This document shows positions 1 to 64,000 of a stretch of DNA of 64,000 nt, piece by piece. The stretch comes from Anaerobutyricum hallii. GTDB taxonomy: Bacteria > Bacillota > Clostridia > Lachnospirales > Lachnospiraceae. Within the stretch, counting starts at the first letter, position 1; each line of letters begins with the position of its first letter. The position numbers and the translations under genes were made by a program. The stretch spans positions 989,219 to 1,053,218 of the forward strand of contig NZ_LT907978.1 of assembly GCF_900209925.1 (NCBI RefSeq), written 5' to 3'. The notes beneath the pieces are model-generated. The model made no database searches. It had not been told where the DNA came from and saw only the letters and a program-made list of their open reading frames with translations.

Positions 1-65
1 AAATCTGCAGTTATGTAGATTTTGATTTTAAGAGTACATGAATATAATTTAGGAGGAATTCCAAC

Positions 66-1277
66 ATGGGTTTAAATAAAAAATCTGTAGACGATATTAA
101 TGTAAAAGGACTTAAAGTTCTTTGCAGATGTGACTTCAACGTTCCATTAAAAGATGGTAAGATCACAGACGAGAACCGTCTTGTAGCTGCACTTCCAACA
201 ATCAAGAAGTTAATCGCAGACGGCGGTAAAGTAATTCTTTGCTCTCACTTAGGTAAAGTAAAAACAGAAGAAGATTACACAACAAAGACTTTAGCTCCAG
301 TAGCAGCTCGTTTATCTGAGCTTCTTGGACAGGAAGTAAAATTTGCAGCAGACCGTGAAGTTGTTGGACCAAACGCAAAAGCTGCAGTAGAAGCTATGAA
401 AGACGGAGATGTTATCTTACTTGAGAACACTCGTTTCCGCAAAGAAGAGACAAAGTGTGGAGAAGAATTCTCCAAAGACCTTGCTTCTATCTGTGATGTA
501 TTCGTAAATGATGCATTCGGTACAGCTCACAGAGCTCACTGCTCTAACGTAGGTGTTGCTTCTTTAGTAGACACAGCAGTAGTTGGATACTTAATGCAGA
601 AAGAAATCGATTTCTTAGGCAATGCTGTAGAGAACCCAGTACGTCCTTTCGTTGCTATCCTTGGTGGAGCAAAAGTTGCAGATAAGTTAAACGTTATCTC
701 TAACTTACTTGAGAAGTGTGACACACTCATCATCGGTGGTGGTATGGCTTACACATTCTTAAAAGCAAAAGGATATGAAATCGGTAACTCTTTAGTTGAC
801 GAGACAAAGATTGATTACTGTAAAGAAATGATGGAAAAAGCAGAAAGCCTTGGCAAGAAGTTACTTCTTCCAGTTGACTCTGTAATGGTAGATGCTTTCC
901 CTAACCCAATCGATGCTGAAATCCCAACATATGTATACGATGCAGACGCTATGGCAGCAGACAAAGAAGCTTGCGATATCGGACCTAAGACAATCGAATT
1001 ATACGCAGAGGCAGTAAAGACAGCTAAGACAGTTGTTTGGAATGGACCTATGGGTGTATTCGAAAACCCAATCCTTGCAGCAGGTACAAAGGCAGTTGCA
1101 GCAGCACTTGCTGAGACAGATGCTACAACAATCATTGGTGGCGGAGATTCCGCAGCAGCAGTTAACCAGCTTGGATATGGTGACAAGATGAGCCATATTT
1201 CTACAGGTGGCGGAGCTTCTCTTGAGTTCTTAGAAGGTAAAGAATTACCAGGTGTTGCAGCAGCAAACGATAAATAA
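66..1277 (+). CDS. pgk: Phosphoglycerate kinase
   Basis: Converts 1,3-bisphosphoglycerate and ADP to 3-phosphoglycerate and ATP in cytosolic glycolysis. The 403-residue length is normal. The N-terminal part has the substrate-binding pattern [12 protein letters not shown] (about 21-32) and SHLG (about 59); the C-terminal part has the nucleotide-binding [10 protein letters not shown] and [10 protein letters not shown] (about 355). GGAGG sits a few bases before the ATG. It heads the visible pgk-tpiA-gpmI block; a gap gene probably lies just upstream, outside the window (inference). Codon use is strongly biased, as expected of a highly expressed gene. Identification is secure. Confidence 0.98.
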
Positions 1278-1282
1278 TTTCA

Positions 1283-1317
1283 GAATTACGGGAGTAGCGT
1301 TAGCTACAGAGTAATTC
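1283..1317 (+). other. Stem-loop in pgk-tpiA spacer (first)
   Basis: GAATTAC at 1283-1289 pairs with GTAATTC at 1311-1317, with a nested GTAGC/GCTAC stem inside. No U-tract follows, so it is not an obvious terminator. An mRNA processing or 3'-protection role is inferred. Confidence 0.6.
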
Positions 1318-1326
1318 GTGACATCA

Positions 1327-1356
1327 GTTAGGGTCAGAATACCTTTTGACCCTAAC
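1327..1356 (+). other. Stem-loop in pgk-tpiA spacer (second)
   Basis: A perfect 10-bp stem, GTTAGGGTCA at 1327-1336 against TGACCCTAAC at 1347-1356, with a 10-nt loop. There is no T-run after it. It lies 31 bases before the tpiA start. Confidence 0.65.
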
Positions 1357-1387
1357 ATCATAAATATATAATAAAGGGGAATTTGTT

Positions 1388-2137
1388 ATGCGTAAGAAAA
1401 TCGTAGCAGGTAACTGGAAAATGAATAAAACTCCTAGTGAGGCAGTTGAATTAGTAAATATGTTAAAACCACTTTGTGCGAATGAAGATGTTGACGTAGT
1501 ATTCTGCGTACCAGCAATCGACATTATCCCAGCTATGGAAGCTGCAAAAGGTTCTAACATCGCAATTGGTGCAGAGAATATGTACTATGAAGAAAGCGGT
1601 GCTTACACTGGTGAGATTTCTCCTGCTATGTTAGTAGATGCCGGAGTAAAATACGTTGTTCTCGGACATTCTGAAAGAAGAGAATACTTCGCAGAGACAA
1701 ACGAAACAGTTAACAAAAAAATGTTAAAAGCTTTCGAACATGGTATTACACCAATCATGTGCTGTGGAGAAACTTTAGAGCAGAGAGAACAGGGCGTTAC
1801 AATGGACTTTATCCGTCAGCAGGTTAAAGTTGGTTTCTTAAATGTAACAGCAGATCAGGCTAAGACAGCAGTAATCGCTTACGAGCCAATCTGGGCGATC
1901 GGAACAGGAAAGACTGCTACAACAGAGCAGGCTCAGGAAGTTTGTGCAGAGATTCGTAAATGTATCGCAGAAATCTATGATGATGCAACTGCTGCAGCAA
2001 TCCGTATTCAGTATGGCGGAAGTGTAAACGCTAAGACAGCTCCAGACTTATTTGCACAGGCAGATATTGATGGAGGTCTTGTTGGTGGAGCTTCCTTAAA
2101 AGCTGATTTTGGTCAGATTGTAAACTATAACAAATAA
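1388..2137 (+). CDS. tpiA: Triosephosphate isomerase
   Basis: Interconverts dihydroxyacetone phosphate and glyceraldehyde-3-phosphate. At 249 residues it is full length. Visible landmarks are the N-terminal GNWKMNK (catalytic Lys about 13), the catalytic His in [12 protein letters not shown] (about 95), the catalytic Glu in [12 protein letters not shown] (about 166) with the mobile loop behind it, and the phosphate-binding IQYGGSVN and GLVGGASL near the C-terminus. An AAAGGGG site precedes the ATG. It is second in the glycolytic block and has the same strongly biased codon use as pgk. Confidence 0.98.
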
Positions 2138-2181
2138 TAAGCTTTGCATTTTAAAGCAGAGTAATAAGAATGTTAACAGTA

Positions 2182-2205
2182 ACCCGCGGACTTTTCTCCG
2201 CGGGT
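2182..2205 (+). other. GC-rich stem-loop between tpiA and gpmI
   Basis: ACCCGCGGA at 2182-2190 and TCCGCGGGT at 2197-2205 form a perfect 9-bp stem around a 6-nt loop, about 30 bases before gpmI. No U-tract follows, so read-through or RNA processing is more likely than full termination. Confidence 0.65.
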
Positions 2206-2234
2206 CAACTAAACTTTAAACGGGAGATTATAAA

Positions 2235-3779
2235 ATGAGTAAAAAACCTACAGTATTATTAATTATGGACGGCTTTGGTTTAAATGACAGACATGAAGCC
2301 AATGCTGTATATGAGGCAAACACTCCAAATATCGATAAGTTAATGGAAGACTGTCCATTTGTAAAAGGAAATGCCAGCGGCCTTGCTGTTGGTCTTCCGG
2401 ACGGACAGATGGGTAACTCAGAAGTTGGACATCTTAACATGGGTGCAGGACGTATCGTATATCAGGAGCTTACAAGAATTACAAAAGCAATTCAGGATGG
2501 CGATTTCTTTGATAATAAAGCATTTTTAGAAGCAGTAGAAAACTGTAAAAAGAATAATTCCACACTTCATTTATATGGTTTATTATCTGATGGTGGAGTA
2601 CACAGCCACAATACACATCTTTATGCTTTATTAGAGCTTGCAAAGAGACAGGGACTTACAGACGTATGTGTACATTGTTTCCTTGATGGTCGTGACACAG
2701 CCCCAACATCTGGTAAAGAATTCATCGAAGAATTAGAAGCTAAGATCAAAGAAATCGGTGTAGGCCAGATCGCATCTATCGAAGGTCGTTACTATGCAAT
2801 GGACAGAGATAACCGCTGGGATCGTGTAGAAAAAGCTTACGCTGCTTTAGTTTACGGTGAAGGTAATGAAGCAGCAGATGCAGTAGAGGCAATTCAGGCT
2901 TCTTATGATAATGATAAGACAGATGAGTTCGTTATCCCTACAGTAATCAAGAAAGATGGACAGCCAGTAGGCACAGTAAAAGCAAATGATTCCGTTATCT
3001 TCTTCAACTTCCGTCCAGACCGTGCAAGAGAAATCACTCGTGCCATGTGTGACCCTGAATTTACAGGATTTGAAAGAAGAAATGGAGTATTCCCATTAAC
3101 GTATGTCTGCTTTACAGAATATGATGAGACAATCCCTGGAAAGATTATCGCATTCCACAAAGAAGAAATTACAAACACCTTCGGAGAATTCCTTGCAGCA
3201 AACGGTTTGACACAGCTTCGTCTTGCAGAGACAGAAAAATACGCGCATGTAACATTCTTCTTCAATGGAGGTGTAGAAGTTCCAAATAAGAATGAGGATA
3301 GAATCCTTGTTAAGTCTCCAGCAGTAGCAACTTATGATTTACAGCCGGAGATGAGCGCACCAGAAGTTGGAGAAAAACTTGTAGAAGCAATCAAATCTGA
3401 TAAATACGATGTGATTATCATCAACTTTGCAAACCCTGATATGGTAGGACATACTGGCGTACAGGAAGCAGCAATTAAGGCAGTTGAGACGGTAGATACC
3501 TGCGTTGGAAATGCAGTAGCAGCATTAAAAGAAGTAGATGGACAGATGTTTATCTGTGCAGATCATGGAAACTGCGAACAGTTAATTGACTATGAAACAG
3601 GAGAACCATACACAGCACATACAACAAACCCAGTTCCGTTTATCCTTGTAAACTATGATCCGGCTTATACATTAAGAGAAGGCGGATGCTTAGCAGATAT
3701 TGCTCCAACCTTAATCGAGATGATGGGAATGGAACAGCCAAAAGAAATGACAGGAAAGTCACTGCTTATTAAGAAATAA
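2235..3779 (+). CDS. gpmI: Phosphoglycerate mutase, 2,3-bisphosphoglycerate-independent
   Basis: Isomerises 3- and 2-phosphoglycerate using two Mn ions and a phosphoserine intermediate. It is an alkaline-phosphatase-superfamily protein of 514 residues, the usual size. The N-terminus has LLIMDGFGLN (metal Asp about 11), GNSEVGHLNMGAGR holds the catalytic Ser (about 61), HCFLDGRDT follows, and the C-terminal metal sites are NFANPDMVGHTG and ICADHGNCE. It closes the glycolytic block and is followed by a terminator-like hairpin. Enolase is not next to it; a divergent enolase lies near 12 kb. Confidence 0.98.
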   Translation: MSKKPTVLLIMDGFGLNDRHEANAVYEANTPNIDKLMEDCPFVKGNASGLAVGLPDGQMGNSEVGHLNMGAGRIVYQELTRITKAIQDGDFFDNKAFLEAVENCKKNNSTLHLYGLLSDGGVHSHNTHLYALLELAKRQGLTDVCVHCFLDGRDTAPTSGKEFIEELEAKIKEIGVGQIASIEGRYYAMDRDNRWDRVEKAYAALVYGEGNEAADAVEAIQASYDNDKTDEFVIPTVIKKDGQPVGTVKANDSVIFFNFRPDRAREITRAMCDPEFTGFERRNGVFPLTYVCFTEYDETIPGKIIAFHKEEITNTFGEFLAANGLTQLRLAETEKYAHVTFFFNGGVEVPNKNEDRILVKSPAVATYDLQPEMSAPEVGEKLVEAIKSDKYDVIIINFANPDMVGHTGVQEAAIKAVETVDTCVGNAVAALKEVDGQMFICADHGNCEQLIDYETGEPYTAHTTNPVPFILVNYDPAYTLREGGCLADIAPTLIEMMGMEQPKEMTGKSLLIKK

Positions 3780-3839
3780 GCGGATAATGCTTATAAAGGA
3801 CAAAGATGATCTGCGTCTAACTAAAAAATAAACAAAAAT

Positions 3840-3886
3840 AGACCTTGTAGATTTGTGACAATCAGATCTTCAGGGTCTGTTTTGTT
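3840..3886 (+). terminator. Rho-independent terminator after gpmI
   Basis: AGACC near 3840 pairs with GGTCT ending near 3878 in a stem of about 15 pairs with some mismatches, followed by GTTTTGTT. It ends the pgk-tpiA-gpmI transcript. Confidence 0.65.
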
Positions 3887-4001
3887 ATAGGTAAAAGTGC
3901 AAACTTTATCTTTTACAAGCTTTGTGTTATCCTTTTAAGGAAATCAATTCGCTTAAACATAGTGGGTTAAGGTTGAATAAAAAAGAAAGGAAACACATAT
4001 T

Positions 4002-4751
4002 ATGAAAGGAACTACGAAAATAGGAACTCTTTGTTTGAATGGATTGGCGATCTTTTTAACAATTATTTTTGTGATAAGTATAGTTACTATGTCAGGGAAT
4101 ACTGTATCTGTACAGGCAGAAACGATAAAAAGCCAGAGGAAGAATATGTCAGATAAAAAAGCTGCAGTAAAAAAGAACAGATGGACCAGACTTATTCAAA
4201 AATACGAGAAGAGTGAGAAGGTAAACCAGCTTATTTTTGTGAAATACAAAGGAAACAGTAAGGCAGATATTATTTTGTATAAAAAAGCAAACGGAAAGTT
4301 TAAAAAAGTATTTGCCTGTGCCGGTTATGTTGGAAAGAACGGAATAAATAAAAAGCGTGAAGGTGATAAGAAAACACCGACTGGTACCTATGGTTTCACA
4401 AAAGCGTTTGGAATCAAAAGTAATCCGGGAAGTAAGATAAAATACATAAAGTTAAATTCTTATCTGTACTGGAGTGCGGGCAGAAAGTATTATAATCAGA
4501 TGATAGATATTCGAAAAGTAAAGGCAAGCCGCGCGGGGGAACATCTCATCCGTTACAGACCGCATTATAATTATGCATTGGCGATTGATTATAATAAAAA
4601 ATGCATCTATAAAAAAGGGGCAGCTATTTTCTTACATTGTACAGGAAGCAATCCGTATACGGGAGGTTGTGTTGCAGTGAAAGAAAAGTATATGAAAAAG
4701 ATTATGAAAACAGTAGATAAAAATGCAAAAATCTGCATTTATCCCAAATAG
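4002..4751 (+). CDS. L,D-transpeptidase (YkuD-fold), membrane-anchored
   Basis: Probable peptidoglycan cross-linking or tailoring enzyme of the YkuD family acting outside the membrane. Residues about 12-33 form one hydrophobic segment (signal peptide or anchor), followed by a Lys-rich stretch. The catalytic domain carries KKTPTGTYGF and, at the end, HCTGSNPYTGGCVAV, matching the family pattern of His, then Ser/Thr-x-Gly-Cys; Cys223 would be the nucleophile. GAAAGG precedes the ATG. It stands alone between terminator-like DNA and a repeat. The exact substrate is unknown. Confidence 0.85.
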   Translation: MKGTTKIGTLCLNGLAIFLTIIFVISIVTMSGNTVSVQAETIKSQRKNMSDKKAAVKKNRWTRLIQKYEKSEKVNQLIFVKYKGNSKADIILYKKANGKFKKVFACAGYVGKNGINKKREGDKKTPTGTYGFTKAFGIKSNPGSKIKYIKLNSYLYWSAGRKYYNQMIDIRKVKASRAGEHLIRYRPHYNYALAIDYNKKCIYKKGAAIFLHCTGSNPYTGGCVAVKEKYMKKIMKTVDKNAKICIYPK

Positions 4752-4829
4752 ATAGGTAAAATGAAATAAATATTGCAAAATAAGAGTAAGTAGCTTAATA
4801 TACGATATGTGACAGTAGAAGAAAAAATA

Positions 4830-4880
4830 GCTGCTGTCATTCACCACCTGAAAGAGGTGGGAGTCTTCTCGATTGAGATA
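4830..4880 (-). repeat. Dispersed hairpin repeat, copy B
   Basis: Read on the minus strand it matches the element at 14605-14668 over about 50 bases, sharing TCGAGAAGACTCCCACCTCT. It contains the hairpin CCACCT-gaaag-AGGTGG. A further stem, GACAGTAG/CTGCTGTC, joins 4811-4818 with 4831-4838. It lies about 35 bases before the map gene. Confidence 0.8.
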
Positions 4881-4913
4881 AATTAGAGGAATGATACAGA
4901 AAGAAGGATCAAA

Positions 4914-5783
4914 ATGAAGATAGGAAGAAATGATAAATGCTGGTGTGGCAGTGGAAGAAAGTATAAGGCATGTCATATGTCCTTTGATAATCGTATCAAA
5001 GATTACTGGAACAGAGGATATGAAGTGCCAGATCATTCTATGATCAAAACACCGGAACAGATAGAAGGAATACGCGAAGCAGGTAAGAAGAATACGATGG
5101 TGCTTGACTTTATTACTCCTTATGTAAAGGAGGGAGTAAGTACGGGAGAGTTAAACCGTCTTATTGAAGAGTACACAAGAGAAATCGGTGGAATTCCGGC
5201 ATGTCTTGGTTATCAGGGATATCCAAAAAGTGTCTGTATATCTATTGATGATGTGGTGTGCCATGGTATCCCAAGTGATGACCAGATTTTAAAAAGTGGA
5301 CAGATTCTGAATGTAGATTGTACGACAATTTATAATGGATATTTCGGTGATGCATCAAGAATGTTCTGCATCGGTGAGGTTTCTGAAGAAAAGAAAAAGC
5401 TTGTTCGTGTAACAAAAGAATGTGTCGATCTTGCGCTTGAGGCAACAAAGCCTTGGGGAACGATGGGAGATATGGGGTATGTTTGTAATAAACATGCTGT
5501 AGAGAATGGATACAGTGTTGTAAGAGAAATCGGAGGACATGGATGTGGTGTACAGTTCCATGAAGAACCATGGGTCAATCATATCGGTGAACCAGATGAA
5601 GGCATTCTTTTTGTGCCGGGAATGACATTTACGATTGAACCAATGGTAAATATGGGAAAACCAGACGTATGGGAAGATGAAGATGACGGCTGGACAATCC
5701 GCACAGAAGATGGTAAGCCTTCCGCACAGTGGGAATACACAATTTTGGTGACGGAAGATGGAACGGAAATTCTCTCTCATTAA
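4914..5783 (+). CDS. map: Methionine aminopeptidase, type I, with SEC-C zinc tail at the N-terminus
   Basis: Removes N-terminal Met from new proteins. Residues 1-22 form a SEC-C zinc motif (GRNDKCWCGSGRKYKACH), the type found on SecA and on some MetAPs. The catalytic M24 domain follows: metal ligands are the Asp in ILNVDCTTIYNGYFGDASR, the His in GGHGCGVQFHEEP, the Glu in FTIEPMVNMG and the last Glu in QWEYTILVT. Length is 289 residues, about 40 more than the plain bacterial enzyme. It is followed by a terminator. A second, plain map near the ribosomal genes is likely but outside the window. Confidence 0.93.
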   Translation: MKIGRNDKCWCGSGRKYKACHMSFDNRIKDYWNRGYEVPDHSMIKTPEQIEGIREAGKKNTMVLDFITPYVKEGVSTGELNRLIEEYTREIGGIPACLGYQGYPKSVCISIDDVVCHGIPSDDQILKSGQILNVDCTTIYNGYFGDASRMFCIGEVSEEKKKLVRVTKECVDLALEATKPWGTMGDMGYVCNKHAVENGYSVVREIGGHGCGVQFHEEPWVNHIGEPDEGILFVPGMTFTIEPMVNMGKPDVWEDEDDGWTIRTEDGKPSAQWEYTILVTEDGTEILSH

Positions 5784-5845
5784 TGTAATGTGTTAAACTG
5801 TTTGACTGGTGAGGGTGATTTTCCGTCAAAAAAGTAACTATTTCA

Positions 5846-5900
5846 AACTCCGCTCATAAAGCAGGTTGTTCCTATCTGTTTTTGCGAGCGGAGTTGTTTT
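5846..5900 (+). terminator. Terminator after map
   Basis: A perfect 10-bp stem AACTCCGCTC (5846-5855) and GAGCGGAGTT (5886-5895), with a 30-nt loop and then GTTTTATTTT. Confidence 0.75.
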
Positions 5901-6234
5901 ATTTTATAAATAACATTTAAAATATTAAGGTATTATAGAGCGGATTTGTATGTTTTCTATAGGAAGCGTGTCGTATTACATGAGTTTGGATCGTGGAGAA
6001 GCAGGGAGCTTTCTATGAGATAAAAAGTGAAAAATGAAGTCAAAAACAAAAAAAATGCAAAAATTTTTTTTAATCCTTCAAAAAAACTTGATTTTATTGC
6101 TTTAGTGTAGTAAGATAAAGTCCATAAAAATATCTAAGGTATTGACAAAGTGGTAGTGGAATCAGAATACTTGACATTGAGTTGATACATTAAAGTTATA
6201 TTTTTCATTATATATTATAAAGGAGGAAAAAATA
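5901..6234 (+). other. AT-rich non-coding region before livK
   Basis: The 451-base gap between map and livK holds the map terminator and then AT-rich DNA with no credible ORF. It probably carries the liv promoter and any regulator site; no known riboswitch fold was recognised. Confidence 0.6.
6142..6176 (+). promoter_or_regulatory. Candidate promoter elements for livK
   Basis: Two TTGACA hexamers occur at 6142-6147 and 6171-6176. The first has AATACT 18 bases downstream (6166-6171). The -10 matches are mediocre, so which one is used is uncertain. Confidence 0.35.
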
Positions 6235-7407
6235 ATGAAAAAGTTTATAAGTGTAATGTTAGTCGCTGCAATGGCAGTAACAGCATTAACAGGATGTGGT
6301 AGTAATTCAAGTTCTTCATCTAAGAAAGATGCAGACAAATATTATATTGGTGGTATTGGACCGACTACCGGAGCAACAGCGATTTACGGAACAGCCGTAA
6401 AGAACGGAGCACAGATTGCAGTAGATGAAATCAATGCTGCAGGTGGTATTAACGGTAAGCAGATTGAATACCGTTTTGAAGATGATCAGAATGATGCGGA
6501 GAAGTCAGTGAATGCCTATAATACATTAAAAGACTGGGGCATGCAGATGTTAGTAGGAACAACAACAACTGCTCCATGTATCGCAGTAGCAGGTAAGACA
6601 GCTTCTGATAATATGTTCCAGATTACTCCATCTGCATCTGCACCAGATGTACTCTCCAGTGGAAACGGTAATATATTCCAGGTATGTTTTACAGACCCTA
6701 ACCAGGGTATTGCATCTGCTCAGTATATTGCAGAGAACAAGCTTGCTAAGAAGATTGGTATTATCTATGATAGTTCTGATGTATATTCTTCAGGTATCGA
6801 AGAGAAGTTTGAAGCAGAAGCTAAGGATAAAGGACTGCAGATTGTTTCTAAAGCAGCATTTACAGCAGATTCTAAGACAGACTTTGGTACACAGCTTCAG
6901 AAAGCAAAAGACGCAGGTGCTGATTTACTCTTCTTACCTATTTACTATCAGGAAGCTTCTATTATCTTAAAACAGGCAGATACTATGGGATATAAACCGA
7001 AATTCTTCGGTGTAGACGGAATGGATGGTATCCTTACTGTAGAGAACTTTGATACGAAGTTAGCTGAAGGGGTTATGCTTTTAACACCATTCGCAGCAGA
7101 CGCAAAAGATAAAGCGGTTCAGAACTTTGTAAAGACTTACAAAGAAAAATATAAAGATACTCCGAACCAATTCGCAGCAGACTCTTACGATGCTGTTTAC
7201 GCATTAAAGGCAGCAATCGAGGAATCTAAAGCAACTACAGATATGAGTGCTTCTGATATGTGCGATGCATTAAAAGGTGCGATGACTAAGATTAAAATGC
7301 AGGGTCTCACAGGTGGAAAAGACGGTCTTACATGGAACGAGAGTGGAGAAGTAACTAAGTCTCCTAAGGCTGTTATTATTAAAAACGGTGCTTACAAGGC
7401 AATGTAA
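6235..7407 (+). CDS. livK: Branched-chain amino-acid type ABC transporter, substrate-binding lipoprotein
   Basis: Extracytoplasmic receptor of the LivJ/LivK family (type I periplasmic-binding fold). The signal peptide ends in the lipobox LTGC (Cys about 21), followed by a Ser-rich linker. The mature part starts YYIGGIGPTTGATAIYGTAV and shows the family features GAQIAVDEINAAGGINGKQI and FVKTYKEKY. Length is 390 residues. AAGGAGG lies just before the ATG. It leads the livKHMGF cluster and is cut off from livH by an attenuating terminator, which would give excess receptor over permease. The ligand, Leu/Ile/Val or a related amino acid, cannot be fixed from sequence. Confidence 0.93.
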   Translation: MKKFISVMLVAAMAVTALTGCGSNSSSSSKKDADKYYIGGIGPTTGATAIYGTAVKNGAQIAVDEINAAGGINGKQIEYRFEDDQNDAEKSVNAYNTLKDWGMQMLVGTTTTAPCIAVAGKTASDNMFQITPSASAPDVLSSGNGNIFQVCFTDPNQGIASAQYIAENKLAKKIGIIYDSSDVYSSGIEEKFEAEAKDKGLQIVSKAAFTADSKTDFGTQLQKAKDAGADLLFLPIYYQEASIILKQADTMGYKPKFFGVDGMDGILTVENFDTKLAEGVMLLTPFAADAKDKAVQNFVKTYKEKYKDTPNQFAADSYDAVYALKAAIEESKATTDMSASDMCDALKGAMTKIKMQGLTGGKDGLTWNESGEVTKSPKAVIIKNGAYKAM

Positions 7408-7444
7408 TTCTTAAGTGATTTGGATTAAATAATATAGCCCAGGG

Positions 7445-7474
7445 AAGGGGTTACCTGCGGGTAGCTCCTTTTTT
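7445..7474 (+). terminator. Partial terminator between livK and livH
   Basis: An 11-pair stem closes around a TGCG loop (7445-7455 with 7460-7470) and ends in six T. Because the permease genes continue on the same strand, it probably reduces rather than stops transcription. Confidence 0.8.
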
Positions 7475-7533
7475 GGTTTAGAGAAGTTTTTCGTTTTTTA
7501 GAAAAGCCGTAAGGACGGCACGGAGGAAAACAT

Positions 7534-8415
7534 ATGAGTTTTATATCATATTTGATAAATGGTATCAGCCTGGGAAGTATTTACGCAATTATTGCCCTTG
7601 GCTATACTATGGTATACGGTATCGCTAAGATGCTGAACTTCGCACATGGCGATGTTATCATGATTGGCTGTTACATCGTTTTTGTTTTGATGGGCAGTTT
7701 CCATCTGAATTCTACAGTAAGCATTATTGCTGCAATTATTGGATGTACCCTGCTTGGTGTAGTAATTGAAAAGATTGCGTATAAACCACTTCGAAAAGCA
7801 TCTCCACTTGCGGTATTGATTACTGCAATTGGTGTCAGTTACTTTTTGCAGAACTTAGCGTTGATTTTATTTGGAGCAGACACAAAGTCATTTACGTCTG
7901 TTGTACATATTCCATCAATTAAGCTGGCTGGAGGAAATCTTACAATTTCCGGTGTAACAATCGCAACAGTGATCAGTTGTATTGTTATTATGGCAGCATT
8001 GATGATTTTTATTAAAAAGTCGAAGTCAGGTCAGGCAATGCTTGCAGTATCTGAAGATAAAGATGCAGCACAGCTTATGGGTGTAAATGTAAATAAGACA
8101 ATTTCGCTTACATTTGCGATCGGTTCCGGGCTTGCCGCGATTGCTGGTGTATTGTTATGTTCCGCATATCCGACTCTTTCTCCGTATACTGGAGCGATGC
8201 CTGGTATCAAAGCATTCACTGCAGCGGTATTTGGTGGTATCGGTTCGATTCCGGGAGCGTTGATTGGTGGTATTTTACTGGGAGTAATTGAGATTCTGGG
8301 AAGAGCATATATTTCTTCACAGTTATCTGATGCAATCGTATTTGCCGTATTGATCATCGTACTTTTAGTAAAGCCTACGGGACTTCTTGGCAAACAGGTA
8401 CAGGAGAAAGTGTAG
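7534..8415 (+). CDS. livH: Branched-chain amino-acid ABC transporter permease LivH
   Basis: First integral-membrane subunit of the importer. At 293 residues it is typical of LivH, with about eight hydrophobic segments. Family features include the start FISYLINGISLGSIYAIIAL, the MLNFAHGDVIMIG motif after the first membrane span, and the cytoplasmic coupling region SEDKDAAQLMGVNVNK. The C-terminus has TAAVFGGIGSIPGALIGG. CGGAGG precedes the ATG. LivM begins 12 bases after the stop, showing operon structure. Confidence 0.95.
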   Translation: MSFISYLINGISLGSIYAIIALGYTMVYGIAKMLNFAHGDVIMIGCYIVFVLMGSFHLNSTVSIIAAIIGCTLLGVVIEKIAYKPLRKASPLAVLITAIGVSYFLQNLALILFGADTKSFTSVVHIPSIKLAGGNLTISGVTIATVISCIVIMAALMIFIKKSKSGQAMLAVSEDKDAAQLMGVNVNKTISLTFAIGSGLAAIAGVLLCSAYPTLSPYTGAMPGIKAFTAAVFGGIGSIPGALIGGILLGVIEILGRAYISSQLSDAIVFAVLIIVLLVKPTGLLGKQVQEKV

Positions 8416-8427
8416 GTGGCATAAGAA

Positions 8428-9513
8428 ATGAAAAAAGCAAATTTAAAAAGTATGAACAAACAGACAAAAAGTATGTTGATTACCTATGCTATGGTAATCG
8501 CAGTATTTATTATTGTAGAGGTTATGGTATCTACCGGAATGATGTCGAGTCTGATGCAGGGACTTCTTGTTCCGCTTTGCATTTATTCTATCGTAGCGAT
8601 CGGATTAAATCTTTGTGTAGGATATCTTGGTGAGCTGAGTCTTGGTCATGCAGGATTTATGTGTGTTGGAGCATTTTCAAGTGCTGTATTTTCAAAATGT
8701 ATGATGGCGACAGGAATGAATGAAACACTTCGTTTTATTCTGGCGATTCTTATCGGTACAGTTGTTGCAGCAATTTTTGGATGGCTTATCGGTATTCCGG
8801 TTCTTCGTCTTAGAGGCGATTACCTTGCAATCGTAACGCTGGCATTTGGTGAGATTATCAAGAATGTAATTAACGTTATGTATCTTGGAAAAGACAGTAA
8901 AGGATTTCATTTCTCCATAAAGGACAGTGCCTCTTTAAATATGGAGACAGATGGACAAAAGATCATTGATGGAGCAAAAGGTATTGTCGGAACGCCAAAT
9001 CAGTCTACCTTTGTTGTTGGTATTATTATTATTTTAATTAGTTTATTTGTTTGTTTTAACCTTGTAAACTCAAGAACAGGACGCGCGATCATGGCGATTC
9101 GTGATAATCGTATCGCAGCGGAATCTGTAGGTATCAATATTACAAAGTATAAATTAATGGCATTTACAATTTCAGCAGCGATTGCCGGTGCGGGTGGTGT
9201 ACTTTATGCACATAACCTGTCTACGTTAACAGCACTTCCTGCAAACTTCGGTTACAATATGTCCATTATGATTCTTGTATTCGTTGTTTTAGGTGGCATG
9301 GGAAGTTTTCGTGGATCTATTATTGCGGCAGTTCTTCTTACAATGCTTCCGGAAGTTCTTCGTGGACTTGCCGATTACCGTATGTTGATTTACGCGATTG
9401 TATTAATTATCATGATGCTCTTTAACTGGGCACCAAAAGCAATCGAGTGGAGAGAAAAGTATTCCATTAAGAGAATGTTTGGCAAAAAAGCAAAAGCAGA
9501 GGAGGTACAGTAA
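8428..9513 (+). CDS. livM: Branched-chain amino-acid ABC transporter permease LivM
   Basis: Second permease, pairing with LivH to form the channel. The 361-residue protein has a charged N-terminus (about 20 residues) before the membrane spans, then GYLGELSLGHAGFMCVGAFS and the coupling loop IRDNRIAAESVGINITKYK, both typical of LivM. A basic tail (about 330-361) extends into the cytoplasm. Its stop is two bases before livG, so translation is probably coupled. Confidence 0.95.
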   Translation: MKKANLKSMNKQTKSMLITYAMVIAVFIIVEVMVSTGMMSSLMQGLLVPLCIYSIVAIGLNLCVGYLGELSLGHAGFMCVGAFSSAVFSKCMMATGMNETLRFILAILIGTVVAAIFGWLIGIPVLRLRGDYLAIVTLAFGEIIKNVINVMYLGKDSKGFHFSIKDSASLNMETDGQKIIDGAKGIVGTPNQSTFVVGIIIILISLFVCFNLVNSRTGRAIMAIRDNRIAAESVGINITKYKLMAFTISAAIAGAGGVLYAHNLSTLTALPANFGYNMSIMILVFVVLGGMGSFRGSIIAAVLLTMLPEVLRGLADYRMLIYAIVLIIMMLFNWAPKAIEWREKYSIKRMFGKKAKAEEVQ

Positions 9514-9515
9514 TT

Positions 9516-10274
9516 ATGGCATTACTTGAAGTAAAGAATCTGGGTATCTCTTTTGGTGGTCTTCGTGCGGTAGACCGATTTGAGGTTGAGATAAAGAAAG
9601 GACAGCTTTACGGTCTGATTGGACCAAATGGTGCAGGAAAGACAACTGTCTTTAATATGCTGACCGGTGTATATAAACCGACAGACGGTATTATCAAGTT
9701 AGATGGTGAAGATCTTGTTGGAAAGAAGACAATTGAGATTAATAAGGCAGGTATTGCAAGAACTTTCCAGAATATTCGTCTGTTTTCCCAGCAGTCTGTT
9801 CTTGACAATGTAAAGATTGGACTGCATAATCAGTATAAGTATTCCGCTTTGACAGGCATTTTACGTTTACCAAAGTACCATAAGATGGAAAAAGAGATGA
9901 ATGAAAAGGCAATGGAACTTCTGAAAGTATTTGAGCTTGATGGTAAGGCAGACTTTCTTGCATCGAATCTTCCATATGGAGAGCAGCGTAAGTTAGAGAT
10001 TGCCAGAGCGCTTGCAACAAATCCAAAGCTTCTTTTATTAGATGAGCCGGCTGCCGGAATGAACCCGAATGAAACAATAGAACTTATGGATACGATTCGT
10101 TTCGTTCGTGATAATTTTGATATGACAGTATTATTGATCGAACATGATATGAAGCTTGTATCAGGAATATGTGAAGAACTTACCGTATTAAACTTTGGCC
10201 AGGTACTGGCACAGGGCAAGACGAAAGATGTTTTAAATGATCCGGAAGTTATTAAGGCTTATCTTGGAGAATAG
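9516..10274 (+). CDS. livG: Branched-chain amino-acid ABC transporter ATP-binding protein LivG
   Basis: First ATPase of the importer. Walker A is GPNGAGKTT (about 35-43), the signature is LPYGEQRKLEIARAL (about 150), Walker B is LLLLDEPAAGMNP (about 174), and the switch His is in LLIEHDM. The signature has YGEQ in place of SGGQ, normal in this subfamily. Length is 252 residues. It follows livM almost directly and is followed by livF after 14 bases containing AGGAGG. Confidence 0.96.
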   Translation: MALLEVKNLGISFGGLRAVDRFEVEIKKGQLYGLIGPNGAGKTTVFNMLTGVYKPTDGIIKLDGEDLVGKKTIEINKAGIARTFQNIRLFSQQSVLDNVKIGLHNQYKYSALTGILRLPKYHKMEKEMNEKAMELLKVFELDGKADFLASNLPYGEQRKLEIARALATNPKLLLLDEPAAGMNPNETIELMDTIRFVRDNFDMTVLLIEHDMKLVSGICEELTVLNFGQVLAQGKTKDVLNDPEVIKAYLGE

Positions 10275-10288
10275 GAGGAAAGAACTTT

Positions 10289-10999
10289 ATGGCAATGCTT
10301 GAAGTAAAGGATCTTGAAGTATATTATGGGATGATTCAGGCCATCAAGGGGATTTCCTTTGAGGTAAATCAGGGAGAAGTTATCGCTCTTATCGGTGCGA
10401 ATGGTGCTGGTAAGACAACAACTCTTCAGACAATCACCGGTATGCTTCAGGCAAAGAAGGGACATATTCTGTTTGAAGGACAGGATATTACAAAGGTACC
10501 GGGACATAAGATCGTAACAATGGGAATGGCACATGTACCGGAAGGAAGACGTGTATTTGCGAATCTTTCTGTGTATGAGAACTTGAAGCTTGGTGCATAT
10601 ACAAGAAAAGATAAGAATGAGATCGCACAGTCTTTAGAGATGGTATATGAAAGTTTTCCGCGATTAAAAGAGAGAAGAAATCAGTCTGCAGGTACATTAA
10701 GCGGTGGAGAACAGCAGATGTTAGCGATGGGACGTGCGTTAATGTCTAAACCAAGAATCATTCTGATGGATGAGCCTTCTATGGGACTATCACCGATTTT
10801 TGTAGATGAGATTTTTAAGATTATTCAGCAGGTTTCTGCCGCTGGAACGACAGTACTTCTTGTAGAACAGAATGCGAAGAAGGCACTGGCAATTGCTGAC
10901 AGAGCGTATGTTTTGGAGACAGGTAAGATTGCTCTTAGCGGTGATGCGAAAGAACTTATGAATAATGAGTCTATTAAAAAGGCATATTTGGGAGAGTAG
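10289..10999 (+). CDS. livF: Branched-chain amino-acid ABC transporter ATP-binding protein LivF
   Basis: Second ATPase, which forms a heterodimer with LivG. It has Walker A GANGAGKTT (about 35-43), signature LSGGEQQMLAMGRAL, Walker B IILMDEPSMGLSP and LLVEQNAKKAL at the switch. Length is 236 residues, as expected. The cytidylate-kinase-like gene starts nine bases after its stop, apparently on the same transcript. Confidence 0.96.
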   Translation: MAMLEVKDLEVYYGMIQAIKGISFEVNQGEVIALIGANGAGKTTTLQTITGMLQAKKGHILFEGQDITKVPGHKIVTMGMAHVPEGRRVFANLSVYENLKLGAYTRKDKNEIAQSLEMVYESFPRLKERRNQSAGTLSGGEQQMLAMGRALMSKPRIILMDEPSMGLSPIFVDEIFKIIQQVSAAGTTVLLVEQNAKKALAIADRAYVLETGKIALSGDAKELMNNESIKKAYLGE

Positions 11000-11007
11000 G
11001 TGTTACA

Positions 11008-11625
11008 ATGGAACATACAGTAATTACGATTGCAAGAAGTTATGGAAGTGGTGGAAGAACTTTAGGCAAACTTTTGGCCAAGGAACTTGGTATTCATTGC
11101 TATGACAGAGAATTGCTTCGTATGGCTTCTGAACAGAGTGGTATCAATGAAGCTTTGTTTGGAGAAGTAGATGAGAAGGTGAAGAGCCTGCCTTTATTTG
11201 GCATCAGTAAAAAGATTTACAAGGGGGAGATATTCCCTCCAGAAAGTGATGATTTCGTATCAGATGACAACCTTTTTAATTATCAGGCGAAGATTATCAA
11301 AGAAGTTGCGGCAGAAGAATCCTGCGTAATTATCGGAAGATGTGCGGATTTTATTTTAAAGGATAATCCGGATGTAGTTCGTTTATTCTTTTATGCACCA
11401 AAGGAAGACTGTATTGCCCGCGTAAAGACACAGAATGGCGGTACAGAAAAAGAGATTATCCGCAAAATTGAAAAAACGGATAAATATCGTTCAGATTATT
11501 ACAGATATCATACCGGGAAAGACTGGAATGATTCAAGAAACTATGACTTTTGCCTAAATACTGCAAGTATGAGCTATGAGAAGCTTGTAGCGGTAGTAAA
11601 AGCATATATTGAACAATATAAGTAA
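11008..11625 (+). CDS. Cytidylate-kinase-like family protein
   Basis: A P-loop kinase-like protein of the cytidylate kinase-2 type, 205 residues. The start, ITIARSYGSGGRTLGKLLA, matches that family's variant phosphate loop, then come CYDRELLRMA, the Arg-containing VIIGRCADFIL and a lid-like Arg/Lys-rich part (about 145-170). These proteins are common in Firmicutes and their substrate is usually unknown; housekeeping cmk has a different N-terminus. The gene sits nine bases behind livF with a weak GGAG site, so it is probably co-transcribed with the importer. Function beyond nucleotide or small-molecule kinase is not assigned. Confidence 0.8.
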   Translation: MEHTVITIARSYGSGGRTLGKLLAKELGIHCYDRELLRMASEQSGINEALFGEVDEKVKSLPLFGISKKIYKGEIFPPESDDFVSDDNLFNYQAKIIKEVAAEESCVIIGRCADFILKDNPDVVRLFFYAPKEDCIARVKTQNGGTEKEIIRKIEKTDKYRSDYYRYHTGKDWNDSRNYDFCLNTASMSYEKLVAVVKAYIEQYK

Positions 11626-11776
11626 GTACATATAAAAATTATGTATAAAAAATGAAATTTCTCCCATACTGAAGAAAATATACTTTTGGAATCTTTCGTA
11701 AAATCAGACACAGAAAGATTAAGAGAGTATATGAGAAAGAAATTATTTTCACAATTCAGTAAGGGGGAATTTTTTT

Positions 11777-13081
11777 ATGAAAAAAGGTTTAAATAAAAAA
11801 GATTTTAGTATTGAAGAAGTACATGGTTTAGAAGTGCTTGATTCCAGGGGGAATCCAACGGTAGAAGTAACGATAAGATTAGGAAGTGGTGCAAGCGGGA
11901 AAGCGATTGTGCCTTCTGGAGCTTCTACAGGTCGTTTTGAGGCGGTGGAGCTTCGAGATGAGGAAAAACGATTTGGAGGAAAAGGAGTAGAGAGGGCAGT
12001 TACAAATGTAAACACAAGAATCAGTGATCGTTTATGCGGCTGCAATGCTTTAGAACAAAGAGAAATCGATCATATTTTAAAAGAAGCGGACGGTACAGAA
12101 AATAAAAGTAAATACGGTGCAAATGCTATTTTGGGAGTTTCTCTTGCAGTGGCCAGAGCAGCGGCCGAAGGCTTGGGGATTCCCCTTTACCGTTATGTTG
12201 GCGGCGTGAATGGTAAAGTACTGCCGGTTCCTATGATGAATGTCATTAATGGGGGGTGTCATGCGAAAAATTCAATTGACTTTCAAGAATTTATGATCAT
12301 GCCAGTTGGTGCAGAGTCTTTATCGGAAGGAATCCAGATGTGTGCAGAGATTTATCAACAGTTAAAGAAAACGTTAGCTGAAAAAGAGTATGCAACCGGT
12401 GTGGGCGATGAAGGTGGTTTTGCTCCGAATTTAAATTCTGCGGAAGAAGCGCTGGCATTATTGCAGGAAGCAACGCAGCTTGCCGGGTATGAGCCTGGAG
12501 TGGATATCTTTTTTGCAATGGATGCGGCAGCCTCCGAATTGTATGATGAAAATACCAGACGCTATTATTTTCCAGGGGAAAGTCAGATGAAAGAAAAGGA
12601 AATTTACAGAAATGCAGAAGAAATGGTGCAATATTATGAAGAACTTGTAGAAAAATTCCCTTTGATTTCTATTGAGGATGGATTGAGCGAGGAAGATTAT
12701 GCAGGGTGGAAAGTCCTTACCTATCGCCTTGGAGAAAAGGTACAGCTTGTTGGAGATGATCTTTTTGTAACAAATGTAAAACGGTTGTCAGAAGGAATTG
12801 AGAAGGGAATCGCAAATGCGATTTTAATAAAACCGAACCAGATCGGTACCTTATCTGAAACGCTTGATGCGATCTTACTGGCACAAAAAGCTGGTTATCG
12901 CACGATTATATCTCATCGGAGCGGGGATACAGAAGATACAACGATTGCGGATTTGGCAGTGGCGGTAAATGCAGGGCAGATCAAAACAGGCGCTCCATGC
13001 AGGGCAGAACGAACTGCAAAATATAATCAGCTTATGCGGATTGAAGAAGAACTTGGGAATTCTGGAAGTTATGGAAAGTGA
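11777..13081 (+). CDS. eno: Enolase, divergent
   Basis: Dehydrates 2-phosphoglycerate to phosphoenolpyruvate. At 434 residues it is full length with about eight extra N-terminal residues. Catalytic parts are present: PSGASTG loop, [37 protein letters not shown] (catalytic Lys) and SHRSG. Some near-invariant stretches differ: GGCHAKN where GGEHADN is usual, SGDTEDT for SGETED, and GAPCRAER for GAPSRSER. Codon use is much less biased than in pgk and tpiA. It stands alone with its own GGGGG site. It could be a second enolase with lower expression; activity is likely but not certain. Confidence 0.85.
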
Positions 13082-13211
13082 TTTATGAAATGCTACAGAT
13101 AGAATTTTAGGAGAGCCATCTCAGAAATCATGAAAAATTGAGAGATTATATTACAAAATTACAAAATTGAAGGATTAATAAGAAAAAATCTTATTTTCGC
13201 TCTATTTCGAC

Positions 13212-13240
13212 TTTACTTATGAAAAGATGTAGTCTAATAT
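13212..13240 (+). promoter_or_regulatory. Promoter of the BMP transporter cluster
   Basis: TTTACT at 13212-13217 and TAATAT at 13235-13240, spaced by 17 bases, 44 bases before the lipoprotein start. Confidence 0.6.
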
Positions 13241-13283
13241 AGAAGTGTATTTTTTCAGAAGCAAATATAGAGGAGGAAAGACA

Positions 13284-14534
13284 ATGAAAAAATTACTGGC
13301 ATTTATTCTTGCTGCTGTTATGACAGCATCACTCTGTGCCTGCGGTTCTTCAAACAGTGGATCAGAAGGTTCTACATCCGCAAATGGAAGTTCAACAGCA
13401 GGAAAACCTGTAGCAGCATCCGATGTGAAAGTGGGATGTATTATGATCGGTGATGAGAATGAAGGATACACCGAAGCACATTTAAAAGCAGTAGAAGAGA
13501 TGAAGAAGAATCTTGGTCTTACAGATGATCAGGTAGTGATCAAGACCAATATCAAAGAAGATGAAGGTTGTTATGATGCTGCGGTAGACCTGGCAGAACA
13601 GGGATGCAACATTATTATTGCAAACAGTTTTGGTCATGAAAGTTATATTCTTCAGGCAGCTGCAGATTATCCGGATGTACAGTTCTGTCATGCAACAGGA
13701 TATCAGGCAAAGAGCAGTGGGCTTGCTAATATGCACAACTTCTTCACGAACGTATATGAATCTCGTTATTTATCCGGTGTTGTTGCGGGTATGAAGTTAA
13801 ATGAGATGATTCAAAAAGGTGAAGTTACAAAAGATAAATGTAAGATCGGTTATGTAGGGGCTTTCCCATATGCCGAAGTTATCAGTGGATTTACCTCTTT
13901 CTATCTTGGTGTGAAGTCTGTTTGTGATTCTGCTACGATGGAAGTAAAATATACAAACAGCTGGGCATCCTTTGATCTTGAAAAAGAATGTGCGGAGCAG
14001 TTGATCGCGGATGGTTGTGTATTAATCAGCCAACATGCCGATACAACAGGAGCTCCTACAGCATGTGAAGCAAAGAAGGTTCCTTGTGTAGGTTATAATA
14101 TCGATATGATTCCAACAGCTCCGGATGCAGCTCTTACTTCTGCAACAATCAACTGGGGTCCGTATTACACATATGCTGTACAGTCTGTAATTGGGGGAAC
14201 AGCTATTGATACAGATTGGTCAAAAGGTGTAAAAGATGGAGCGGATGCAATTACAGAACTGAATGATAAGACCGTTGCTAAAGGAACAAAAGAAAAAGTA
14301 GAAGAAGCACAGAAGGGAATTGAAGACGGAACAATTCATGTATTTGATACTTCTAAGTTTACCGTCGGTGGTAAGACCCTTGAAGAACTTGTAGAGTCCG
14401 GTGATGAGGATGCTACAAAGCTTCAGAGTTATATCAAAGATGGATATTTCCATGAATCCGACGTGGCAGGTGGAATGACTTCTGCACCGGCATTCACATT
14501 TATTATTGATGGAATTGACTCCATTACAAAGTAA
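13284..14534 (+). CDS. BMP-family ABC transporter substrate-binding lipoprotein (first)
   Basis: Receptor of the basic-membrane-protein (BMP/Med) family, which in characterised cases binds nucleosides. The ATG at 13284 is chosen over a start 39 bases upstream because AGGAGG lies just ahead of it and the signal peptide then begins MKKLLAFILAAVMTASLCAC with the lipobox at its end. 416 residues. The body shows KVGCIMIGDENEGYTEAH, EQGCNIIIANSFGHES and YVGAFPYAEVISGF. The adjacent ATPase and two permeases belong to the same system. A paralogue lies at the far end of the cluster. Confidence 0.92.
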   Translation: MKKLLAFILAAVMTASLCACGSSNSGSEGSTSANGSSTAGKPVAASDVKVGCIMIGDENEGYTEAHLKAVEEMKKNLGLTDDQVVIKTNIKEDEGCYDAAVDLAEQGCNIIIANSFGHESYILQAAADYPDVQFCHATGYQAKSSGLANMHNFFTNVYESRYLSGVVAGMKLNEMIQKGEVTKDKCKIGYVGAFPYAEVISGFTSFYLGVKSVCDSATMEVKYTNSWASFDLEKECAEQLIADGCVLISQHADTTGAPTACEAKKVPCVGYNIDMIPTAPDAALTSATINWGPYYTYAVQSVIGGTAIDTDWSKGVKDGADAITELNDKTVAKGTKEKVEEAQKGIEDGTIHVFDTSKFTVGGKTLEELVESGDEDATKLQSYIKDGYFHESDVAGGMTSAPAFTFIIDGIDSITK

Positions 14535-14553
14535 TTAAACAGTCAGTTTACTA

Positions 14554-14584
14554 AGGCAGAGCCGCCATATCAGTGGCTCTGCCT
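14554..14584 (+). other. Stem-loop after the first BMP lipoprotein gene
   Basis: A perfect 10-bp stem AGGCAGAGCC (14554-14563) with GGCTCTGCCT (14575-14584) and an 11-nt loop. No T-run follows. It may stabilise the upstream mRNA or partly end transcription. Confidence 0.65.
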
Positions 14585-14604
14585 GATTATGTAAAAAACA
14601 ATAT

Positions 14605-14668
14605 TTTATCTCAGTCGAGAAGACTCCCACCTCTTTTGGATGGTGAGTGACAGCTGCTCGACTTGAAT
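14605..14668 (+). repeat. Dispersed hairpin repeat, copy A (most complete)
   Basis: The outer arms AGTCGAG (14613-14619) and CTCGACT (14657-14663) pair perfectly; inside lies an ACTCCCACC / GGTGAGT stem. The same element occurs inverted at 4830-4880, as a right-end fragment at 23144-23158, and degenerately at 37038-37080. It sits between the first BMP lipoprotein gene and its ATPase gene. It recalls foldback ends of IS200/IS605-type elements, which is inference only. Confidence 0.8.
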
Positions 14669-14692
14669 AGTCGGATAATGGAGGAAAAAAAG

Positions 14693-16219
14693 TTGGAACA
14701 GACATATGCCATAGAATTAAAAAATATAACAAAACGATTTGGCAAGATTGTCGCAAATGATGGAATTAATCTTCAGGTGAAAAGGGGAGAGATTCTTTCG
14801 TTGCTTGGCGAAAACGGAAGTGGGAAGACCACCTTGATGAACATGATTTCCGGAATTTATTTTCCAGATGAAGGACATATATTTGTAGATGGAAAAGAAG
14901 TATCGATTCGTTCTCCAAAGGATTCTTTTGATCTTGGAATCGGAATGATCCATCAGCATTTTAAATTGATCGATGTTATGACCGCAGCGGAAAATATTAT
15001 TTTGGGATTAAAGGGAAGCGCGGTTCTTGACATGAAGAAAGTGCATAAAGATATTCAGGAGCTTGTTGATAAGTATGGTTTTGATCTTGATCCAGCACAG
15101 AAGGTATATACCATGTCCGTTTCTCAGAAACAGACAGTAGAGATTGTTAAGATGTTATATCGAGGTGCCAATATTTTAATTCTTGATGAGCCGACAGCAG
15201 TACTTACGCCACAAGAAGTAGATAAATTGTTTGATGTGCTTCGCAATATGAGAGATGATGGCAGGGCAATTATCATTATTACACATAAACTAAATGAAGT
15301 TTTAGAATTGTCTGATCGTGTTTCGATTTTACGGAAAGGAAAGTATATTGGGACATTACAAACTTCAGAGGCGACTGTAGAATCTCTCACAGAGATGATG
15401 GTTGGAGAAAAGATTTCCCTTGATATTAACCGTCCGATGCCGCATGATCTTAAAAAGCGTCTTACAATCGATACTATTACCTGTACGAATGAGGACGGAC
15501 TGCATACATTAGAGAATGTTTCATTTGAAGCGTTTGGTGGAGAAGTACTTGGCGTGGCAGGAATTTCCGGAAGTGGACAAAAAGAATTATTAGAGGCGAT
15601 TGCCGGACTTACGAAGCTTTCTTCCGGAAGTGTTGTTTTCCACTCGCCGGAAGGAGAGGATATTGATCTGGCTAAATATAATGCAGCACAGATTAATGAA
15701 CTGGGAGTCCGTCATTCTTTTGTTCCGGAAGACCGTCTTGGTATGGGACTTGTCGGATCTATGGGTATGACAGGAAATATGCTTCTTCGTTCTTTTAGAA
15801 AAGGAAAAGGGTTCTTTACGAGTTTAAAAGCACCAAAAGAGCTGGCAGAAAAGATTAAAGAAGATCTAGATGTTGTAACCCCGGATATTGATTATCCTGT
15901 AAGAAGACTTTCCGGGGGAAATGTACAAAAGATTCTTGTAGGAAGAGAAATTGCTTCTTCACCGGCAGTTCTTCTTGTTGCTTATCCGGTGCGTGGTCTT
16001 GATATCAACTCTTCTTATATGATCTATAATCTGTTAAACAAACAAAAAGAACGGGGCGTTGCCGTTGTATGTGTAGCAGAGGATCTAGACATGCTTCTTG
16101 AATTCTGCGACAGAATCCTGGTACTTTGTGATGGTAAGGTAACAGGAATTGTGGATGCCAGAAAGACAACAAAAGAAGAAGTCGGAATGTTGATGACATC
16201 CCATAAGGAGGAAAAATAA
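14693..16219 (+). CDS. BMP-type (nucleoside-like) ABC transporter, double ATPase subunit
   Basis: Two fused ATPase domains, as in RbsA/YufO-type proteins. Domain 1 (about 7-240) has GENGSGKTT, the signature MSVSQKQTVEIVK and ILILDEPTAVLTP. Domain 2 (about 260-500) has a degenerate phosphate loop GISGSGQKELLEAI and LLVAYPVRGLDI in place of a normal Walker B with Glu, typical of the inactive second site. The TTG at 14693 is preferred: GGAGG lies 8 bases upstream (14680-14684), while the ATG at 14678 has no ribosome site. This gives 509 residues. It overlaps the next gene's start by one base. Confidence 0.9.
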   Translation: MEQTYAIELKNITKRFGKIVANDGINLQVKRGEILSLLGENGSGKTTLMNMISGIYFPDEGHIFVDGKEVSIRSPKDSFDLGIGMIHQHFKLIDVMTAAENIILGLKGSAVLDMKKVHKDIQELVDKYGFDLDPAQKVYTMSVSQKQTVEIVKMLYRGANILILDEPTAVLTPQEVDKLFDVLRNMRDDGRAIIIITHKLNEVLELSDRVSILRKGKYIGTLQTSEATVESLTEMMVGEKISLDINRPMPHDLKKRLTIDTITCTNEDGLHTLENVSFEAFGGEVLGVAGISGSGQKELLEAIAGLTKLSSGSVVFHSPEGEDIDLAKYNAAQINELGVRHSFVPEDRLGMGLVGSMGMTGNMLLRSFRKGKGFFTSLKAPKELAEKIKEDLDVVTPDIDYPVRRLSGGNVQKILVGREIASSPAVLLVAYPVRGLDINSSYMIYNLLNKQKERGVAVVCVAEDLDMLLEFCDRILVLCDGKVTGIVDARKTTKEEVGMLMTSHKEEK

Positions 16220-17313
16220 TGGATAATACAGTGAAAGAACCACTGATACATCTTTCGAAAAGAGAGGATATGCCATTTGGAAAGAGATGGCTGGTAAGAA
16301 TTGTTGCAATTTTCCTTTCGCTTGTTGTATGCGCAGGTTTTATTTTTATGATTATTAAGATGAATCCTGTAGAAGTCTACGAAGGAATTGTAGAAGGCGC
16401 CGTAGGAACAAGCCGCCGTTTCTGGGTAACAGCAAGAGATGCACTGACTCTGTTATGTGTGGCAGTTGCGGTAACACCTGCTTTTAAAATGAAGTTTTGG
16501 AATATCGGTGCAGAAGGACAGATTCTTATGGGATGTGTTGCTTCTGCGGCAATGATGATCTATGCAGGGAATGCTCTTCCAACAGGAGTATTACTTGTGC
16601 TGATGTTTCTTTGCAGTTTTGCTGCCGGAGCTATCTGGGGAGTTATTCCGGCATTTTTTAAGGCAAAGTGGAATACAAATGAAACGTTATTTACCCTGAT
16701 GTTAAATTACGTTGCTATGCAGGTTGTAACATTTTGTATTGTATATTGGGAGAATCCGGTTGGATCAAATTCGGTTGGAATTATTAATGCTCCGACAAAA
16801 GCAGGATGGCTTCCTCCTCTTTTTGGACTTGACTATGGATGGAATCTTGTAATTGTGTTATTATTAACGGTGTTCATGTTTATTTATATGAAGCGTACAA
16901 AACATGGCTATGAGATTTCTGTTGTAGGAGAGAGTGAGAATACTGCACGATACGCAGGGATTAACGTAGGTAACGTGATTATCCGTACCGTTGGAATTTC
17001 CGGAGGAATTGCAGGTCTTGCAGGATTTATTCTTGTAAGTGGTTCTTCTCATACGATTTCTACAAGTACGGCGGGAGGTCGCGGATTTACCGCGATCATT
17101 GTAGCATGGCTTGCGAAGTTTAATGTATGGGCAATGGCAGTGATTTCTTTTCTTCTTGTATTTATGCAGCAGGGAGCGATTCAGATCGCGACACAGTATA
17201 ATCTGAATGAAAATGCTTCCGATGTTATTACGGGAATTATTTTGTTTTTTGTTATCGGATGTGAATTTTTCATAAATTATAAATTGGAATTTCGCGGAAA
17301 GCACAGCGCATAA
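16219..17313 (+). CDS. BMP-type ABC transporter permease (first)
   Basis: Membrane subunit of the YufP/RnsC type, 364 residues, with a long charged N-terminus (about 1-27) before the first span and roughly ten hydrophobic segments. Family landmarks are FWNIGAEGQILMGCVA (about 94), NETLFTLMLNYVAMQ and the coupling loop VVGESENTARYAGINVGNV. The C-terminal part shows GGRGFTAIIVAWLAKFN. Its ATG overlaps the final base of the ATPase gene, with AAGGAGG before it. It pairs with the permease directly downstream. Confidence 0.92.
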   Translation: MDNTVKEPLIHLSKREDMPFGKRWLVRIVAIFLSLVVCAGFIFMIIKMNPVEVYEGIVEGAVGTSRRFWVTARDALTLLCVAVAVTPAFKMKFWNIGAEGQILMGCVASAAMMIYAGNALPTGVLLVLMFLCSFAAGAIWGVIPAFFKAKWNTNETLFTLMLNYVAMQVVTFCIVYWENPVGSNSVGIINAPTKAGWLPPLFGLDYGWNLVIVLLLTVFMFIYMKRTKHGYEISVVGESENTARYAGINVGNVIIRTVGISGGIAGLAGFILVSGSSHTISTSTAGGRGFTAIIVAWLAKFNVWAMAVISFLLVFMQQGAIQIATQYNLNENASDVITGIILFFVIGCEFFINYKLEFRGKHSA

Positions 17314-17327
17314 GGAGGAAGAGAGTG

Positions 17328-18308
17328 ATGACAGTATTAATTACATTTATACAAAAGGCCATTATGCAGGGTGTCTGTATGCTCTTTGGCGCAGATGGAG
17401 AAATTCTGACAGAAAAATCAGGCAATTTAAATCTTGGAGTTCCTGGGATGATGTATATGGGCGGAATTGCCGGTCTTATCGCAGCTTTTTATTATGAAAA
17501 GGCTGCCGCACATCCAAATGGTCTGGTTGGAATGATTCTGTCCCTGTTAGCTGCATTTTTAATGGCTGCATTCGGTGGTTTGATTTTTAGTGTATTGACA
17601 ATTACATTAAGAGCGAATCAAAATGTGGCAGGTCTTGCCCTGACAACATTTGGTGTTGGTTTTGGTAACTTTTTTGGAGGATCCCTTTCGACACTTGCCG
17701 GTGGTGTAGGACAGATTTCCGTAGCGGTTACCGGAGATGCTTATCGTGCAAAGCTTCCGTTTTTATCAAAGATCCCCGTAATCGGAGAGATATTTTTTAA
17801 TTATGGGTTCTTGACATATTTTGCAATTATTATTACACTACTTATGGCGTTTTTTTTAAAACGTACCCGCTGGGGACTGAATTTGAATGCAGTAGGAGAA
17901 AGTCCAGCGACAGCGGATGCGGCAGGAATCAATGTTACGCTTTATAAATATCTTGCAACGGTAATCGGTGGAGGAATTGCCGGCCTTGGAGGACTTTATT
18001 TTGTAATGGAATACTCAGGAGGAACCTGGACGAATAATGGTTTTGGTGACAGAGGATGGCTTGCGATCGCGCTTGTTATTTTTGCCCTCTGGAAGCCAGT
18101 CAATGCAATCTGGGGATCCTTCCTATTTGGCGGATTGTATATTTTATATCTTTATATACCGGGACTTGGAAGAAGTATGCAGGAAATCTTTAAGATGCTT
18201 CCATATCTGGTAACGATCATTGTTCTTATTATTACGAGTCTTCGTAAGAAGAGAGAGCAGCAGCCGCCGAATAGTCTGGGACTGGCATATTTTAGAGAGG
18301 ACCGTTAA
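17328..18308 (+). CDS. BMP-type ABC transporter permease (second)
   Basis: YufQ/RnsD-type membrane subunit, 326 residues. Landmarks are FGADGEILTEKSGNLNLGVP near the N-terminus and the coupling loop AVGESPATADAAGINVTLYK. The ATG at 17328 is chosen over the GTG three bases upstream because GGAGG (17314-17318) then has the better spacing. Only 14 bases separate it from the first permease and 25 from the second lipoprotein, so all are one operon. Confidence 0.92.
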   Translation: MTVLITFIQKAIMQGVCMLFGADGEILTEKSGNLNLGVPGMMYMGGIAGLIAAFYYEKAAAHPNGLVGMILSLLAAFLMAAFGGLIFSVLTITLRANQNVAGLALTTFGVGFGNFFGGSLSTLAGGVGQISVAVTGDAYRAKLPFLSKIPVIGEIFFNYGFLTYFAIIITLLMAFFLKRTRWGLNLNAVGESPATADAAGINVTLYKYLATVIGGGIAGLGGLYFVMEYSGGTWTNNGFGDRGWLAIALVIFALWKPVNAIWGSFLFGGLYILYLYIPGLGRSMQEIFKMLPYLVTIIVLIITSLRKKREQQPPNSLGLAYFREDR

Positions 18309-18333
18309 GCAAAGAAACGGAGGAATCGAAAAC

Positions 18334-19611
18334 ATGAGAAAACATATAGCAGTAGTTATGGCTGTGATCATGGCGCTTTCTATCTGTGGATGTGGAAGCA
18401 GTAAGTCACTTTTTCCTGAGAATACAGGAGAGCAGCAGGAAACAAAGACTGCAGACAGTGGAAGTATGAAAGTGGGGTATCTGCTCTCTTCAGACGGAGA
18501 TGCACCAGATACCGTTGCGCGAGTACAGGGAATCCGCAAGATGCAGGAGCAGACAGGAATAAAAGATGATCAGATCATCATTAAAGAAAGTGTTAAGAAG
18601 TCTGATTGTGAGAAGAAAGCAGCGGAACTTGCAGAAAAAGGCTGCAGCATTATTTTTTCTGAAAATCCGGAGTTTGAAAGTGTATTAGAAGAAACAGCGA
18701 AGAAGTATCCGAAGGTACAGTTTTGTCAGGAAGGCGGAAAGCTTGCTAAGGACAGTGAACTTTCTAACTTTCATAACTACGATACAAGAATATATGAAGC
18801 ATATCATGTAGCTGGTCTCGTTGCTGGTATCAAATTAAATCATCTTCTTGATAAAGGAGATATTTCCGCGGAAGACTGTGTGATTGGATTTGTGGCATGC
18901 GAAAAGAATGCAAAGACAACAAGCTGTATTAATGCATTTTATCTTGGAGTAGAAAGAGCTTGTTCACAGTCCTCTGTTTTAGTTCGTTATGTCGGTAAAA
19001 GAGGCGTTTATGATGCAGATGGGAAGGCAGCAAGACAGCTTATTGCAGCTGGTGTGAAGATGATGGCGCAGTATACGTATACCACTGCTGTAGCAACGGT
19101 ATGTGCAGAGAATGATACTCCATTGATTGGAAATGACATCAATCTTATTTCTACCGCACCAAAAGATGCACTTACTTCTGTGATATCTGACTGGAGTGTA
19201 TATTATGCTTATGCAGTGAATAAAGTATTAAAAGACAAAGAAATCGCAACAGACTGGACAGCTGGTTATGCAGAGAATGCTGTTGTGCTTTCTCAGCTGA
19301 ATGATGAGCATATATCAGACGGTACTGTAGAAAAAGTTGCTGAACTGGAGAAGAATTTAAGAGCTGGAAATGCAAAAGTATTTAATATAGAGAAGTTTAC
19401 GGTCGATGGTTCTTCTCTTGATACATTAGCAAAGAGTAACAAAAAGTTTAAGAAATATAAAAAGTACATTAGAAATGGAAATTTACAGGAATCCATGACA
19501 CAGTCGAAATCTGTTTTTGATATCTTTGTTGATGGAGTAACAGAAAGTACGCATGATTATCTTGCAGAACAGGAAGAGAAATCTGCCGAATCTACAACAG
19601 AAGAGAATTAA
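18334..19611 (+). CDS. BMP-family ABC transporter substrate-binding lipoprotein (second)
   Basis: A paralogue of the receptor at 13284, 425 residues. The ATG at 18334 follows CGGAGG and gives a signal peptide ending in the lipobox ICGC. The body mirrors the first copy (KVGYLLSSDGDAPDT, AEKGCSIIFSENPEFES, VAGLVAGIKLNHL, GNDINLISTAPKDALTS) but differs widely, so the ligand may differ. A Glu/Ser/Thr-rich tail (about 405-425) is unique to this copy. It lies at the end of the operon and is followed by the secG promoter. Confidence 0.9.
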   Translation: MRKHIAVVMAVIMALSICGCGSSKSLFPENTGEQQETKTADSGSMKVGYLLSSDGDAPDTVARVQGIRKMQEQTGIKDDQIIIKESVKKSDCEKKAAELAEKGCSIIFSENPEFESVLEETAKKYPKVQFCQEGGKLAKDSELSNFHNYDTRIYEAYHVAGLVAGIKLNHLLDKGDISAEDCVIGFVACEKNAKTTSCINAFYLGVERACSQSSVLVRYVGKRGVYDADGKAARQLIAAGVKMMAQYTYTTAVATVCAENDTPLIGNDINLISTAPKDALTSVISDWSVYYAYAVNKVLKDKEIATDWTAGYAENAVVLSQLNDEHISDGTVEKVAELEKNLRAGNAKVFNIEKFTVDGSSLDTLAKSNKKFKKYKKYIRNGNLQESMTQSKSVFDIFVDGVTESTHDYLAEQEEKSAESTTEEN

Positions 19612-19615
19612 AAGC

Positions 19616-19644
19616 TTGTTTTGTGGAAAAAACTGTGCTATAAT
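19616..19644 (+). promoter_or_regulatory. Promoter of secG
   Basis: TTGTTT at 19616-19621 and a perfect TATAAT at 19639-19644, spaced by 17 bases, 38 bases before secG. Confidence 0.75.
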
Positions 19645-19681
19645 AGTTTAGATTTTGTGTAGATGGCAGGAGGTGTGAAAT

Positions 19682-19924
19682 TTGGCTAGAACATTAGTAA
19701 CAATCGTATTTATGTTAATATGTCTTGCGATGATTATAGTGGTAATGATGCAGGAAAGCAAGAATTCAGGGTTCGGTGCCTTAAGCGGACAGGTTGATTC
19801 TGATTCTTATGTTAGAAAGAACCGTGGTCGGACTAAGGAAGGTAAGTTAGAAAGAATTACAGCAATTCTTGGATTTTTGTTCTTCGTAGTAGCCATCGGC
19901 CTATGCCTGAAGGTTTTCCAGTAA
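19682..19924 (+). CDS. secG: Preprotein translocase subunit SecG
   Basis: Small membrane partner of the SecYEG channel, 80 residues with two hydrophobic spans (about 3-23 and 58-77) and a cytoplasmic loop holding the family pattern QESKNSGFGALSG. The start is TTG, supported by AGGAGGTG upstream. It heads the classic secG-rnr-smpB cluster. A terminator-like hairpin lies after it, so rnr may be partly uncoupled. Confidence 0.93.
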   Translation: MARTLVTIVFMLICLAMIIVVMMQESKNSGFGALSGQVDSDSYVRKNRGRTKEGKLERITAILGFLFFVVAIGLCLKVFQ

Positions 19925-19943
19925 TTTTAAAGCAGACTATGAT

Positions 19944-19984
19944 GCCGTCTCAATTCGCAAACTGAACTGAGGCGGCTTTTTTTG
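19944..19984 (+). terminator. Terminator between secG and rnr
   Basis: GCCGTCTCAATTCG pairs with CTGAACTGAGGCGGC (with a mismatch) and is followed by eight or more T. It ends only 28 bases before rnr, so it may act as an attenuator. Confidence 0.8.
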
Positions 19985-20012
19985 ACAAAAGTTTTGACAG
20001 GGGAAGCTATTT

Positions 20013-22349
20013 ATGAAAGATAAATTATTATTTGAACAGCGTAAAAACAGCATACGGGATATGATTTATGACCCGGATTATATTCCTTTAAAATTAAAAG
20101 AAATGGCATATCTTATGGATGTACCACATAAAGACAGGGGCGCATTAAAAGAAGTAATGGATGCTCTTGTGGCAGATGGAAGTGTAGAACTTACAGCGAA
20201 GGGAAAGTATATTAAGCCGGAGAACCACAATGTTACGGGCGTATTCACAGCGAATGCACGTGGTTTTGGTTTTGTGACGGTTGAGGGAGAAGAAGAAGAT
20301 ATCTTTATTCCTGCGACACAGGTAAACGGTGCGCTTCATAAAGATATTGTTAAAGTGAAAGTGACAAAGAGGTCGGGAAGAGAAGGAAAGCGCCGCGAGG
20401 GAATGGTCTTAAAAATATTAGAACGTGGCTGTAAGACACTTGTCGGTACCTTCCAGAAGAATACCAGCTTCGGGTTTGTTCTCCCGGATGACCGTCATTA
20501 CGATAAAGATATTTTTATTTCTAAGAAGCATATGAGTGGCGCAAAGGGCGGAGATAAAGTAGTAGTTCGTCTGACGGATTTTGGAGGAGAAAGAAAGAAA
20601 CCGGAAGGAGCGGTTATTGAAATTCTTGGACCAATGGATGATCCAGCTACCGATGTGACAAGTATTATACGTGCTTATGGAATTGAACAAGAATTCCCAA
20701 AGTCTGTTATGAAAGAAGCACAGTCTGTACCTCAGGAGATTTCAGAACAGCCAGGCGGAAAGCGTGTGGATTTCCGAAATCTTCTTACAGTAACAATTGA
20801 TGGAGAAGATGCGAGAGACTTAGATGATGCAATCACACTTTCTAAAAAGGATGAGAAGTATTATCTCGGTGTGCATATCGCAGATGTAGCTCACTACGTT
20901 AAAGAAGACTCACCGCTTGATAAAGAAGCATTAGAACGAGCAACTAGCGTTTATCTTGCAGATCGTGTTATTCCGATGCTTCCAAGAGAACTTTCCAACG
21001 GAATCTGTTCTTTGAACGCAGGAACAGACCGTCTTGCAATGAGTTGTATGATGACATTTGATGTAAATGGTAATGTACTTGATCATACGATTACGGAATC
21101 AGTGATCTGTGTTGATGAACGAATGAGTTATACAGGTGTAAAGGCGATTCTTGAAGGTCAGGAACATCCAGAAGGAAAAAGAGAAGATATTCGTGCATTA
21201 TGTTTTTTAATGAAAGAAGCAGCAGCTATTTTAAAAGAGAAGCGTAGAAAACGAGGGGCGATCGACTTTGATTTTCCGGAATCTAAGATCATCGTAGACG
21301 ATAAGGGATATCCGATAGATATTCATCCATATGAGAGAAATGTTGCAACAGATATCATTGAAGACTTTATGCTTCTTGCCAATGAAACGGTTGCTGAGGA
21401 TTACTTCTGGCAGGAAATTCCATTCCTTTATCGAACACATGAGACACCCGATAGCGATAAGATAAAGAAACTTGATACATTTATCCATAATTTTGGATAT
21501 TATATGAAGACCGGAAGAGAGAACTTTCATCCGAAAGAAATTCAGAAACTTCTTTTTTCATTAGAAGGAGAACCGGAGGAACCATTAATTAGCCGCCTTG
21601 CACTCAGATCAATGAAACAGGCGAAGTATACAACGCTGAATGTAGGGCATTTTGGACTTTCCACACAGTACTATACGCATTTTACATCACCGATACGACG
21701 TTACCCTGACTTACAGATCCACCGAATTATCAAAGAGAATATTCACGGAAAGTTGAATCAGAAGCGATTAGAACATTATGAGGCCATATTACCATCGGTG
21801 GCACAGCAGAGTTCTACTATGGAACGTCGTGCACAGGATGCGGAAAGAGAAGTGGACAAACTGAAAAAAGTAGAATATATGCAGCAGTATTTAGGAGAAG
21901 CCTTTACAGGTGTCATTTCTGGAGTAACCTCCTGGGGATTTTTTGTAGAACTTGATAATACGATCGAAGGAATGGTTTCGATTAACAGCCTGTTAGATGA
22001 TTTCTATGTATTTGATGAAGAAAGTTATAAGCTTACGGGGGAACATACCGGACGAATTTTCACACTGGGTCAAAAGGTAGAAATTGTAGTTCGTTCTGCA
22101 GATAAAATGGAACGTACGATAGATTTTGTTTTAAAAGAATTTTCGCAGCATGCTGATTATCCTGATCCAGATGATTATTATGGTGATGGAATACCAGGAG
22201 ATAGTTTTGCGGAAGAAGATTCTGAATTTGACGAGACCGGAAGCAGCCTTCCGGATAAGGACGGTATTCTTTTAAATGACTGGATTGATGATGAGGAAGC
22301 AGACCGCCTGCTCCATCTTTACAGCAAAAAGAAAATTGATGAGATTTAG
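20013..22349 (+). CDS. rnr: Ribonuclease R
   Basis: 3'-5' exoribonuclease that degrades structured RNA and helps tmRNA quality control. 778 residues. Order: winged-helix N-terminus (about 15-65), cold-shock-like domains (about 70-220), RNB catalytic domain with TIDGEDARDLDDAITL (about 262-277; catalytic Asp residues) and YTHFTSPIRRYPDLQIHR (about 555), then an S1 domain (about 628-710: FTGVISGVTSWGFFVELDN). An acidic tail ends the protein. GGGGAAG precedes the ATG. Confidence 0.97.
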   Translation: MKDKLLFEQRKNSIRDMIYDPDYIPLKLKEMAYLMDVPHKDRGALKEVMDALVADGSVELTAKGKYIKPENHNVTGVFTANARGFGFVTVEGEEEDIFIPATQVNGALHKDIVKVKVTKRSGREGKRREGMVLKILERGCKTLVGTFQKNTSFGFVLPDDRHYDKDIFISKKHMSGAKGGDKVVVRLTDFGGERKKPEGAVIEILGPMDDPATDVTSIIRAYGIEQEFPKSVMKEAQSVPQEISEQPGGKRVDFRNLLTVTIDGEDARDLDDAITLSKKDEKYYLGVHIADVAHYVKEDSPLDKEALERATSVYLADRVIPMLPRELSNGICSLNAGTDRLAMSCMMTFDVNGNVLDHTITESVICVDERMSYTGVKAILEGQEHPEGKREDIRALCFLMKEAAAILKEKRRKRGAIDFDFPESKIIVDDKGYPIDIHPYERNVATDIIEDFMLLANETVAEDYFWQEIPFLYRTHETPDSDKIKKLDTFIHNFGYYMKTGRENFHPKEIQKLLFSLEGEPEEPLISRLALRSMKQAKYTTLNVGHFGLSTQYYTHFTSPIRRYPDLQIHRIIKENIHGKLNQKRLEHYEAILPSVAQQSSTMERRAQDAEREVDKLKKVEYMQQYLGEAFTGVISGVTSWGFFVELDNTIEGMVSINSLLDDFYVFDEESYKLTGEHTGRIFTLGQKVEIVVRSADKMERTIDFVLKEFSQHADYPDPDDYYGDGIPGDSFAEEDSEFDETGSSLPDKDGILLNDWIDDEEADRLLHLYSKKKIDEI

Positions 22350-22429
22350 CATCGTTAAATATATGTACTTATGGGGTTCAGTAAGGCAAGGAATCTAAGA
22401 GTATATTATGACAGGAAAGGGGAATTTGT

Positions 22430-22903
22430 ATGGCAAAATCAGAAGGCATTAAATTAATTGCCAACAATAAAAAAGCATATCACGATTACTTTATCGATGA
22501 AAAATATGAGGCAGGAATTGCTCTTCATGGAACCGAAGTAAAGTCTCTGCGCATGGGCAAATGTAGTATAAAAGAATCCTTTGTAACAATAAGTAATAAA
22601 GGAGAAGTGCTCATTAATCATATGCATATCAGCCCTTATGAAAAGGGGAATATTTTTAATCGTGATCCACTTCGTGTAAGAAAGCTTCTTCTTCATAAAT
22701 CAGAAATCAATAAACTGGCCGGTCAGATTAAAATGAAAGGCTACACCTTAATGCCATTAAAAGTTTACTTTAAAGGCAGCCTTGTAAAAGTTGAAATCGG
22801 TCTTGCCCGAGGTAAGAAGTTATACGATAAGAGACAGGATATTGCAAAGAAAGATGCAAAAAGAGAAGCCGAAAGAGACTTTAAAATCCGCAATTTAGGT
22901 TAG
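22430..22903 (+). CDS. smpB: SsrA-binding protein SmpB
   Basis: Binds tmRNA and carries it to stalled ribosomes. 157 residues, normal size. Landmarks are [50 protein letters not shown] and the basic C-terminal helix [20 protein letters not shown]. It follows rnr by 80 bases in the usual cluster. The tmRNA gene often found next to smpB was not seen here. A large foldback structure starts right after the stop. Confidence 0.97.
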
Positions 22904-22907
22904 ATTT

Positions 22908-23059
22908 TGTAGATTGATGTAGACGAAAAAAGAAAAAACACCCTATCCCATCTGCTCTGTAGTCGCTGTGTTTAAAATGCTTATCCGCATCTTAAACATG
23001 CTCCGAAGCCGCATCTGGGATAGGGTGTTTTTTCTTTTTTCTGACTATCTAAATCTACA
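22908..23059 (+). repeat. Large foldback structure after smpB (also a strong bidirectional terminator)
   Basis: A 25-bp perfect stem joins 22926-22950 with 23016-23040; an outer 8-bp stem joins TGTAGATT (22908-22915) with AATCTACA (23052-23059). The loop holds a second hairpin (22970-22980 with 22987-22997). The GC-rich stem is followed by T-runs on both strands, so it should end transcription in either direction. Its size exceeds an ordinary terminator. Confidence 0.85.
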
Positions 23060-23143
23060 GTTGGAAGGAATGGGAATTCTCCAGAATATTATGGCTTTCC
23101 ATGGAATTAAATTCAAAAGGATTGACATTTAAATTTTTCACTG

Positions 23144-23158
23144 CTGCTCGACTTGAAT
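23144..23158 (+). repeat. Dispersed hairpin repeat, right-end fragment (copy C)
   Basis: CTGCTCGACTTGAAT is identical over 15 bases to 14654-14668, the right arm of copy A. The rest of the element is absent here. Confidence 0.6.
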
Positions 23159-23209
23159 TGAAGGAGAATCGTAGATTTCTGGACAAGCCCCTTATTTCCC
23201 TCAGACAAA

Positions 23210-23386
23210 AATCCTGATTTCATCTGGCGCTAAAGGACAGAAAACCAGAAACTTTATATAGAATAAAATGTGATGTCGGAGCAAATAAAAATGCCGGTCA
23301 GGCATTTTCTATGCCGCGACTATCTTCACATTTTATTCTATATAAAGTTTCTGGTTTTCGTTTCTTTAATCCATCAAATCAGGATT
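23210..23386. repeat. 177-bp foldback element before pyrH block
   Basis: A 33-bp perfect inverted repeat joins 23241-23273 with 23326-23358. Outside it, AATCCTGATTT (23210-23220) pairs with AAATCAGGATT (23376-23386). Inside the 52-nt spacer AAAATGCC/GGCATTTT (23288-23295 with 23301-23308) forms another hairpin. No protein is encoded credibly. A MITE-like element or a structured RNA are both possible. Confidence 0.85.
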
Positions 23387-23398
23387 GATATCTGGTTC

Positions 23399-23427
23399 TT
23401 TACATTGGGGGCAGAATCGGCTATAAT
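23399..23427 (+). promoter_or_regulatory. Promoter before the small ORF and pyrH
   Basis: TTTACA at 23399-23404 and a perfect TATAAT at 23422-23427, spaced by exactly 17 bases. It starts 13 bases beyond the foldback element. Confidence 0.8.
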
Positions 23428-23483
23428 GTTATTAAGTATTACTTTGCCTTTTTGTACAAGGTAGAGAATCAGAGGTGTGAAGA

Positions 23484-23681
23484 ATGAAAGTATTATTGTC
23501 GAATGTTTCGAGGAAAAATGGATATATGATCATAGATGTCTTTTTTTCGGTGCTGTCAGGGATGAACTATCCAGTGTTAGCGCATGATGATACTATGCTT
23601 AAATTTATTGATGTAGATGAGAAATTTAGGAAGACAGAGATTCGTTATGATTTTCGCACCCGGAAGATTATCATGGGATAA
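23484..23681 (+). CDS. Small hypothetical protein ahead of pyrH
   Basis: 65 residues, not recognised. It has a GAGGTG ribosome site seven bases before the ATG, lies 57 bases behind a near-consensus promoter, and its stop is 18 bases before the pyrH ATG, so it would be the first gene of the pyrH transcript. The protein mixes a hydrophobic centre (MIIDVFFSVLSGMNYPVL, about 15-32) with a basic C-terminus (KTEIRYDFRTRKII). No signal peptide or known motif is visible. It may be a real gene or a leader peptide. Confidence 0.5.
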   Translation: MKVLLSNVSRKNGYMIIDVFFSVLSGMNYPVLAHDDTMLKFIDVDEKFRKTEIRYDFRTRKIIMG

Positions 23682-23699
23682 AGACTTTTGGAGGTTTAC

Positions 23700-24413
23700 A
23701 TGAAAGATTTAAAAGGTTTAAAACGTGTTTTATTAAAGTTAAGTGGAGAGGCGTTAGCCGGAGAGAAGAAGACTGGCTTTGATGAGGAAACCGTATTAAA
23801 AGTAGCAGAGCAGGTAAAGCAGATCGTTGATGATGGGGTGCAGGTTGCTATTGTTATTGGCGGCGGTAATTTCTGGAGAGGAAGAACCAGCGAGAACATG
23901 GAAAGAACCAAGGCAGATCAGATTGGTATGCTTGCAACTGTAATGAACTGTATTTATGTTTCTGATATGTTCCGTCATGCAGGAATGAAGACTAAGGTTT
24001 ATACTCCTTTTACCTGTGGAGCATTTACAGAACTTTTTTCAAAAGATGATGCAGTGAATAATCTGGAAGATGGAGTGGTAACTTTCTTTGCCGGCGGAAC
24101 CGGACATCCATATTTCTCCACAGATACAGCTACAGCTCTTCGTGCCATTGAGATTGAAGCGGATGCGATTCTTTTAGCAAAAGCAATTGATGGTGTATAT
24201 GACAGTGATCCGAAGGTGAATCCGGATGCTGTGAAGTATGATGAGATTTCTCTTGATGAGGTACTTTCCAAAAAGCTTGGTGTTATTGATCTGACAGCAA
24301 CAATCATGTGCCTTGAGAATAAGATGCCATTAGTCATTTTTGGTTTGGAAGAGGAGAACAGTATTGTAAATACAATGAGTGGCAAGTTTAACGGAACATA
24401 TGTTACGGTATAG
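23700..24413 (+). CDS. pyrH: UMP kinase
   Basis: Phosphorylates UMP to UDP; amino-acid-kinase fold. The ATG at 23700 is preferred because GGAGG (23690-23694) is correctly spaced and the protein then begins normally with KRVLLKLSGEALAG. 237 residues. Other landmarks are GGGNFWRGR and GGTGHPYFSTDTATALRA, and the nucleotide part AIDGVYDSDPK. In many Firmicutes rpsB-tsf come before it; here a small ORF and a foldback element do. Confidence 0.97.
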   Translation: MKDLKGLKRVLLKLSGEALAGEKKTGFDEETVLKVAEQVKQIVDDGVQVAIVIGGGNFWRGRTSENMERTKADQIGMLATVMNCIYVSDMFRHAGMKTKVYTPFTCGAFTELFSKDDAVNNLEDGVVTFFAGGTGHPYFSTDTATALRAIEIEADAILLAKAIDGVYDSDPKVNPDAVKYDEISLDEVLSKKLGVIDLTATIMCLENKMPLVIFGLEEENSIVNTMSGKFNGTYVTV

Positions 24414-24447
24414 AGGTATTGTTTGATAAATAAAAAATGGAAATAGC

Positions 24448-24476
24448 TTGACAATCAAGATGGATTATTGTAAATT
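24448..24476 (+). promoter_or_regulatory. Promoter of frr
   Basis: A perfect TTGACA at 24448-24453 and TAAATT at 24471-24476, spaced by 17 bases, 50 bases before frr. Confidence 0.7.
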
Positions 24477-24526
24477 AATACCACACAATAATAGAGAGTA
24501 CAAAGTATAATGTAGGAGGACATATT

Positions 24527-25072
24527 ATGATAAAGAAGTTTGAAGAGAAGATGCAGAAGTCTATTGAGAGTCTGGAGAGAGAGTATAACTCTATTCGTGC
24601 CGGAAGAGCGAATCCGCATGTATTAGATAAGATTAAGGTAGACTATTATGGAACCCCTACTCCATTACAGCAGGTTGGTAATGTTTCTGTTCCTGAACCA
24701 AGAATTATTACGATTCAGCCATGGGAGACTTCTCTTTTAAAGGCAATTGAGAAGGAGATTATGCAGTCTGATATCGGAATTAATCCTACGAATGATGGTA
24801 AGGTTATCCGTCTTGTGTTCCCTGAATTGACAGAGGAACGAAGAAAGGAACTTGTAAAGGACGTTAAGAAAAAGGGTGAGGCAGCGAAGGTTGCTATCCG
24901 TAATATCAGAAGAGATGCGAATGATACGCTTAAGAAGGCGAACAAGAATAATGAGATTACTGAGGATGAATTAAAAGATCAGCAGGATAAAGTACAGAAA
25001 GCTACAGATAAGCATATTAAGACAATCGATGGAATGATCGATAAGAAGTCTCAGGAGATTCTTACAGTATAG
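24527..25072 (+). CDS. frr: Ribosome recycling factor
   Basis: Splits post-termination ribosomes with EF-G. 181 residues, about the usual 185. Family features include SLEREYNSIRAGRANPHVLD near the N-terminus, the hinge region YYGTPTPLQQVGNVSVPEPR, and the helical C-terminus with VRKKGE-like and IRRDANDTLKK parts. AGGAGG precedes the ATG. It keeps its usual place after pyrH. Confidence 0.98.
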   Translation: MIKKFEEKMQKSIESLEREYNSIRAGRANPHVLDKIKVDYYGTPTPLQQVGNVSVPEPRIITIQPWETSLLKAIEKEIMQSDIGINPTNDGKVIRLVFPELTEERRKELVKDVKKKGEAAKVAIRNIRRDANDTLKKANKNNEITEDELKDQQDKVQKATDKHIKTIDGMIDKKSQEILTV

Positions 25073-25085
25073 TATCATGGAAAGC

Positions 25086-25124
25086 AACCAGGCGGCCGGC
25101 GTGACTGGCTGTCTGGTTTTTCTT
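25086..25124 (+). terminator. Terminator after frr
   Basis: AACCAG at 25086-25091 pairs with CTGGTT at 25113-25118, with further pairs inside, followed by a T-rich tail. Confidence 0.7.
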
Positions 25125-25173
25125 ATGTGTTTCATTATAAGATTGGTTTAGAAGTTTGGAGGTTTACAGATAA

Positions 25174-25899
25174 GTGGAAAAGGAATTGAATGGAAAGATG
25201 CTTGTAATTCCGGAGCATGTGGCTATTATATTAGATGGAAATGGACGATGGGCCAAGAAACGTCTGATGCCTAGAAATTATGGACATTCCCAGGGGGCGA
25301 AGACAGTAGAACAGATCTGTGAAGATGCGTGGAATATCGGAATCAAGTATTTGACAGTATATGCATTTTCAACAGAAAACTGGAGACGTCCGGATAAGGA
25401 AGTAAAGGCATTGATGAGGCTTTTACGAAAGTATTTAAAAGATTGTATCGAAAGAACAGCAAAGAATAACATGCGGGTTCGTGTTATTGGAGAAAAGAGC
25501 CGTTTAGATGATGATATCAGGGCAGCAATTGATGAACTTGAAGAGGTTTCTGCAGCGAATACAGGACTTAATTTTACGATTGCGCTTAATTACGGAAGCA
25601 GGGATGAGATGGTAAGAGCAATGCGCCACATGGCACAGGATTGCAAAGAGGGAGCATTTTCTGTGGAAGAGATTACTGAAGAACGGTTTGCTTCTTATCT
25701 TGATACAAAGGATCTGCCAGATCCGGATCTGATGATTCGGACAAGTGGCGAACAGAGACTTTCTAACTGGCTGTTATGGCAGCTTGCCTATGCGGAATTC
25801 TATTTTACAGATGTACTCTGGCCGGATTTTGATAAGCAGGAATTAATACGGGCTGTAGAGTATTATAATACCAGAGAACGCCGTTTTGGCGGAGTCTGA
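25174..25899 (+). CDS. uppS: Isoprenyl (undecaprenyl) diphosphate synthase
   Basis: cis-Prenyltransferase that makes the C55 lipid carrier for cell-wall precursors. 241 residues. Landmarks are ILDGNGRWAKKR (metal Asp), YAFSTENWRRP, FTIALNYGSRDEM and DLMIRTSGEQRLSNWLLWQ. The start is GTG at 25174 with GGAGG 11 bases upstream. It opens the envelope-lipid part of the cluster, 15 bases ahead of cdsA. Confidence 0.97.
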   Translation: MEKELNGKMLVIPEHVAIILDGNGRWAKKRLMPRNYGHSQGAKTVEQICEDAWNIGIKYLTVYAFSTENWRRPDKEVKALMRLLRKYLKDCIERTAKNNMRVRVIGEKSRLDDDIRAAIDELEEVSAANTGLNFTIALNYGSRDEMVRAMRHMAQDCKEGAFSVEEITEERFASYLDTKDLPDPDLMIRTSGEQRLSNWLLWQLAYAEFYFTDVLWPDFDKQELIRAVEYYNTRERRFGGV

Positions 25900-25913
25900 T
25901 AAGGAGGACAGCG

Positions 25914-26723
25914 ATGTTTAAACAGAGATTGATCAGCGGAATTATTCTGGTGATTATTGCGTTTGTTACACTATATTATGGTGGCTTTCTTACATTTTTT
26001 GTAGTGGGAGCGATTTCTTTGATTGGTGTATTTGAGTTATTAAGAGTGATCCATATGGAGAAGTCTGCTCTTGGTGTCATAGTATACACAGGTAGTATAT
26101 TATATTATTTGTTATTACTTCTTGGATTAGAGCAGTATATAATCCCGTTGGCATTACTGGTACTTATTATGCTGATAGCGGTATATGTGTTTACTTTTCC
26201 TAAATATGAGATTTCGAGTGTGGCGATTTCTTATTTTGCATTATTTTACGTTACAATAATGCTTTCCTGTATTTATCGAATCCGTATGCTTTCTGATGGT
26301 GCTTATATGGTAGTTCTTGTATTTTTAAGTGCCTGGGGTAATGATACACTGGCATATTGTGCCGGACGATTATTTGGAAAGCATAAGATGTCTCCAATAT
26401 TAAGTCCGAAGAAGACAATAGAAGGTGCTGTAGGCGGGGTTATCGGAGCAGGTTTACTTGGCTGCCTTTATGGTTTGATCTCAAAGAATTTCCTGTCAGT
26501 TCATTATAACCTGATTATAGTATTTGGCATAGTATGTGCTGTAGGTGGTCTTATTAGTATCATTGGAGATTTAGGTGCTTCTGCGATTAAGAGAAATTAT
26601 GATATCAAAGATTACAGTCATTTGATTCCGGGGCATGGAGGTATTTTGGATCGATTTGACAGTATTATATTTACGGCACCGATTATTTATTATATGTTAG
26701 TGATGGTGGTGGGATTAAAATGA
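25914..26723 (+). CDS. cdsA: Phosphatidate cytidylyltransferase
   Basis: Integral membrane enzyme that makes CDP-diacylglycerol from phosphatidate and CTP. 269 residues with about eight membrane spans. The C-terminal family signature is present: IIGDLGASAIKRNYDIKDYS then LIPGHGGILDRFDS. AAGGAGG lies before the ATG. The stop overlaps the dxr start by four bases (ATGA), showing translational coupling. Confidence 0.97.
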   Translation: MFKQRLISGIILVIIAFVTLYYGGFLTFFVVGAISLIGVFELLRVIHMEKSALGVIVYTGSILYYLLLLLGLEQYIIPLALLVLIMLIAVYVFTFPKYEISSVAISYFALFYVTIMLSCIYRIRMLSDGAYMVVLVFLSAWGNDTLAYCAGRLFGKHKMSPILSPKKTIEGAVGGVIGAGLLGCLYGLISKNFLSVHYNLIIVFGIVCAVGGLISIIGDLGASAIKRNYDIKDYSHLIPGHGGILDRFDSIIFTAPIIYYMLVMVVGLK

Positions 26724-27856
26724 AAAAGATAGCGATATTAGGTTCAACAGGTTCGATAGGAACACAGACGTTAGATGTAGTCAGAGCACATTCCGATGAG
26801 CTTGAAGTAGTAGCTCTTGCTGCCGGCAGTAATAAAGAACGACTGAAAGAGCAGATTCGAGAATTTCATCCGGAGTTAGTAAGCTTATCTGATGAGAGGA
26901 AGGCACAGGAGTTAAAAGAAGAACTTGCGGGTGAAGCGGTAGAAGTTGTCTGCGGAATGGATGGACTTATTGAAGTTGCTGGGATAGACAGTGCAGATGT
27001 CGTTGTGACAGCCGTTGTCGGTATGATGGGAATTTTACCGACGATGGAGGCAATCAGAAAGGGTAAGGATATTGCATTAGCAAACAAAGAGACACTTGTA
27101 ACGGCAGGTCATCTGATCATTCCGATGGCAAGGGAATACGGTGTATCTATTCTTCCGGTGGACAGTGAGCATTCTGCAATATTCCAATGCCTTCAGGGAG
27201 AACCGAAGAAAGCGCTTGATAAGATTCTTCTTACTGCATCCGGCGGACCATTTCGCGGAAAGAACGCAGAATTTTTAGAGACCGTAACGCTTGAAGATGC
27301 GCTGAATCATCCGAACTGGTCTATGGGACCGAAAATTACGATTGATTCATCGACAATGGTGAATAAGGGTCTTGAAGTGATGGAGGCAAAGTGGCTTTTT
27401 GGCGTAGATTATTCTCAGATAGAAGTTGTTATCCAGCCACAGAGTATCATTCATTCAATGGTGCAGTATATTGACGGAGCAGTTATTGCGCAGCTTGGAA
27501 CGCCGGATATGCGTGTTCCGATAGAATATGCGTTATTTTATCCAGAAAGAAGAAGTCTTCCGGGTGACAGACTGGATTTTTCAAAGTTATCTCAGATTAC
27601 ATTTGAGAAACCAGATTATAAAGTGTTTAGAGGATTATCTCTTGCAATTGAGGCTGGAAAGACAGGTGGAACAATGCCGACTGTTTTTAATGCAGCGAAT
27701 GAGAGGGCGGTTGCAAAGTTTTTAAAAGGTGAGATAAAGTATACGGACATTGTCCGTTCTATTGAAAAGTGTATGGATGCTCACAAAGTATCTGCTCATC
27801 CTGATTTAGAAGAGATTCTTGCAACAGAGCAGTGGGTTTATTCCGTACTTCAGTAA
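26720..27856 (+). CDS. dxr: 1-deoxy-D-xylulose 5-phosphate reductoisomerase
   Basis: Second step of the non-mevalonate isoprenoid pathway, giving methylerythritol phosphate with NADPH. 378 residues. The dinucleotide loop GSTGSIGTQTLDVV is at the N-terminus; the metal and substrate sites are in PVDSEHSAIFQCL and TASGGPFRG, with MVNKGLEVMEA after. Together with ispG downstream it shows that this organism makes isoprenoids through MEP. Confidence 0.98.
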   Translation: MKKIAILGSTGSIGTQTLDVVRAHSDELEVVALAAGSNKERLKEQIREFHPELVSLSDERKAQELKEELAGEAVEVVCGMDGLIEVAGIDSADVVVTAVVGMMGILPTMEAIRKGKDIALANKETLVTAGHLIIPMAREYGVSILPVDSEHSAIFQCLQGEPKKALDKILLTASGGPFRGKNAEFLETVTLEDALNHPNWSMGPKITIDSSTMVNKGLEVMEAKWLFGVDYSQIEVVIQPQSIIHSMVQYIDGAVIAQLGTPDMRVPIEYALFYPERRSLPGDRLDFSKLSQITFEKPDYKVFRGLSLAIEAGKTGGTMPTVFNAANERAVAKFLKGEIKYTDIVRSIEKCMDAHKVSAHPDLEEILATEQWVYSVLQ

Positions 27857-27871
27857 AAGAAAGGAAAATTC

Positions 27872-28909
27872 ATGCTGAAAATAATTCTTGCAATTGTTTT
27901 ATTTAGTATTATTGTTATTTTTCATGAGTTGGGACATTTCCTGCTGGCAAAGAAAAACGGGATTTGTGTCGAAGAATTTGCGATTGGAATCGGACCAACT
28001 ATTTTTGGAAAGCAGATAGGAGAGACCAAGTATTCCGTAAAGTGTCTTCCATTTGGCGGTTGTTGTGTTATGCTTGGAGAAGATGATGCCTGTCAGGACC
28101 CAAGAGCGTTTGGAAGCCAGTCACCACTTGCCAGATTCTCGGTAATATTTGCCGGACCGTTTTTTAACTTTATTCTGGCATTTGTTCTTGCATTATTTGT
28201 TGTTGGCTTCGGAGGGGCAGACCCTGCGATAGCAAGTGAAGTTCCAACAGATAGCGGAGCATATGAAGCAGGAATACGGGCAGGAGATCATATCGTAAAG
28301 TTAGATGGCTCACGAATCTATAATTTTCGCGAGATTTCTCTTTTTAACTATATGCATAATGACAAAGCAGATGTGAAAGTAACCTATGAAAGAGACGGAA
28401 AAAGAAAGACAGTCACGGTTACGCGAAAGAAAACAGAATCAGGAAGTTATGCTTTTGGAATTTCTAAGAAGGAAAGTACAAAAGAAGGTCTTTGGGGTAC
28501 AGTAAAGTACAGTATTCTTGAGGTAAGGTATCAGATTAAATCTACCTTCCTCAGTCTTAAATATTTGATAACAGGACGTTTTAAACTGAACGATCTGTCC
28601 GGTCCGGTTGGAATCGTCAATATGATCGGAGACACCTATGAGCAGTCGATCGTGTATGGCATTAAGACGGTGGTATTAAGTCTTTTGAATTTTGCGATCA
28701 TGCTGAGTGCTAATTTAGGTGTAATGAATCTTTTGCCGCTTCCGGCATTAGATGGAGGCCGATTGGTGTTTATTATCATTGAGATGATTCGAAGGAAGAA
28801 AGTACCTCCGGAGAAGGAGGGAATGGTTCATTTTGCCGGATTGGTTCTGTTGATGGCTTTGATGGTCATTGTCATGGCGAATGATATTAAAAATATATTT
28901 TTTATATAA
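27872..28909 (+). CDS. rseP: RIP metalloprotease RseP (site-2 protease, M50)
   Basis: Membrane zinc protease that cuts substrates inside the membrane, often anti-sigma factors or signal peptide remnants. 345 residues. The zinc site HELGH is at 18-22 in the first span; a PDZ domain spans about 110-190 (VPTDSGAYEAGIRAGDHI); the second zinc site region is LLPLPALDGGRLVF (about 290). It keeps its usual place between dxr and ispG. Confidence 0.96.
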   Translation: MLKIILAIVLFSIIVIFHELGHFLLAKKNGICVEEFAIGIGPTIFGKQIGETKYSVKCLPFGGCCVMLGEDDACQDPRAFGSQSPLARFSVIFAGPFFNFILAFVLALFVVGFGGADPAIASEVPTDSGAYEAGIRAGDHIVKLDGSRIYNFREISLFNYMHNDKADVKVTYERDGKRKTVTVTRKKTESGSYAFGISKKESTKEGLWGTVKYSILEVRYQIKSTFLSLKYLITGRFKLNDLSGPVGIVNMIGDTYEQSIVYGIKTVVLSLLNFAIMLSANLGVMNLLPLPALDGGRLVFIIIEMIRRKKVPPEKEGMVHFAGLVLLMALMVIVMANDIKNIFFI

Positions 28910-28970
28910 ATGAACAGACAGATAAACTTATACAGGTTTATTCTATATCGAATGTAAAGTGTAAGAAAGG

Positions 28971-29010
28971 AAAAGAGGCTGTTGCAGCTAAAGGTGCGGC
29001 AGGCTCTTTT
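28971..29010 (+). other. Stem-loop between rseP and ispG
   Basis: AAAAGAG at 28971-28977 pairs with CTCTTTT at 29004-29010, continued by CTG/CAG and G-U pairs. It may be a weak terminator or attenuator 38 bases before ispG. Confidence 0.55.
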
Positions 29011-29047
29011 CTGGCAAATATGTACGTTATAAAAAGGAGGAACTGCT

Positions 29048-30109
29048 GTGTACAGAGAACAAACAAAGGTAGTGAAAATTGGAAACAGGGTGATTGGTGG
29101 AGGAAATCCGATTCTGATTCAGTCTATGACGAATACGAAGACAGAAGATGTAGAGGCAACCGTAGCACAGATTCTTGAGTTAGAGGCAGCAGGATGTGAT
29201 ATTATTCGTTCTACGGTACCTACATTAGAAGCAGCAAAAGCACTTGGAGAAATTAAAAAAAGAATTCATATTCCAATCGTAGCAGATATTCATTTTGATT
29301 ATCGTATGGCGATTGCAGCAATTGAGAATGGAGCAGATAAAATAAGAATCAATCCGGGAAATATCGGTTCTTCTGAAAGAGTAAAGGCAGTCGTTGATAA
29401 AGCAAAAGAATATAATGTGCCGATTCGTGTCGGAGTAAATAGTGGTTCATTAGAGAAACATATCATAGAAAAGTATGGAAAAGTGACTGCAGAGGGGCTT
29501 GTAGAGAGCGCACTTGATAAAGTGAAGATGATAGAAGATATGGGCTACGATAATCTTGTAGTAAGTATTAAGTCGTCCGATGTTTTAATGTGTGCCAGAG
29601 CGCATGAATTATTAGCGCCAAAGTGTCAGTATCCTCTTCATGTAGGCATCACCGAAGCAGGAACTTTGTTCCGCGGAAATATCAAATCAGCAATTGGTCT
29701 TGGTATTATTTTAAATCAGGGGATTGGGGATACGATTCGAGTTTCGCTTACGGGAGATCCGGTAAATGAAATTGCTTCAGCAAAGCAGATATTAAAAACA
29801 CTCGGCCTTAGAAAAGGTGGAATCGAGGTAGTATCCTGTCCTACTTGTGGAAGAACGAATATTGATCTTATCGGACTGGCGAATGAAGTAGAGAAAATGG
29901 TAACAGAGTTTGATAGTTTAAATATTAAAGTAGCTGTTATGGGATGCGTTGTAAATGGTCCGGGAGAAGCCAAAGAGGCCGATATTGGAATTGCAGGTGG
30001 AAAGGGAGAAGGACTCCTTATCAAGAAAGGACAGGTAGTCCGGAAGATACCGGAAAGTGATCTGTTAGCTGTATTAAGAGAAGAACTCAGTAACTGGAAC
30101 GAGGAATAG
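29048..30109 (+). CDS. ispG: 4-hydroxy-3-methylbut-2-enyl diphosphate synthase IspG
   Basis: Iron-sulfur enzyme of the MEP pathway. 353 residues. The N-terminal TIM barrel includes GGGNPILIQSMTNTKT and VADIHFDYRMAIAAI; the 4Fe-4S cysteines are in VVSCPTCGR and AVMGCVVNGPGEA. The start codon is GTG, supported by AGGAGG upstream. In many Clostridia polC follows; here addB starts three bases after the stop. Confidence 0.97.
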   Translation: MYREQTKVVKIGNRVIGGGNPILIQSMTNTKTEDVEATVAQILELEAAGCDIIRSTVPTLEAAKALGEIKKRIHIPIVADIHFDYRMAIAAIENGADKIRINPGNIGSSERVKAVVDKAKEYNVPIRVGVNSGSLEKHIIEKYGKVTAEGLVESALDKVKMIEDMGYDNLVVSIKSSDVLMCARAHELLAPKCQYPLHVGITEAGTLFRGNIKSAIGLGIILNQGIGDTIRVSLTGDPVNEIASAKQILKTLGLRKGGIEVVSCPTCGRTNIDLIGLANEVEKMVTEFDSLNIKVAVMGCVVNGPGEAKEADIGIAGGKGEGLLIKKGQVVRKIPESDLLAVLREELSNWNEE

Positions 30110-30112
30110 AGA

Positions 30113-33100
30113 ATGGCGCTTAGATATATTACAGGAAGAAGTGGACAGGGAAAAACAGAATATCTGGTGCAGGAAGTGATCCGTCGTTCTATAGAGATTC
30201 CGGAAAAACAATATTATGTTATTGTACCGGAACAGTTCAGTCTGGAGATGCAGCGTAAAATAGTAAAGATGCATCCAAGACATGGATTTTTTAATATAGA
30301 TGTACTAAGCTTTCATCGTCTGTCCTATCGTATTTTTGCAGAATGTAATTATCAGCCAAAAGAAATACTAGAAGATCTGGGCGTATCAATGATGCTTAGA
30401 AAGATTCTTTCAGAAGAGGAAGGGGATTTCCTTTATTTCAAAAAAAGCATGAAGAAGCCAGGTTTTATTGATGAACTAAAATCAATGCTTATGGAGTTTA
30501 TTGGTTATGGTGTTTCATGGAAACAGGTGGAAGAAGTAACAAAGCAGTTAGACGAGAACAAATCTCTTTGTAATAAATGTGAAGAACTTGGAAGAATTTA
30601 CGAGCATTTTGAAAAGGCAATAGAGGGAAGGTTTATGGTAACAGAACAGATTCTTGATATTGCCAGAGAATTTACAGAGAAGGCGCCGATGTTAAAGAAT
30701 GCAGTCTTTTATTTTGACGGGTTTGCAGGATTTACACCGGTACAGATTTCTTTTTTAAGAGAATTGCTCAAGGTGGCTGCTCAGATTAATGTAACGGTGA
30801 CGATTCCTGAATTTATTCCGGGACAAAAAGGACTGTCGGAAGATTTATTCAATGCCAGTAAGAAAACAGCAGATGCATTGCTGATGCTTTGTAAAGAAAA
30901 TATGCAGGAAGTAGAAGAGATAGTTAATCTTAGAGAAAAAATCGCTCCTAGATTTATAAATAATCCGGAAGCAGCTTTTTTAGAACAACATTTATTCCAG
31001 AATAACAGAGAATCATATGATGATTTTCCAGAACGAATTCATATGACAGTATGCCGCAATCCTGATGGAGAAGCAGATTATGTTATGCATAAAATAGAAC
31101 AGCTTGTGAGACAAAAAGGATATAGATATCGGGATTTTGCTGTTCTTTCCGGAGATGTTGCAGAATATGCATCTGCGTTTAAACGAAAGGCTGCAATCTT
31201 AAATATTCCGGTATTTGAAGATACGAAAAAAAAGGTATCCTATCATTCTGGAGTTGAGGCAGTAAGGTCACTATTCCATCTTGCACAGATGGACTATTCT
31301 TATGAGAGTGTTTTTCGTTATCTGAAGTCAGGAATGTCTGATCTTATGGATGAAGAAGCCGATTATCTGGAAAACTATGTTCTTTATGCAGGTATCAGAG
31401 GACTTTCTATGTGGAAAAAACCATTTGTCCGGCGCTTAAAGAACAAAGAGGAAGACATGATAAAGGAACTGCATACTTTGCAGGAACGTTTTATGAAAGA
31501 AACTGAGCATTTCTGTCAGGTAATGAGGGATAAAGAAGTTTCAGTAAAAGATAAAATGAAAGCGCTTTATTTGACAATGACGGAACTGGCTTTTGAAGAA
31601 AAGTTTTCTTACTGTGCACAAAAGGCAGAGGATGCAGGAGATTATGTAAAAGCAACAGAATACAGACAGTTATATGAATTATTGATTTCGCTGATAGATA
31701 AGATTGTCATGATTTTCGGGGAAGAGAAGATGACGATAAAAGAACTTGGAGAAATTATGGATGCCGGTTTGGACTCTCTGGGGCTTGGCGTTGTTCCGTT
31801 ATCTATGGATCAGGTCGTGCTTGGAGATTTGAAACGATCTCGTCTGCATGAGATAAAAGTTTTGTTCATTACAGGGATGAATGACGGAAAGATTCCTCCG
31901 AATTTAGAAGATAGAGGAATCATTAGTGATGATGAAAAAGAACTTTTAAAGCAATATGGAATTACTCTGTCACAAAATCTTTTAGAGCAGTCGATGGAAG
32001 ATGAGTTTTATATGTATATGGCATTTTCTAAGCCAACGGAAGAGCTCTATTTTTCCTATTCATTAACGGACAGTGACGGGACAGCACTTCGACCTTCTGT
32101 TCTTCAAAAGAATTTAACTTATCTTTTTCCAAAGCTGAATAGAAAGAAATATCCAGAGGAAGAAAAAAGATATTATTTTAATGAGGAAGATAGCAGAGAG
32201 TTTTTATTGCAGGGGCTTCTTCAAATGAAACACCATCCCGAACAAATAAAAAAGAATAAAGCCTTTCTTATGTTAGCAAATTATTGGGATCAGTATTCAG
32301 AAAAGAAAAAAGATCTGGAAAAATATGGACAGTATCTGGAAGAATCATATGAGGAACCAAAATTATCGGAAGATTTAATGGAAGAACTTTATGGGAAAGA
32401 AATTTCAGGCAGTGTAACCAGGCTGGAACGATTTGCTGCCTGTCCATATCAGTATTATTGTATTTATGGTCTGGAATTAAAAGAAAGAGAAGAATACAAA
32501 ATTCGACCGATGGATTTGGGAAATCTTTTCCATAAGGCACTGGAAACTTTTTCAAAAAAGGTGAAGGAGTCAGACTATAGCTGGAAAACAATTCCGGAGA
32601 AGGTGCAGAATGAATATATTTCGGAAGCATTGCAAACTGCTATGGATGAGAATCTTGGTGATGTGTTTTACAGTTCTTCAAGAAATCAATATAAGATAAA
32701 GACGGTAGAGCGAATTATGAGAAGGACAATAGGAGTTCTTCGTGCACATTTAAAGAACAGTGAATTTGAACCGGATCGTTTTGAACTTCACTTTGGAAAG
32801 CAGGAGCGATTAAGAGAGGCTGAAGTGCCTCTTTCAAATGGACGGAAAATGTTTCTTTTAGGAACGATTGACAGGGTGGATGTCTGTGAAGAAGATGACA
32901 GGGTTCTTATGCGTGTGATCGACTATAAATCCGGTGCTAAAAAGTTTGAAATGGAAGATTTTTATTATGGACTGGAACTACAGTTGATTATTTATATGAA
33001 TGCAGCAGAGGAGATATATCATAAAGAAACAGAGAAAGAAGTAACACCTGCCGGTGTGTTCTATTATCAGTTACAAGATCCTATCATTAAAGCAGATCAT

Positions 33101-33505
33101 GCAGAGGAAGAGAGTCTGCTTAAAAATTTCCGCATGTCTGGAATGGCGAATAGTGATGGAGATATTTTAAATAAACTTGAGGCACCTGACGGTGACTTTC
33201 TGTCTATGCCGGTCCGTCTGAAAAAATCAGGGGAACCATATAAAAATTCTCCGGTAATGGGGACACAGGATTTTCATTATATGGGCGGGTATGCAAAAAG
33301 AAAAGCGGCTGAACTTGGAGGAAGGATTTATAAAGGAGAAATTCGTCCAAGACCGTACCGAAATAAAAAGGGAACAGCCTGCGATTATTGTCCGTTTGCC
33401 GATGTATGTGGATTTGATGTGAAATTGCCGGGATATGAATATCAGAGTTTTCAGAGTTTATCTGTAGAAGAAGTTTTAGAAAAAATAAGAGAGGAGGGAG
33501 AGTAA
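30113..33505 (+). CDS. addB: ATP-dependent nuclease subunit B AddB
   Basis: Partner of AddA in the RecBCD-like break-processing machine. 1130 residues. The N-terminus has a Walker A GRSGQGKT (8-15). The C-terminal half has the nuclease domain: a Cys in LERFAACPYQYYC (Cys777) and the cluster TACDYCPFADVCGFD (Cys1090, 1093, 1099) give the four iron-sulfur ligands; MRVIDYKSGAKK is the nuclease Asp-x-Lys motif. It starts right after ispG and ends one base before addA. Confidence 0.96.
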   Translation: MALRYITGRSGQGKTEYLVQEVIRRSIEIPEKQYYVIVPEQFSLEMQRKIVKMHPRHGFFNIDVLSFHRLSYRIFAECNYQPKEILEDLGVSMMLRKILSEEEGDFLYFKKSMKKPGFIDELKSMLMEFIGYGVSWKQVEEVTKQLDENKSLCNKCEELGRIYEHFEKAIEGRFMVTEQILDIAREFTEKAPMLKNAVFYFDGFAGFTPVQISFLRELLKVAAQINVTVTIPEFIPGQKGLSEDLFNASKKTADALLMLCKENMQEVEEIVNLREKIAPRFINNPEAAFLEQHLFQNNRESYDDFPERIHMTVCRNPDGEADYVMHKIEQLVRQKGYRYRDFAVLSGDVAEYASAFKRKAAILNIPVFEDTKKKVSYHSGVEAVRSLFHLAQMDYSYESVFRYLKSGMSDLMDEEADYLENYVLYAGIRGLSMWKKPFVRRLKNKEEDMIKELHTLQERFMKETEHFCQVMRDKEVSVKDKMKALYLTMTELAFEEKFSYCAQKAEDAGDYVKATEYRQLYELLISLIDKIVMIFGEEKMTIKELGEIMDAGLDSLGLGVVPLSMDQVVLGDLKRSRLHEIKVLFITGMNDGKIPPNLEDRGIISDDEKELLKQYGITLSQNLLEQSMEDEFYMYMAFSKPTEELYFSYSLTDSDGTALRPSVLQKNLTYLFPKLNRKKYPEEEKRYYFNEEDSREFLLQGLLQMKHHPEQIKKNKAFLMLANYWDQYSEKKKDLEKYGQYLEESYEEPKLSEDLMEELYGKEISGSVTRLERFAACPYQYYCIYGLELKEREEYKIRPMDLGNLFHKALETFSKKVKESDYSWKTIPEKVQNEYISEALQTAMDENLGDVFYSSSRNQYKIKTVERIMRRTIGVLRAHLKNSEFEPDRFELHFGKQERLREAEVPLSNGRKMFLLGTIDRVDVCEEDDRVLMRVIDYKSGAKKFEMEDFYYGLELQLIIYMNAAEEIYHKETEKEVTPAGVFYYQLQDPIIKADHAEEESLLKNFRMSGMANSDGDILNKLEAPDGDFLSMPVRLKKSGEPYKNSPVMGTQDFHYMGGYAKRKAAELGGRIYKGEIRPRPYRNKKGTACDYCPFADVCGFDVKLPGYEYQSFQSLSVEEVLEKIREEGE

Positions 33506-33506
33506 G

Positions 33507-36500
33507 ATGAATTATACAAAAGAACAGGAACAGGCAATATTTCTGAGAGGGAAAAATATCATGGTATCTGCCGGAGCAGGAGCGGGAAAGACAAGAGTTC
33601 TTGTAAGTCGTATGGCAGAATTAATCATGGATAAAGAACATCCGATAGAAGCAGATCGTTTTCTTGTAATGACATTTACGAATGCAGCAGCGGCGGAAAT
33701 GAAAGAACGTATCGGAACCGAATTAGAAGAACGCCTGGAAAAAGATCCGGATAATCTTTATCTTAGAAAACAGATAAGAAAGATCCGGCAGGCGGATATT
33801 TCAACAATACACAGTTTTTGTAATCATCTCATTCGGACACATTATAATGAGCTTGCGATAGATCCTTCCTTTCGAATTGGTGAAGAAGGGGAATTATTTC
33901 TGCTTCGTCAACAGGCAGTAGAACAGGTATTAGAGGAAGCATATGCCTCAGGAAGAGAAAGCTTTCTACAATTTGTTGAAGCATATGCGCCGGGAAAGAA
34001 TGATACCGTTCTTGAAGAAATGATCGAAGATTTGTATCATTTTTCACGCAGTTTTCCTAATGCAGACGGCTGGTTTGAAAAGACAGGGAAAGAGGCAGCG
34101 ATTCTTGCAGGAAAAGATGGCTGGGATACTTCTACCGCAGTGACTCTTCTTCTTTCCAAAGCACAAAAGGAAAGTTTACAAATACAGGAAGAACTGTATC
34201 AGCTCTTAGAGAGTGTCACTGAAGATGCTCCTGAAAAATATACAGGACTTCTTCAGGAGATAAAAGAATATATAAATTCTCTGACCCAAGCAAAAGATTA
34301 CAATAGTTATTATAAAGTCTTATCTCAAAAATCTATTTCTTCTTTTCCAAGAGCAGCTAAAAAAGAAAAAGAGTGGGGATTATATGAAGAAGTAAAAGAG
34401 TTTCATCAGAAGGTAAGAGAACAGATCAATAGTCAGAAAGAGAATGTATTTACGGCACCGGCTGAAGAATTGCAGAGGGAAGCAGCAGTAATCTATCTTC
34501 TTTTAGAAGAATATATGGCTCTTACAAAGCGATTTGCAGAGATATATTTTTTGTGTAAAAAAGAAAAAAATGTTTATGATTTTGATGATCTAGAACATTT
34601 TGCATTAGAACTTTTAGTAGAATCTTATGATGAACAGGGAGCGGCACAGCCTTCAGAAACGGCAAAGGAATTATCAAAAAAGTATAAGATGATCTTTGTG
34701 GATGAATACCAGGATACAAATCTTGTACAGGAAACAATACTAGAAATGCTGTTGAATAAGAAACACAATTCACTATTTACTGTAGGGGATGTAAAACAGA
34801 GTATTTACCGTTTCAGACAGGCAAGACCAGATTTGTTTTTAAGAAGAAAAGACCAATATATATCGCAGGCTGATGCAGGAGTTTCTATTGAACTTCGGGA
34901 TAATTTTCGAAGTGCACCGGGAGTATTGACATTCACAAACTATATTTTTTCGCAGTTGATGGAAAAAGAGTTTGGCGGGGTTGACTATAATGAAAAGACA
35001 GCACTTCGTCCGGGAGATGGTGGTTCGATGATGCAGGATGAAGAAACTTCGGAAATTTTATTTTTCCAAAAAGACAGTGCATCGGCACTGAAAGAAGTTC
35101 CGGAAGATATTTTGGCAGAAAGTGCGGTCATCTGTAAAAGAATCAAAGAATTAATTGAAGAAGGTTATCACTATGGGGATATGGTAATTTTGTTAAGATC
35201 CGGGGCAGGAAGAATGGAACCGATGGCTGAATTTTTAGAGCAAGAGGGAATCCCGGTAAGCTGTGATAATAAAACAGGGTATTTTCAGACAAGAGAAATT
35301 ACAGTCATGTTGAATTATCTTTCTATTGTAGATAATATATATCAGGATATTCCGATGGCATCAGTCATGTTATCTTCTATTGGAAAATTTACAGAAGAAG
35401 AACTGGTGAAACTCCGGGTACTCATTGAAGAACCTGTGCGTGGGAAATATACGTTATATGACTTTATGCGTCTTTATATGCAGGAAGGAACAGAAGAAGA
35501 ATTAAAGAAAAAGATTCGGGATTTTCTTATGGATCTGCTCTATTTCAGACAGCAAAAAAAGGAACAGCCGCTTAGCACATTGTTGTGGGATATTTACGAG
35601 AGGACAGGTTTTTATTATGATGTGCAGCTTATGCCGGATGGAGAAAAGAGAAAAGAAAATCTTTTAATGCTTCTAAAAAAAGCAGAAGATTATGAAAAAA
35701 CGGTATTTAAAGGCCTGTTTTATTTTAATCGCTATATGAAGCAGCTTAAATCCTATGAAATCGAAATGGGAGAAGCCGGAACCAGTATGGAAGAGGAAGA
35801 TGTCGTAAAGATTATGACGATTCATAAAAGCAAGGGGTTAGAATTTCCAGTAGTGTTTGTAAGCGGCTTGTCTAAAAAATTTAATCGTATGGATTTAAAT
35901 AAGGCAGTTCTTTGCCATCCGGAACTTGGCATCGGAATGGAATGTGTGAATACAACACTACGGTTTCATCATCCATCATTGATGAAAAAAGCCATTCAGG
36001 AAAAAGTGTGGAAAGATACCCTTGAAGAAGAAATGAGAATTTTGTATGTTGCAATGACCAGAGCAAAGAGAAAGCTGATTCTTACAGGGGTGATAAAATC
36101 AGAAGAGTTAGAAGCTGGGATGCGGGCAAGTATACAGGCGCAAAAATGGCGTGCAGGAAGTATGATGGATTGGATTCTTCCGGTTATGGCAGAACAATTT
36201 CAAAACACAGATAAAATATGGCTGAAAGCACGATTATTTAGTTGGTCTGATATAGAAGAATTTTTTGATGCCAGAGAAAGAGAAGAAGCTGCATTTTCCT
36301 ATCGGCATTTTATGGAGGAATACGTAGAAGGGCAGGACAGTTCTCTGATTAAGAAAGCTTTTTCTCATGTATATCCAAATATGGAAGCAACAAAGTGGAA
36401 GAGAAAGTATTCTGTTTCAGAGTTAAAATCCCTTTCGCAGATAACGCTTCCAAATGAAGAGAGTGTTGTGTATGAGCCGGACGAGGAAGAAAAGATCATC

Positions 36501-37082
36501 CCACAGTTTCTTAAAGAAGAACGAGAAGAAGTCGGTGGAGCGGCGAAGGGAACCATCGTTCATAAAATAATGGAAATGCTTCCATTTGCTAAAATTCAGA
36601 CGAAAAAACAGCTTTTTGATTGGATTACTGACTTAGAACAGAATTATCCTGAATCAAAACAGATTTCCGCTAAGTGGCTGTATCGGGGAATAGAAGCATT
36701 TTTATTTTCGGAACAAGGCGAAAAAATACGCAAAATGGATGAGGCAGGTAAAGTAAAAAAAGAACTCCCATTTACAGTAGGGCTGCCGGTTTCTCTGATC
36801 AATCAGGACACAGAAGCAGAGGATACGGTTGTTGTACAGGGTGTGATAGATGCCTGTGCAGATATGGGGAATCATCTGTGTTTAATTGACTATAAGACAG
36901 ACCAGATTAAAGAAGGGGAAGAGCAGCAGCTTCTTGACCGATACGGGAATCAGATGTTATATTATAAAGCAGCCCTTGAGCAGATTTTAGAAAAAAGAGT
37001 CAGTGAGATTTATTTATATTCTTTTTCATTGAAAAAGTTTATCTCAGTCGAGAAAATTCTCACTTCCATAAGTGGCGAGTAA
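33507..37082 (+). CDS. addA: ATP-dependent helicase/nuclease subunit A AddA
   Basis: UvrD-type helicase fused to a nuclease, partner of AddB in end resection. 1191 residues. Helicase motifs are SAGAGAGKTRVLVSR (Walker A, about 17-31), MTFTNAAAAEMKER, FVDEYQDTN (Asp399), GDVKQSIYRFRQARPDLF and MTIHKSKGLEFPVVF. The nuclease motif is CLIDYKTDQ (Asp1128, Lys1130). The last 14 codons lie inside a degenerate copy of the dispersed hairpin repeat. Confidence 0.97.
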   Translation: MNYTKEQEQAIFLRGKNIMVSAGAGAGKTRVLVSRMAELIMDKEHPIEADRFLVMTFTNAAAAEMKERIGTELEERLEKDPDNLYLRKQIRKIRQADISTIHSFCNHLIRTHYNELAIDPSFRIGEEGELFLLRQQAVEQVLEEAYASGRESFLQFVEAYAPGKNDTVLEEMIEDLYHFSRSFPNADGWFEKTGKEAAILAGKDGWDTSTAVTLLLSKAQKESLQIQEELYQLLESVTEDAPEKYTGLLQEIKEYINSLTQAKDYNSYYKVLSQKSISSFPRAAKKEKEWGLYEEVKEFHQKVREQINSQKENVFTAPAEELQREAAVIYLLLEEYMALTKRFAEIYFLCKKEKNVYDFDDLEHFALELLVESYDEQGAAQPSETAKELSKKYKMIFVDEYQDTNLVQETILEMLLNKKHNSLFTVGDVKQSIYRFRQARPDLFLRRKDQYISQADAGVSIELRDNFRSAPGVLTFTNYIFSQLMEKEFGGVDYNEKTALRPGDGGSMMQDEETSEILFFQKDSASALKEVPEDILAESAVICKRIKELIEEGYHYGDMVILLRSGAGRMEPMAEFLEQEGIPVSCDNKTGYFQTREITVMLNYLSIVDNIYQDIPMASVMLSSIGKFTEEELVKLRVLIEEPVRGKYTLYDFMRLYMQEGTEEELKKKIRDFLMDLLYFRQQKKEQPLSTLLWDIYERTGFYYDVQLMPDGEKRKENLLMLLKKAEDYEKTVFKGLFYFNRYMKQLKSYEIEMGEAGTSMEEEDVVKIMTIHKSKGLEFPVVFVSGLSKKFNRMDLNKAVLCHPELGIGMECVNTTLRFHHPSLMKKAIQEKVWKDTLEEEMRILYVAMTRAKRKLILTGVIKSEELEAGMRASIQAQKWRAGSMMDWILPVMAEQFQNTDKIWLKARLFSWSDIEEFFDAREREEAAFSYRHFMEEYVEGQDSSLIKKAFSHVYPNMEATKWKRKYSVSELKSLSQITLPNEESVVYEPDEEEKIIPQFLKEEREEVGGAAKGTIVHKIMEMLPFAKIQTKKQLFDWITDLEQNYPESKQISAKWLYRGIEAFLFSEQGEKIRKMDEAGKVKKELPFTVGLPVSLINQDTEAEDTVVVQGVIDACADMGNHLCLIDYKTDQIKEGEEQQLLDRYGNQMLYYKAALEQILEKRVSEIYLYSFSLKKFISVEKILTSISGE
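37038..37080 (+). repeat. Dispersed hairpin repeat, degenerate copy D, inside the addA 3' end
   Basis: TTTATCTCAGTCGAGAA at 37038-37054 is identical over 17 bases to 14605-14621. The following ATTCTCACTT...AAGTGGCGAGT keeps the hairpin pattern of copy A with changed bases. Its reading frame supplies residues 1178-1191 of AddA. Confidence 0.7.
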
Positions 37083-37165
37083 TTAATAAATTGGTCTTAG
37101 TGAGAATGCAATCCTCATGTGCGTTCTATTTGAAATACGTGAATTAGAGGAAAGAAGAGGAGAGA

Positions 37166-38704
37166 ATGCGTAAATTTTTGAAATTTCTATCACAACGTAT
37201 TGTTATTGTGACTTTTCTTATTTTTTTGCAGGTTTTATGGTTTGTTGGATTATTTCTTAAATTTACATCTTACAGTCAGTATATTACAGCTGCATTTAAA
37301 ATACTTAGCATTTTAGTCGTTATATATATAATGAACCGGAGTGATAATCCGTCAGTGAAACTGGTGTGGGTTATTGTCATATTGTTATTTCCACTCTTTG
37401 GCGGGCTTTTATATCTTACAATAGGTGGAAAACAACCAATATCTTATCTTCGTAAAAAGTTAGAACCCATGATAGAAGAGAGCGAGAGGCATTTAAAAAT
37501 TGACCCACAGATTGAAGAAGAATTGAAGCTTACAGACGGGAGTACAGCATCGCAGATTTATTATCTGGAACATCAGTCAGGCTTTCCAGCATATAAAGAT
37601 TCAAAAGTAGATTATTATCCTTCTGGAGAAGAATGTTTTCGTATTATGGTTGAGGAACTGAAGAAAGCGCAGAAGTATATTTATCTGGAATACTTTATTA
37701 TAGAAGAAGGGATTATGTGGAACACGATTCTTGATATTTTAGAGGAAAAAGTAAAGGCAGGAGTCGATGTAAGGGTTATGTATGATGATGTTGGATGTAT
37801 TTTTAATCTTCCATCACATTATGCAGATTCTCTCCGCAAAAAAGGAATCAAGTGTGTAGTTTTTAACAGATATATTCCTGTTTTCTCTACCGTATTTAAC
37901 AACAGAGATCATCGAAAAATTCTTGTAATTGATGGAAATGCTGCATTTACGGGTGGGATTAATTTTGCAGATGAATATATTAATGAAAAGCAGAGATTTG
38001 GTTACTGGAAAGATAATGGAGTGCGAATAACGGGAAAAGCGGTATACAGTATGATACAGATGTTTTTACAGATGTGGAATGCATTTGCACCGGAAAAAGA
38101 AAAGCTTGACTATGAGAAGTTTTCTTTGGAAGAGGTAGCGTTATTGCCGGAAAAAGAAAGGGGAATTGTTCTTCCCTACTCGGATCATCCCCTCGATTCA
38201 GAATTTGTAGGCGAGAGTGTATACATTAATCTGATCAACAGCGCACAGAAATATATTTATTTTTTCACACCGTATCTTATTATCGACAATGAAGTTGTTA
38301 CGGCTTTGATCCTAGCAGCAAAGCGTGGGGTTGATGTAAGGATTATTACACCGGGAATACCTGATAAGAAGATGATCTTCCTTGTAACACAGTCTTATTA
38401 TCCTCAGCTTGTAGAAGGAGGCGTAAAGATTTTTCAGTACAGACCGGGATTTGTTCATGCAAAGTGTGCTGTCTGTGATGATAAGATTGCAACAGTCGGA
38501 ACAATTAATCTTGATTACCGCAGCTTATATCTACATTTTGAAAATGGGCTTTTCTTATATGATTGTGATACAGTCATGGCTATTAAGCAGGACATATTAG
38601 ATACGTTAGAAGACTGTAACCACATTACAGAAGAAATGTGCAAAAAAAATATGTTTTTTTTATTGCTACAGGGAATTTTGCGGATTTTTGCTCCGTTATT
38701 ATAA
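37166..38704 (+). CDS. cls: Cardiolipin synthase (phospholipase D family)
   Basis: Joins two phosphatidylglycerol molecules to cardiolipin in the membrane. 512 residues. Two N-terminal membrane spans (about 8-55 and 65-90) precede two HKD sites: NRDHRKILVIDG (about 248) and FVHAKCAVCDDK (about 430), each His-x-Lys-x4-Asp. GAAGAGGAGAG precedes the ATG. A linear gap of 83 bases after addA holds no clear terminator. Confidence 0.94.
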   Translation: MRKFLKFLSQRIVIVTFLIFLQVLWFVGLFLKFTSYSQYITAAFKILSILVVIYIMNRSDNPSVKLVWVIVILLFPLFGGLLYLTIGGKQPISYLRKKLEPMIEESERHLKIDPQIEEELKLTDGSTASQIYYLEHQSGFPAYKDSKVDYYPSGEECFRIMVEELKKAQKYIYLEYFIIEEGIMWNTILDILEEKVKAGVDVRVMYDDVGCIFNLPSHYADSLRKKGIKCVVFNRYIPVFSTVFNNRDHRKILVIDGNAAFTGGINFADEYINEKQRFGYWKDNGVRITGKAVYSMIQMFLQMWNAFAPEKEKLDYEKFSLEEVALLPEKERGIVLPYSDHPLDSEFVGESVYINLINSAQKYIYFFTPYLIIDNEVVTALILAAKRGVDVRIITPGIPDKKMIFLVTQSYYPQLVEGGVKIFQYRPGFVHAKCAVCDDKIATVGTINLDYRSLYLHFENGLFLYDCDTVMAIKQDILDTLEDCNHITEEMCKKNMFFLLLQGILRIFAPLL

Positions 38705-38821
38705 AATGTACTCACAAAATCAAGCACATAAAGATTCCGAGAGCACATTAAAGATTCGATCATTAAAAACAGACGAAACTATGTGACGGAAACGATAGGA
38801 AAAGAAATCGAGGAAAAATAA

Positions 38822-39577
38822 ATGGGAAGTTACGAAAATTTTGCCAGAGTATATGATGAACTCATGGATAATGTGCCTTATGAAGAGTGGGCACAATTTA
38901 TTTTAAATCTTTTGCAGGACAGAAAGATAACAGAAGGTCTGGTATTGGAACTTGGATGTGGAACAGGAAAGCTGATGACTTTGCTTGGCAAGGCGGGATT
39001 TGATATGATTGGAGTAGATAATTCTGTAGAGATGCTGCAGATTGCCAGAGAAAAGACTTCACAGGATTTCCTCTATCTTTTACAGGATATGAGAGAGTTT
39101 GAATTGTATGGGACGGTAAAAGCAGTAATTTCTGTTTGTGACAGCGTGAATTATATTACAAAAAAGGAAGAATTAAGGAAAGTTTTTCAGCTGGTAAATA
39201 ATTATCTTGATCCGGAAGGGTTATTTATTTTTGATTTCAATACAGAATATAAATACCGCGAGCTGATCGGAGAGACAGTGATTGCAGAAGATAGGGAAGA
39301 TGTTAGTTTCATCTGGTTTAATGAATATGATGAGGAAAGTCATTTGAATGATATTGACCTTAAAGTATTTGTACAGGAAGAAGGAAACATTTACCAAAAA
39401 TTTCAGGAAGAGCATATCCAGAGGGGATATACGCTTGATGAAATAAAACAATTATTAGAAGAAAGTGGTCTGATTTTTTTAGAGGCCTATGAGGAATATA
39501 CGATGCAGGCTCCACAGCCGGATAGTGGCCGGATCGTGGTAGTTGCGCAGGAACATGGAAAAAACAGGAGGAATTAG
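38822..39577 (+). CDS. Class I SAM-dependent methyltransferase
   Basis: Cytosolic methyltransferase of unknown substrate, 251 residues. The SAM-binding motif is VLELGCGTGKL (about 41), followed by the acidic end of strand 2 (MIGVDNS) and motif LLQDMREFEL. The C-terminal half is typical of the YqeM-like group. The gene ends two bases before the hslO ATG, and the hslO ribosome site lies inside its last codons, so the two are coupled. Confidence 0.85.
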   Translation: MGSYENFARVYDELMDNVPYEEWAQFILNLLQDRKITEGLVLELGCGTGKLMTLLGKAGFDMIGVDNSVEMLQIAREKTSQDFLYLLQDMREFELYGTVKAVISVCDSVNYITKKEELRKVFQLVNNYLDPEGLFIFDFNTEYKYRELIGETVIAEDREDVSFIWFNEYDEESHLNDIDLKVFVQEEGNIYQKFQEEHIQRGYTLDEIKQLLEESGLIFLEAYEEYTMQAPQPDSGRIVVVAQEHGKNRRN

Positions 39578-39578
39578 A

Positions 39579-40457
39579 ATGAGTGATTATATTATAAGAG
39601 GTATGGCAGCTGACAAACAGGTACGTTTTTTTGCTGCGAATACAAAGGAATTAGTAGAGAAAGCAAGACAGATTCATAACACAAGTCCGATTGCTACAGC
39701 AGCGCTTGGAAGATTAATGACAGGAACAGCAATGATGGGAAGTATGTGTAAGAATGACAGCGATATTGTTACGGTTCAGATTAAGGGAGACGGTCCTATG
39801 GGCGGGCTTGTTGTGACATCTGATGCGAAGGCGAGGGTAAAGGGATATGTTTATAATAAAGATGTTATGCTTCCTCCAAATGCCCAGGGAAAGCTTGATG
39901 TAGGTGGAGCAATCGGAAATGGTGTTCTTACTGTAATTAAAGATCTTGGTTTAAAAGAACCGTATTCTGGACAGACAAACCTGATTACCGGAGAAATTGC
40001 AGAGGATCTGACTTATTATTTTGCATCTTCTGAACAGATTCCTACATCAGTAGCATTAGGGGTTCTTATGAATAAGGAGAATACGGTAAGACAGGCCGGA
40101 GGTTTTATGATTCAGATGATGCCATTTGCCAGCGATGAAGTTATCACAGCGTTAGAAGAACGATTAAAAGACTTTACTTCTGTAACTTCACATCTTGACA
40201 AAGGGGAGACACCGGAAGATATGATGGCAGAGTTGTTTGAAGGAATGGATATGACAATTGAAGATAAAATTCCTACAGAGTTTTATTGTAACTGTTCAAA
40301 AGAAAGAGTATCAAGGGCAGTGGTCAGTGTAGGAAAAAAGGAACTCACCGATATGATCGAAGAAGGAAAGCCGATTGAAGTGAATTGTCATTTCTGTAAT
40401 TCTCACTATACCTTCAGTGTAGAAGAATTAAAAGAAATGTTAAAGGCTGCAAGATAA
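39579..40457 (+). CDS. hslO: Redox-regulated chaperone Hsp33
   Basis: Chaperone switched on by oxidation and unfolding. The ATG at 39579 follows CAGGAGGAATT and yields 292 residues. The C-terminal zinc switch is intact: Cys237-x-Cys239 in FYCNCSKERV and Cys270-x2-Cys273 in VNCHFCNSHY. N-terminal and linker parts carry RGMAADKQVRFFAAN and GDGPMGGLVVTSDA. In an anaerobe this fits defence against oxygen exposure. Confidence 0.96.
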   Translation: MSDYIIRGMAADKQVRFFAANTKELVEKARQIHNTSPIATAALGRLMTGTAMMGSMCKNDSDIVTVQIKGDGPMGGLVVTSDAKARVKGYVYNKDVMLPPNAQGKLDVGGAIGNGVLTVIKDLGLKEPYSGQTNLITGEIAEDLTYYFASSEQIPTSVALGVLMNKENTVRQAGGFMIQMMPFASDEVITALEERLKDFTSVTSHLDKGETPEDMMAELFEGMDMTIEDKIPTEFYCNCSKERVSRAVVSVGKKELTDMIEEGKPIEVNCHFCNSHYTFSVEELKEMLKAAR

Positions 40458-40521
40458 ATCCTGCAGCCTCCGGAAAATCATTATAAATAAAGTACAATAG
40501 ATAAAATAATGATCTTAAAAA

Positions 40522-40800
40522 TTAAGCGTCCTCTTCCTCATGGGAATGGAATTTTAATGGAATGTATCCTCGACGGATCTTTGTCTGGGAAGAAGGTTTT
40601 TCTTCTTTTTCTACTGGAACAAACTCTTCTAAATCATCAAGATCGGAATCAAAGATATCTTCTTCGGGTTCATCAGAAGAGTTGTTACCGCAGAATGGAC
40701 AACCTTTTATGCGGTCTTTTAAAAGATATACTGCCAGAGATACTGTTGCTGCGATACCGATTACGGATAACGCAATTGAAATAATACGATGTTTTTTCAT
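40522..40800 (-). CDS. Small single-span membrane protein with CPFC motif, hypothetical
   Basis: 92 residues, not recognised. Starting at the ATG at 40800 (AAAGGGCG upstream on the minus strand) it has a basic start (MKKHR), one hydrophobic span (about 6-25), then KGCPFCGN, an acidic stretch (DEPEEDIFDSDLDDLEEF) and a basic, His-containing end. CPFC could bind metal or act in a thiol reaction, but two cysteines alone do not show this. It faces thyA across a 254-base divergent gap. Confidence 0.65.
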   Translation of the reverse strand: MKKHRIISIALSVIGIAATVSLAVYLLKDRIKGCPFCGNNSSDEPEEDIFDSDLDDLEEFVPVEKEEKPSSQTKIRRGYIPLKFHSHEEEDA

Positions 40801-40936
40801 AATTACGCCCTTTCTGTATTCAGTCGGTTCTGATTCCTCAGGCATTCCCATGAAGAATCTTCCGAATGAAAGTATTGGTATGATTGTTATATTTTATTCT
40901 AATACTTTTTAAAAAGAAAATCAATTACTAATCAGT

Positions 40937-40966
40937 TTGACAATATACGATATGATTTCGAATAAT
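40937..40966 (+). promoter_or_regulatory. Candidate promoter of thyA
   Basis: A perfect TTGACA at 40937-40942 with AATAAT at 40961-40966, spaced by 18 bases. It lies about 90 bases before thyA. Confidence 0.45.
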
Positions 40967-41054
40967 GATAATACATATACTTTTGGAGTAAAGTAAAGCA
41001 TAAACAGATTCCAGGAGTATATTACATAAGGAATAAAAAAGGAGAAGTTACGAT

Positions 41055-41885
41055 ATGAGCTATGCAGATAAGTTGTTTATTGATATGTGCAGTGATATTA
41101 TAGAAAATGGTTATAGTACAGAAGGGGAAAAGGTAAGACCAAAATGGCCGGATGGAACGTATGCATATACCATTAAAAAGTTTGGTGTGGTAAATCGTTA
41201 TGACCTTTCGAAAGAATTTCCGGCAATTACCCTCAGAAAGACATATATTCGTTCGGCAATTGACGAAATTTTATGGATATGGCAGAAAAAATCTAATAAT
41301 GTGCATGATTTAAATAGCCATATTTGGGATGAATGGGCCGATGAAGACGGTTCGATCGGAAAAGCATATGGTTATCAGCTTGGTAAGAAGCATAAATATA
41401 AAGAAGGAGAGATGGATCAGGTAGACAGAGTATTATTTGATTTAAAAGAGAATCCGTTTAGCCGCAGGATTATGACGAATATTTATGTTCATGAAGATCT
41501 TCACGAGATGAATCTTTATCCATGTGCGTACAGCATGACATTTAACGTAACCGGCAATCGTCTAAACGCGATATTAAATCAGCGTTCACAAGATATTCTG
41601 GCAGCGAATAACTGGAATGTTGTACAGTATGCAGCATTGCTTATGATGTTTGCACAGGTAAGTGGTTTTGAGCCGGGAGAACTTGTCCATGTGATAGCTG
41701 ATGCGCATATTTATGATCGTCATATCCCAATCATAAAGGAACTGATAAAGAGGCCAACTTATCCGGCACCGAAAGTTACATTGAATCCAGAGGTAAAGGA
41801 TTTTTATAAATTTACAGTAGATGATTTTATGATTGAAGATTATCAGGCCGGTCCACAGATAAAGAATATTCCGATTGCAATATAA
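41055..41885 (+). CDS. thyA: Thymidylate synthase (ThyA family)
   Basis: Makes dTMP from dUMP with methylene-tetrahydrofolate. 276 residues. The nucleophile is Cys157 in LYPCAYSM; LNQRSQDIL and IADAHIYDRH follow. The residue after the Cys is Ala, where the E. coli enzyme has His; the whole core resembles the Bacillus subtilis ThyA type (LTPCVYE-like) rather than the E. coli type. GGAGAAG precedes the ATG. folA follows in the usual functional pairing. Confidence 0.93.
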   Translation: MSYADKLFIDMCSDIIENGYSTEGEKVRPKWPDGTYAYTIKKFGVVNRYDLSKEFPAITLRKTYIRSAIDEILWIWQKKSNNVHDLNSHIWDEWADEDGSIGKAYGYQLGKKHKYKEGEMDQVDRVLFDLKENPFSRRIMTNIYVHEDLHEMNLYPCAYSMTFNVTGNRLNAILNQRSQDILAANNWNVVQYAALLMMFAQVSGFEPGELVHVIADAHIYDRHIPIIKELIKRPTYPAPKVTLNPEVKDFYKFTVDDFMIEDYQAGPQIKNIPIAI

Positions 41886-41896
41886 ATAGTGATGTA

Positions 41897-41943
41897 CTTT
41901 CGGAGTTCTCACTGCATTTGCTTTTGTGAAAAGATTCCGAAAG
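41897..41943 (+). other. Inverted repeat between thyA and folA
   Basis: CTTTCGGA (41897-41904) and TCCGAAAG (41936-41943) are perfect 8-bp arms around a 31-nt loop that also has short CTCAC/GTGAA pairing. No T-run follows. Confidence 0.5.
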
Positions 41944-41968
41944 CGTAGAGTATGATAGGAGGAGAAAA

Positions 41969-42472
41969 ATGAAACTGATCGCAGCAGCAGATAAAAACTG
42001 GGCTATTGGAAAAGATGGAGAACTTTTAGTACGTATTTCAGAAGATATGAAGAACTTCAGTGCAATGACAACAGGAAATGTTATTGTTATGGGAAGAAAG
42101 ACTTTAGAAAGTTTTCCGGGAGGGAAACCTCTTCCGAATAGAGTTAATATTGTTTTAACACATAAAAAAGATTATAATGGAAAAGGAGCAATTGTTGTTC
42201 ACAGCGAAGAAGAATTGTGGGAAGAACTTTCCAAATATGACACAGAAAGTATTTTTGTAACAGGTGGAGAAAGTATTTATCATATGTTGCTTCCTTATTG
42301 TGATACGGCATATATTACCCGTCTTGATTATGAATATCAGGCGGATACATGGATGCCGAATCTTGATAAAGAAGAAAACTGGAGTATAGTAGAAAAAAGT
42401 GAAGAGAGATATTGTTTTGATCTGATCTATCATTTTACTACTTATAAGAATGCGGTTCCGGAACTACATTAA
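41969..42472 (+). CDS. folA: Dihydrofolate reductase
   Basis: Regenerates tetrahydrofolate after the thymidylate synthase reaction. 167 residues. It starts MKLIAAADKNWAIGKDGEL and has MGRKTLESFP and FVTGGESIYHMLLPYCD, typical of DHFR. AGGAGG precedes the ATG. It sits 83 bases after thyA. Confidence 0.97.
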   Translation: MKLIAAADKNWAIGKDGELLVRISEDMKNFSAMTTGNVIVMGRKTLESFPGGKPLPNRVNIVLTHKKDYNGKGAIVVHSEEELWEELSKYDTESIFVTGGESIYHMLLPYCDTAYITRLDYEYQADTWMPNLDKEENWSIVEKSEERYCFDLIYHFTTYKNAVPELH

Positions 42473-42507
42473 GGGAAAGTAAAAGAAAAAGAAAAGGGGG
42501 ATATATT

Positions 42508-42852
42508 ATGCCATATATTGAAGTAAAGTTAGCAAAGCAGGCATCAAGAAAACAGGAAAGAATTCTTACAGAGAAGTTAGGGGAGGCAATCACAACAGTA
42601 CCGGGAAAGACGGCAGCAGGCCTTATGGTGTCTATTTCTTCTGATGAACATATTTACAAAGGAGGAGAATTCCTTGAATATGGAGCATATGTTCATGTTG
42701 TTTTTAAAACAGGAGTGACAAGAACGGATTGTGAAAAGTTCAATGAAGCGATTTTTGCAATTATGGAGGAAGACTTGAAAGTACCAAAAGAAAATGTATA
42801 TACTACATTTCAGTACTGTGATGATTTCGGAGTGCAGGGACGTTTTTTGTAA
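42508..42852 (+). CDS. Tautomerase/MIF-family protein
   Basis: 114 residues with the start MPYIEVKLAKQA, so Pro2 would be the N-terminal catalytic proline after Met removal. The MIF-like body includes LTEKLGEAIT and VHVVFKTG. The catalytic preference (phenylpyruvate, 4-oxalocrotonate or other) is unknown. AAAGGGGG precedes the ATG and folA ends 35 bases upstream, so it is likely on the same transcript. Confidence 0.75.
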   Translation: MPYIEVKLAKQASRKQERILTEKLGEAITTVPGKTAAGLMVSISSDEHIYKGGEFLEYGAYVHVVFKTGVTRTDCEKFNEAIFAIMEEDLKVPKENVYTTFQYCDDFGVQGRFL

Positions 42853-42904
42853 ATTGGAATGAAATAAATAGCAAATAATAATAAAAGTAAAAATGGAGAA
42901 ATAT

Positions 42905-43399
42905 ATGAGCAGAGAAAAGGAAGAATTACAGGGAGTGACTCTCCTTGGAAATCAGAAAACAAAGTATCCGCAGGATTATGCACCGGAAATGCTGGAAACT
43001 TTTATAAATAAACATCAAGATCATGATTATTTTGTAAAGTTTAACTGCCCGGAGTTTACAAGTCTTTGTCCAATGACCGGACAGCCGGATTTTGCGACGA
43101 TTTATATTTCCTATGTCCCGGATGTGAAGATGGTAGAGAGCAAGTCTTTAAAGTTGTATTTATTCAGTTTTAGAAATCATGGGGATTTCCATGAGGATTG
43201 TGTAAATATCATTATGAAGGATCTGATTCAGCTTATGGAGCCGAAGTACATTGAAGTGTGGGGCAAGTTTACTCCGCGAGGAGGAATATCGATCGATCCG
43301 TATACTAACTATGGAAAGCCGGGAACAATGTGGGAAAAAGTGGCCATGGATCGTCTTGTAAATCATGATCTTTATCCGGAAAAGGTAGATAATCGATAA
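42905..43399 (+). CDS. queF: 7-cyano-7-deazaguanine reductase QueF
   Basis: Reduces preQ0 to preQ1 with NADPH in queuosine tRNA modification. 164 residues. The ATG at 42905 has a GGAGA site seven bases before it, whereas the one at 42893 has none. The catalytic Cys is in [13 protein letters not shown] and the family pattern [20 protein letters not shown] is present. Other que genes and a preQ1 riboswitch were not seen nearby. Confidence 0.95.
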
Positions 43400-43417
43400 A
43401 ATACGAACAAATTTTTG

Positions 43418-43431
43418 CGAACGCTTGTTTT
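43418..43431 (+). promoter_or_regulatory. LexA/SOS box before recA
   Basis: CGAACGCTTGTTTT follows the Gram-positive pattern CGAAC-N4-GTTCG with two changes on the right half. It overlaps the recA -35. More GAAC-like half sites lie at 43404-43408 and 43436-43439. Confidence 0.65.
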
Positions 43432-43453
43432 TAAAGAACAAATGTGCTATACT
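43425..43453 (+). promoter_or_regulatory. Promoter of recA
   Basis: TTGTTT at 43425-43430 and TATACT at 43448-43453, spaced by 17 bases, 75 bases before recA. Confidence 0.65.
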
Positions 43454-43527
43454 AATGATACGAGAAAGAATATTTTATCAGTATTATAGATTTTATTAAT
43501 TTTATTATTAGAAAGGATTAGAATAGC

Positions 43528-44661
43528 ATGGCAGCAAGTAAGAAAGAGAATATGAATGCAGGCAGAGTGGAGTACCTTGGAGATGACAGAGAAGGGAAAC
43601 TTGCCGCATTGAATAATGCGGTAGCCGCAATAGAGAAAAATTATGGAAAGGGATCCATAATGAAGCTGGGGGATTCCAGTGCGAATATAGATATCGAGGC
43701 GATTCCTACAGGCTCAATCAGTCTTGATGTGGCACTAGGAGTCGGAGGTGTTCCGCGTGGAAGAATCATTGAAATCTATGGTCCGGAATCTAGTGGTAAG
43801 ACAACCGTTGCCCTTCATATGATTGCTGAGGCACAGAAGAGGAATGGAATAGCAGGATTTATTGATGCAGAACATGCGCTTGATCCACAGTATGCAAAGA
43901 AGATCGGTGTAGATATTGACAATCTTTACATATCTCAGCCGGATAACGGAGAGCAGGCATTGGAGATTGCTGAGACGATGATTCGTTCCGGTGCACTTGA
44001 TATTGTTATTGTTGACTCAGTGGCAGCTTTAGTACCTAAGGCAGAGATTGAGGGAGATATGGATGATCAGCAGGTTGGTCTTCATGCCCGACTAATGTCT
44101 AAAGCGATGAGAAAGCTTACCGGAGTGATTAATCGTTCCAACTGTGCAGTAGTGTTTATCAATCAGCTTCGTGAGAAGGTTGGTATCATGTTTGGTAATC
44201 CGGAAGTGACAACAGGTGGACGTGCTCTTAAATTCTATGCTTCTGTTCGTATGGATGTACGAAGAGTAGAGGCAATTAAGCAGGGTGGAGAAATCATTGG
44301 TAACCATACAAAAGTGAAGGTAGTTAAGAATAAGGTTGCGCCTCCATTTAAAGAAGCAGAATTTGATATTATGTTTGGTCAGGGAATTTCCAGAGAAGGA
44401 GATTTGATTGATCTTGCAGTGAAAGTAGATGCAGTACAGAAGAGTGGAGCATGGTACGCTTATAAAGGAGAGAAGATTGGTCAGGGAAGAGAGAATGCGA
44501 AAACGTTCTTAAGAGAACATCCTGAGATCATGGCAGAAGTAGAAGTACAGGTAAGAGAATATTACGGACTTCCTGCCGATACCGTAGTAGAAACTGCTGT
44601 GCAGGCTACGGATACGGAAGAAGCGAAAGATAAGTTTGACAACCTCGTAACGGAAGAATAA
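43528..44661 (+). CDS. recA: Recombinase RecA
   Basis: Strand-exchange protein and SOS co-protease. 377 residues. Walker A is GPESSGKTT (about 87-95), with [15 protein letters not shown], the Walker B-like [12 protein letters not shown], loop L2 region [20 protein letters not shown] and the C-terminal acidic tail. A promoter overlapped by a LexA box lies upstream. It is followed by recX. Confidence 0.98.
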
Positions 44662-44665
44662 AAAG

Positions 44666-45310
44666 ATGAGTTATACAGTTACACTGAGGGAAACGGATAA
44701 GAAGAAGGTTTACGTGGATCCGGGAATAAGAGAAGGAATCTATCTCTATCCGGGAGAGATAAAGAAGTTAAAGCTTTTAGAAGGCAGTATGTTAGAAGAA
44801 GACGAATTCGAAAGGATTCGTCTTCAGTACGCTTTGCCAAGAGCAAAGCATCGTGCCATTGCAATTTTAGCGAAAAGAGATAAGACAGAGAAGGAATTAA
44901 GAGATAAACTTCAGCAGTCACTTACAGATACAAAAACGCTTGAAGAGACGATATCTTATGTCAGAACCTGCGGGTATGTGGACGATGTTCAGTATGCCAG
45001 AGACTATATTTATTTTAAAAAAGGAAGAAAAAGTTTTTTACAGATTAAGATGGAGCTTCAAAAGAAGGGAATTTCATCGCAGGTGTTAGAAACCGTCTTT
45101 GAAGAAGAAGGCGGTCAGGAGATGGAAGATATACTGATGCAGGTAAAGAAGTATATGAGAAGATTTCCGCAGCTTGATTATGCTTCAAGACAGAAGATTT
45201 ATGCACATTTTGCGCGAAAAGGCTACAATAGTGAGTTGATTCGTGAAGCGATGACAAAAGCCGGGGAATTATTAGAAGAAGAAAGTGATACAGAGAACTT
45301 CTTTCATTGA
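44666..45310 (+). CDS. recX: Regulatory protein RecX
   Basis: Inhibitor of RecA filaments, 214 residues of helical repeats. Motifs RAKHRAIAILAKRDKTEKEL, YVDDVQYARDYIY and MELQKKGISSQVL are typical. It starts four bases after the recA stop with only a weak upstream site, which suits low expression coupled to recA. Confidence 0.92.
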   Translation: MSYTVTLRETDKKKVYVDPGIREGIYLYPGEIKKLKLLEGSMLEEDEFERIRLQYALPRAKHRAIAILAKRDKTEKELRDKLQQSLTDTKTLEETISYVRTCGYVDDVQYARDYIYFKKGRKSFLQIKMELQKKGISSQVLETVFEEEGGQEMEDILMQVKKYMRRFPQLDYASRQKIYAHFARKGYNSELIREAMTKAGELLEEESDTENFFH

Positions 45311-45494
45311 GCAATAAAGACTTTTTTGGAACGGATTTACTGCGTACTTGTCTGGATTTCGGGAAAAAAGAGAAATACAGATAGCGTTAACAAAGAAAAA
45401 TTTGAATATCTTTTAAATTTTGGCATAAGTAATATTATATAGGATAAAATGACGGAATAATCTGTGCAGTTTTTATAGTAGATTCATATTATAC

Positions 45495-45523
45495 TTGACT
45501 TTTTGTCAATATAAGTATAGAAT
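45495..45523 (+). promoter_or_regulatory. Promoter of rny
   Basis: TTGACT at 45495-45500 and TAGAAT at 45518-45523, spaced by 17 bases. A perfect palindrome TTGTACTTTTGTACAA follows at 45531-45546, near the likely 5' end of the mRNA. Confidence 0.6.
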
Positions 45524-45559
45524 CTAAGTGTTGTACTTTTGTACAATGAAAACTAAATA

Positions 45560-45572
45560 AGGAGGTGCTCCT
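45560..45572 (+). promoter_or_regulatory. Hairpin containing the rny ribosome-binding site
   Basis: AGGAG (45560-45564) pairs with CTCCT (45568-45572) around GTG, so the Shine-Dalgarno of rny is itself in a small hairpin, 7 bases before the ATG. Confidence 0.55.
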
Positions 45573-45578
45573 GTAGAT

Positions 45579-47129
45579 ATGTCACCAATTACTGTGATTG
45601 CTATTCTGATTGCAGTTGTTCTGACTGCCGTTATTTCTGTTTTTGCAACGATCGCTTATCGTAAGAGTGTTTCAGAAGCGAAAGTAGGAAGTGCGGAGGA
45701 AAAGGCAAGAGAGATTCTTGATGATGCGTTAAAGAATGCCGAAGCAAAGAAAAGAGAGGCATTATTAGAAGCGAAAGAAGAAGCGCTCAGAGCTAAGAAT
45801 GACTTTGAGAAGGAAAGTAGAGAACGAAGAATGGAGCTTCAGAGATATGAGAAACGTGTCCTGAATAAGGAAGAAGCACTTGATCGTAAATCTGATGTAT
45901 TAGAGAAGAAAGAACAGTCTCTCGCCCATAAAGAAGGCGCTCTCGAAAAACAGAAAGCAAAAGTTGAAGAGTTGCATGAAAAACGTCTGCAGGAACTGGA
46001 AAGGATTTCAGGATTAACCTCTGAACAAGCAAAAGATTATCTGCTTAAAACTGTCGAAGATGACGTAAAAAGGGAAATGGCGGTCATGGTCAAAGAAATG
46101 AAGACTAGGGCCAAAGAAGAAGCATCCAAAAAGGCAAAGGAATATGTCGTAACAGCGATTCAGAAATGTGCGGCAGACCATGTAGCCGAGACAACAATTT
46201 CTTTAGTTCAGCTGCCGAATGATGAGATGAAGGGACGAATTATCGGTCGTGAAGGTCGTAATATTCGTACTTTAGAAACATTGACAGGAGTCGATCTGAT
46301 TATTGATGATACTCCGGAGGCAGTTATTTTATCAAGCTTTGATCCGGTTCGGAGAGAGGTTGCAAGAATTGCTCTTGAGAAGTTAATTGTTGATGGAAGA
46401 ATTCATCCGGCAAGGATCGAAGAGATGGTGGAGAAGGCACAGAATGAAGTAGAGCAGACAATGAGGGAAGAAGGAGAAGCCGCTGTTTTAGAAGTAGGTG
46501 TACATGGAATTCGTCCTGAATTGGTTCGTCTGCTTGGTAAGATGAAATATCGAACAAGCTACGGACAGAATGCATTGAAACATTCCATCGAAGTAGCCCA
46601 GTTATCCGGTTTAATAGCTGGAGAGATAGGCGAAGATGTACGTTTGGCAAAAAGAGCCGGATTGCTCCATGATATCGGCAAGGCTGTCGATCAGGAGATG
46701 GAAGGTTCTCATATTTCAATAGGTGTGGATTTGTGTAAGAAATACAAAGAATCCTCTGTCGTAATTAATGCAGTGGAATCTCACCATGGTGATGTTGAGC
46801 CAACAAGCCTGATTGCCTGTATCGTACAGGCAGCAGATACGATTTCTGCTGCAAGACCTGGTGCCAGACGGGAGACATTGGAAACTTATACGACAAGATT
46901 AAAACAGTTAGAAGATATAGCTAACTCCTTCAAGGGAGTTGATAAGACTTTTGCCATTCAGGCCGGTAGAGAAATTCGAATTATGGTAGTTCCTGAACAG
47001 GTAAGTGATTCTGACATGATTTTATTAGCAAGGGATATTTCAAAACAGATTGAAAATGAATTGAGTTATCCGGGACAGATTAAAGTCAATGTGATCCGCG
47101 AATCGAGAGCAGTTGATTACGCAAAGTAA
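45579..47129 (+). CDS. rny: Ribonuclease Y
   Basis: Membrane-anchored endoribonuclease that starts mRNA decay in Firmicutes. 516 residues. An N-terminal span (about 3-25) precedes a long charged coiled coil (about 30-195), a KH domain (about 205-270: [17 protein letters not shown]) and an HD domain whose metal site is [12 protein letters not shown], with later ESHHGD. Its leader has two small inverted repeats and it is followed by a strong terminator. Confidence 0.97.
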
Positions 47130-47170
47130 GATATTTATCTTATAAGCAGAAGACTGATACAGATTAGAAT

Positions 47171-47210
47171 AAAAAAGCAAAATTCTTGAGAAAGAATTTT
47201 GCTTTTTTTA
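47171..47210 (+). terminator. Terminator after rny
   Basis: A 17-bp perfect stem (47171-47187 with 47192-47208) around a 4-nt loop, ending in seven T. Confidence 0.9.
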
Positions 47211-47342
47211 ATAATACTTTTTACATGGGATTCCTCCCGGTACCATGATGATAGAAGGCTGGATTTCCGCTTCTAATGAATTAAATCATAAGATTATTTT
47301 CTGTGAATATATTTTAATAAATATGTTTGCAGGGAGGATGTT

Positions 47343-47945
47343 ATGTATTATACGATTGAAGGCAAAAGAGTTCTTGGGATTTTGTATATAGCAGGATTGA
47401 TAACGGGAACGCTTTTTTTTAATATTACGATGAAAATGCAGATATTTAAACTATCTGATTTTCTTGATTTTACAGAGTATATGAAGATGTTAGAAAATAT
47501 AGATTTATCTACATTTTGTTCGTATGTATTTTTTGTACGTTTCAGACAGTTAATATTATTTTTTATTGGTCTGTTTTTGTTTTCGCCATATATTGTTTTT
47601 TGTCTTCTGGATTATATAACATCAATATTTATTGGAATATTGCTTTCTGTTATGGTATTAAAATATGGTTGGACAGGCATGATCGGAGGAGTCTGCTTTT
47701 TATTTCCACAATATGTTTTTTATGGTATGATTTTTATTATCATATATATTTACTTGTTCCGAAATGCGGTCATTGGAAATTTTTATATGGCTATTTCAAG
47801 GGGAAGGCATGGGAATTCGCAAACCTTACTTAAAGACAGGATTATCATAACTTTACTTATAATAGGATTGTTTTTTGTAGGATGTTACCTAGAGGCATAC
47901 ATAAGTCCTCTGATATTAAAAAAGATTTTTAGTATTTTTCCATAG
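47343..47945 (+). CDS. SpoIIM-like integral membrane protein
   Basis: 200 residues with about five hydrophobic spans and a short cytoplasmic loop rich in Gly/Arg (about 152-165). The layout and the end (VGCYLEAYISPLIL) resemble stage II sporulation protein M, a subunit of the engulfment machinery that works with SpoIID and SpoIIP. A good GGGAGG site lies 5 bases before the ATG. Identification is by overall pattern only; an unrelated small membrane protein is possible. Confidence 0.6.
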   Translation: MYYTIEGKRVLGILYIAGLITGTLFFNITMKMQIFKLSDFLDFTEYMKMLENIDLSTFCSYVFFVRFRQLILFFIGLFLFSPYIVFCLLDYITSIFIGILLSVMVLKYGWTGMIGGVCFLFPQYVFYGMIFIIIYIYLFRNAVIGNFYMAISRGRHGNSQTLLKDRIIITLLIIGLFFVGCYLEAYISPLILKKIFSIFP

Positions 47946-48004
47946 GATTTTGCTGAGGTATGGAAAATATAAAGATTTTCATGTATAATAATAAATTAAC
48001 GTAG

Positions 48005-48026
48005 AATCCTGTAAGTTAGGATTTTT
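48005..48026 (+). other. Small hairpin with T-run before the xdh cluster
   Basis: AATCCT (48005-48010) and AGGATT (48018-48023) form a 6-bp stem with five T at the end. It could be a weak attenuator. TATAAT at 47984-47989 may be the -10 of a promoter. Confidence 0.35.
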
Positions 48027-48063
48027 CTTGTAGGCAGATAATAAAATACAAAGGAGAGTTAAA

Positions 48064-48849
48064 GTGCACACAATAAGAAATTATATTATGGCAGAGTCTC
48101 TCGAACAGGCGTGGGAACTGAACCAAAAAGGAAGAAACAATGTCATTATTGGTGGAAACCTGTGGCTGAAGATGGGAAACAGAAATATTTTAAATGCGAT
48201 TGATTTATCTACACTTGGATTAGATTGTATAGAAGAAGACGAGAGTGGATTTCGAATCGGATGTATGGCAACATTACGTGACATTGAGATGCATGAGGGA
48301 TTGAATAAAGAGTTTCAGGATTTATTTAAAGAAGCAGTTCGTCACATTGTTGGGGTGCAGTTTAGAAATTGTGCGACAGTAGGTGGAAGTATTTTTCCGA
48401 AACTAGGCTTTTCAGATGTTCTGACTGCATTTTTAGCATGTGATACACAGGTTATCCTCTATAAAAAAGGAGAAGTTTCATTAAGAGAATTTATTTATAT
48501 GCCATTAGATAACGACATTTTGACACATATCTATGTGAAAAAGGACGGAAGAAAGACTGCATATGAAAGTTTTAGAATGACAGAAACCGATTTTCCAACA
48601 CTGACCTGTGCGATGGCCATGGTAGATGGTCGTTTTGAAACAGTCCTTGGTGCAAGACCAAAACATGCAGAGGTAGTAATTGATGAGGAACTGGCAGATT
48701 CTTTATCGAAAGAAGATGTAGCATCATATGCCAAGAGAGTAATCGATAAACTTCAGTATGGCAGCAATATCCGAGGAAGCAAACAGTATAGAAAGCAGTT
48801 GTCAAAAGTATTGATTAGCCGTTGTATTTCCCGGCTTACGGAGGAATAG
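48064..48849 (+). CDS. Xanthine-dehydrogenase-type FAD subunit
   Basis: FAD-binding (medium) subunit of a molybdenum hydroxylase, 261 residues. The N-terminus binds FAD (NVIIGGNLWLKM), followed by VQFRNCATVGGSIFPKLGFSD and a C-terminal CO-dehydrogenase-flavoprotein type domain (about 170-260). The start is GTG, supported by AAAGGAG. It leads a three-subunit cluster: the 2Fe-2S gene follows after four bases. Confidence 0.93.
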   Translation: MHTIRNYIMAESLEQAWELNQKGRNNVIIGGNLWLKMGNRNILNAIDLSTLGLDCIEEDESGFRIGCMATLRDIEMHEGLNKEFQDLFKEAVRHIVGVQFRNCATVGGSIFPKLGFSDVLTAFLACDTQVILYKKGEVSLREFIYMPLDNDILTHIYVKKDGRKTAYESFRMTETDFPTLTCAMAMVDGRFETVLGARPKHAEVVIDEELADSLSKEDVASYAKRVIDKLQYGSNIRGSKQYRKQLSKVLISRCISRLTEE

Positions 48850-48853
48850 ACAG

Positions 48854-49306
48854 ATGATAATAGAGTTATTTATAAATGAAAAGAAGATTCAGGCAGAGAC
48901 AACCCCGGATCAGATGCTGTTAGACTTTTTAAGAGAACAGGGTTATAAGAGCATGAAAAGAGGCTGCGATACAGGAAACTGTGGGCTTTGTACGGTATGG
49001 ATGGATGAAAAACCGGTTCTTTCCTGCAGTATTCCGGCAGCGAGAGCAGCAGGACATAAGATTACAACATTAGAAGGTGTACAGGAAGAGGCAGCAGAAT
49101 TTTCAGATTATCTTGCGAAGGAAGGAGCAGATCAATGTGGTTACTGCAGTCCGGGAATGATAATGAATGTACTGGCTTTAAAACGAGAAATTCCGAATCC
49201 GACAATGCAGCAGGTAAAGGAATATTTAGCTGGTAATTTATGTAGATGTACGGGATATCAGGGTCAGTATCGTGCCCTTGCAAAATATTTTGGAGTGGAG
49301 GAATAA
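48854..49306 (+). CDS. Xanthine-dehydrogenase-type 2Fe-2S subunit
   Basis: Small electron-transfer subunit of 150 residues with two 2Fe-2S clusters. The plant-ferredoxin type site is Cys38, Cys43, Cys46 and Cys58; the second, in the C-terminal helical part, is Cys95, Cys98 (QCGYCSPGM) and Cys130, Cys132 (NLCRCTGYQ). Electrons pass from molybdenum through these to FAD. It ends eight bases before the molybdenum subunit ATG. Confidence 0.95.
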   Translation: MIIELFINEKKIQAETTPDQMLLDFLREQGYKSMKRGCDTGNCGLCTVWMDEKPVLSCSIPAARAAGHKITTLEGVQEEAAEFSDYLAKEGADQCGYCSPGMIMNVLALKREIPNPTMQQVKEYLAGNLCRCTGYQGQYRALAKYFGVEE

Positions 49307-49314
49307 TACAAAAG

Positions 49315-51609
49315 ATGGAAAATACCAGATTTGTAAATAAAGCAATCGTAAAAAAAGATGCACAGGCTCTTCTTTCCGGCCGCCCGGTATATACAGATGA
49401 TATTGCCCCGGCGGATTGTCTGGTGGTGAAGTTATTAAGAAGTCCTCATGCGCATGCCTGGATTGAAGATATTTCTGTGGATGCAGCATTAAAAGTTCCT
49501 GGAATCGAAGCGGTTTTTACTTATAAAGATGTACCAGAGAAAAGATATACCCAGGCAGGACAGACTTTCCCTGAGCCAAGCCCGGATGACAGACTTATTC
49601 TTGATCAGCATATTCGATATAACGGTGATCCGGTTGCGATTATTGCCGGAAAAGATGAGAACTGCGTAAATCAGGCTATGAAGAGAATTAAGGTAAAATA
49701 TAAAGTATTAGAACCAATTCTTGATTTTACGAAGGCAATTGATAATCCAATCATTATTCATCCGGAAGATAATTATGTAGTCAAGAGTAATATCGGAAAC
49801 GATGTAAAGAGAAATATCTGTGCTTCTCAGTGCAGAGGTAATGGTGATATTGATAAAGTACTCTCAGAATGTGAGTATATTATTGATCGGACCTATCATA
49901 CAAAGGCAGTGAGCCAGGCGATGATGGAAGTATTTTGTGCCTTTACTTCTATTGATATTTACGGAAGAATCAAGGTAATATCCTCTACACAGATTCCGTT
50001 TCATGCAAGAAGAATCGTTGCCAGAGGATTAAATATTCCGAAATCCAAGGTCAGAGTGGTAAAACCGCGAATTGGTGGAGGATTTGGCGCAAAACAGACG
50101 GCGGTAGTAGAAATTTATCCGGCATTTGTAACTTATAAAACTGGAAAGCCGGCTAAAATAGTATTTACAAGAGAAGAATGTTTTATTCATGGTTCACCAA
50201 GACATGAGATGCAGGTACATGTACGATTAGGAGCAGATAAAAACGGAAGAATTCGGGGAATAGATTTATCTACACTCTCTAATACCGGTGCATTTGGAGA
50301 ACATGGTCCGACAACCGTAGATTTATCAGGTACGAAGTCATTATCTTTATACAATATGGAAGCTTTCCGCTTCAAGACCGAGGTTGTTTATACGAATGTA
50401 GTGTCTGCCGGAGCTTATCGTGGTTACGGGGCAACGCAGGGGATTTTTGCAGTAGAATCTGCTGTGAACGAACTGGCACATGAATTAAATATGGATCCGG
50501 TTAAGATTCGTGAAATGAATATGGTAAAAGAAGGCGACGTTTTAACGAATTATTTTGGAGAAGTAACAAAGTCTTGTAATCTTGATAAATGTGTCGCTAA
50601 AGTAAAAGAAATGATTGGATGGGATGAAAAGTATCCTTATGTGAAAACGGGTCCGCATACGGTTCGTTCTGTAGGAATGGCTATGGCAATGCAGGGTTCC
50701 GGTATAGGTGGTCTGGATGTAGGATCTGTTCAGCTTAAGTTAAATGATGATGGATTTTACACATTAATGATTGGATGTTCTGATATGGGAACCGGTTGTG
50801 ATACTATTCTTGCACAGATGGCAGCGGATGGTCTTGGCTGTGATATGGATAACATCATTGTTCGTGGAGTAGATACCGATCAGTCGCCATATGATAGTGG
50901 TTCCTATGCTTCAAGTACAACGTATGTTACCGGTGGTGCAGTTGTAAAGGCATGTGAATCCATGAGAAAGAGAATCTGTGAGGAAGCAGCTGCAATTATG
51001 GGACTAAAGTCAGGCGAAGTAGATTTTGATGGAGAGACGATCAGCGAGAATGATAATCCAGAACACAGCATGACATTATCTGATCTGATTACAAGTTTAG
51101 AAGCAGGGAAGGGACGAATAATCGAAGTGACGGAGTCTCATACTTCACCAGTTTCACCACCACCATTTATGGCAGGAGCCGCAGAGATTGAAGTGGACTT
51201 AGAAACCGGAAAGATTACTCCAATTAATTACGTAGCTGCCGTAGACTGTGGAACCGTTATCAATACGAACCTTGCACGTATACAGACAGAAGGTGGTATT
51301 GTGCAGGGAATGGGAATGACTCTGTATGAAGATGTGCAGTATACAGAGGCAGGAAAGATGAAGAATCGAAACTTTATGTCCTATAAGATTCCTACACGAC
51401 TTGATATGGGCAGTATCAGCGTGGAATTTGAGAGCAGTTATGAGCAAACCGGTCCTTATGGAGCAAAGTCTATCGGAGAGATTGTAATCAATACACCGGC
51501 ACCGGCAATTGCGGATGCAGTATATAATGCGACAGGACTTCGTTTCCGAACCCTTCCAATTACAGCGGAACAGGTTATGATGGGACTTCTAGAAAGAGAA
51601 GAAGAATAG
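49315..51609 (+). CDS. Molybdenum hydroxylase catalytic subunit (selenium-dependent xanthine-dehydrogenase type)
   Basis: Large subunit binding the Mo cofactor, 764 residues. The ATG at 49315 is preferred over a start 69 bases upstream because it has a GTGGAGG site and the upstream part overlaps the 2Fe-2S gene. Landmarks are KPRIGGGFGAKQ, AGAYRGYGATQG and, near the end, GPYGAKSIGE with the catalytic Glu. No selenocysteine codon is used; any selenium would be a labile Mo ligand. The neighbours yqeB and yqeC support that reading. Purine hydroxylation is likely but not proven. Confidence 0.9.
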   Translation: MENTRFVNKAIVKKDAQALLSGRPVYTDDIAPADCLVVKLLRSPHAHAWIEDISVDAALKVPGIEAVFTYKDVPEKRYTQAGQTFPEPSPDDRLILDQHIRYNGDPVAIIAGKDENCVNQAMKRIKVKYKVLEPILDFTKAIDNPIIIHPEDNYVVKSNIGNDVKRNICASQCRGNGDIDKVLSECEYIIDRTYHTKAVSQAMMEVFCAFTSIDIYGRIKVISSTQIPFHARRIVARGLNIPKSKVRVVKPRIGGGFGAKQTAVVEIYPAFVTYKTGKPAKIVFTREECFIHGSPRHEMQVHVRLGADKNGRIRGIDLSTLSNTGAFGEHGPTTVDLSGTKSLSLYNMEAFRFKTEVVYTNVVSAGAYRGYGATQGIFAVESAVNELAHELNMDPVKIREMNMVKEGDVLTNYFGEVTKSCNLDKCVAKVKEMIGWDEKYPYVKTGPHTVRSVGMAMAMQGSGIGGLDVGSVQLKLNDDGFYTLMIGCSDMGTGCDTILAQMAADGLGCDMDNIIVRGVDTDQSPYDSGSYASSTTYVTGGAVVKACESMRKRICEEAAAIMGLKSGEVDFDGETISENDNPEHSMTLSDLITSLEAGKGRIIEVTESHTSPVSPPPFMAGAAEIEVDLETGKITPINYVAAVDCGTVINTNLARIQTEGGIVQGMGMTLYEDVQYTEAGKMKNRNFMSYKIPTRLDMGSISVEFESSYEQTGPYGAKSIGEIVINTPAPAIADAVYNATGLRFRTLPITAEQVMMGLLEREEE

Positions 51610-51613
51610 AGGA

Positions 51614-52222
51614 ATGGAGAGACGTATAGCTGTCGTACTCATGGCTTCGGGTTACAGTGAACGATTTGGTTCAAATAAACTATTAGAACCGTTCGGGAAT
51701 CGATGCCTTTTTACTTATGCCGTAGATTTGGCATATGCATCTGATGCAGCAATGAAAATTATTGTAACGAGATATGAGCCGATTAAGCATTATGTAAAAG
51801 AAAATGCCCCGAAGATGGATATTGTATGGAATGCCCATCCGGAACGTGGAATTTCAGAATCCATTCATTTGGGAATTCATCATTTGAGACAGTCAAAAGA
51901 TTACGAAAAATATGCCGGTTGCTGCTTTATGGTCTGTGATCAGCCGTTATTGCAAAAACAAAGTTTGCAAAAGCTTTTTGAAAGCTTTTACAGAAATCCA
52001 GAAGGAATCCATATGTGTGTAACAAAAGAAAGAGAAGGAAATCCCGTAATATTTCCTAAAATCCTATTTGAAGAACTGATGGCATTAGAAGGGGATAAGG
52101 GAGGTAAGCGGATTGCAAAAGAACATCCGGAAATGATATATAAAGTTTATGTTACTGAGCAGGAATTATCAGATATGGATTATCAAGAGGATAAAATAAA
52201 TTTGGAAAAAAACATAATATGA
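51614..52222 (+). CDS. MobA/MocA-like nucleotidyltransferase
   Basis: Probable molybdopterin nucleotidyltransferase that attaches CMP or GMP to the cofactor. 202 residues. The N-terminal signature is [20 protein letters not shown]; the metal-binding part is [11 protein letters not shown]. It starts four bases after the Mo-subunit stop. Which nucleotide it transfers cannot be read off, but in this gene context CTP is the usual expectation. Confidence 0.85.
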
Positions 52223-52232
52223 GGTGGAAAAA

Positions 52233-52856
52233 GTGAAATTATTGGAAGAAAGAATAAAAAAAGACGGAAAAGCACTGGGAAAAACAGTATTAAAAGTAGA
52301 TAGTTTTATTAATCATCAGGTAGATTCCGAATTTATGGATGCACTCGGAAAAGATTTTGCAGAGCATTTTAAAGAGTACGGAATTACAAAAGTATTTACT
52401 ATTGAAAGTTCAGGAATTGCTCCTGCATTGATGACAGCAAAATATCTGGATGTTCCTATGGTCATTTTAAAGAAACAGACTTCCAAAATTTTAAACGGAA
52501 AAGTATATCAGACAAGAGTAACTTCCTTTACAAAAGGAACAAGCTATGAACTGACCTTATATCAGGATTATATTGATCAAAACGATAAAGTTTTATTAAT
52601 TGATGATTTCCTTGCAAATGGAGAAGCAGCTATGGGAGCCAGCCGCCTCATAAAAGAATCCGGTGCAGATTTAACCGGGATTGGAATATTGATTGAAAAG
52701 TCTTTCCAGAAGGGAAGAAAAAGATTGGAAGATGCTGGATATTATGTTTACTCTCAAGCAAGAGTCGGTCGTCTTGACAAAGATCTTATTGAATTTTTGC
52801 CAGAAGATGCACCAGTCTTAGAAGGAGTAGATGAACAAGAGTTATTAGATAAGTAG
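52233..52856 (+). CDS. xpt: Xanthine phosphoribosyltransferase
   Basis: Converts xanthine and PRPP to XMP. The GTG at 52233 is chosen because the GAGGTGG site lies just before it and the protein then starts [16 protein letters not shown], the normal Xpt start. 207 residues. Motifs are [13 protein letters not shown], the PRPP region [13 protein letters not shown] and [15 protein letters not shown]. Last gene of the cluster; its stop abuts a terminator stem. It would salvage the xanthine handled by the hydroxylase. Confidence 0.94.
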
Positions 52857-52921
52857 TAATTTGCCGCAGGCAAGACGGACATTTCTCTCTTTGGAGGTGT
52901 TAGCTTGCCTGCGGCAAATTA
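52857..52921. terminator. Bidirectional terminator between xpt and yqeC
   Basis: An 18-bp perfect stem joins 52857-52874 with 52904-52921 around a 29-nt loop. It fills exactly the space between the two stop codons. Confidence 0.92.
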
Positions 52922-53755
52922 TTACTTAATAATATATTTGTTTTTCAGGGAAAGAATATGACAGGAAATTCCCTCATCTCTTATTTTATTTCTCAATGTA
53001 ATCATTTCCGCGAGAGCTTTTTCGTCGAGAACATCCGCCTGATTAAAAACAATACAAAATTTTTCGGAAGAAATATTTTTCCGAAGCCCATTTTCAGAAA
53101 GACATAGCCAGTATAAAAAGTCTGTAGTGATGTTGTGTGTGGTTTGTGGCAGTTTCGTGAAATTATTTTGTGAAGAAAAATTTTTTTGAGTAAAAATGAG
53201 TTTTGGAAGGAGTTCGTAACGAAAAAGCATCTCTTTTATTGGTTTTCCAAGACAGGATAGTCCAATTACGCCGATAATGGTATCTGTCTTTGGGAAAAAA
53301 ACAGGTTCTCCATCTTTAGGAAGTTTGATCGGAAATCTTTTAGAACCATCGCCTTCGCATAAAATACGCAGAGAAATATTAGAATATTTTCGTGAAAATA
53401 GGGAAAGTTTTTTCATAAAGTTTATAGACGGACTTTTCCATTTGACTTTATTATATATCTTTTTTTCAGGAATTCCTAAAGCGGCAAGAGGTAAAATATC
53501 TTCCTCTAAATTCATAAAAAAGGAGGTTATCTGTTCTAAATTCTCTTCTTCAATGCAAGCTTTACTGGGAAGGAAGTCTGGCTTCATAATATGCGTTGTT
53601 GTAGTAAGAAGTGTTGGGATTCTCTGTTTTGCAAATTCTATGCCCAGAGTATTCATAAGAGAGGTCTTGCCACCCCCACCGACAAAGGTTAAGATATGGC
53701 TGTCAGTAAGACCGAGAAGAGAAGAAAGGTTATGGTTAAAAAAATTTTTTTTCAA
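52922..53755 (-). CDS. yqeC: Selenium cofactor biosynthesis protein YqeC
   Basis: Accessory protein of selenium-dependent molybdenum hydroxylases; role inferred from co-occurrence, mechanism unknown. 277 residues with a P-loop, FVGGGGKTSLMNTL (about 25-38), then LLTTTTHIMKP. The start is TTG at 53755, supported by GGGAG eight bases before it on the minus strand. Opposite in direction to yqeB. Confidence 0.88.
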   Translation of the reverse strand: MKKNFFNHNLSSLLGLTDSHILTFVGGGGKTSLMNTLGIEFAKQRIPTLLTTTTHIMKPDFLPSKACIEEENLEQITSFFMNLEEDILPLAALGIPEKKIYNKVKWKSPSINFMKKLSLFSRKYSNISLRILCEGDGSKRFPIKLPKDGEPVFFPKTDTIIGVIGLSCLGKPIKEMLFRYELLPKLIFTQKNFSSQNNFTKLPQTTHNITTDFLYWLCLSENGLRKNISSEKFCIVFNQADVLDEKALAEMITLRNKIRDEGISCHILSLKNKYIIK

Positions 53756-53802
53756 ATATAAAGCTCCCTTGCGAAAAAATTAATAAAATAAAAAATGATT
53801 TT

Positions 53803-53828
53803 TCAAATATTCATAATCAAATATTTGA
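53803..53828. promoter_or_regulatory. Inverted repeat between yqeC and yqeB, operator-like
   Basis: TCAAATATT (53803-53811) and AATATTTGA (53820-53828) are perfect 9-bp arms spaced by 8 bases. It lies in the AT-rich 236-base divergent gap and could bind a dimeric regulator of both genes. Confidence 0.45.
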
Positions 53829-53991
53829 CCTGGATTTCGTTCGATAGTATATTTAATATTGCTTAAACATGATTCCGTTCTGTGACGGATAGTTAGAAAC
53901 AGATTTGTGTATCCTGATATAGTATATAATATATCACACACAGAATGGAAAGAGAATATTTTTCACAAAGAGAAAATACGAGGAAAGAGAA

Positions 53992-54804
53992 ATGCATACA
54001 TTTGAAGAATGGAAGAAAAAATTAATCATAGTCCGCGGTGGCGGAGATATTGCCACAGGTACGATCTATAAATTACATCAGAGCAGGTTTTCTGTATTGG
54101 TATTGGAAATTGCGAATCCAAGCTGTATTCGCCGGACAATCAGTTTTTGCGAAGCAGTTTTTGATAAAGAAGTAGAAGTGGAAGGTGTAATTGCAAAACG
54201 GGCAGATTCATTAGAAGAGGCGTTTGCAATTTATGAACAGGGACAGATTCCGGTGATGATTGATGAAAATGGAAGTACAATAGAGACTCTGCATCCTCCA
54301 GTAGTCGTAGATGCTATTCTGGCCAAAAGAAACCTTGGAACAAAGATAACGGATGCTCCGGCAGTTATAGGAATTGGTCCGGGGTTTTGCGCAGGGAAAG
54401 ATGTAGATGCAGTAATTGAAACGCAAAGAGGCCACAATCTTGGAAGAGTCATCTATGAAGGAGAAGCAGCTCCGAATACCGGAATTCCTGGAATGATCGC
54501 AGGTTATGCGAAAGAAAGAGTCATTCATGCCCCGGCGGCAGGGAATCTGCATATCTTAAAACAGATAGGTGAAATAGTACAGGCAGGGGATACGATTGCA
54601 GATATAGAAGGTACCCCGGTAAAAACAGTGATAGGAGGAGTTCTTCGTGGTATGATCCGGGAAGGATATCCGGTAAAAAAAGGATTAAAAATTGCTGATG
54701 TCGATCCTCGTGTAAAAGAACAGGAGAACTGTTATCATATATCTGATAAAGCAAGATGTGTTGCTGGAGGAGTATTGGAAGCAATCTTACATTTATCAAA
54801 ATAG
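53992..54804 (+). CDS. yqeB: Selenium-dependent molybdenum hydroxylase accessory protein YqeB
   Basis: Member of the EF2563 family that co-occurs with SelD and selenium-dependent molybdenum hydroxylases. 270 residues. It has an N-terminal dinucleotide-like VRGGGDIATGTIYKLHQSRF, then IGIGPGFCAGKDVDAVIETQ, NTGIPGMIAGYAKERV and the C-terminal CVAGGVLEAIL. The exact reaction is unknown. AGGAAAGAG precedes the ATG. Confidence 0.9.
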   Translation: MHTFEEWKKKLIIVRGGGDIATGTIYKLHQSRFSVLVLEIANPSCIRRTISFCEAVFDKEVEVEGVIAKRADSLEEAFAIYEQGQIPVMIDENGSTIETLHPPVVVDAILAKRNLGTKITDAPAVIGIGPGFCAGKDVDAVIETQRGHNLGRVIYEGEAAPNTGIPGMIAGYAKERVIHAPAAGNLHILKQIGEIVQAGDTIADIEGTPVKTVIGGVLRGMIREGYPVKKGLKIADVDPRVKEQENCYHISDKARCVAGGVLEAILHLSK

Positions 54805-55010
54805 GCGGATGAACTCAAAAACACGAATTTCTATTTCATTTCAAAAACAGAAAACCGGAACTTGGTATTTTACTTTTATTTTACGGGACTGCTTTCTCAG
54901 ATTTTACTTTCCTGTGTTATCATAGCCCAGTTATCAGATATAAGGGATAAATATATCAGATATGAGGAGATTCAGAGAGAAAATATGATTTTTATGGAGG
55001 AAATTGATAA

Positions 55011-57059
55011 ATGAGTCAGCAGGTATATATGAACAGGGAGTTATCCTGGTTAAAGTTTAATGAGAGAGTATTAGAAGAGGCAGAAAATAAAAAGGTGCCA
55101 TTATGTGAACGGCTGACGTTTGCTTCTATTTATCAGAGTAATTTGGATGAGTTTTTCCGAGTGAGAGTAGGATCTTTGATTGATCAGATGCTTCTTGGTG
55201 GAAAGATGCGTGATAATAAAACGAAAATGACGGCAAAAGAGCAGATTCAGGCAGTGCTTCATCAGGTAACAAAGTTAAATCGCAGAAAGGATGCGGTTTA
55301 TGAAACCATTATGGGACAGCTTGAGGAGCAGGGAGTCCGAATGGTTGACTTCCGAAAGATTTCAAAGAAAGAAAGCGAATATCTTGAAAGGTATTTTTTA
55401 AGAGAAATTGCGCCAGTGATTTCTCCAACGATTGTAGGAAAAAGACAGCCATTTCCTTTTTTGAAAAATAACGAAATTTATGCGGTTGTAGTATTACAGA
55501 CAAAGAGTGGAAAGGAAAAGCTTGGTATTATTCCATGCAGTAATACAGGATTTAAGAGATTAGTTGAATTACCAACAGCAGGAACTTATATGTTGGTAGA
55601 AGAATTGATCTTACATTATATTCCAAAAGTGTTTGAGCGATATAATATTAAAGCAAAGTCATTGATTCGTGTAACAAGAAATGCAGATATTGATGCAGAT
55701 GCATTATATGATGAAGATCTGGATTACAGGGATTTCATGACGGAATTAATCAAGAGAAGAAAGAAGCTTGCGCCGGTTCGTTTAGAACTCACAAGAGAGA
55801 TGGATGGCGAGATTGTAGATATTTTATGTGATTATTTAGAGCTGGATTCCGATCATGTATTTCAGGTACAGTCTCCGTTAGACCTGTCGTTTGTTTTTGA
55901 AATTCAGGATACACTAAGAAAAGTTCCGGAATTGTTTTACGAAAAAAGAATACCACAAAGATCAGCACAGTTTAAAGAAGATGAATCGATTTTTCCACAG
56001 CTTAAAGAAAAAGATAAATTACTTTCTTATCCTTATGAAAGTATGAAACCATTTCTTAATTTCTTAAGAGAAGCTGCAAATGATAAAGATGTTATTTCTA
56101 TAAAGATGACATTATATCGTGTTGCAAAGCATAGTAAAATTGTAGAGTATCTGATCGATGCAGCGGAAAATGGAAAAGAAGTACTTGTTCTTGTAGAACT
56201 GAAGGCGAGATTTGATGAGGAAAACAATATTGAATGGTCCAGAAGATTAGAGGATGCCGGTTGTCGTGTGATCTATGGATTAGACGGTTACAAAGTACAT
56301 TCAAAGTTATGTCTTGTGACAAGAAAGTCCGAGGGTCAGGTAGAATATTATACACAGATCGGAACAGGAAATTATAATGAAAAAACAGCAAGATTATATA
56401 CAGATTTATCTCTTATGACAGCCAATGTAGAGATTGGAGTTGAAGCAGCAAAAGTATTCCAGGCACTTTCCATGGAAGAGACAGTGGATAATGTAGAGCA
56501 TCTGCTTGTTGCGCCAAGATGTCTTCAGAACAGAATTTTATCAATGATCGATGAGGAAATATCCTATGCTAAAGAAGGAAAGGAAGCATATATCGGTTTG
56601 AAAATGAATTCACTTACCGATAAGAAGATTATTGATAAGCTGATTGAAGCTTCACAGGCAGGAGTAAAGATTGATATGGTAATTCGTGGAATCTGCTGTC
56701 TGATTCCGGGGGTAAAAGGAAAAACAGAGAATATTCAGGTAAGAAGTATTGTTGGCAGATTTCTGGAACATTCTCGTATCTATATTTTTGGAACGCAGGA
56801 AAGAGAAAAAATTTATATTGCATCAGCAGATTTTATGACGAGAAATACATTAAGAAGAGTGGAAGTTGCAGCACCGATTTATGATAAAGATTTAAAGATG
56901 CAGTTAGAAGAAATGTTTATCACAATGCTTAGCGATAACCAAAAAGCAAGACAAGAAGATAGCCATGGAAATTATGAGATTGTGGCAGTGCAGGAAACAC
57001 CGTTAAATTCACAGGAATTTTTCTATGATCAGGCATATATGAATGCACAGAAAATGTAA
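55011..57059 (+). CDS. ppk1: Polyphosphate kinase 1
   Basis: Makes inorganic polyphosphate from ATP and reverses the reaction. 682 residues. N-terminal MNRELSWLKFNERVLEEA; catalytic phospho-His in YKVHSKLCLVTR (His430) and the second conserved His in HSRIYIFG (His587). TGGAGG lies before the ATG. No ppx gene is seen next to it. Confidence 0.97.
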   Translation: MSQQVYMNRELSWLKFNERVLEEAENKKVPLCERLTFASIYQSNLDEFFRVRVGSLIDQMLLGGKMRDNKTKMTAKEQIQAVLHQVTKLNRRKDAVYETIMGQLEEQGVRMVDFRKISKKESEYLERYFLREIAPVISPTIVGKRQPFPFLKNNEIYAVVVLQTKSGKEKLGIIPCSNTGFKRLVELPTAGTYMLVEELILHYIPKVFERYNIKAKSLIRVTRNADIDADALYDEDLDYRDFMTELIKRRKKLAPVRLELTREMDGEIVDILCDYLELDSDHVFQVQSPLDLSFVFEIQDTLRKVPELFYEKRIPQRSAQFKEDESIFPQLKEKDKLLSYPYESMKPFLNFLREAANDKDVISIKMTLYRVAKHSKIVEYLIDAAENGKEVLVLVELKARFDEENNIEWSRRLEDAGCRVIYGLDGYKVHSKLCLVTRKSEGQVEYYTQIGTGNYNEKTARLYTDLSLMTANVEIGVEAAKVFQALSMEETVDNVEHLLVAPRCLQNRILSMIDEEISYAKEGKEAYIGLKMNSLTDKKIIDKLIEASQAGVKIDMVIRGICCLIPGVKGKTENIQVRSIVGRFLEHSRIYIFGTQEREKIYIASADFMTRNTLRRVEVAAPIYDKDLKMQLEEMFITMLSDNQKARQEDSHGNYEIVAVQETPLNSQEFFYDQAYMNAQKM

Positions 57060-57141
57060 GTCTTACGATCGTAATTTTGTGTGTTGCTTATTTTAAAAAG
57101 AAAAAGATGTTGTAAAAAAAGAAATAAAAAAAGAAACATTT

Positions 57142-57245
57142 CCCTTCAAAGACATATTAAGAAATAGGACAGATTTTTATTTTAAAATAAAAAATAATAA
57201 AATAAAAATCTGCAAGAGATGCTTAATAAAGATGTCTTTGGAGGG
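57142..57245 (+). promoter_or_regulatory. Long hairpin that encloses the ribosome-binding site of the ZIP gene
   Basis: CCCTTCAAAGACAT (57142-57155) pairs with ATGTCTTTGGAGGG (57232-57245) with one G-U; then ATTAAG/CTTAAT; then a perfect 15-bp stem 57170-57184 with 57198-57212. The whole GGAGGG site (57240-57245) is in the stem. The terminal loop is 13 nt (57185-57197). Confidence 0.75.
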
Positions 57246-57250
57246 ATTTT

Positions 57251-58003
57251 ATGCTTATAGAGATAATAAAAGGTCTCAGTGTTCCTTTTATAGGAACAAC
57301 ATTAGGTGCATTTTGTGTATTTTTTTTGAAAAATGAACTTGGCAAGGGGATGCAGAAAGCACTTACTGGATTTGCAGCGGGAGTAATGATAGCAGCATCA
57401 ATATGGAGTTTGTTGCTTCCGGCAATTGAACAGGGGGCTTCACTTGGAGTGTGGCGTTTTATTCCGGCAGCAATTGGATTTTGGATTGGAATTTTATTTT
57501 TAATGGCAATTGATTATTTTGCTCCACCGGAATGCATAGAAGGAGAACAAAAAGATAATCTGCTGTTGGCGGTGACCCTCCACAATATTCCGGAGGGAAT
57601 GGCTGTTGGAGTGATCTATGCGGGATTATTGAATCATGCAGATCATATTACAGCAATGGGAGCGTTTTCTCTTGCATTAGGAATTGCGATTCAGAATTTC
57701 CCGGAAGGGGCGATTATTTCAATGCCGCTTTGTACAAAAGGAATGTCAAAAAGAAAAGCATTCATATATGGAGTCCTTTCCGGGGCAGTAGAACCGGTGG
57801 CATCGTTGTTTACTGTATGGGCAGCCAGTCTGGTTGTTCCGGTTCTTCCGTATTTTTTAAGCTTTGCAGCGGGAGCGATGATCTATGTCGTTGTGGAGGA
57901 GCTTGTTCCGAAAATGTCAGTTGGAGAAACAACAAATATCGGCATTTTTATGTTTGCGATCGGGTTTAGTCTTATGATGATTTTAGATGTTGCGTTAGGA
58001 TAA
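57251..58003 (+). CDS. ZIP-family metal transporter
   Basis: Membrane carrier for divalent metal such as zinc or iron, 250 residues with about eight spans. Metal-site motifs are HNIPEGMAVGVIY (span 4) and QNFPEGAIISMPL (span 5), of the GufA/ZupT kind, and VVVEELVPKM. The central loop is short and lacks a His-rich stretch. Only the ribosome site is special: it lies within the hairpin 57142-57245. Confidence 0.93.
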   Translation: MLIEIIKGLSVPFIGTTLGAFCVFFLKNELGKGMQKALTGFAAGVMIAASIWSLLLPAIEQGASLGVWRFIPAAIGFWIGILFLMAIDYFAPPECIEGEQKDNLLLAVTLHNIPEGMAVGVIYAGLLNHADHITAMGAFSLALGIAIQNFPEGAIISMPLCTKGMSKRKAFIYGVLSGAVEPVASLFTVWAASLVVPVLPYFLSFAAGAMIYVVVEELVPKMSVGETTNIGIFMFAIGFSLMMILDVALG

Positions 58004-58085
58004 CTGATGTATAGATTGCAGATTGTTTTGGAATTTATGCTTGCTTTTTTTGAATAAATAGCGTACTATATTGGTAAATTCATAC

Positions 58086-58173
58086 ACGGGGAGCTTGCAG
58101 GAGCAGGCTGAGAGTAAGCTAAGGTGCTTAGACCCATAACCTGATTTGGATAATGCCAACGTAGGGATAGCGT
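58086..58173 (+). promoter_or_regulatory. TPP riboswitch (THI element)
   Basis: Contains the conserved CTGAGA (58108-58114 region), ACCCATAACCTGA, GGATAATGCCA and CGTAGGGA blocks in the right order. A terminator hairpin follows 9 bases later. It senses thiamine pyrophosphate and controls thiE-HAD-thiD-thiC. Confidence 0.95.
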
Positions 58174-58182
58174 AGATAGATT

Positions 58183-58217
58183 CGCATATATACCGTAATT
58201 GGTGTATATGCGTTTTT
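58183..58217 (+). terminator. Terminator of the TPP riboswitch
   Basis: CGCATATATACC (58183-58194) pairs with GGTGTATATGCG (58201-58212), one G-U, followed by five T. It should form when thiamine pyrophosphate is bound. Confidence 0.9.
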
Positions 58218-58446
58218 CTTTTCAGAGTTTAAAATCATTGAAAGTCAGTTAAAAATTCTGATATTTCTCTGATACATATTTTCAGTATCAGAAGTTATTA
58301 TTATTTTATCGTTTCTTTATCCATATTCTAAGAGGATATCCTTAATTTACTTCCCTTTTATGAATATATAATAATTCATGTAAGTGTATTTGTTTTTTTG
58401 AATAATTAGAAGTCTGAAGTCAGTATATTGGAGGAGAGAGCAAAGT
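58218..58446 (+). other. Leader between riboswitch terminator and thiE
   Basis: About 230 bases of AT-rich leader with no ORF; CTGATAC/GTATCAG (58269-58275 with 58285-58291) is the only clear hairpin. Nothing else recognised. Confidence 0.5.
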
Positions 58447-59121
58447 ATGAGCTGTGTTAACAGAGAACAGTTAAAAAAAGATTTACTTTTGTATGCGGTA
58501 ACAGATCGTTCCTGGCTTGGGGAAGAAACACTGTATGAGCAGGTGGAAAAAGCATTAAAAGGAGGAGCGACATTTGTCCAGCTTAGAGAAAAAGAATTAG
58601 ATGAAGAACATTTTCTGGAAGAAGCAATTGCCCTAAAAGAATTGTGTCACAAATACCATGTTCCATTTGTCATTAACGATAATGTAAAGATTGCGAAGGA
58701 GATGGATGCAGACGGGGTGCATGTCGGACAAAGCGATATGGAAGCGGATGATGTAAGAAAGATTCTTGGAGAAGATAAGATTCTTGGTGTGTCTGCACAG
58801 ACAGTAGAACAGGCAGTTCTTGCAGAGAAGATGGGGGCAGATTATCTTGGAGTCGGAGCTGTTTTTTCTACATCGACGAAGAAGGATGCATCCGCTATCA
58901 GCAAAGAAAGAGTAAAAGCAATTTGTGAAGCAGTTCATATCCCGGTTATTGCGATTGGTGGAATTACAGCCGATAATATTCTGACGCTGAAAGGAAGCGG
59001 TATTTGTGGAATTGCAGTTGTCAGTGCTATTTTTGCAGCAAAGGATATTGAAGATGCTACAGGAGTTTTACTGGAAAAAACGACAGCAATGGTAAACGAC
59101 AAGGAAGGTCTTTGCGTGTGA
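58447..59121 (+). CDS. thiE: Thiamine-phosphate synthase
   Basis: Joins HMP-pyrophosphate and thiazole phosphate to thiamine phosphate. 224 residues. Motifs are QLREKELDEE, PFVINDNVKIAKEMDADGVH and HVGQSDME, then GVGAVFSTSTKKDAS and IAIGGI. GGAGGAGAG precedes the ATG. First gene after the riboswitch; four-base overlap with the HAD gene. Confidence 0.97.
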   Translation: MSCVNREQLKKDLLLYAVTDRSWLGEETLYEQVEKALKGGATFVQLREKELDEEHFLEEAIALKELCHKYHVPFVINDNVKIAKEMDADGVHVGQSDMEADDVRKILGEDKILGVSAQTVEQAVLAEKMGADYLGVGAVFSTSTKKDASAISKERVKAICEAVHIPVIAIGGITADNILTLKGSGICGIAVVSAIFAAKDIEDATGVLLEKTTAMVNDKEGLCV

Positions 59122-59852
59122 TAAAGGGAGCAATTTTTGATATTGACGGAACCTTACTTGATTCGATGCCTGTCTGGGAGAACGCCGGGGCGAGATATCT
59201 TGCCACACTTGGCATAAAAGCCAGGTCAGATTTAAAGGAAAGACTTGATGCATTATCTCTTCCGGAAGGTGCCTTATATATGCAAACAGAATATAAACTT
59301 TCCGTAACGATAGAGGAAATATTAGAAGGTGTCAATCAGGTAGTAAAAGATTTTTATTTTAAAGAGGCAGTGTTAAAACCAGGTGTCTGTGATCTGATAC
59401 AAAAGTTAAAGAAAAATCAGGTCAGGTTAATTATTGCGACAGCAACGGATGCAGAGATGGCAAAGTCGGCTCTTATACGTAATAGTATATGGAAAGATTT
59501 TGACGGAATGATTACCTGTGAAGAGGCAGGAGCAGGAAAGACAAGTCCTAAAGTATTCGAACTGGCAAGAGAACATTTACAGACGAAAAAAGAAGAAACC
59601 TGGGTGTTTGAAGATTCTTTATATGCAGTAAAGACTGCTTCCAAAGCAGGGTTTCCTGTATGTAGTATTTATGATGCATATAGCAGGGATAATACAGAAG
59701 AAATCCGAACATTTTCTGATATTTATGTAAAAGATTTTTACGAAATAGAAAGCTGTCAGGTTTTTCAACGCAAAAAAAGTAGCTACACAGACTGTCAGAA
59801 AGAAGATAAGGAAGTGCAAAATGAAAACAGTTCTTACAATTGCAGGAAGTGA
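59118..59852 (+). CDS. HAD-family phosphatase in the thi operon
   Basis: Cytosolic phosphatase of the beta-phosphoglucomutase-like group, 244 residues. The GTG at 59118 overlaps the thiE stop (GTGA) and has GGAAGG upstream. Motif I is FDIDGTLLDSMP, motif II IIATATD, motif III about Lys in AGAGKTSPKVF, motif IV VFEDSLYAVKTA. In this operon thiamine-phosphate hydrolysis is a plausible job, but this is inferred from place only. Its end overlaps thiD by 32 bases. Confidence 0.8.
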   Translation: MIKGAIFDIDGTLLDSMPVWENAGARYLATLGIKARSDLKERLDALSLPEGALYMQTEYKLSVTIEEILEGVNQVVKDFYFKEAVLKPGVCDLIQKLKKNQVRLIIATATDAEMAKSALIRNSIWKDFDGMITCEEAGAGKTSPKVFELAREHLQTKKEETWVFEDSLYAVKTASKAGFPVCSIYDAYSRDNTEEIRTFSDIYVKDFYEIESCQVFQRKKSSYTDCQKEDKEVQNENSSYNCRK

Positions 59853-60612
59853 TGCAAGTGGCGGGGCAGGAATTCAGGCAGATATAAAAACATTAACGGT
59901 GCATAAAGTTTATGCAACAAGCTGTATTACCGCACTTACAGCGCAAAATACAAAAGGGATTACCGGTATTATGCCAGTGCCGCCAGACTTTTTTGAAAAA
60001 CAGATGGATAGTGTTTTTTCAGATATAAAACCGGATGCCGTAAAGATTGGAATGATTGCATCCAAAGAACAGGTTGAGATTATTGCAAAGTATTTGCAAA
60101 AATATTCAATAAAGCAGGTAGTAGCAGATCCGGTTATGATTTCAACGAGCGGAACGGTTCTTGTAGAAGAGAAAGTAAGAGAAGTATTATATGAAAAACT
60201 ATTTCCGAACATTTCTTTACTGACTCCAAATCTTCCGGAAACTGAGTTTTTATCAGGAAGAAAGATCACAGACAGGAAGACGAGAGAAAAAGCGGCAGAA
60301 ATCATTGCAAAACGATGGAACTGTGCAGTTCTTAGCAAGGGAGGGCACAGTGAGCAAAATGCCGATGATTTCTTGTATGAGAAAGCCTTCAAGTGCCCAA
60401 AGAAAGTCTGGTATCCAGCCTGCAGGATTGATAATCCAAATACCCATGGAACCGGGTGCACACTTTCAAGTGCGATAGCCGCAAATCTTGCAAAAGGATT
60501 TTCGATAGAAGAATCTGTAAAAAAAGCAAAAGATTATATTAGTGGAGCCATTGGAGCGATGCTGAATCTTGGACAGGGAAACGGTCCGCTTGATCATATG
60601 TGGGATTTATAA
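59821..60612 (+). CDS. thiD: Hydroxymethylpyrimidine/phosphomethylpyrimidine kinase
   Basis: Phosphorylates HMP and HMP-phosphate to the pyrophosphate used by ThiE. 263 residues, ribokinase-like. Motifs are TIAGSDASGGAGIQADIKT at the start, VADPVMISTSG in the middle and NTHGTGCTLSSAIAANLAKG at the end (anion hole and catalytic Asp-like region). Starts inside the HAD gene 3' end with GGAAG upstream, showing coupling. Confidence 0.97.
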   Translation: MKTVLTIAGSDASGGAGIQADIKTLTVHKVYATSCITALTAQNTKGITGIMPVPPDFFEKQMDSVFSDIKPDAVKIGMIASKEQVEIIAKYLQKYSIKQVVADPVMISTSGTVLVEEKVREVLYEKLFPNISLLTPNLPETEFLSGRKITDRKTREKAAEIIAKRWNCAVLSKGGHSEQNADDFLYEKAFKCPKKVWYPACRIDNPNTHGTGCTLSSAIAANLAKGFSIEESVKKAKDYISGAIGAMLNLGQGNGPLDHMWDL

Positions 60613-60657
60613 AAAAGTACACGATAAATATTAATAATAAATTGGAGGTAACAGAAG

Positions 60658-61962
60658 ATGAGAAATTATACAACACAGATGGATGCAGCAAGAAAGAATA
60701 TTATTACTCCGGAAATGGAAAAGGTTGCAGCCAAAGAACGTATGACACCAGAAGAAATCAGAGCATTCGTTGCAGAAGGAAAGGTTGCTATCTGTGCGAA
60801 TAAAAATCATAAATGCTTAGATCCTCAGGGTGTTGGTTCTATGTTAAAGACAAAGATTAATGTAAATCTTGGTGTTTCAAGAGACTGTAAAGATTATGAC
60901 ATAGAAATGCAAAAAGTAATGGAAGCAGTTAATATGGGAGCAGATGCCATCATGGACTTATCTTCTCATGGAAACACCGAACCATTCCGTAAAAAACTAA
61001 CTGCAGAATGCCCGGTTATGATTGGAACAGTACCGATTTATGACTCAGTAATTCATTATCAGAGAGATTTAGATACACTTACTGCAAAAGACTTTATTGA
61101 TGTAGTACGTCTTCACGCAGAGAATGGTGTAGATTTCGTAACATTACATTGTGGAATCACAAGAAAAACAATCGACCAGATTAAAAAGCATAAAAGAAAA
61201 ATGAACATCGTATCCCGCGGCGGTTCTCTTGTATTTGCGTGGATGACAATGACAGGCGAAGAAAATCCATTCTATGAATATTACGATGAAATTCTTGATA
61301 TCTGTCAGGAATACGATGTAACGATTTCTCTTGGTGATGCCTGCCGTCCGGGCTGCCTTGCAGATGGTTCCGATGTATGCCAGATTGAAGAACTGGTTCG
61401 CCTTGGAGAACTTACAAAACGTGCATGGGAGAAAAATGTACAGGTAATGGTAGAAGGACCAGGACATATGCCAATGGACCAGATTGCCGCCAACATGAAG
61501 TTACAGTCTACAATCTGTTCCGGTGCACCATTCTATGTACTTGGACCGATCGTAACAGATATTGCACCGGGATATGATCATATTGTATCAGCAATCGGAG
61601 GAGCCATTGCCGCCCAGAACGGAGCAGCCTTCCTCTGTTATGTTACACCGGCAGAACATCTCGCACTTCCAAATCTTGAAGATGTAAAACAGGGAATCAT
61701 GGCTTCTAAAATTGCGGCACATGCAGCTGACATCGCCAAAGGAGTTCGCGGTGCAAGAGAAATCGATGATAAAATGGCAGATGCTCGCAGAGTATTAGAC
61801 TGGGAAGCTCAGTGGGCATGTGCGATGGATCCGGAAACAGCAAAGAAAGTCCGCGATGACAGAAAACCGGAACATGAAGATACCTGTTCTATGTGTGGAA
61901 AGTTCTGTGCAGTACGAAGCATGAACAAAGCATTAGCAGGAGAACATATCGATATCCTTTAA
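60658..61962 (+). CDS. thiC: Phosphomethylpyrimidine synthase ThiC (short form)
   Basis: Radical-SAM-like iron-sulfur enzyme that turns aminoimidazole ribotide into HMP-phosphate. 434 residues, the shorter form without the long N-terminus of the E. coli enzyme. Core motifs are [32 protein letters not shown] and [14 protein letters not shown]. The iron-sulfur site at the end reads CSMCGKFC, that is Cys-x2-Cys-x3-Cys. GGAGG lies before the ATG. Last gene of the thi operon; only three bases separate its stop from that of dacF. Confidence 0.97.
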
Positions 61963-61965
61963 ATT

Positions 61966-63210
61966 TTAGCAGCTTAAAATTAACTTTTTTAAGTAGTCGA
62001 GATAAGTAGCTTTTTTTACTGAGTGCGAGGCAAGTATGGAGACAGACCCTATATTTTTTTGATAATAAGAATACTCCAGTTTGCCAATTACCTGATTTTT
62101 CTTAATTGGAGCTGAAAGATTTTTCTGAAATATCACTTTTTTCTGAATTTTATTTGGATTAATTTCAGAAGTAAAAACATAGGAAAAGTTTTTATCATAT
62201 TTGCAGGAAAGCATTTCCTGTGTACCATTATGTATGGAAACCGGGGAAAGTGCAGGTGGCTGTTTGTCTGTATAAACTTTACAAAGAGAAAAGCCATAAT
62301 CAAGGAGGGAGGCACAATCTTTCACTCTCTCCTTTGCACTTTGACAGGCCATAACAACGGCAATCAATGAAATATGATTACGCTCTGCGGTCGCACTGAG
62401 ACAGAACCCAGCCTTGGAAGTACTTCCAGTCTTTAGTCCGGTAGCCCCCTGATATTGCCGCAGTAATTTATTCGTATTGGAAAGTCCAAACTCCGATTCT
62501 CCTCGCTTTGTCACATGAGTGATATTTTCCATCCATATAGTCGTATAATGAAAAATATCTGGATGCTTTATAATAAGTTCTCGTGACATAAGGGCAATAT
62601 CCCTTGCGCTCGTATAATGTCCTTCGGCATCTAAGCCGCAGCAGTTAATAAAATGAGTATGCTTCATGCCAAGAGCCTGTGCCCTTGCATTCATCTTTGC
62701 AACAAAGGCATCCTCACTTCCATAAATATGTTCGGCCATTGCCACACAGGCATCATTTGCTGAAGAGACAGCAATACATTTAATCATGGTGTCTACAGTC
62801 TGTGTTTCTCCGGGTTCTAAAAATACTTGTGAACCACCCATAGATGCGGCGTGTTCACTGACAGTAACGGTATCATTTAAAGTAATCTGTTTTTTTGACA
62901 GTGCGTCAAATATAAGTAAAAGAGTCATGATTTTTGTGACGCTGGCGGGAGGTTTTTCTTTGTCAGCGTCTTTTTCATATAGAATGGTACCGGTGGAGGC
63001 TTCCATTAGAATAGCATTTGGGGCGGCAGATTGAAAACTGATGTCAGTGGGGTGTTTCGTTTCTTTGTTTTTAGTTACTTGCCGTAAAGTGGATGAGGCG
63101 ACTGTCTTTACAGGAGAAAAAATAAGAGAGAAGAAAAGACTTGTTGTAAGCAGAAAGGTGAAAATATAAAACGTTTTTTGCCCTAAGTGTTTGGAAAAAT
63201 ATTTTAGCAT
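61966..63210 (-). CDS. dacF: D-alanyl-D-alanine carboxypeptidase (DacF type)
   Basis: Low-molecular-mass penicillin-binding protein that trims pentapeptides in the cell wall. The ATG at 63210 is chosen over a TTG 12 bases upstream because TTGGAG then falls at the right distance. 414 residues with a hydrophobic signal segment (about 12-32). Active-site motifs: Ser90-x2-Lys93 (ASVTKIM), Ser150-Ala-Asn152 (SSANDA), Lys260-Thr-Gly (LKTGSTS). A C-terminal beta domain follows. Convergent with thiC. Confidence 0.94.
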   Translation of the reverse strand: MLKYFSKHLGQKTFYIFTFLLTTSLFFSLIFSPVKTVASSTLRQVTKNKETKHPTDISFQSAAPNAILMEASTGTILYEKDADKEKPPASVTKIMTLLLIFDALSKKQITLNDTVTVSEHAASMGGSQVFLEPGETQTVDTMIKCIAVSSANDACVAMAEHIYGSEDAFVAKMNARAQALGMKHTHFINCCGLDAEGHYTSARDIALMSRELIIKHPDIFHYTTIWMENITHVTKRGESEFGLSNTNKLLRQYQGATGLKTGSTSKAGFCLSATAERNHISLIAVVMACQSAKERVKDCASLLDYGFSLCKVYTDKQPPALSPVSIHNGTQEMLSCKYDKNFSYVFTSEINPNKIQKKVIFQKNLSAPIKKNQVIGKLEYSYYQKNIGSVSILASHSVKKATYLDYLKKLILSC

Positions 63211-63273
63211 AGGATACTCCAAATAAGAATTAGTACATTTTATGGCTGGTGACTAAAAATATGCATTTCCTTG

Positions 63274-63302
63274 TTGCCATTCTGAAGAAAATTGCTTAAA
63301 AT
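63274..63302 (+). promoter_or_regulatory. Candidate promoter of glgB
   Basis: TTGCCA at 63274-63279 and TAAAAT at 63297-63302, spaced by 17 bases, 42 bases before glgB. Confidence 0.6.
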
Positions 63303-63344
63303 AGAAGTAAATATCTGGGTGAAATAAAATAAGGGGATACGAGT

Positions 63345-64000
63345 ATGAATTTACATGAATTTTATATTGGAAAAGCATTTGATGCGTATGAATATTTTGG
63401 AGCACACATAACGAAAGATGGCGTGCTGTTTCGAGTTTACGCACCTTGTGCGGAAAAGATTGAACTGATTGGGGAGTTTAATGACTGGGATGGCAGCGAG
63501 GATGAGATGATTCAGGATGCACAAAGCGGTGTATTTGAATGTGTACAGGAAGATGCAGAACCGGGAATGATGTACAAGTATCGAATTTATCAGAAGGATG
63601 GAATTGTACTTGACCGTTTTGATCCGTATAGTTTTGGTTCACAGGTGCGGCCAGATACCGCATCAATTATTGTAGATCTTGACCAGTATCATTTTTCTGA
63701 TAGTGTATGGATAAAGAAGAGATGTAAGAATTATGATCTTCCGGTGAATATTTATGAGGTGCATGCTGGTTCATGGAGAAAGAATGAAGCAGATGAGGAG
63801 AACGGCTGGTATCATTATAATGAACTTGCAAGACAGCTTATTCCTTATATAAAGGAAATGGGCTATACGCACGTTGAATTTCTTCCGCTTACGGAGCATC
63901 CGGCAGATTGCTCCTGGGGATATCAGGCGAGTGGATATTTCTGTCCAACTTCCCGTTATGGAACAGCAGGGGAGTTAATGGAGATGGTGGATCTTTTCCA
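63345..64000 (+). CDS. glgB: 1,4-alpha-glucan branching enzyme, 5' part only
   Basis: Makes alpha-1,6 branches in glycogen. The first 218 codons are seen; the gene runs out of the window. It starts MNLHEFYIGKAFDAYEYFGA, has the N-terminal carbohydrate-binding fold (FRVYAPCAEKIELIGEFNDW) and then the start of the amylase barrel with NIYEVHAGSWR, HVEFLPLTEHP and WGYQASGYFCP. An AAGGGGA site precedes the ATG. It is partial, not broken. Confidence 0.93.
   Translation, partial: MNLHEFYIGKAFDAYEYFGAHITKDGVLFRVYAPCAEKIELIGEFNDWDGSEDEMIQDAQSGVFECVQEDAEPGMMYKYRIYQKDGIVLDRFDPYSFGSQVRPDTASIIVDLDQYHFSDSVWIKKRCKNYDLPVNIYEVHAGSWRKNEADEENGWYHYNELARQLIPYIKEMGYTHVEFLPLTEHPADCSWGYQASGYFCPTSRYGTAGELMEMVDLF

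Follow-up and report, generated by a model that had tools for sequence, protein, structure and literature searches.

The 64,000-nucleotide stretch of DNA analysed here (the window), from a gut bacterium of the genus Anaerobutyricum, carries a gene for polyphosphate kinase (ppk1) and, downstream in the same direction, a gene for a ZIP-family metal transporter, with a three-part hairpin at 57141-57246 between them whose helices count 14, 7 and 15 pairs. The initial annotation had named both genes from the letters; ppk1 does lie upstream of the hairpin, and a profile search places the downstream open reading frame in the ZIP family (PF02535, 4.8e-17); its match to the ZupT model is weak. In the interval between the two genes the terminator scan made no call. 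The features of the locus are:

55011 to 57059, + strand: ppk1 (polyphosphate kinase), co-directional with the ZIP gene and 191 nt upstream of its start
57141 to 57154, + strand: outer helix, left arm, the anti-Shine-Dalgarno (anti-SD) side, TCCCTTCAAAGACA
57155 to 57161, + strand: middle helix, left arm, TATTAAG
57170 to 57184, + strand: inner AT-rich helix, left arm, CAGATTTTTATTTTA, 15 bp and perfect
57198 to 57212, + strand: inner helix, right arm, TAAAATAAAAATCTG
57222 to 57228, + strand: middle helix, right arm, CTTAATA, followed by the bulge AAGA at 57229-57232
57233 to 57246, + strand: outer helix, right arm, TGTCTTTGGAGGGA, with the Shine-Dalgarno sequence GGAGGG at 57240-57245
57251 to 58003, + strand: ZIP-family metal transporter gene, 250 aa

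Two further features flank this arrangement. A 12-bp perfect palindrome, TTACGATCGTAA, follows directly on the ppk1 stop (57063-57074) and occurs once in the window and the first 400 kb of our genome sample (~1.16 Mb of stretches, or 1.22 Mb scored with the window included). A TPP riboswitch at 58077-58185, between the ZIP gene and the next downstream genes, was the sole hit above gathering in an Rfam search of the window.

RNA folding shows that a very stable hairpin buries the whole GGAGGG ribosome site of the ZIP gene. The predicted energy, -39.2 kcal/mol, compares with a mean of -15.7 for shuffled sequences (z -8.2; 0 of 200 shuffles), and structure prediction recovers the hairpin described in the initial annotation, including the pairing of GGAGGG in the right arm with the left arm (57141-57154 with 57233-57246). 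Of the two further stems that the initial annotation described, the perfect 15-pair stem stands, while the middle stem has 7 pairs and not the 6 it was given. Sequestration of the site, as also proposed there, is seen in a mean SD openness of 0.0005, the second lowest among 398 gene starts sampled in a stricter set with a median of 0.47. When ungapped stems over the ribosome site are scored, the ZIP hairpin reaches 35; of 1314 start sites in 1.22 Mb only 6 reach at least 34, where shuffles would give 0.4. The leaders of other ZIP genes (~110) have closed sites at about the frequency seen in genes generally.

The dependence of this closure on the left arm suggests what the hairpin might do. In computed folds of successively shorter RNAs, those that start at or after 57148 have a ribosome site that is 0.38-0.47 open, compared with 0.001 or less in longer RNAs; removal of the left arm frees the site. 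The simplest reading of this difference is a block on ppk1 read-through that is relieved in RNA without the left arm. The hairpin would then strongly block translation of any RNA in which both arms are present, above all of read-through from ppk1, where the ZIP ribosome site would be closed, and only RNA lacking the left arm would yield ZIP. We favour this reading tentatively and put it at somewhat less than an even chance; that such a block acts in cells, and the manner in which it is relieved, are points that we infer. Release could occur along two routes, either through RNA started inside the hairpin, as in gene e of phage T4, or through cutting of the hairpin by a double-strand ribonuclease, as in adhE of E. 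coli.

Both precedents resemble the ZIP leader in layout. In T4 gene e a hairpin buries the SD in a long read-through RNA, and the 5' strand is missing from the late transcripts (PMC3014915). The likeness, which extends to T4 soc, 49 and I-TevI, is that the SD is buried with the 5' strand and free without it, and the same was computed for ZIP, where the leader is closed with its left arm and open without. The T4 genes differ in having promoters that give RNA without the 5' strand, and none is visible at ZIP: the best sigma-70 candidate inside the hairpin, TTTATT-16-TAAAAT, scores 3.7, below 98% of shuffles, and a consensus promoter scan inside and upstream of the leader found none that convinces. 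In adhE the ribosome site is occluded in mRNA structure and is freed by RNase III (PMC5371410). The occlusion is shared with ZIP; RNase III cleavage is a feature of adhE, in an organism unrelated to Anaerobutyricum. A third relative in design is the fold-back of IS10-type elements. There, an inverted repeat over the ribosome site stops expression of the transposase from outside transcripts. Several genes that we take, by eye, to belong to insertion sequences (L188:9764 and L180:399, for example) rank among those in the genome sample whose SD is paired in the strongest stems, and they show such an inverted repeat over the ribosome site. The ZIP gene differs in that it is no transposase and has no mobile element recognised around it. 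Should the block work, it would be a chromosomal, non-phage case of a gene that lies beside a housekeeping gene and has its translation protected against read-through.

The initial annotation proposed that the hairpin opens by heat, metal or a protein, and the computations speak against the first two. Folding gives the ribosome site a predicted openness of 0.05% at 37 C, rising to 0.1% at 45 C and 1% at 70 C, and puts the cost of opening it at ~16 kcal/mol; so flat a temperature response, together with this cost, weighs against both a thermometer and a ligand switch that opens easily. Pairing of the SD within an AU-rich leader is what an RNA thermometer would share with ZIP, but in these computations the leader does not open across the physiological temperature range, and we consider this reading very improbable. 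Opening by metal meets the same energetic cost and has no aptamer to draw on. The view that no known metal riboswitch lies here agrees with the Rfam search, whose best hit over the ZIP leader is sub-threshold and on the opposite strand, and a search of the leader for Zur-like boxes found none.

A broader possibility is a conditional switch for which metal, some protein or a small RNA would be the opening trigger. It would suit such a switch that the gene encodes a metal transporter and that the leader is without the GTTAGN6CTAAC-like palindrome found upstream of the paralogue in the same genome and of several other ZIP genes. The missing Rfam aptamer, the very high opening cost and an orthologue that has no hairpin count against it, and we regard it as improbable. 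Slightly more improbable still is a translational switch particular to this species, with a metal-responsive protein, a small RNA or a nuclease opening the hairpin and so turning ZIP on. The GTTAGN6CTAAC-like palindromes themselves are present in 7 of 110 ZIP leaders, compared with 0.7 in shuffles. They are operator-like and lie 44-119 nt upstream of the ZIP genes (leaders L033, L034, L007, L013, L018, L025 and L037), and we presume them to resemble operators of the DtxR/MntR kind.

Comparison with relatives bears on both the translation block and its main competitor. By its ZIP gene the closest named relative is A. hallii DSM 3353 (L038), at 79% amino-acid identity. The end of its ZIP leader, GTCTCGGAGGGATTTTATG, is a clear homologue of GTCTTTGGAGGGATTTTATG in the window, and the ribosome-binding-site (RBS) tail GGAGGGATTTTATG is kept, but the leader has neither the hairpin nor a homologous left arm; its site is open (0.78) and its upstream gene is a different one. 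When 24 genomes of the genus were searched with the ZIP leader, the RBS region of this orthologue was the only substantial match, and among the relatives we found neither a homologous leader that carries the hairpin nor the same ppk1-ZIP gene pair. A search of viral contigs confirmed no relative of the ZIP gene. The ppk1 gene of A. hallii DSM 3353 is 93% identical to that of the window and diverges at its last codons; as the loss of similarity coincides with the ppk1 stop, a rearrangement has taken place at the junction. The 3' end of that gene (the end of L123) runs into a dispersed palindromic repeat where the contig ends, and this repeat belongs to the family of L174:6005-6098, found at 14 places in 1.22 Mb.

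These observations give weight to a reading in which the hairpin is a palindrome peculiar to this lineage, lying where ppk1 and ZIP adjoin and without a regulatory role, with ZIP poorly expressed or the fold irrelevant in cells. An orthologue that shares the RBS tail without the hairpin, a rearranged junction, a genome full of dispersed palindromic repeats and ZIP leaders that are generally not unusually closed are all in keeping with it, and we treat it as a serious rival, itself unlikely but nearly as likely as the block. It accounts less readily for a ribosome site inside a perfect 14-bp arm, which is rare at gene starts, and for a hairpin that is single-copy, unlike the repeat families. 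By GC-corrected fold energy the hairpin ranks fourth in the window on both strands, behind folds at 22921, 23241 and 52831. The first two, long palindromic repeats at 22915-23050 and 23225-23380 between smpB-like and pyrH-like genes, belong to dispersed families present at 63 and 35 places in 1.22 Mb; the third is single-copy in the sample and sits at the 3' end of what we take, by eye, to be xpt, a phosphoribosyltransferase-like gene. The ZIP hairpin occurs at one place only, and a repeat or MITE origin was rejected on that ground. A 26-nt match to its right arm at L180:781-806 falls inside a transposase-like open frame and was taken as chance.

That no sigma-70 promoter was found inside the hairpin and that A. 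hallii DSM 3353 does not conserve it both stand against the translation block. With the nearest sequenced relative lacking the hairpin and nothing pointing to a heat or metal sensor, we see here most probably a translation block confined to one species, and not a switch that has been conserved; the case illustrates that a strong fold is no evidence of a sensor when conservation is missing. The genome also holds a second ZIP gene with an ordinary leader, so the copy in the window may be dispensable.

The hairpin could also be the transcription terminator of ppk1, with a 3' arm that serves in addition as ribosome site for ZIP. No other strong hairpin follows ppk1, and the leaders of an enolase-like and a ydcZ-like gene, described below, are laid out alike, with T6-T7 tracts immediately ahead of the ATG. 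Against this, an intrinsic terminator has a GC-rich stem followed by a T-run, and here the tail read by eye is merely ATTTTATG; the site was also left uncalled by the terminator scan. As that scan admits no loop longer than 8 nt, the weak tail counts for more than the missing call. No other start for the ZIP mRNA is visible, which also counts against termination. We hold a terminator to be unlikely, in line with the view of the initial annotation that this is not an ordinary one.

The shape of the ZIP hairpin has a better-supported example within the window. At the enolase-like gene at 11777, the leader (11659-11776) folds into a hairpin of -36.5 kcal/mol in which the ribosome site is paired, and like the ZIP leader it has the SD in the 3' arm, then a T-rich stretch and the ATG; the two sequences are unalike, and the enolase hairpin is conserved in several members of the genus whereas that of ZIP is not. 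Homologues in the genus (L159-L164) keep CTCC..ATACTGAA / TTCAGTA..GGAGG, followed by a T-tract and the ATG. Among six sequences two pairs are changed on both sides, one of them also broken in one sequence, and these doubly changed pairs lend modest support to conservation of the hairpin. An Rfam search of the enolase leader gave no match. For a sensor, this conserved leader is a better target than the ZIP hairpin. The enolase loop in the window copy has sequence related to a dispersed palindromic repeat that is absent from that place in A. hallii DSM 3353. A short palindromic repeat with core TCGGAATCTTTTTGTGCTTGATTTTGTGAG lies at 38696-38760, with related sequence in 11676-11735, and has 28 near copies in its own genome, 14 in A. 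hallii DSM 3353 and 0 in 22 other genomes of the genus. Elsewhere in the genome sample, at L181:6452 on the minus strand, an 18-bp arm pairs the ribosome site of a putative YdcZ-like (DMT) transporter gene, with a T-tract before the ATG.
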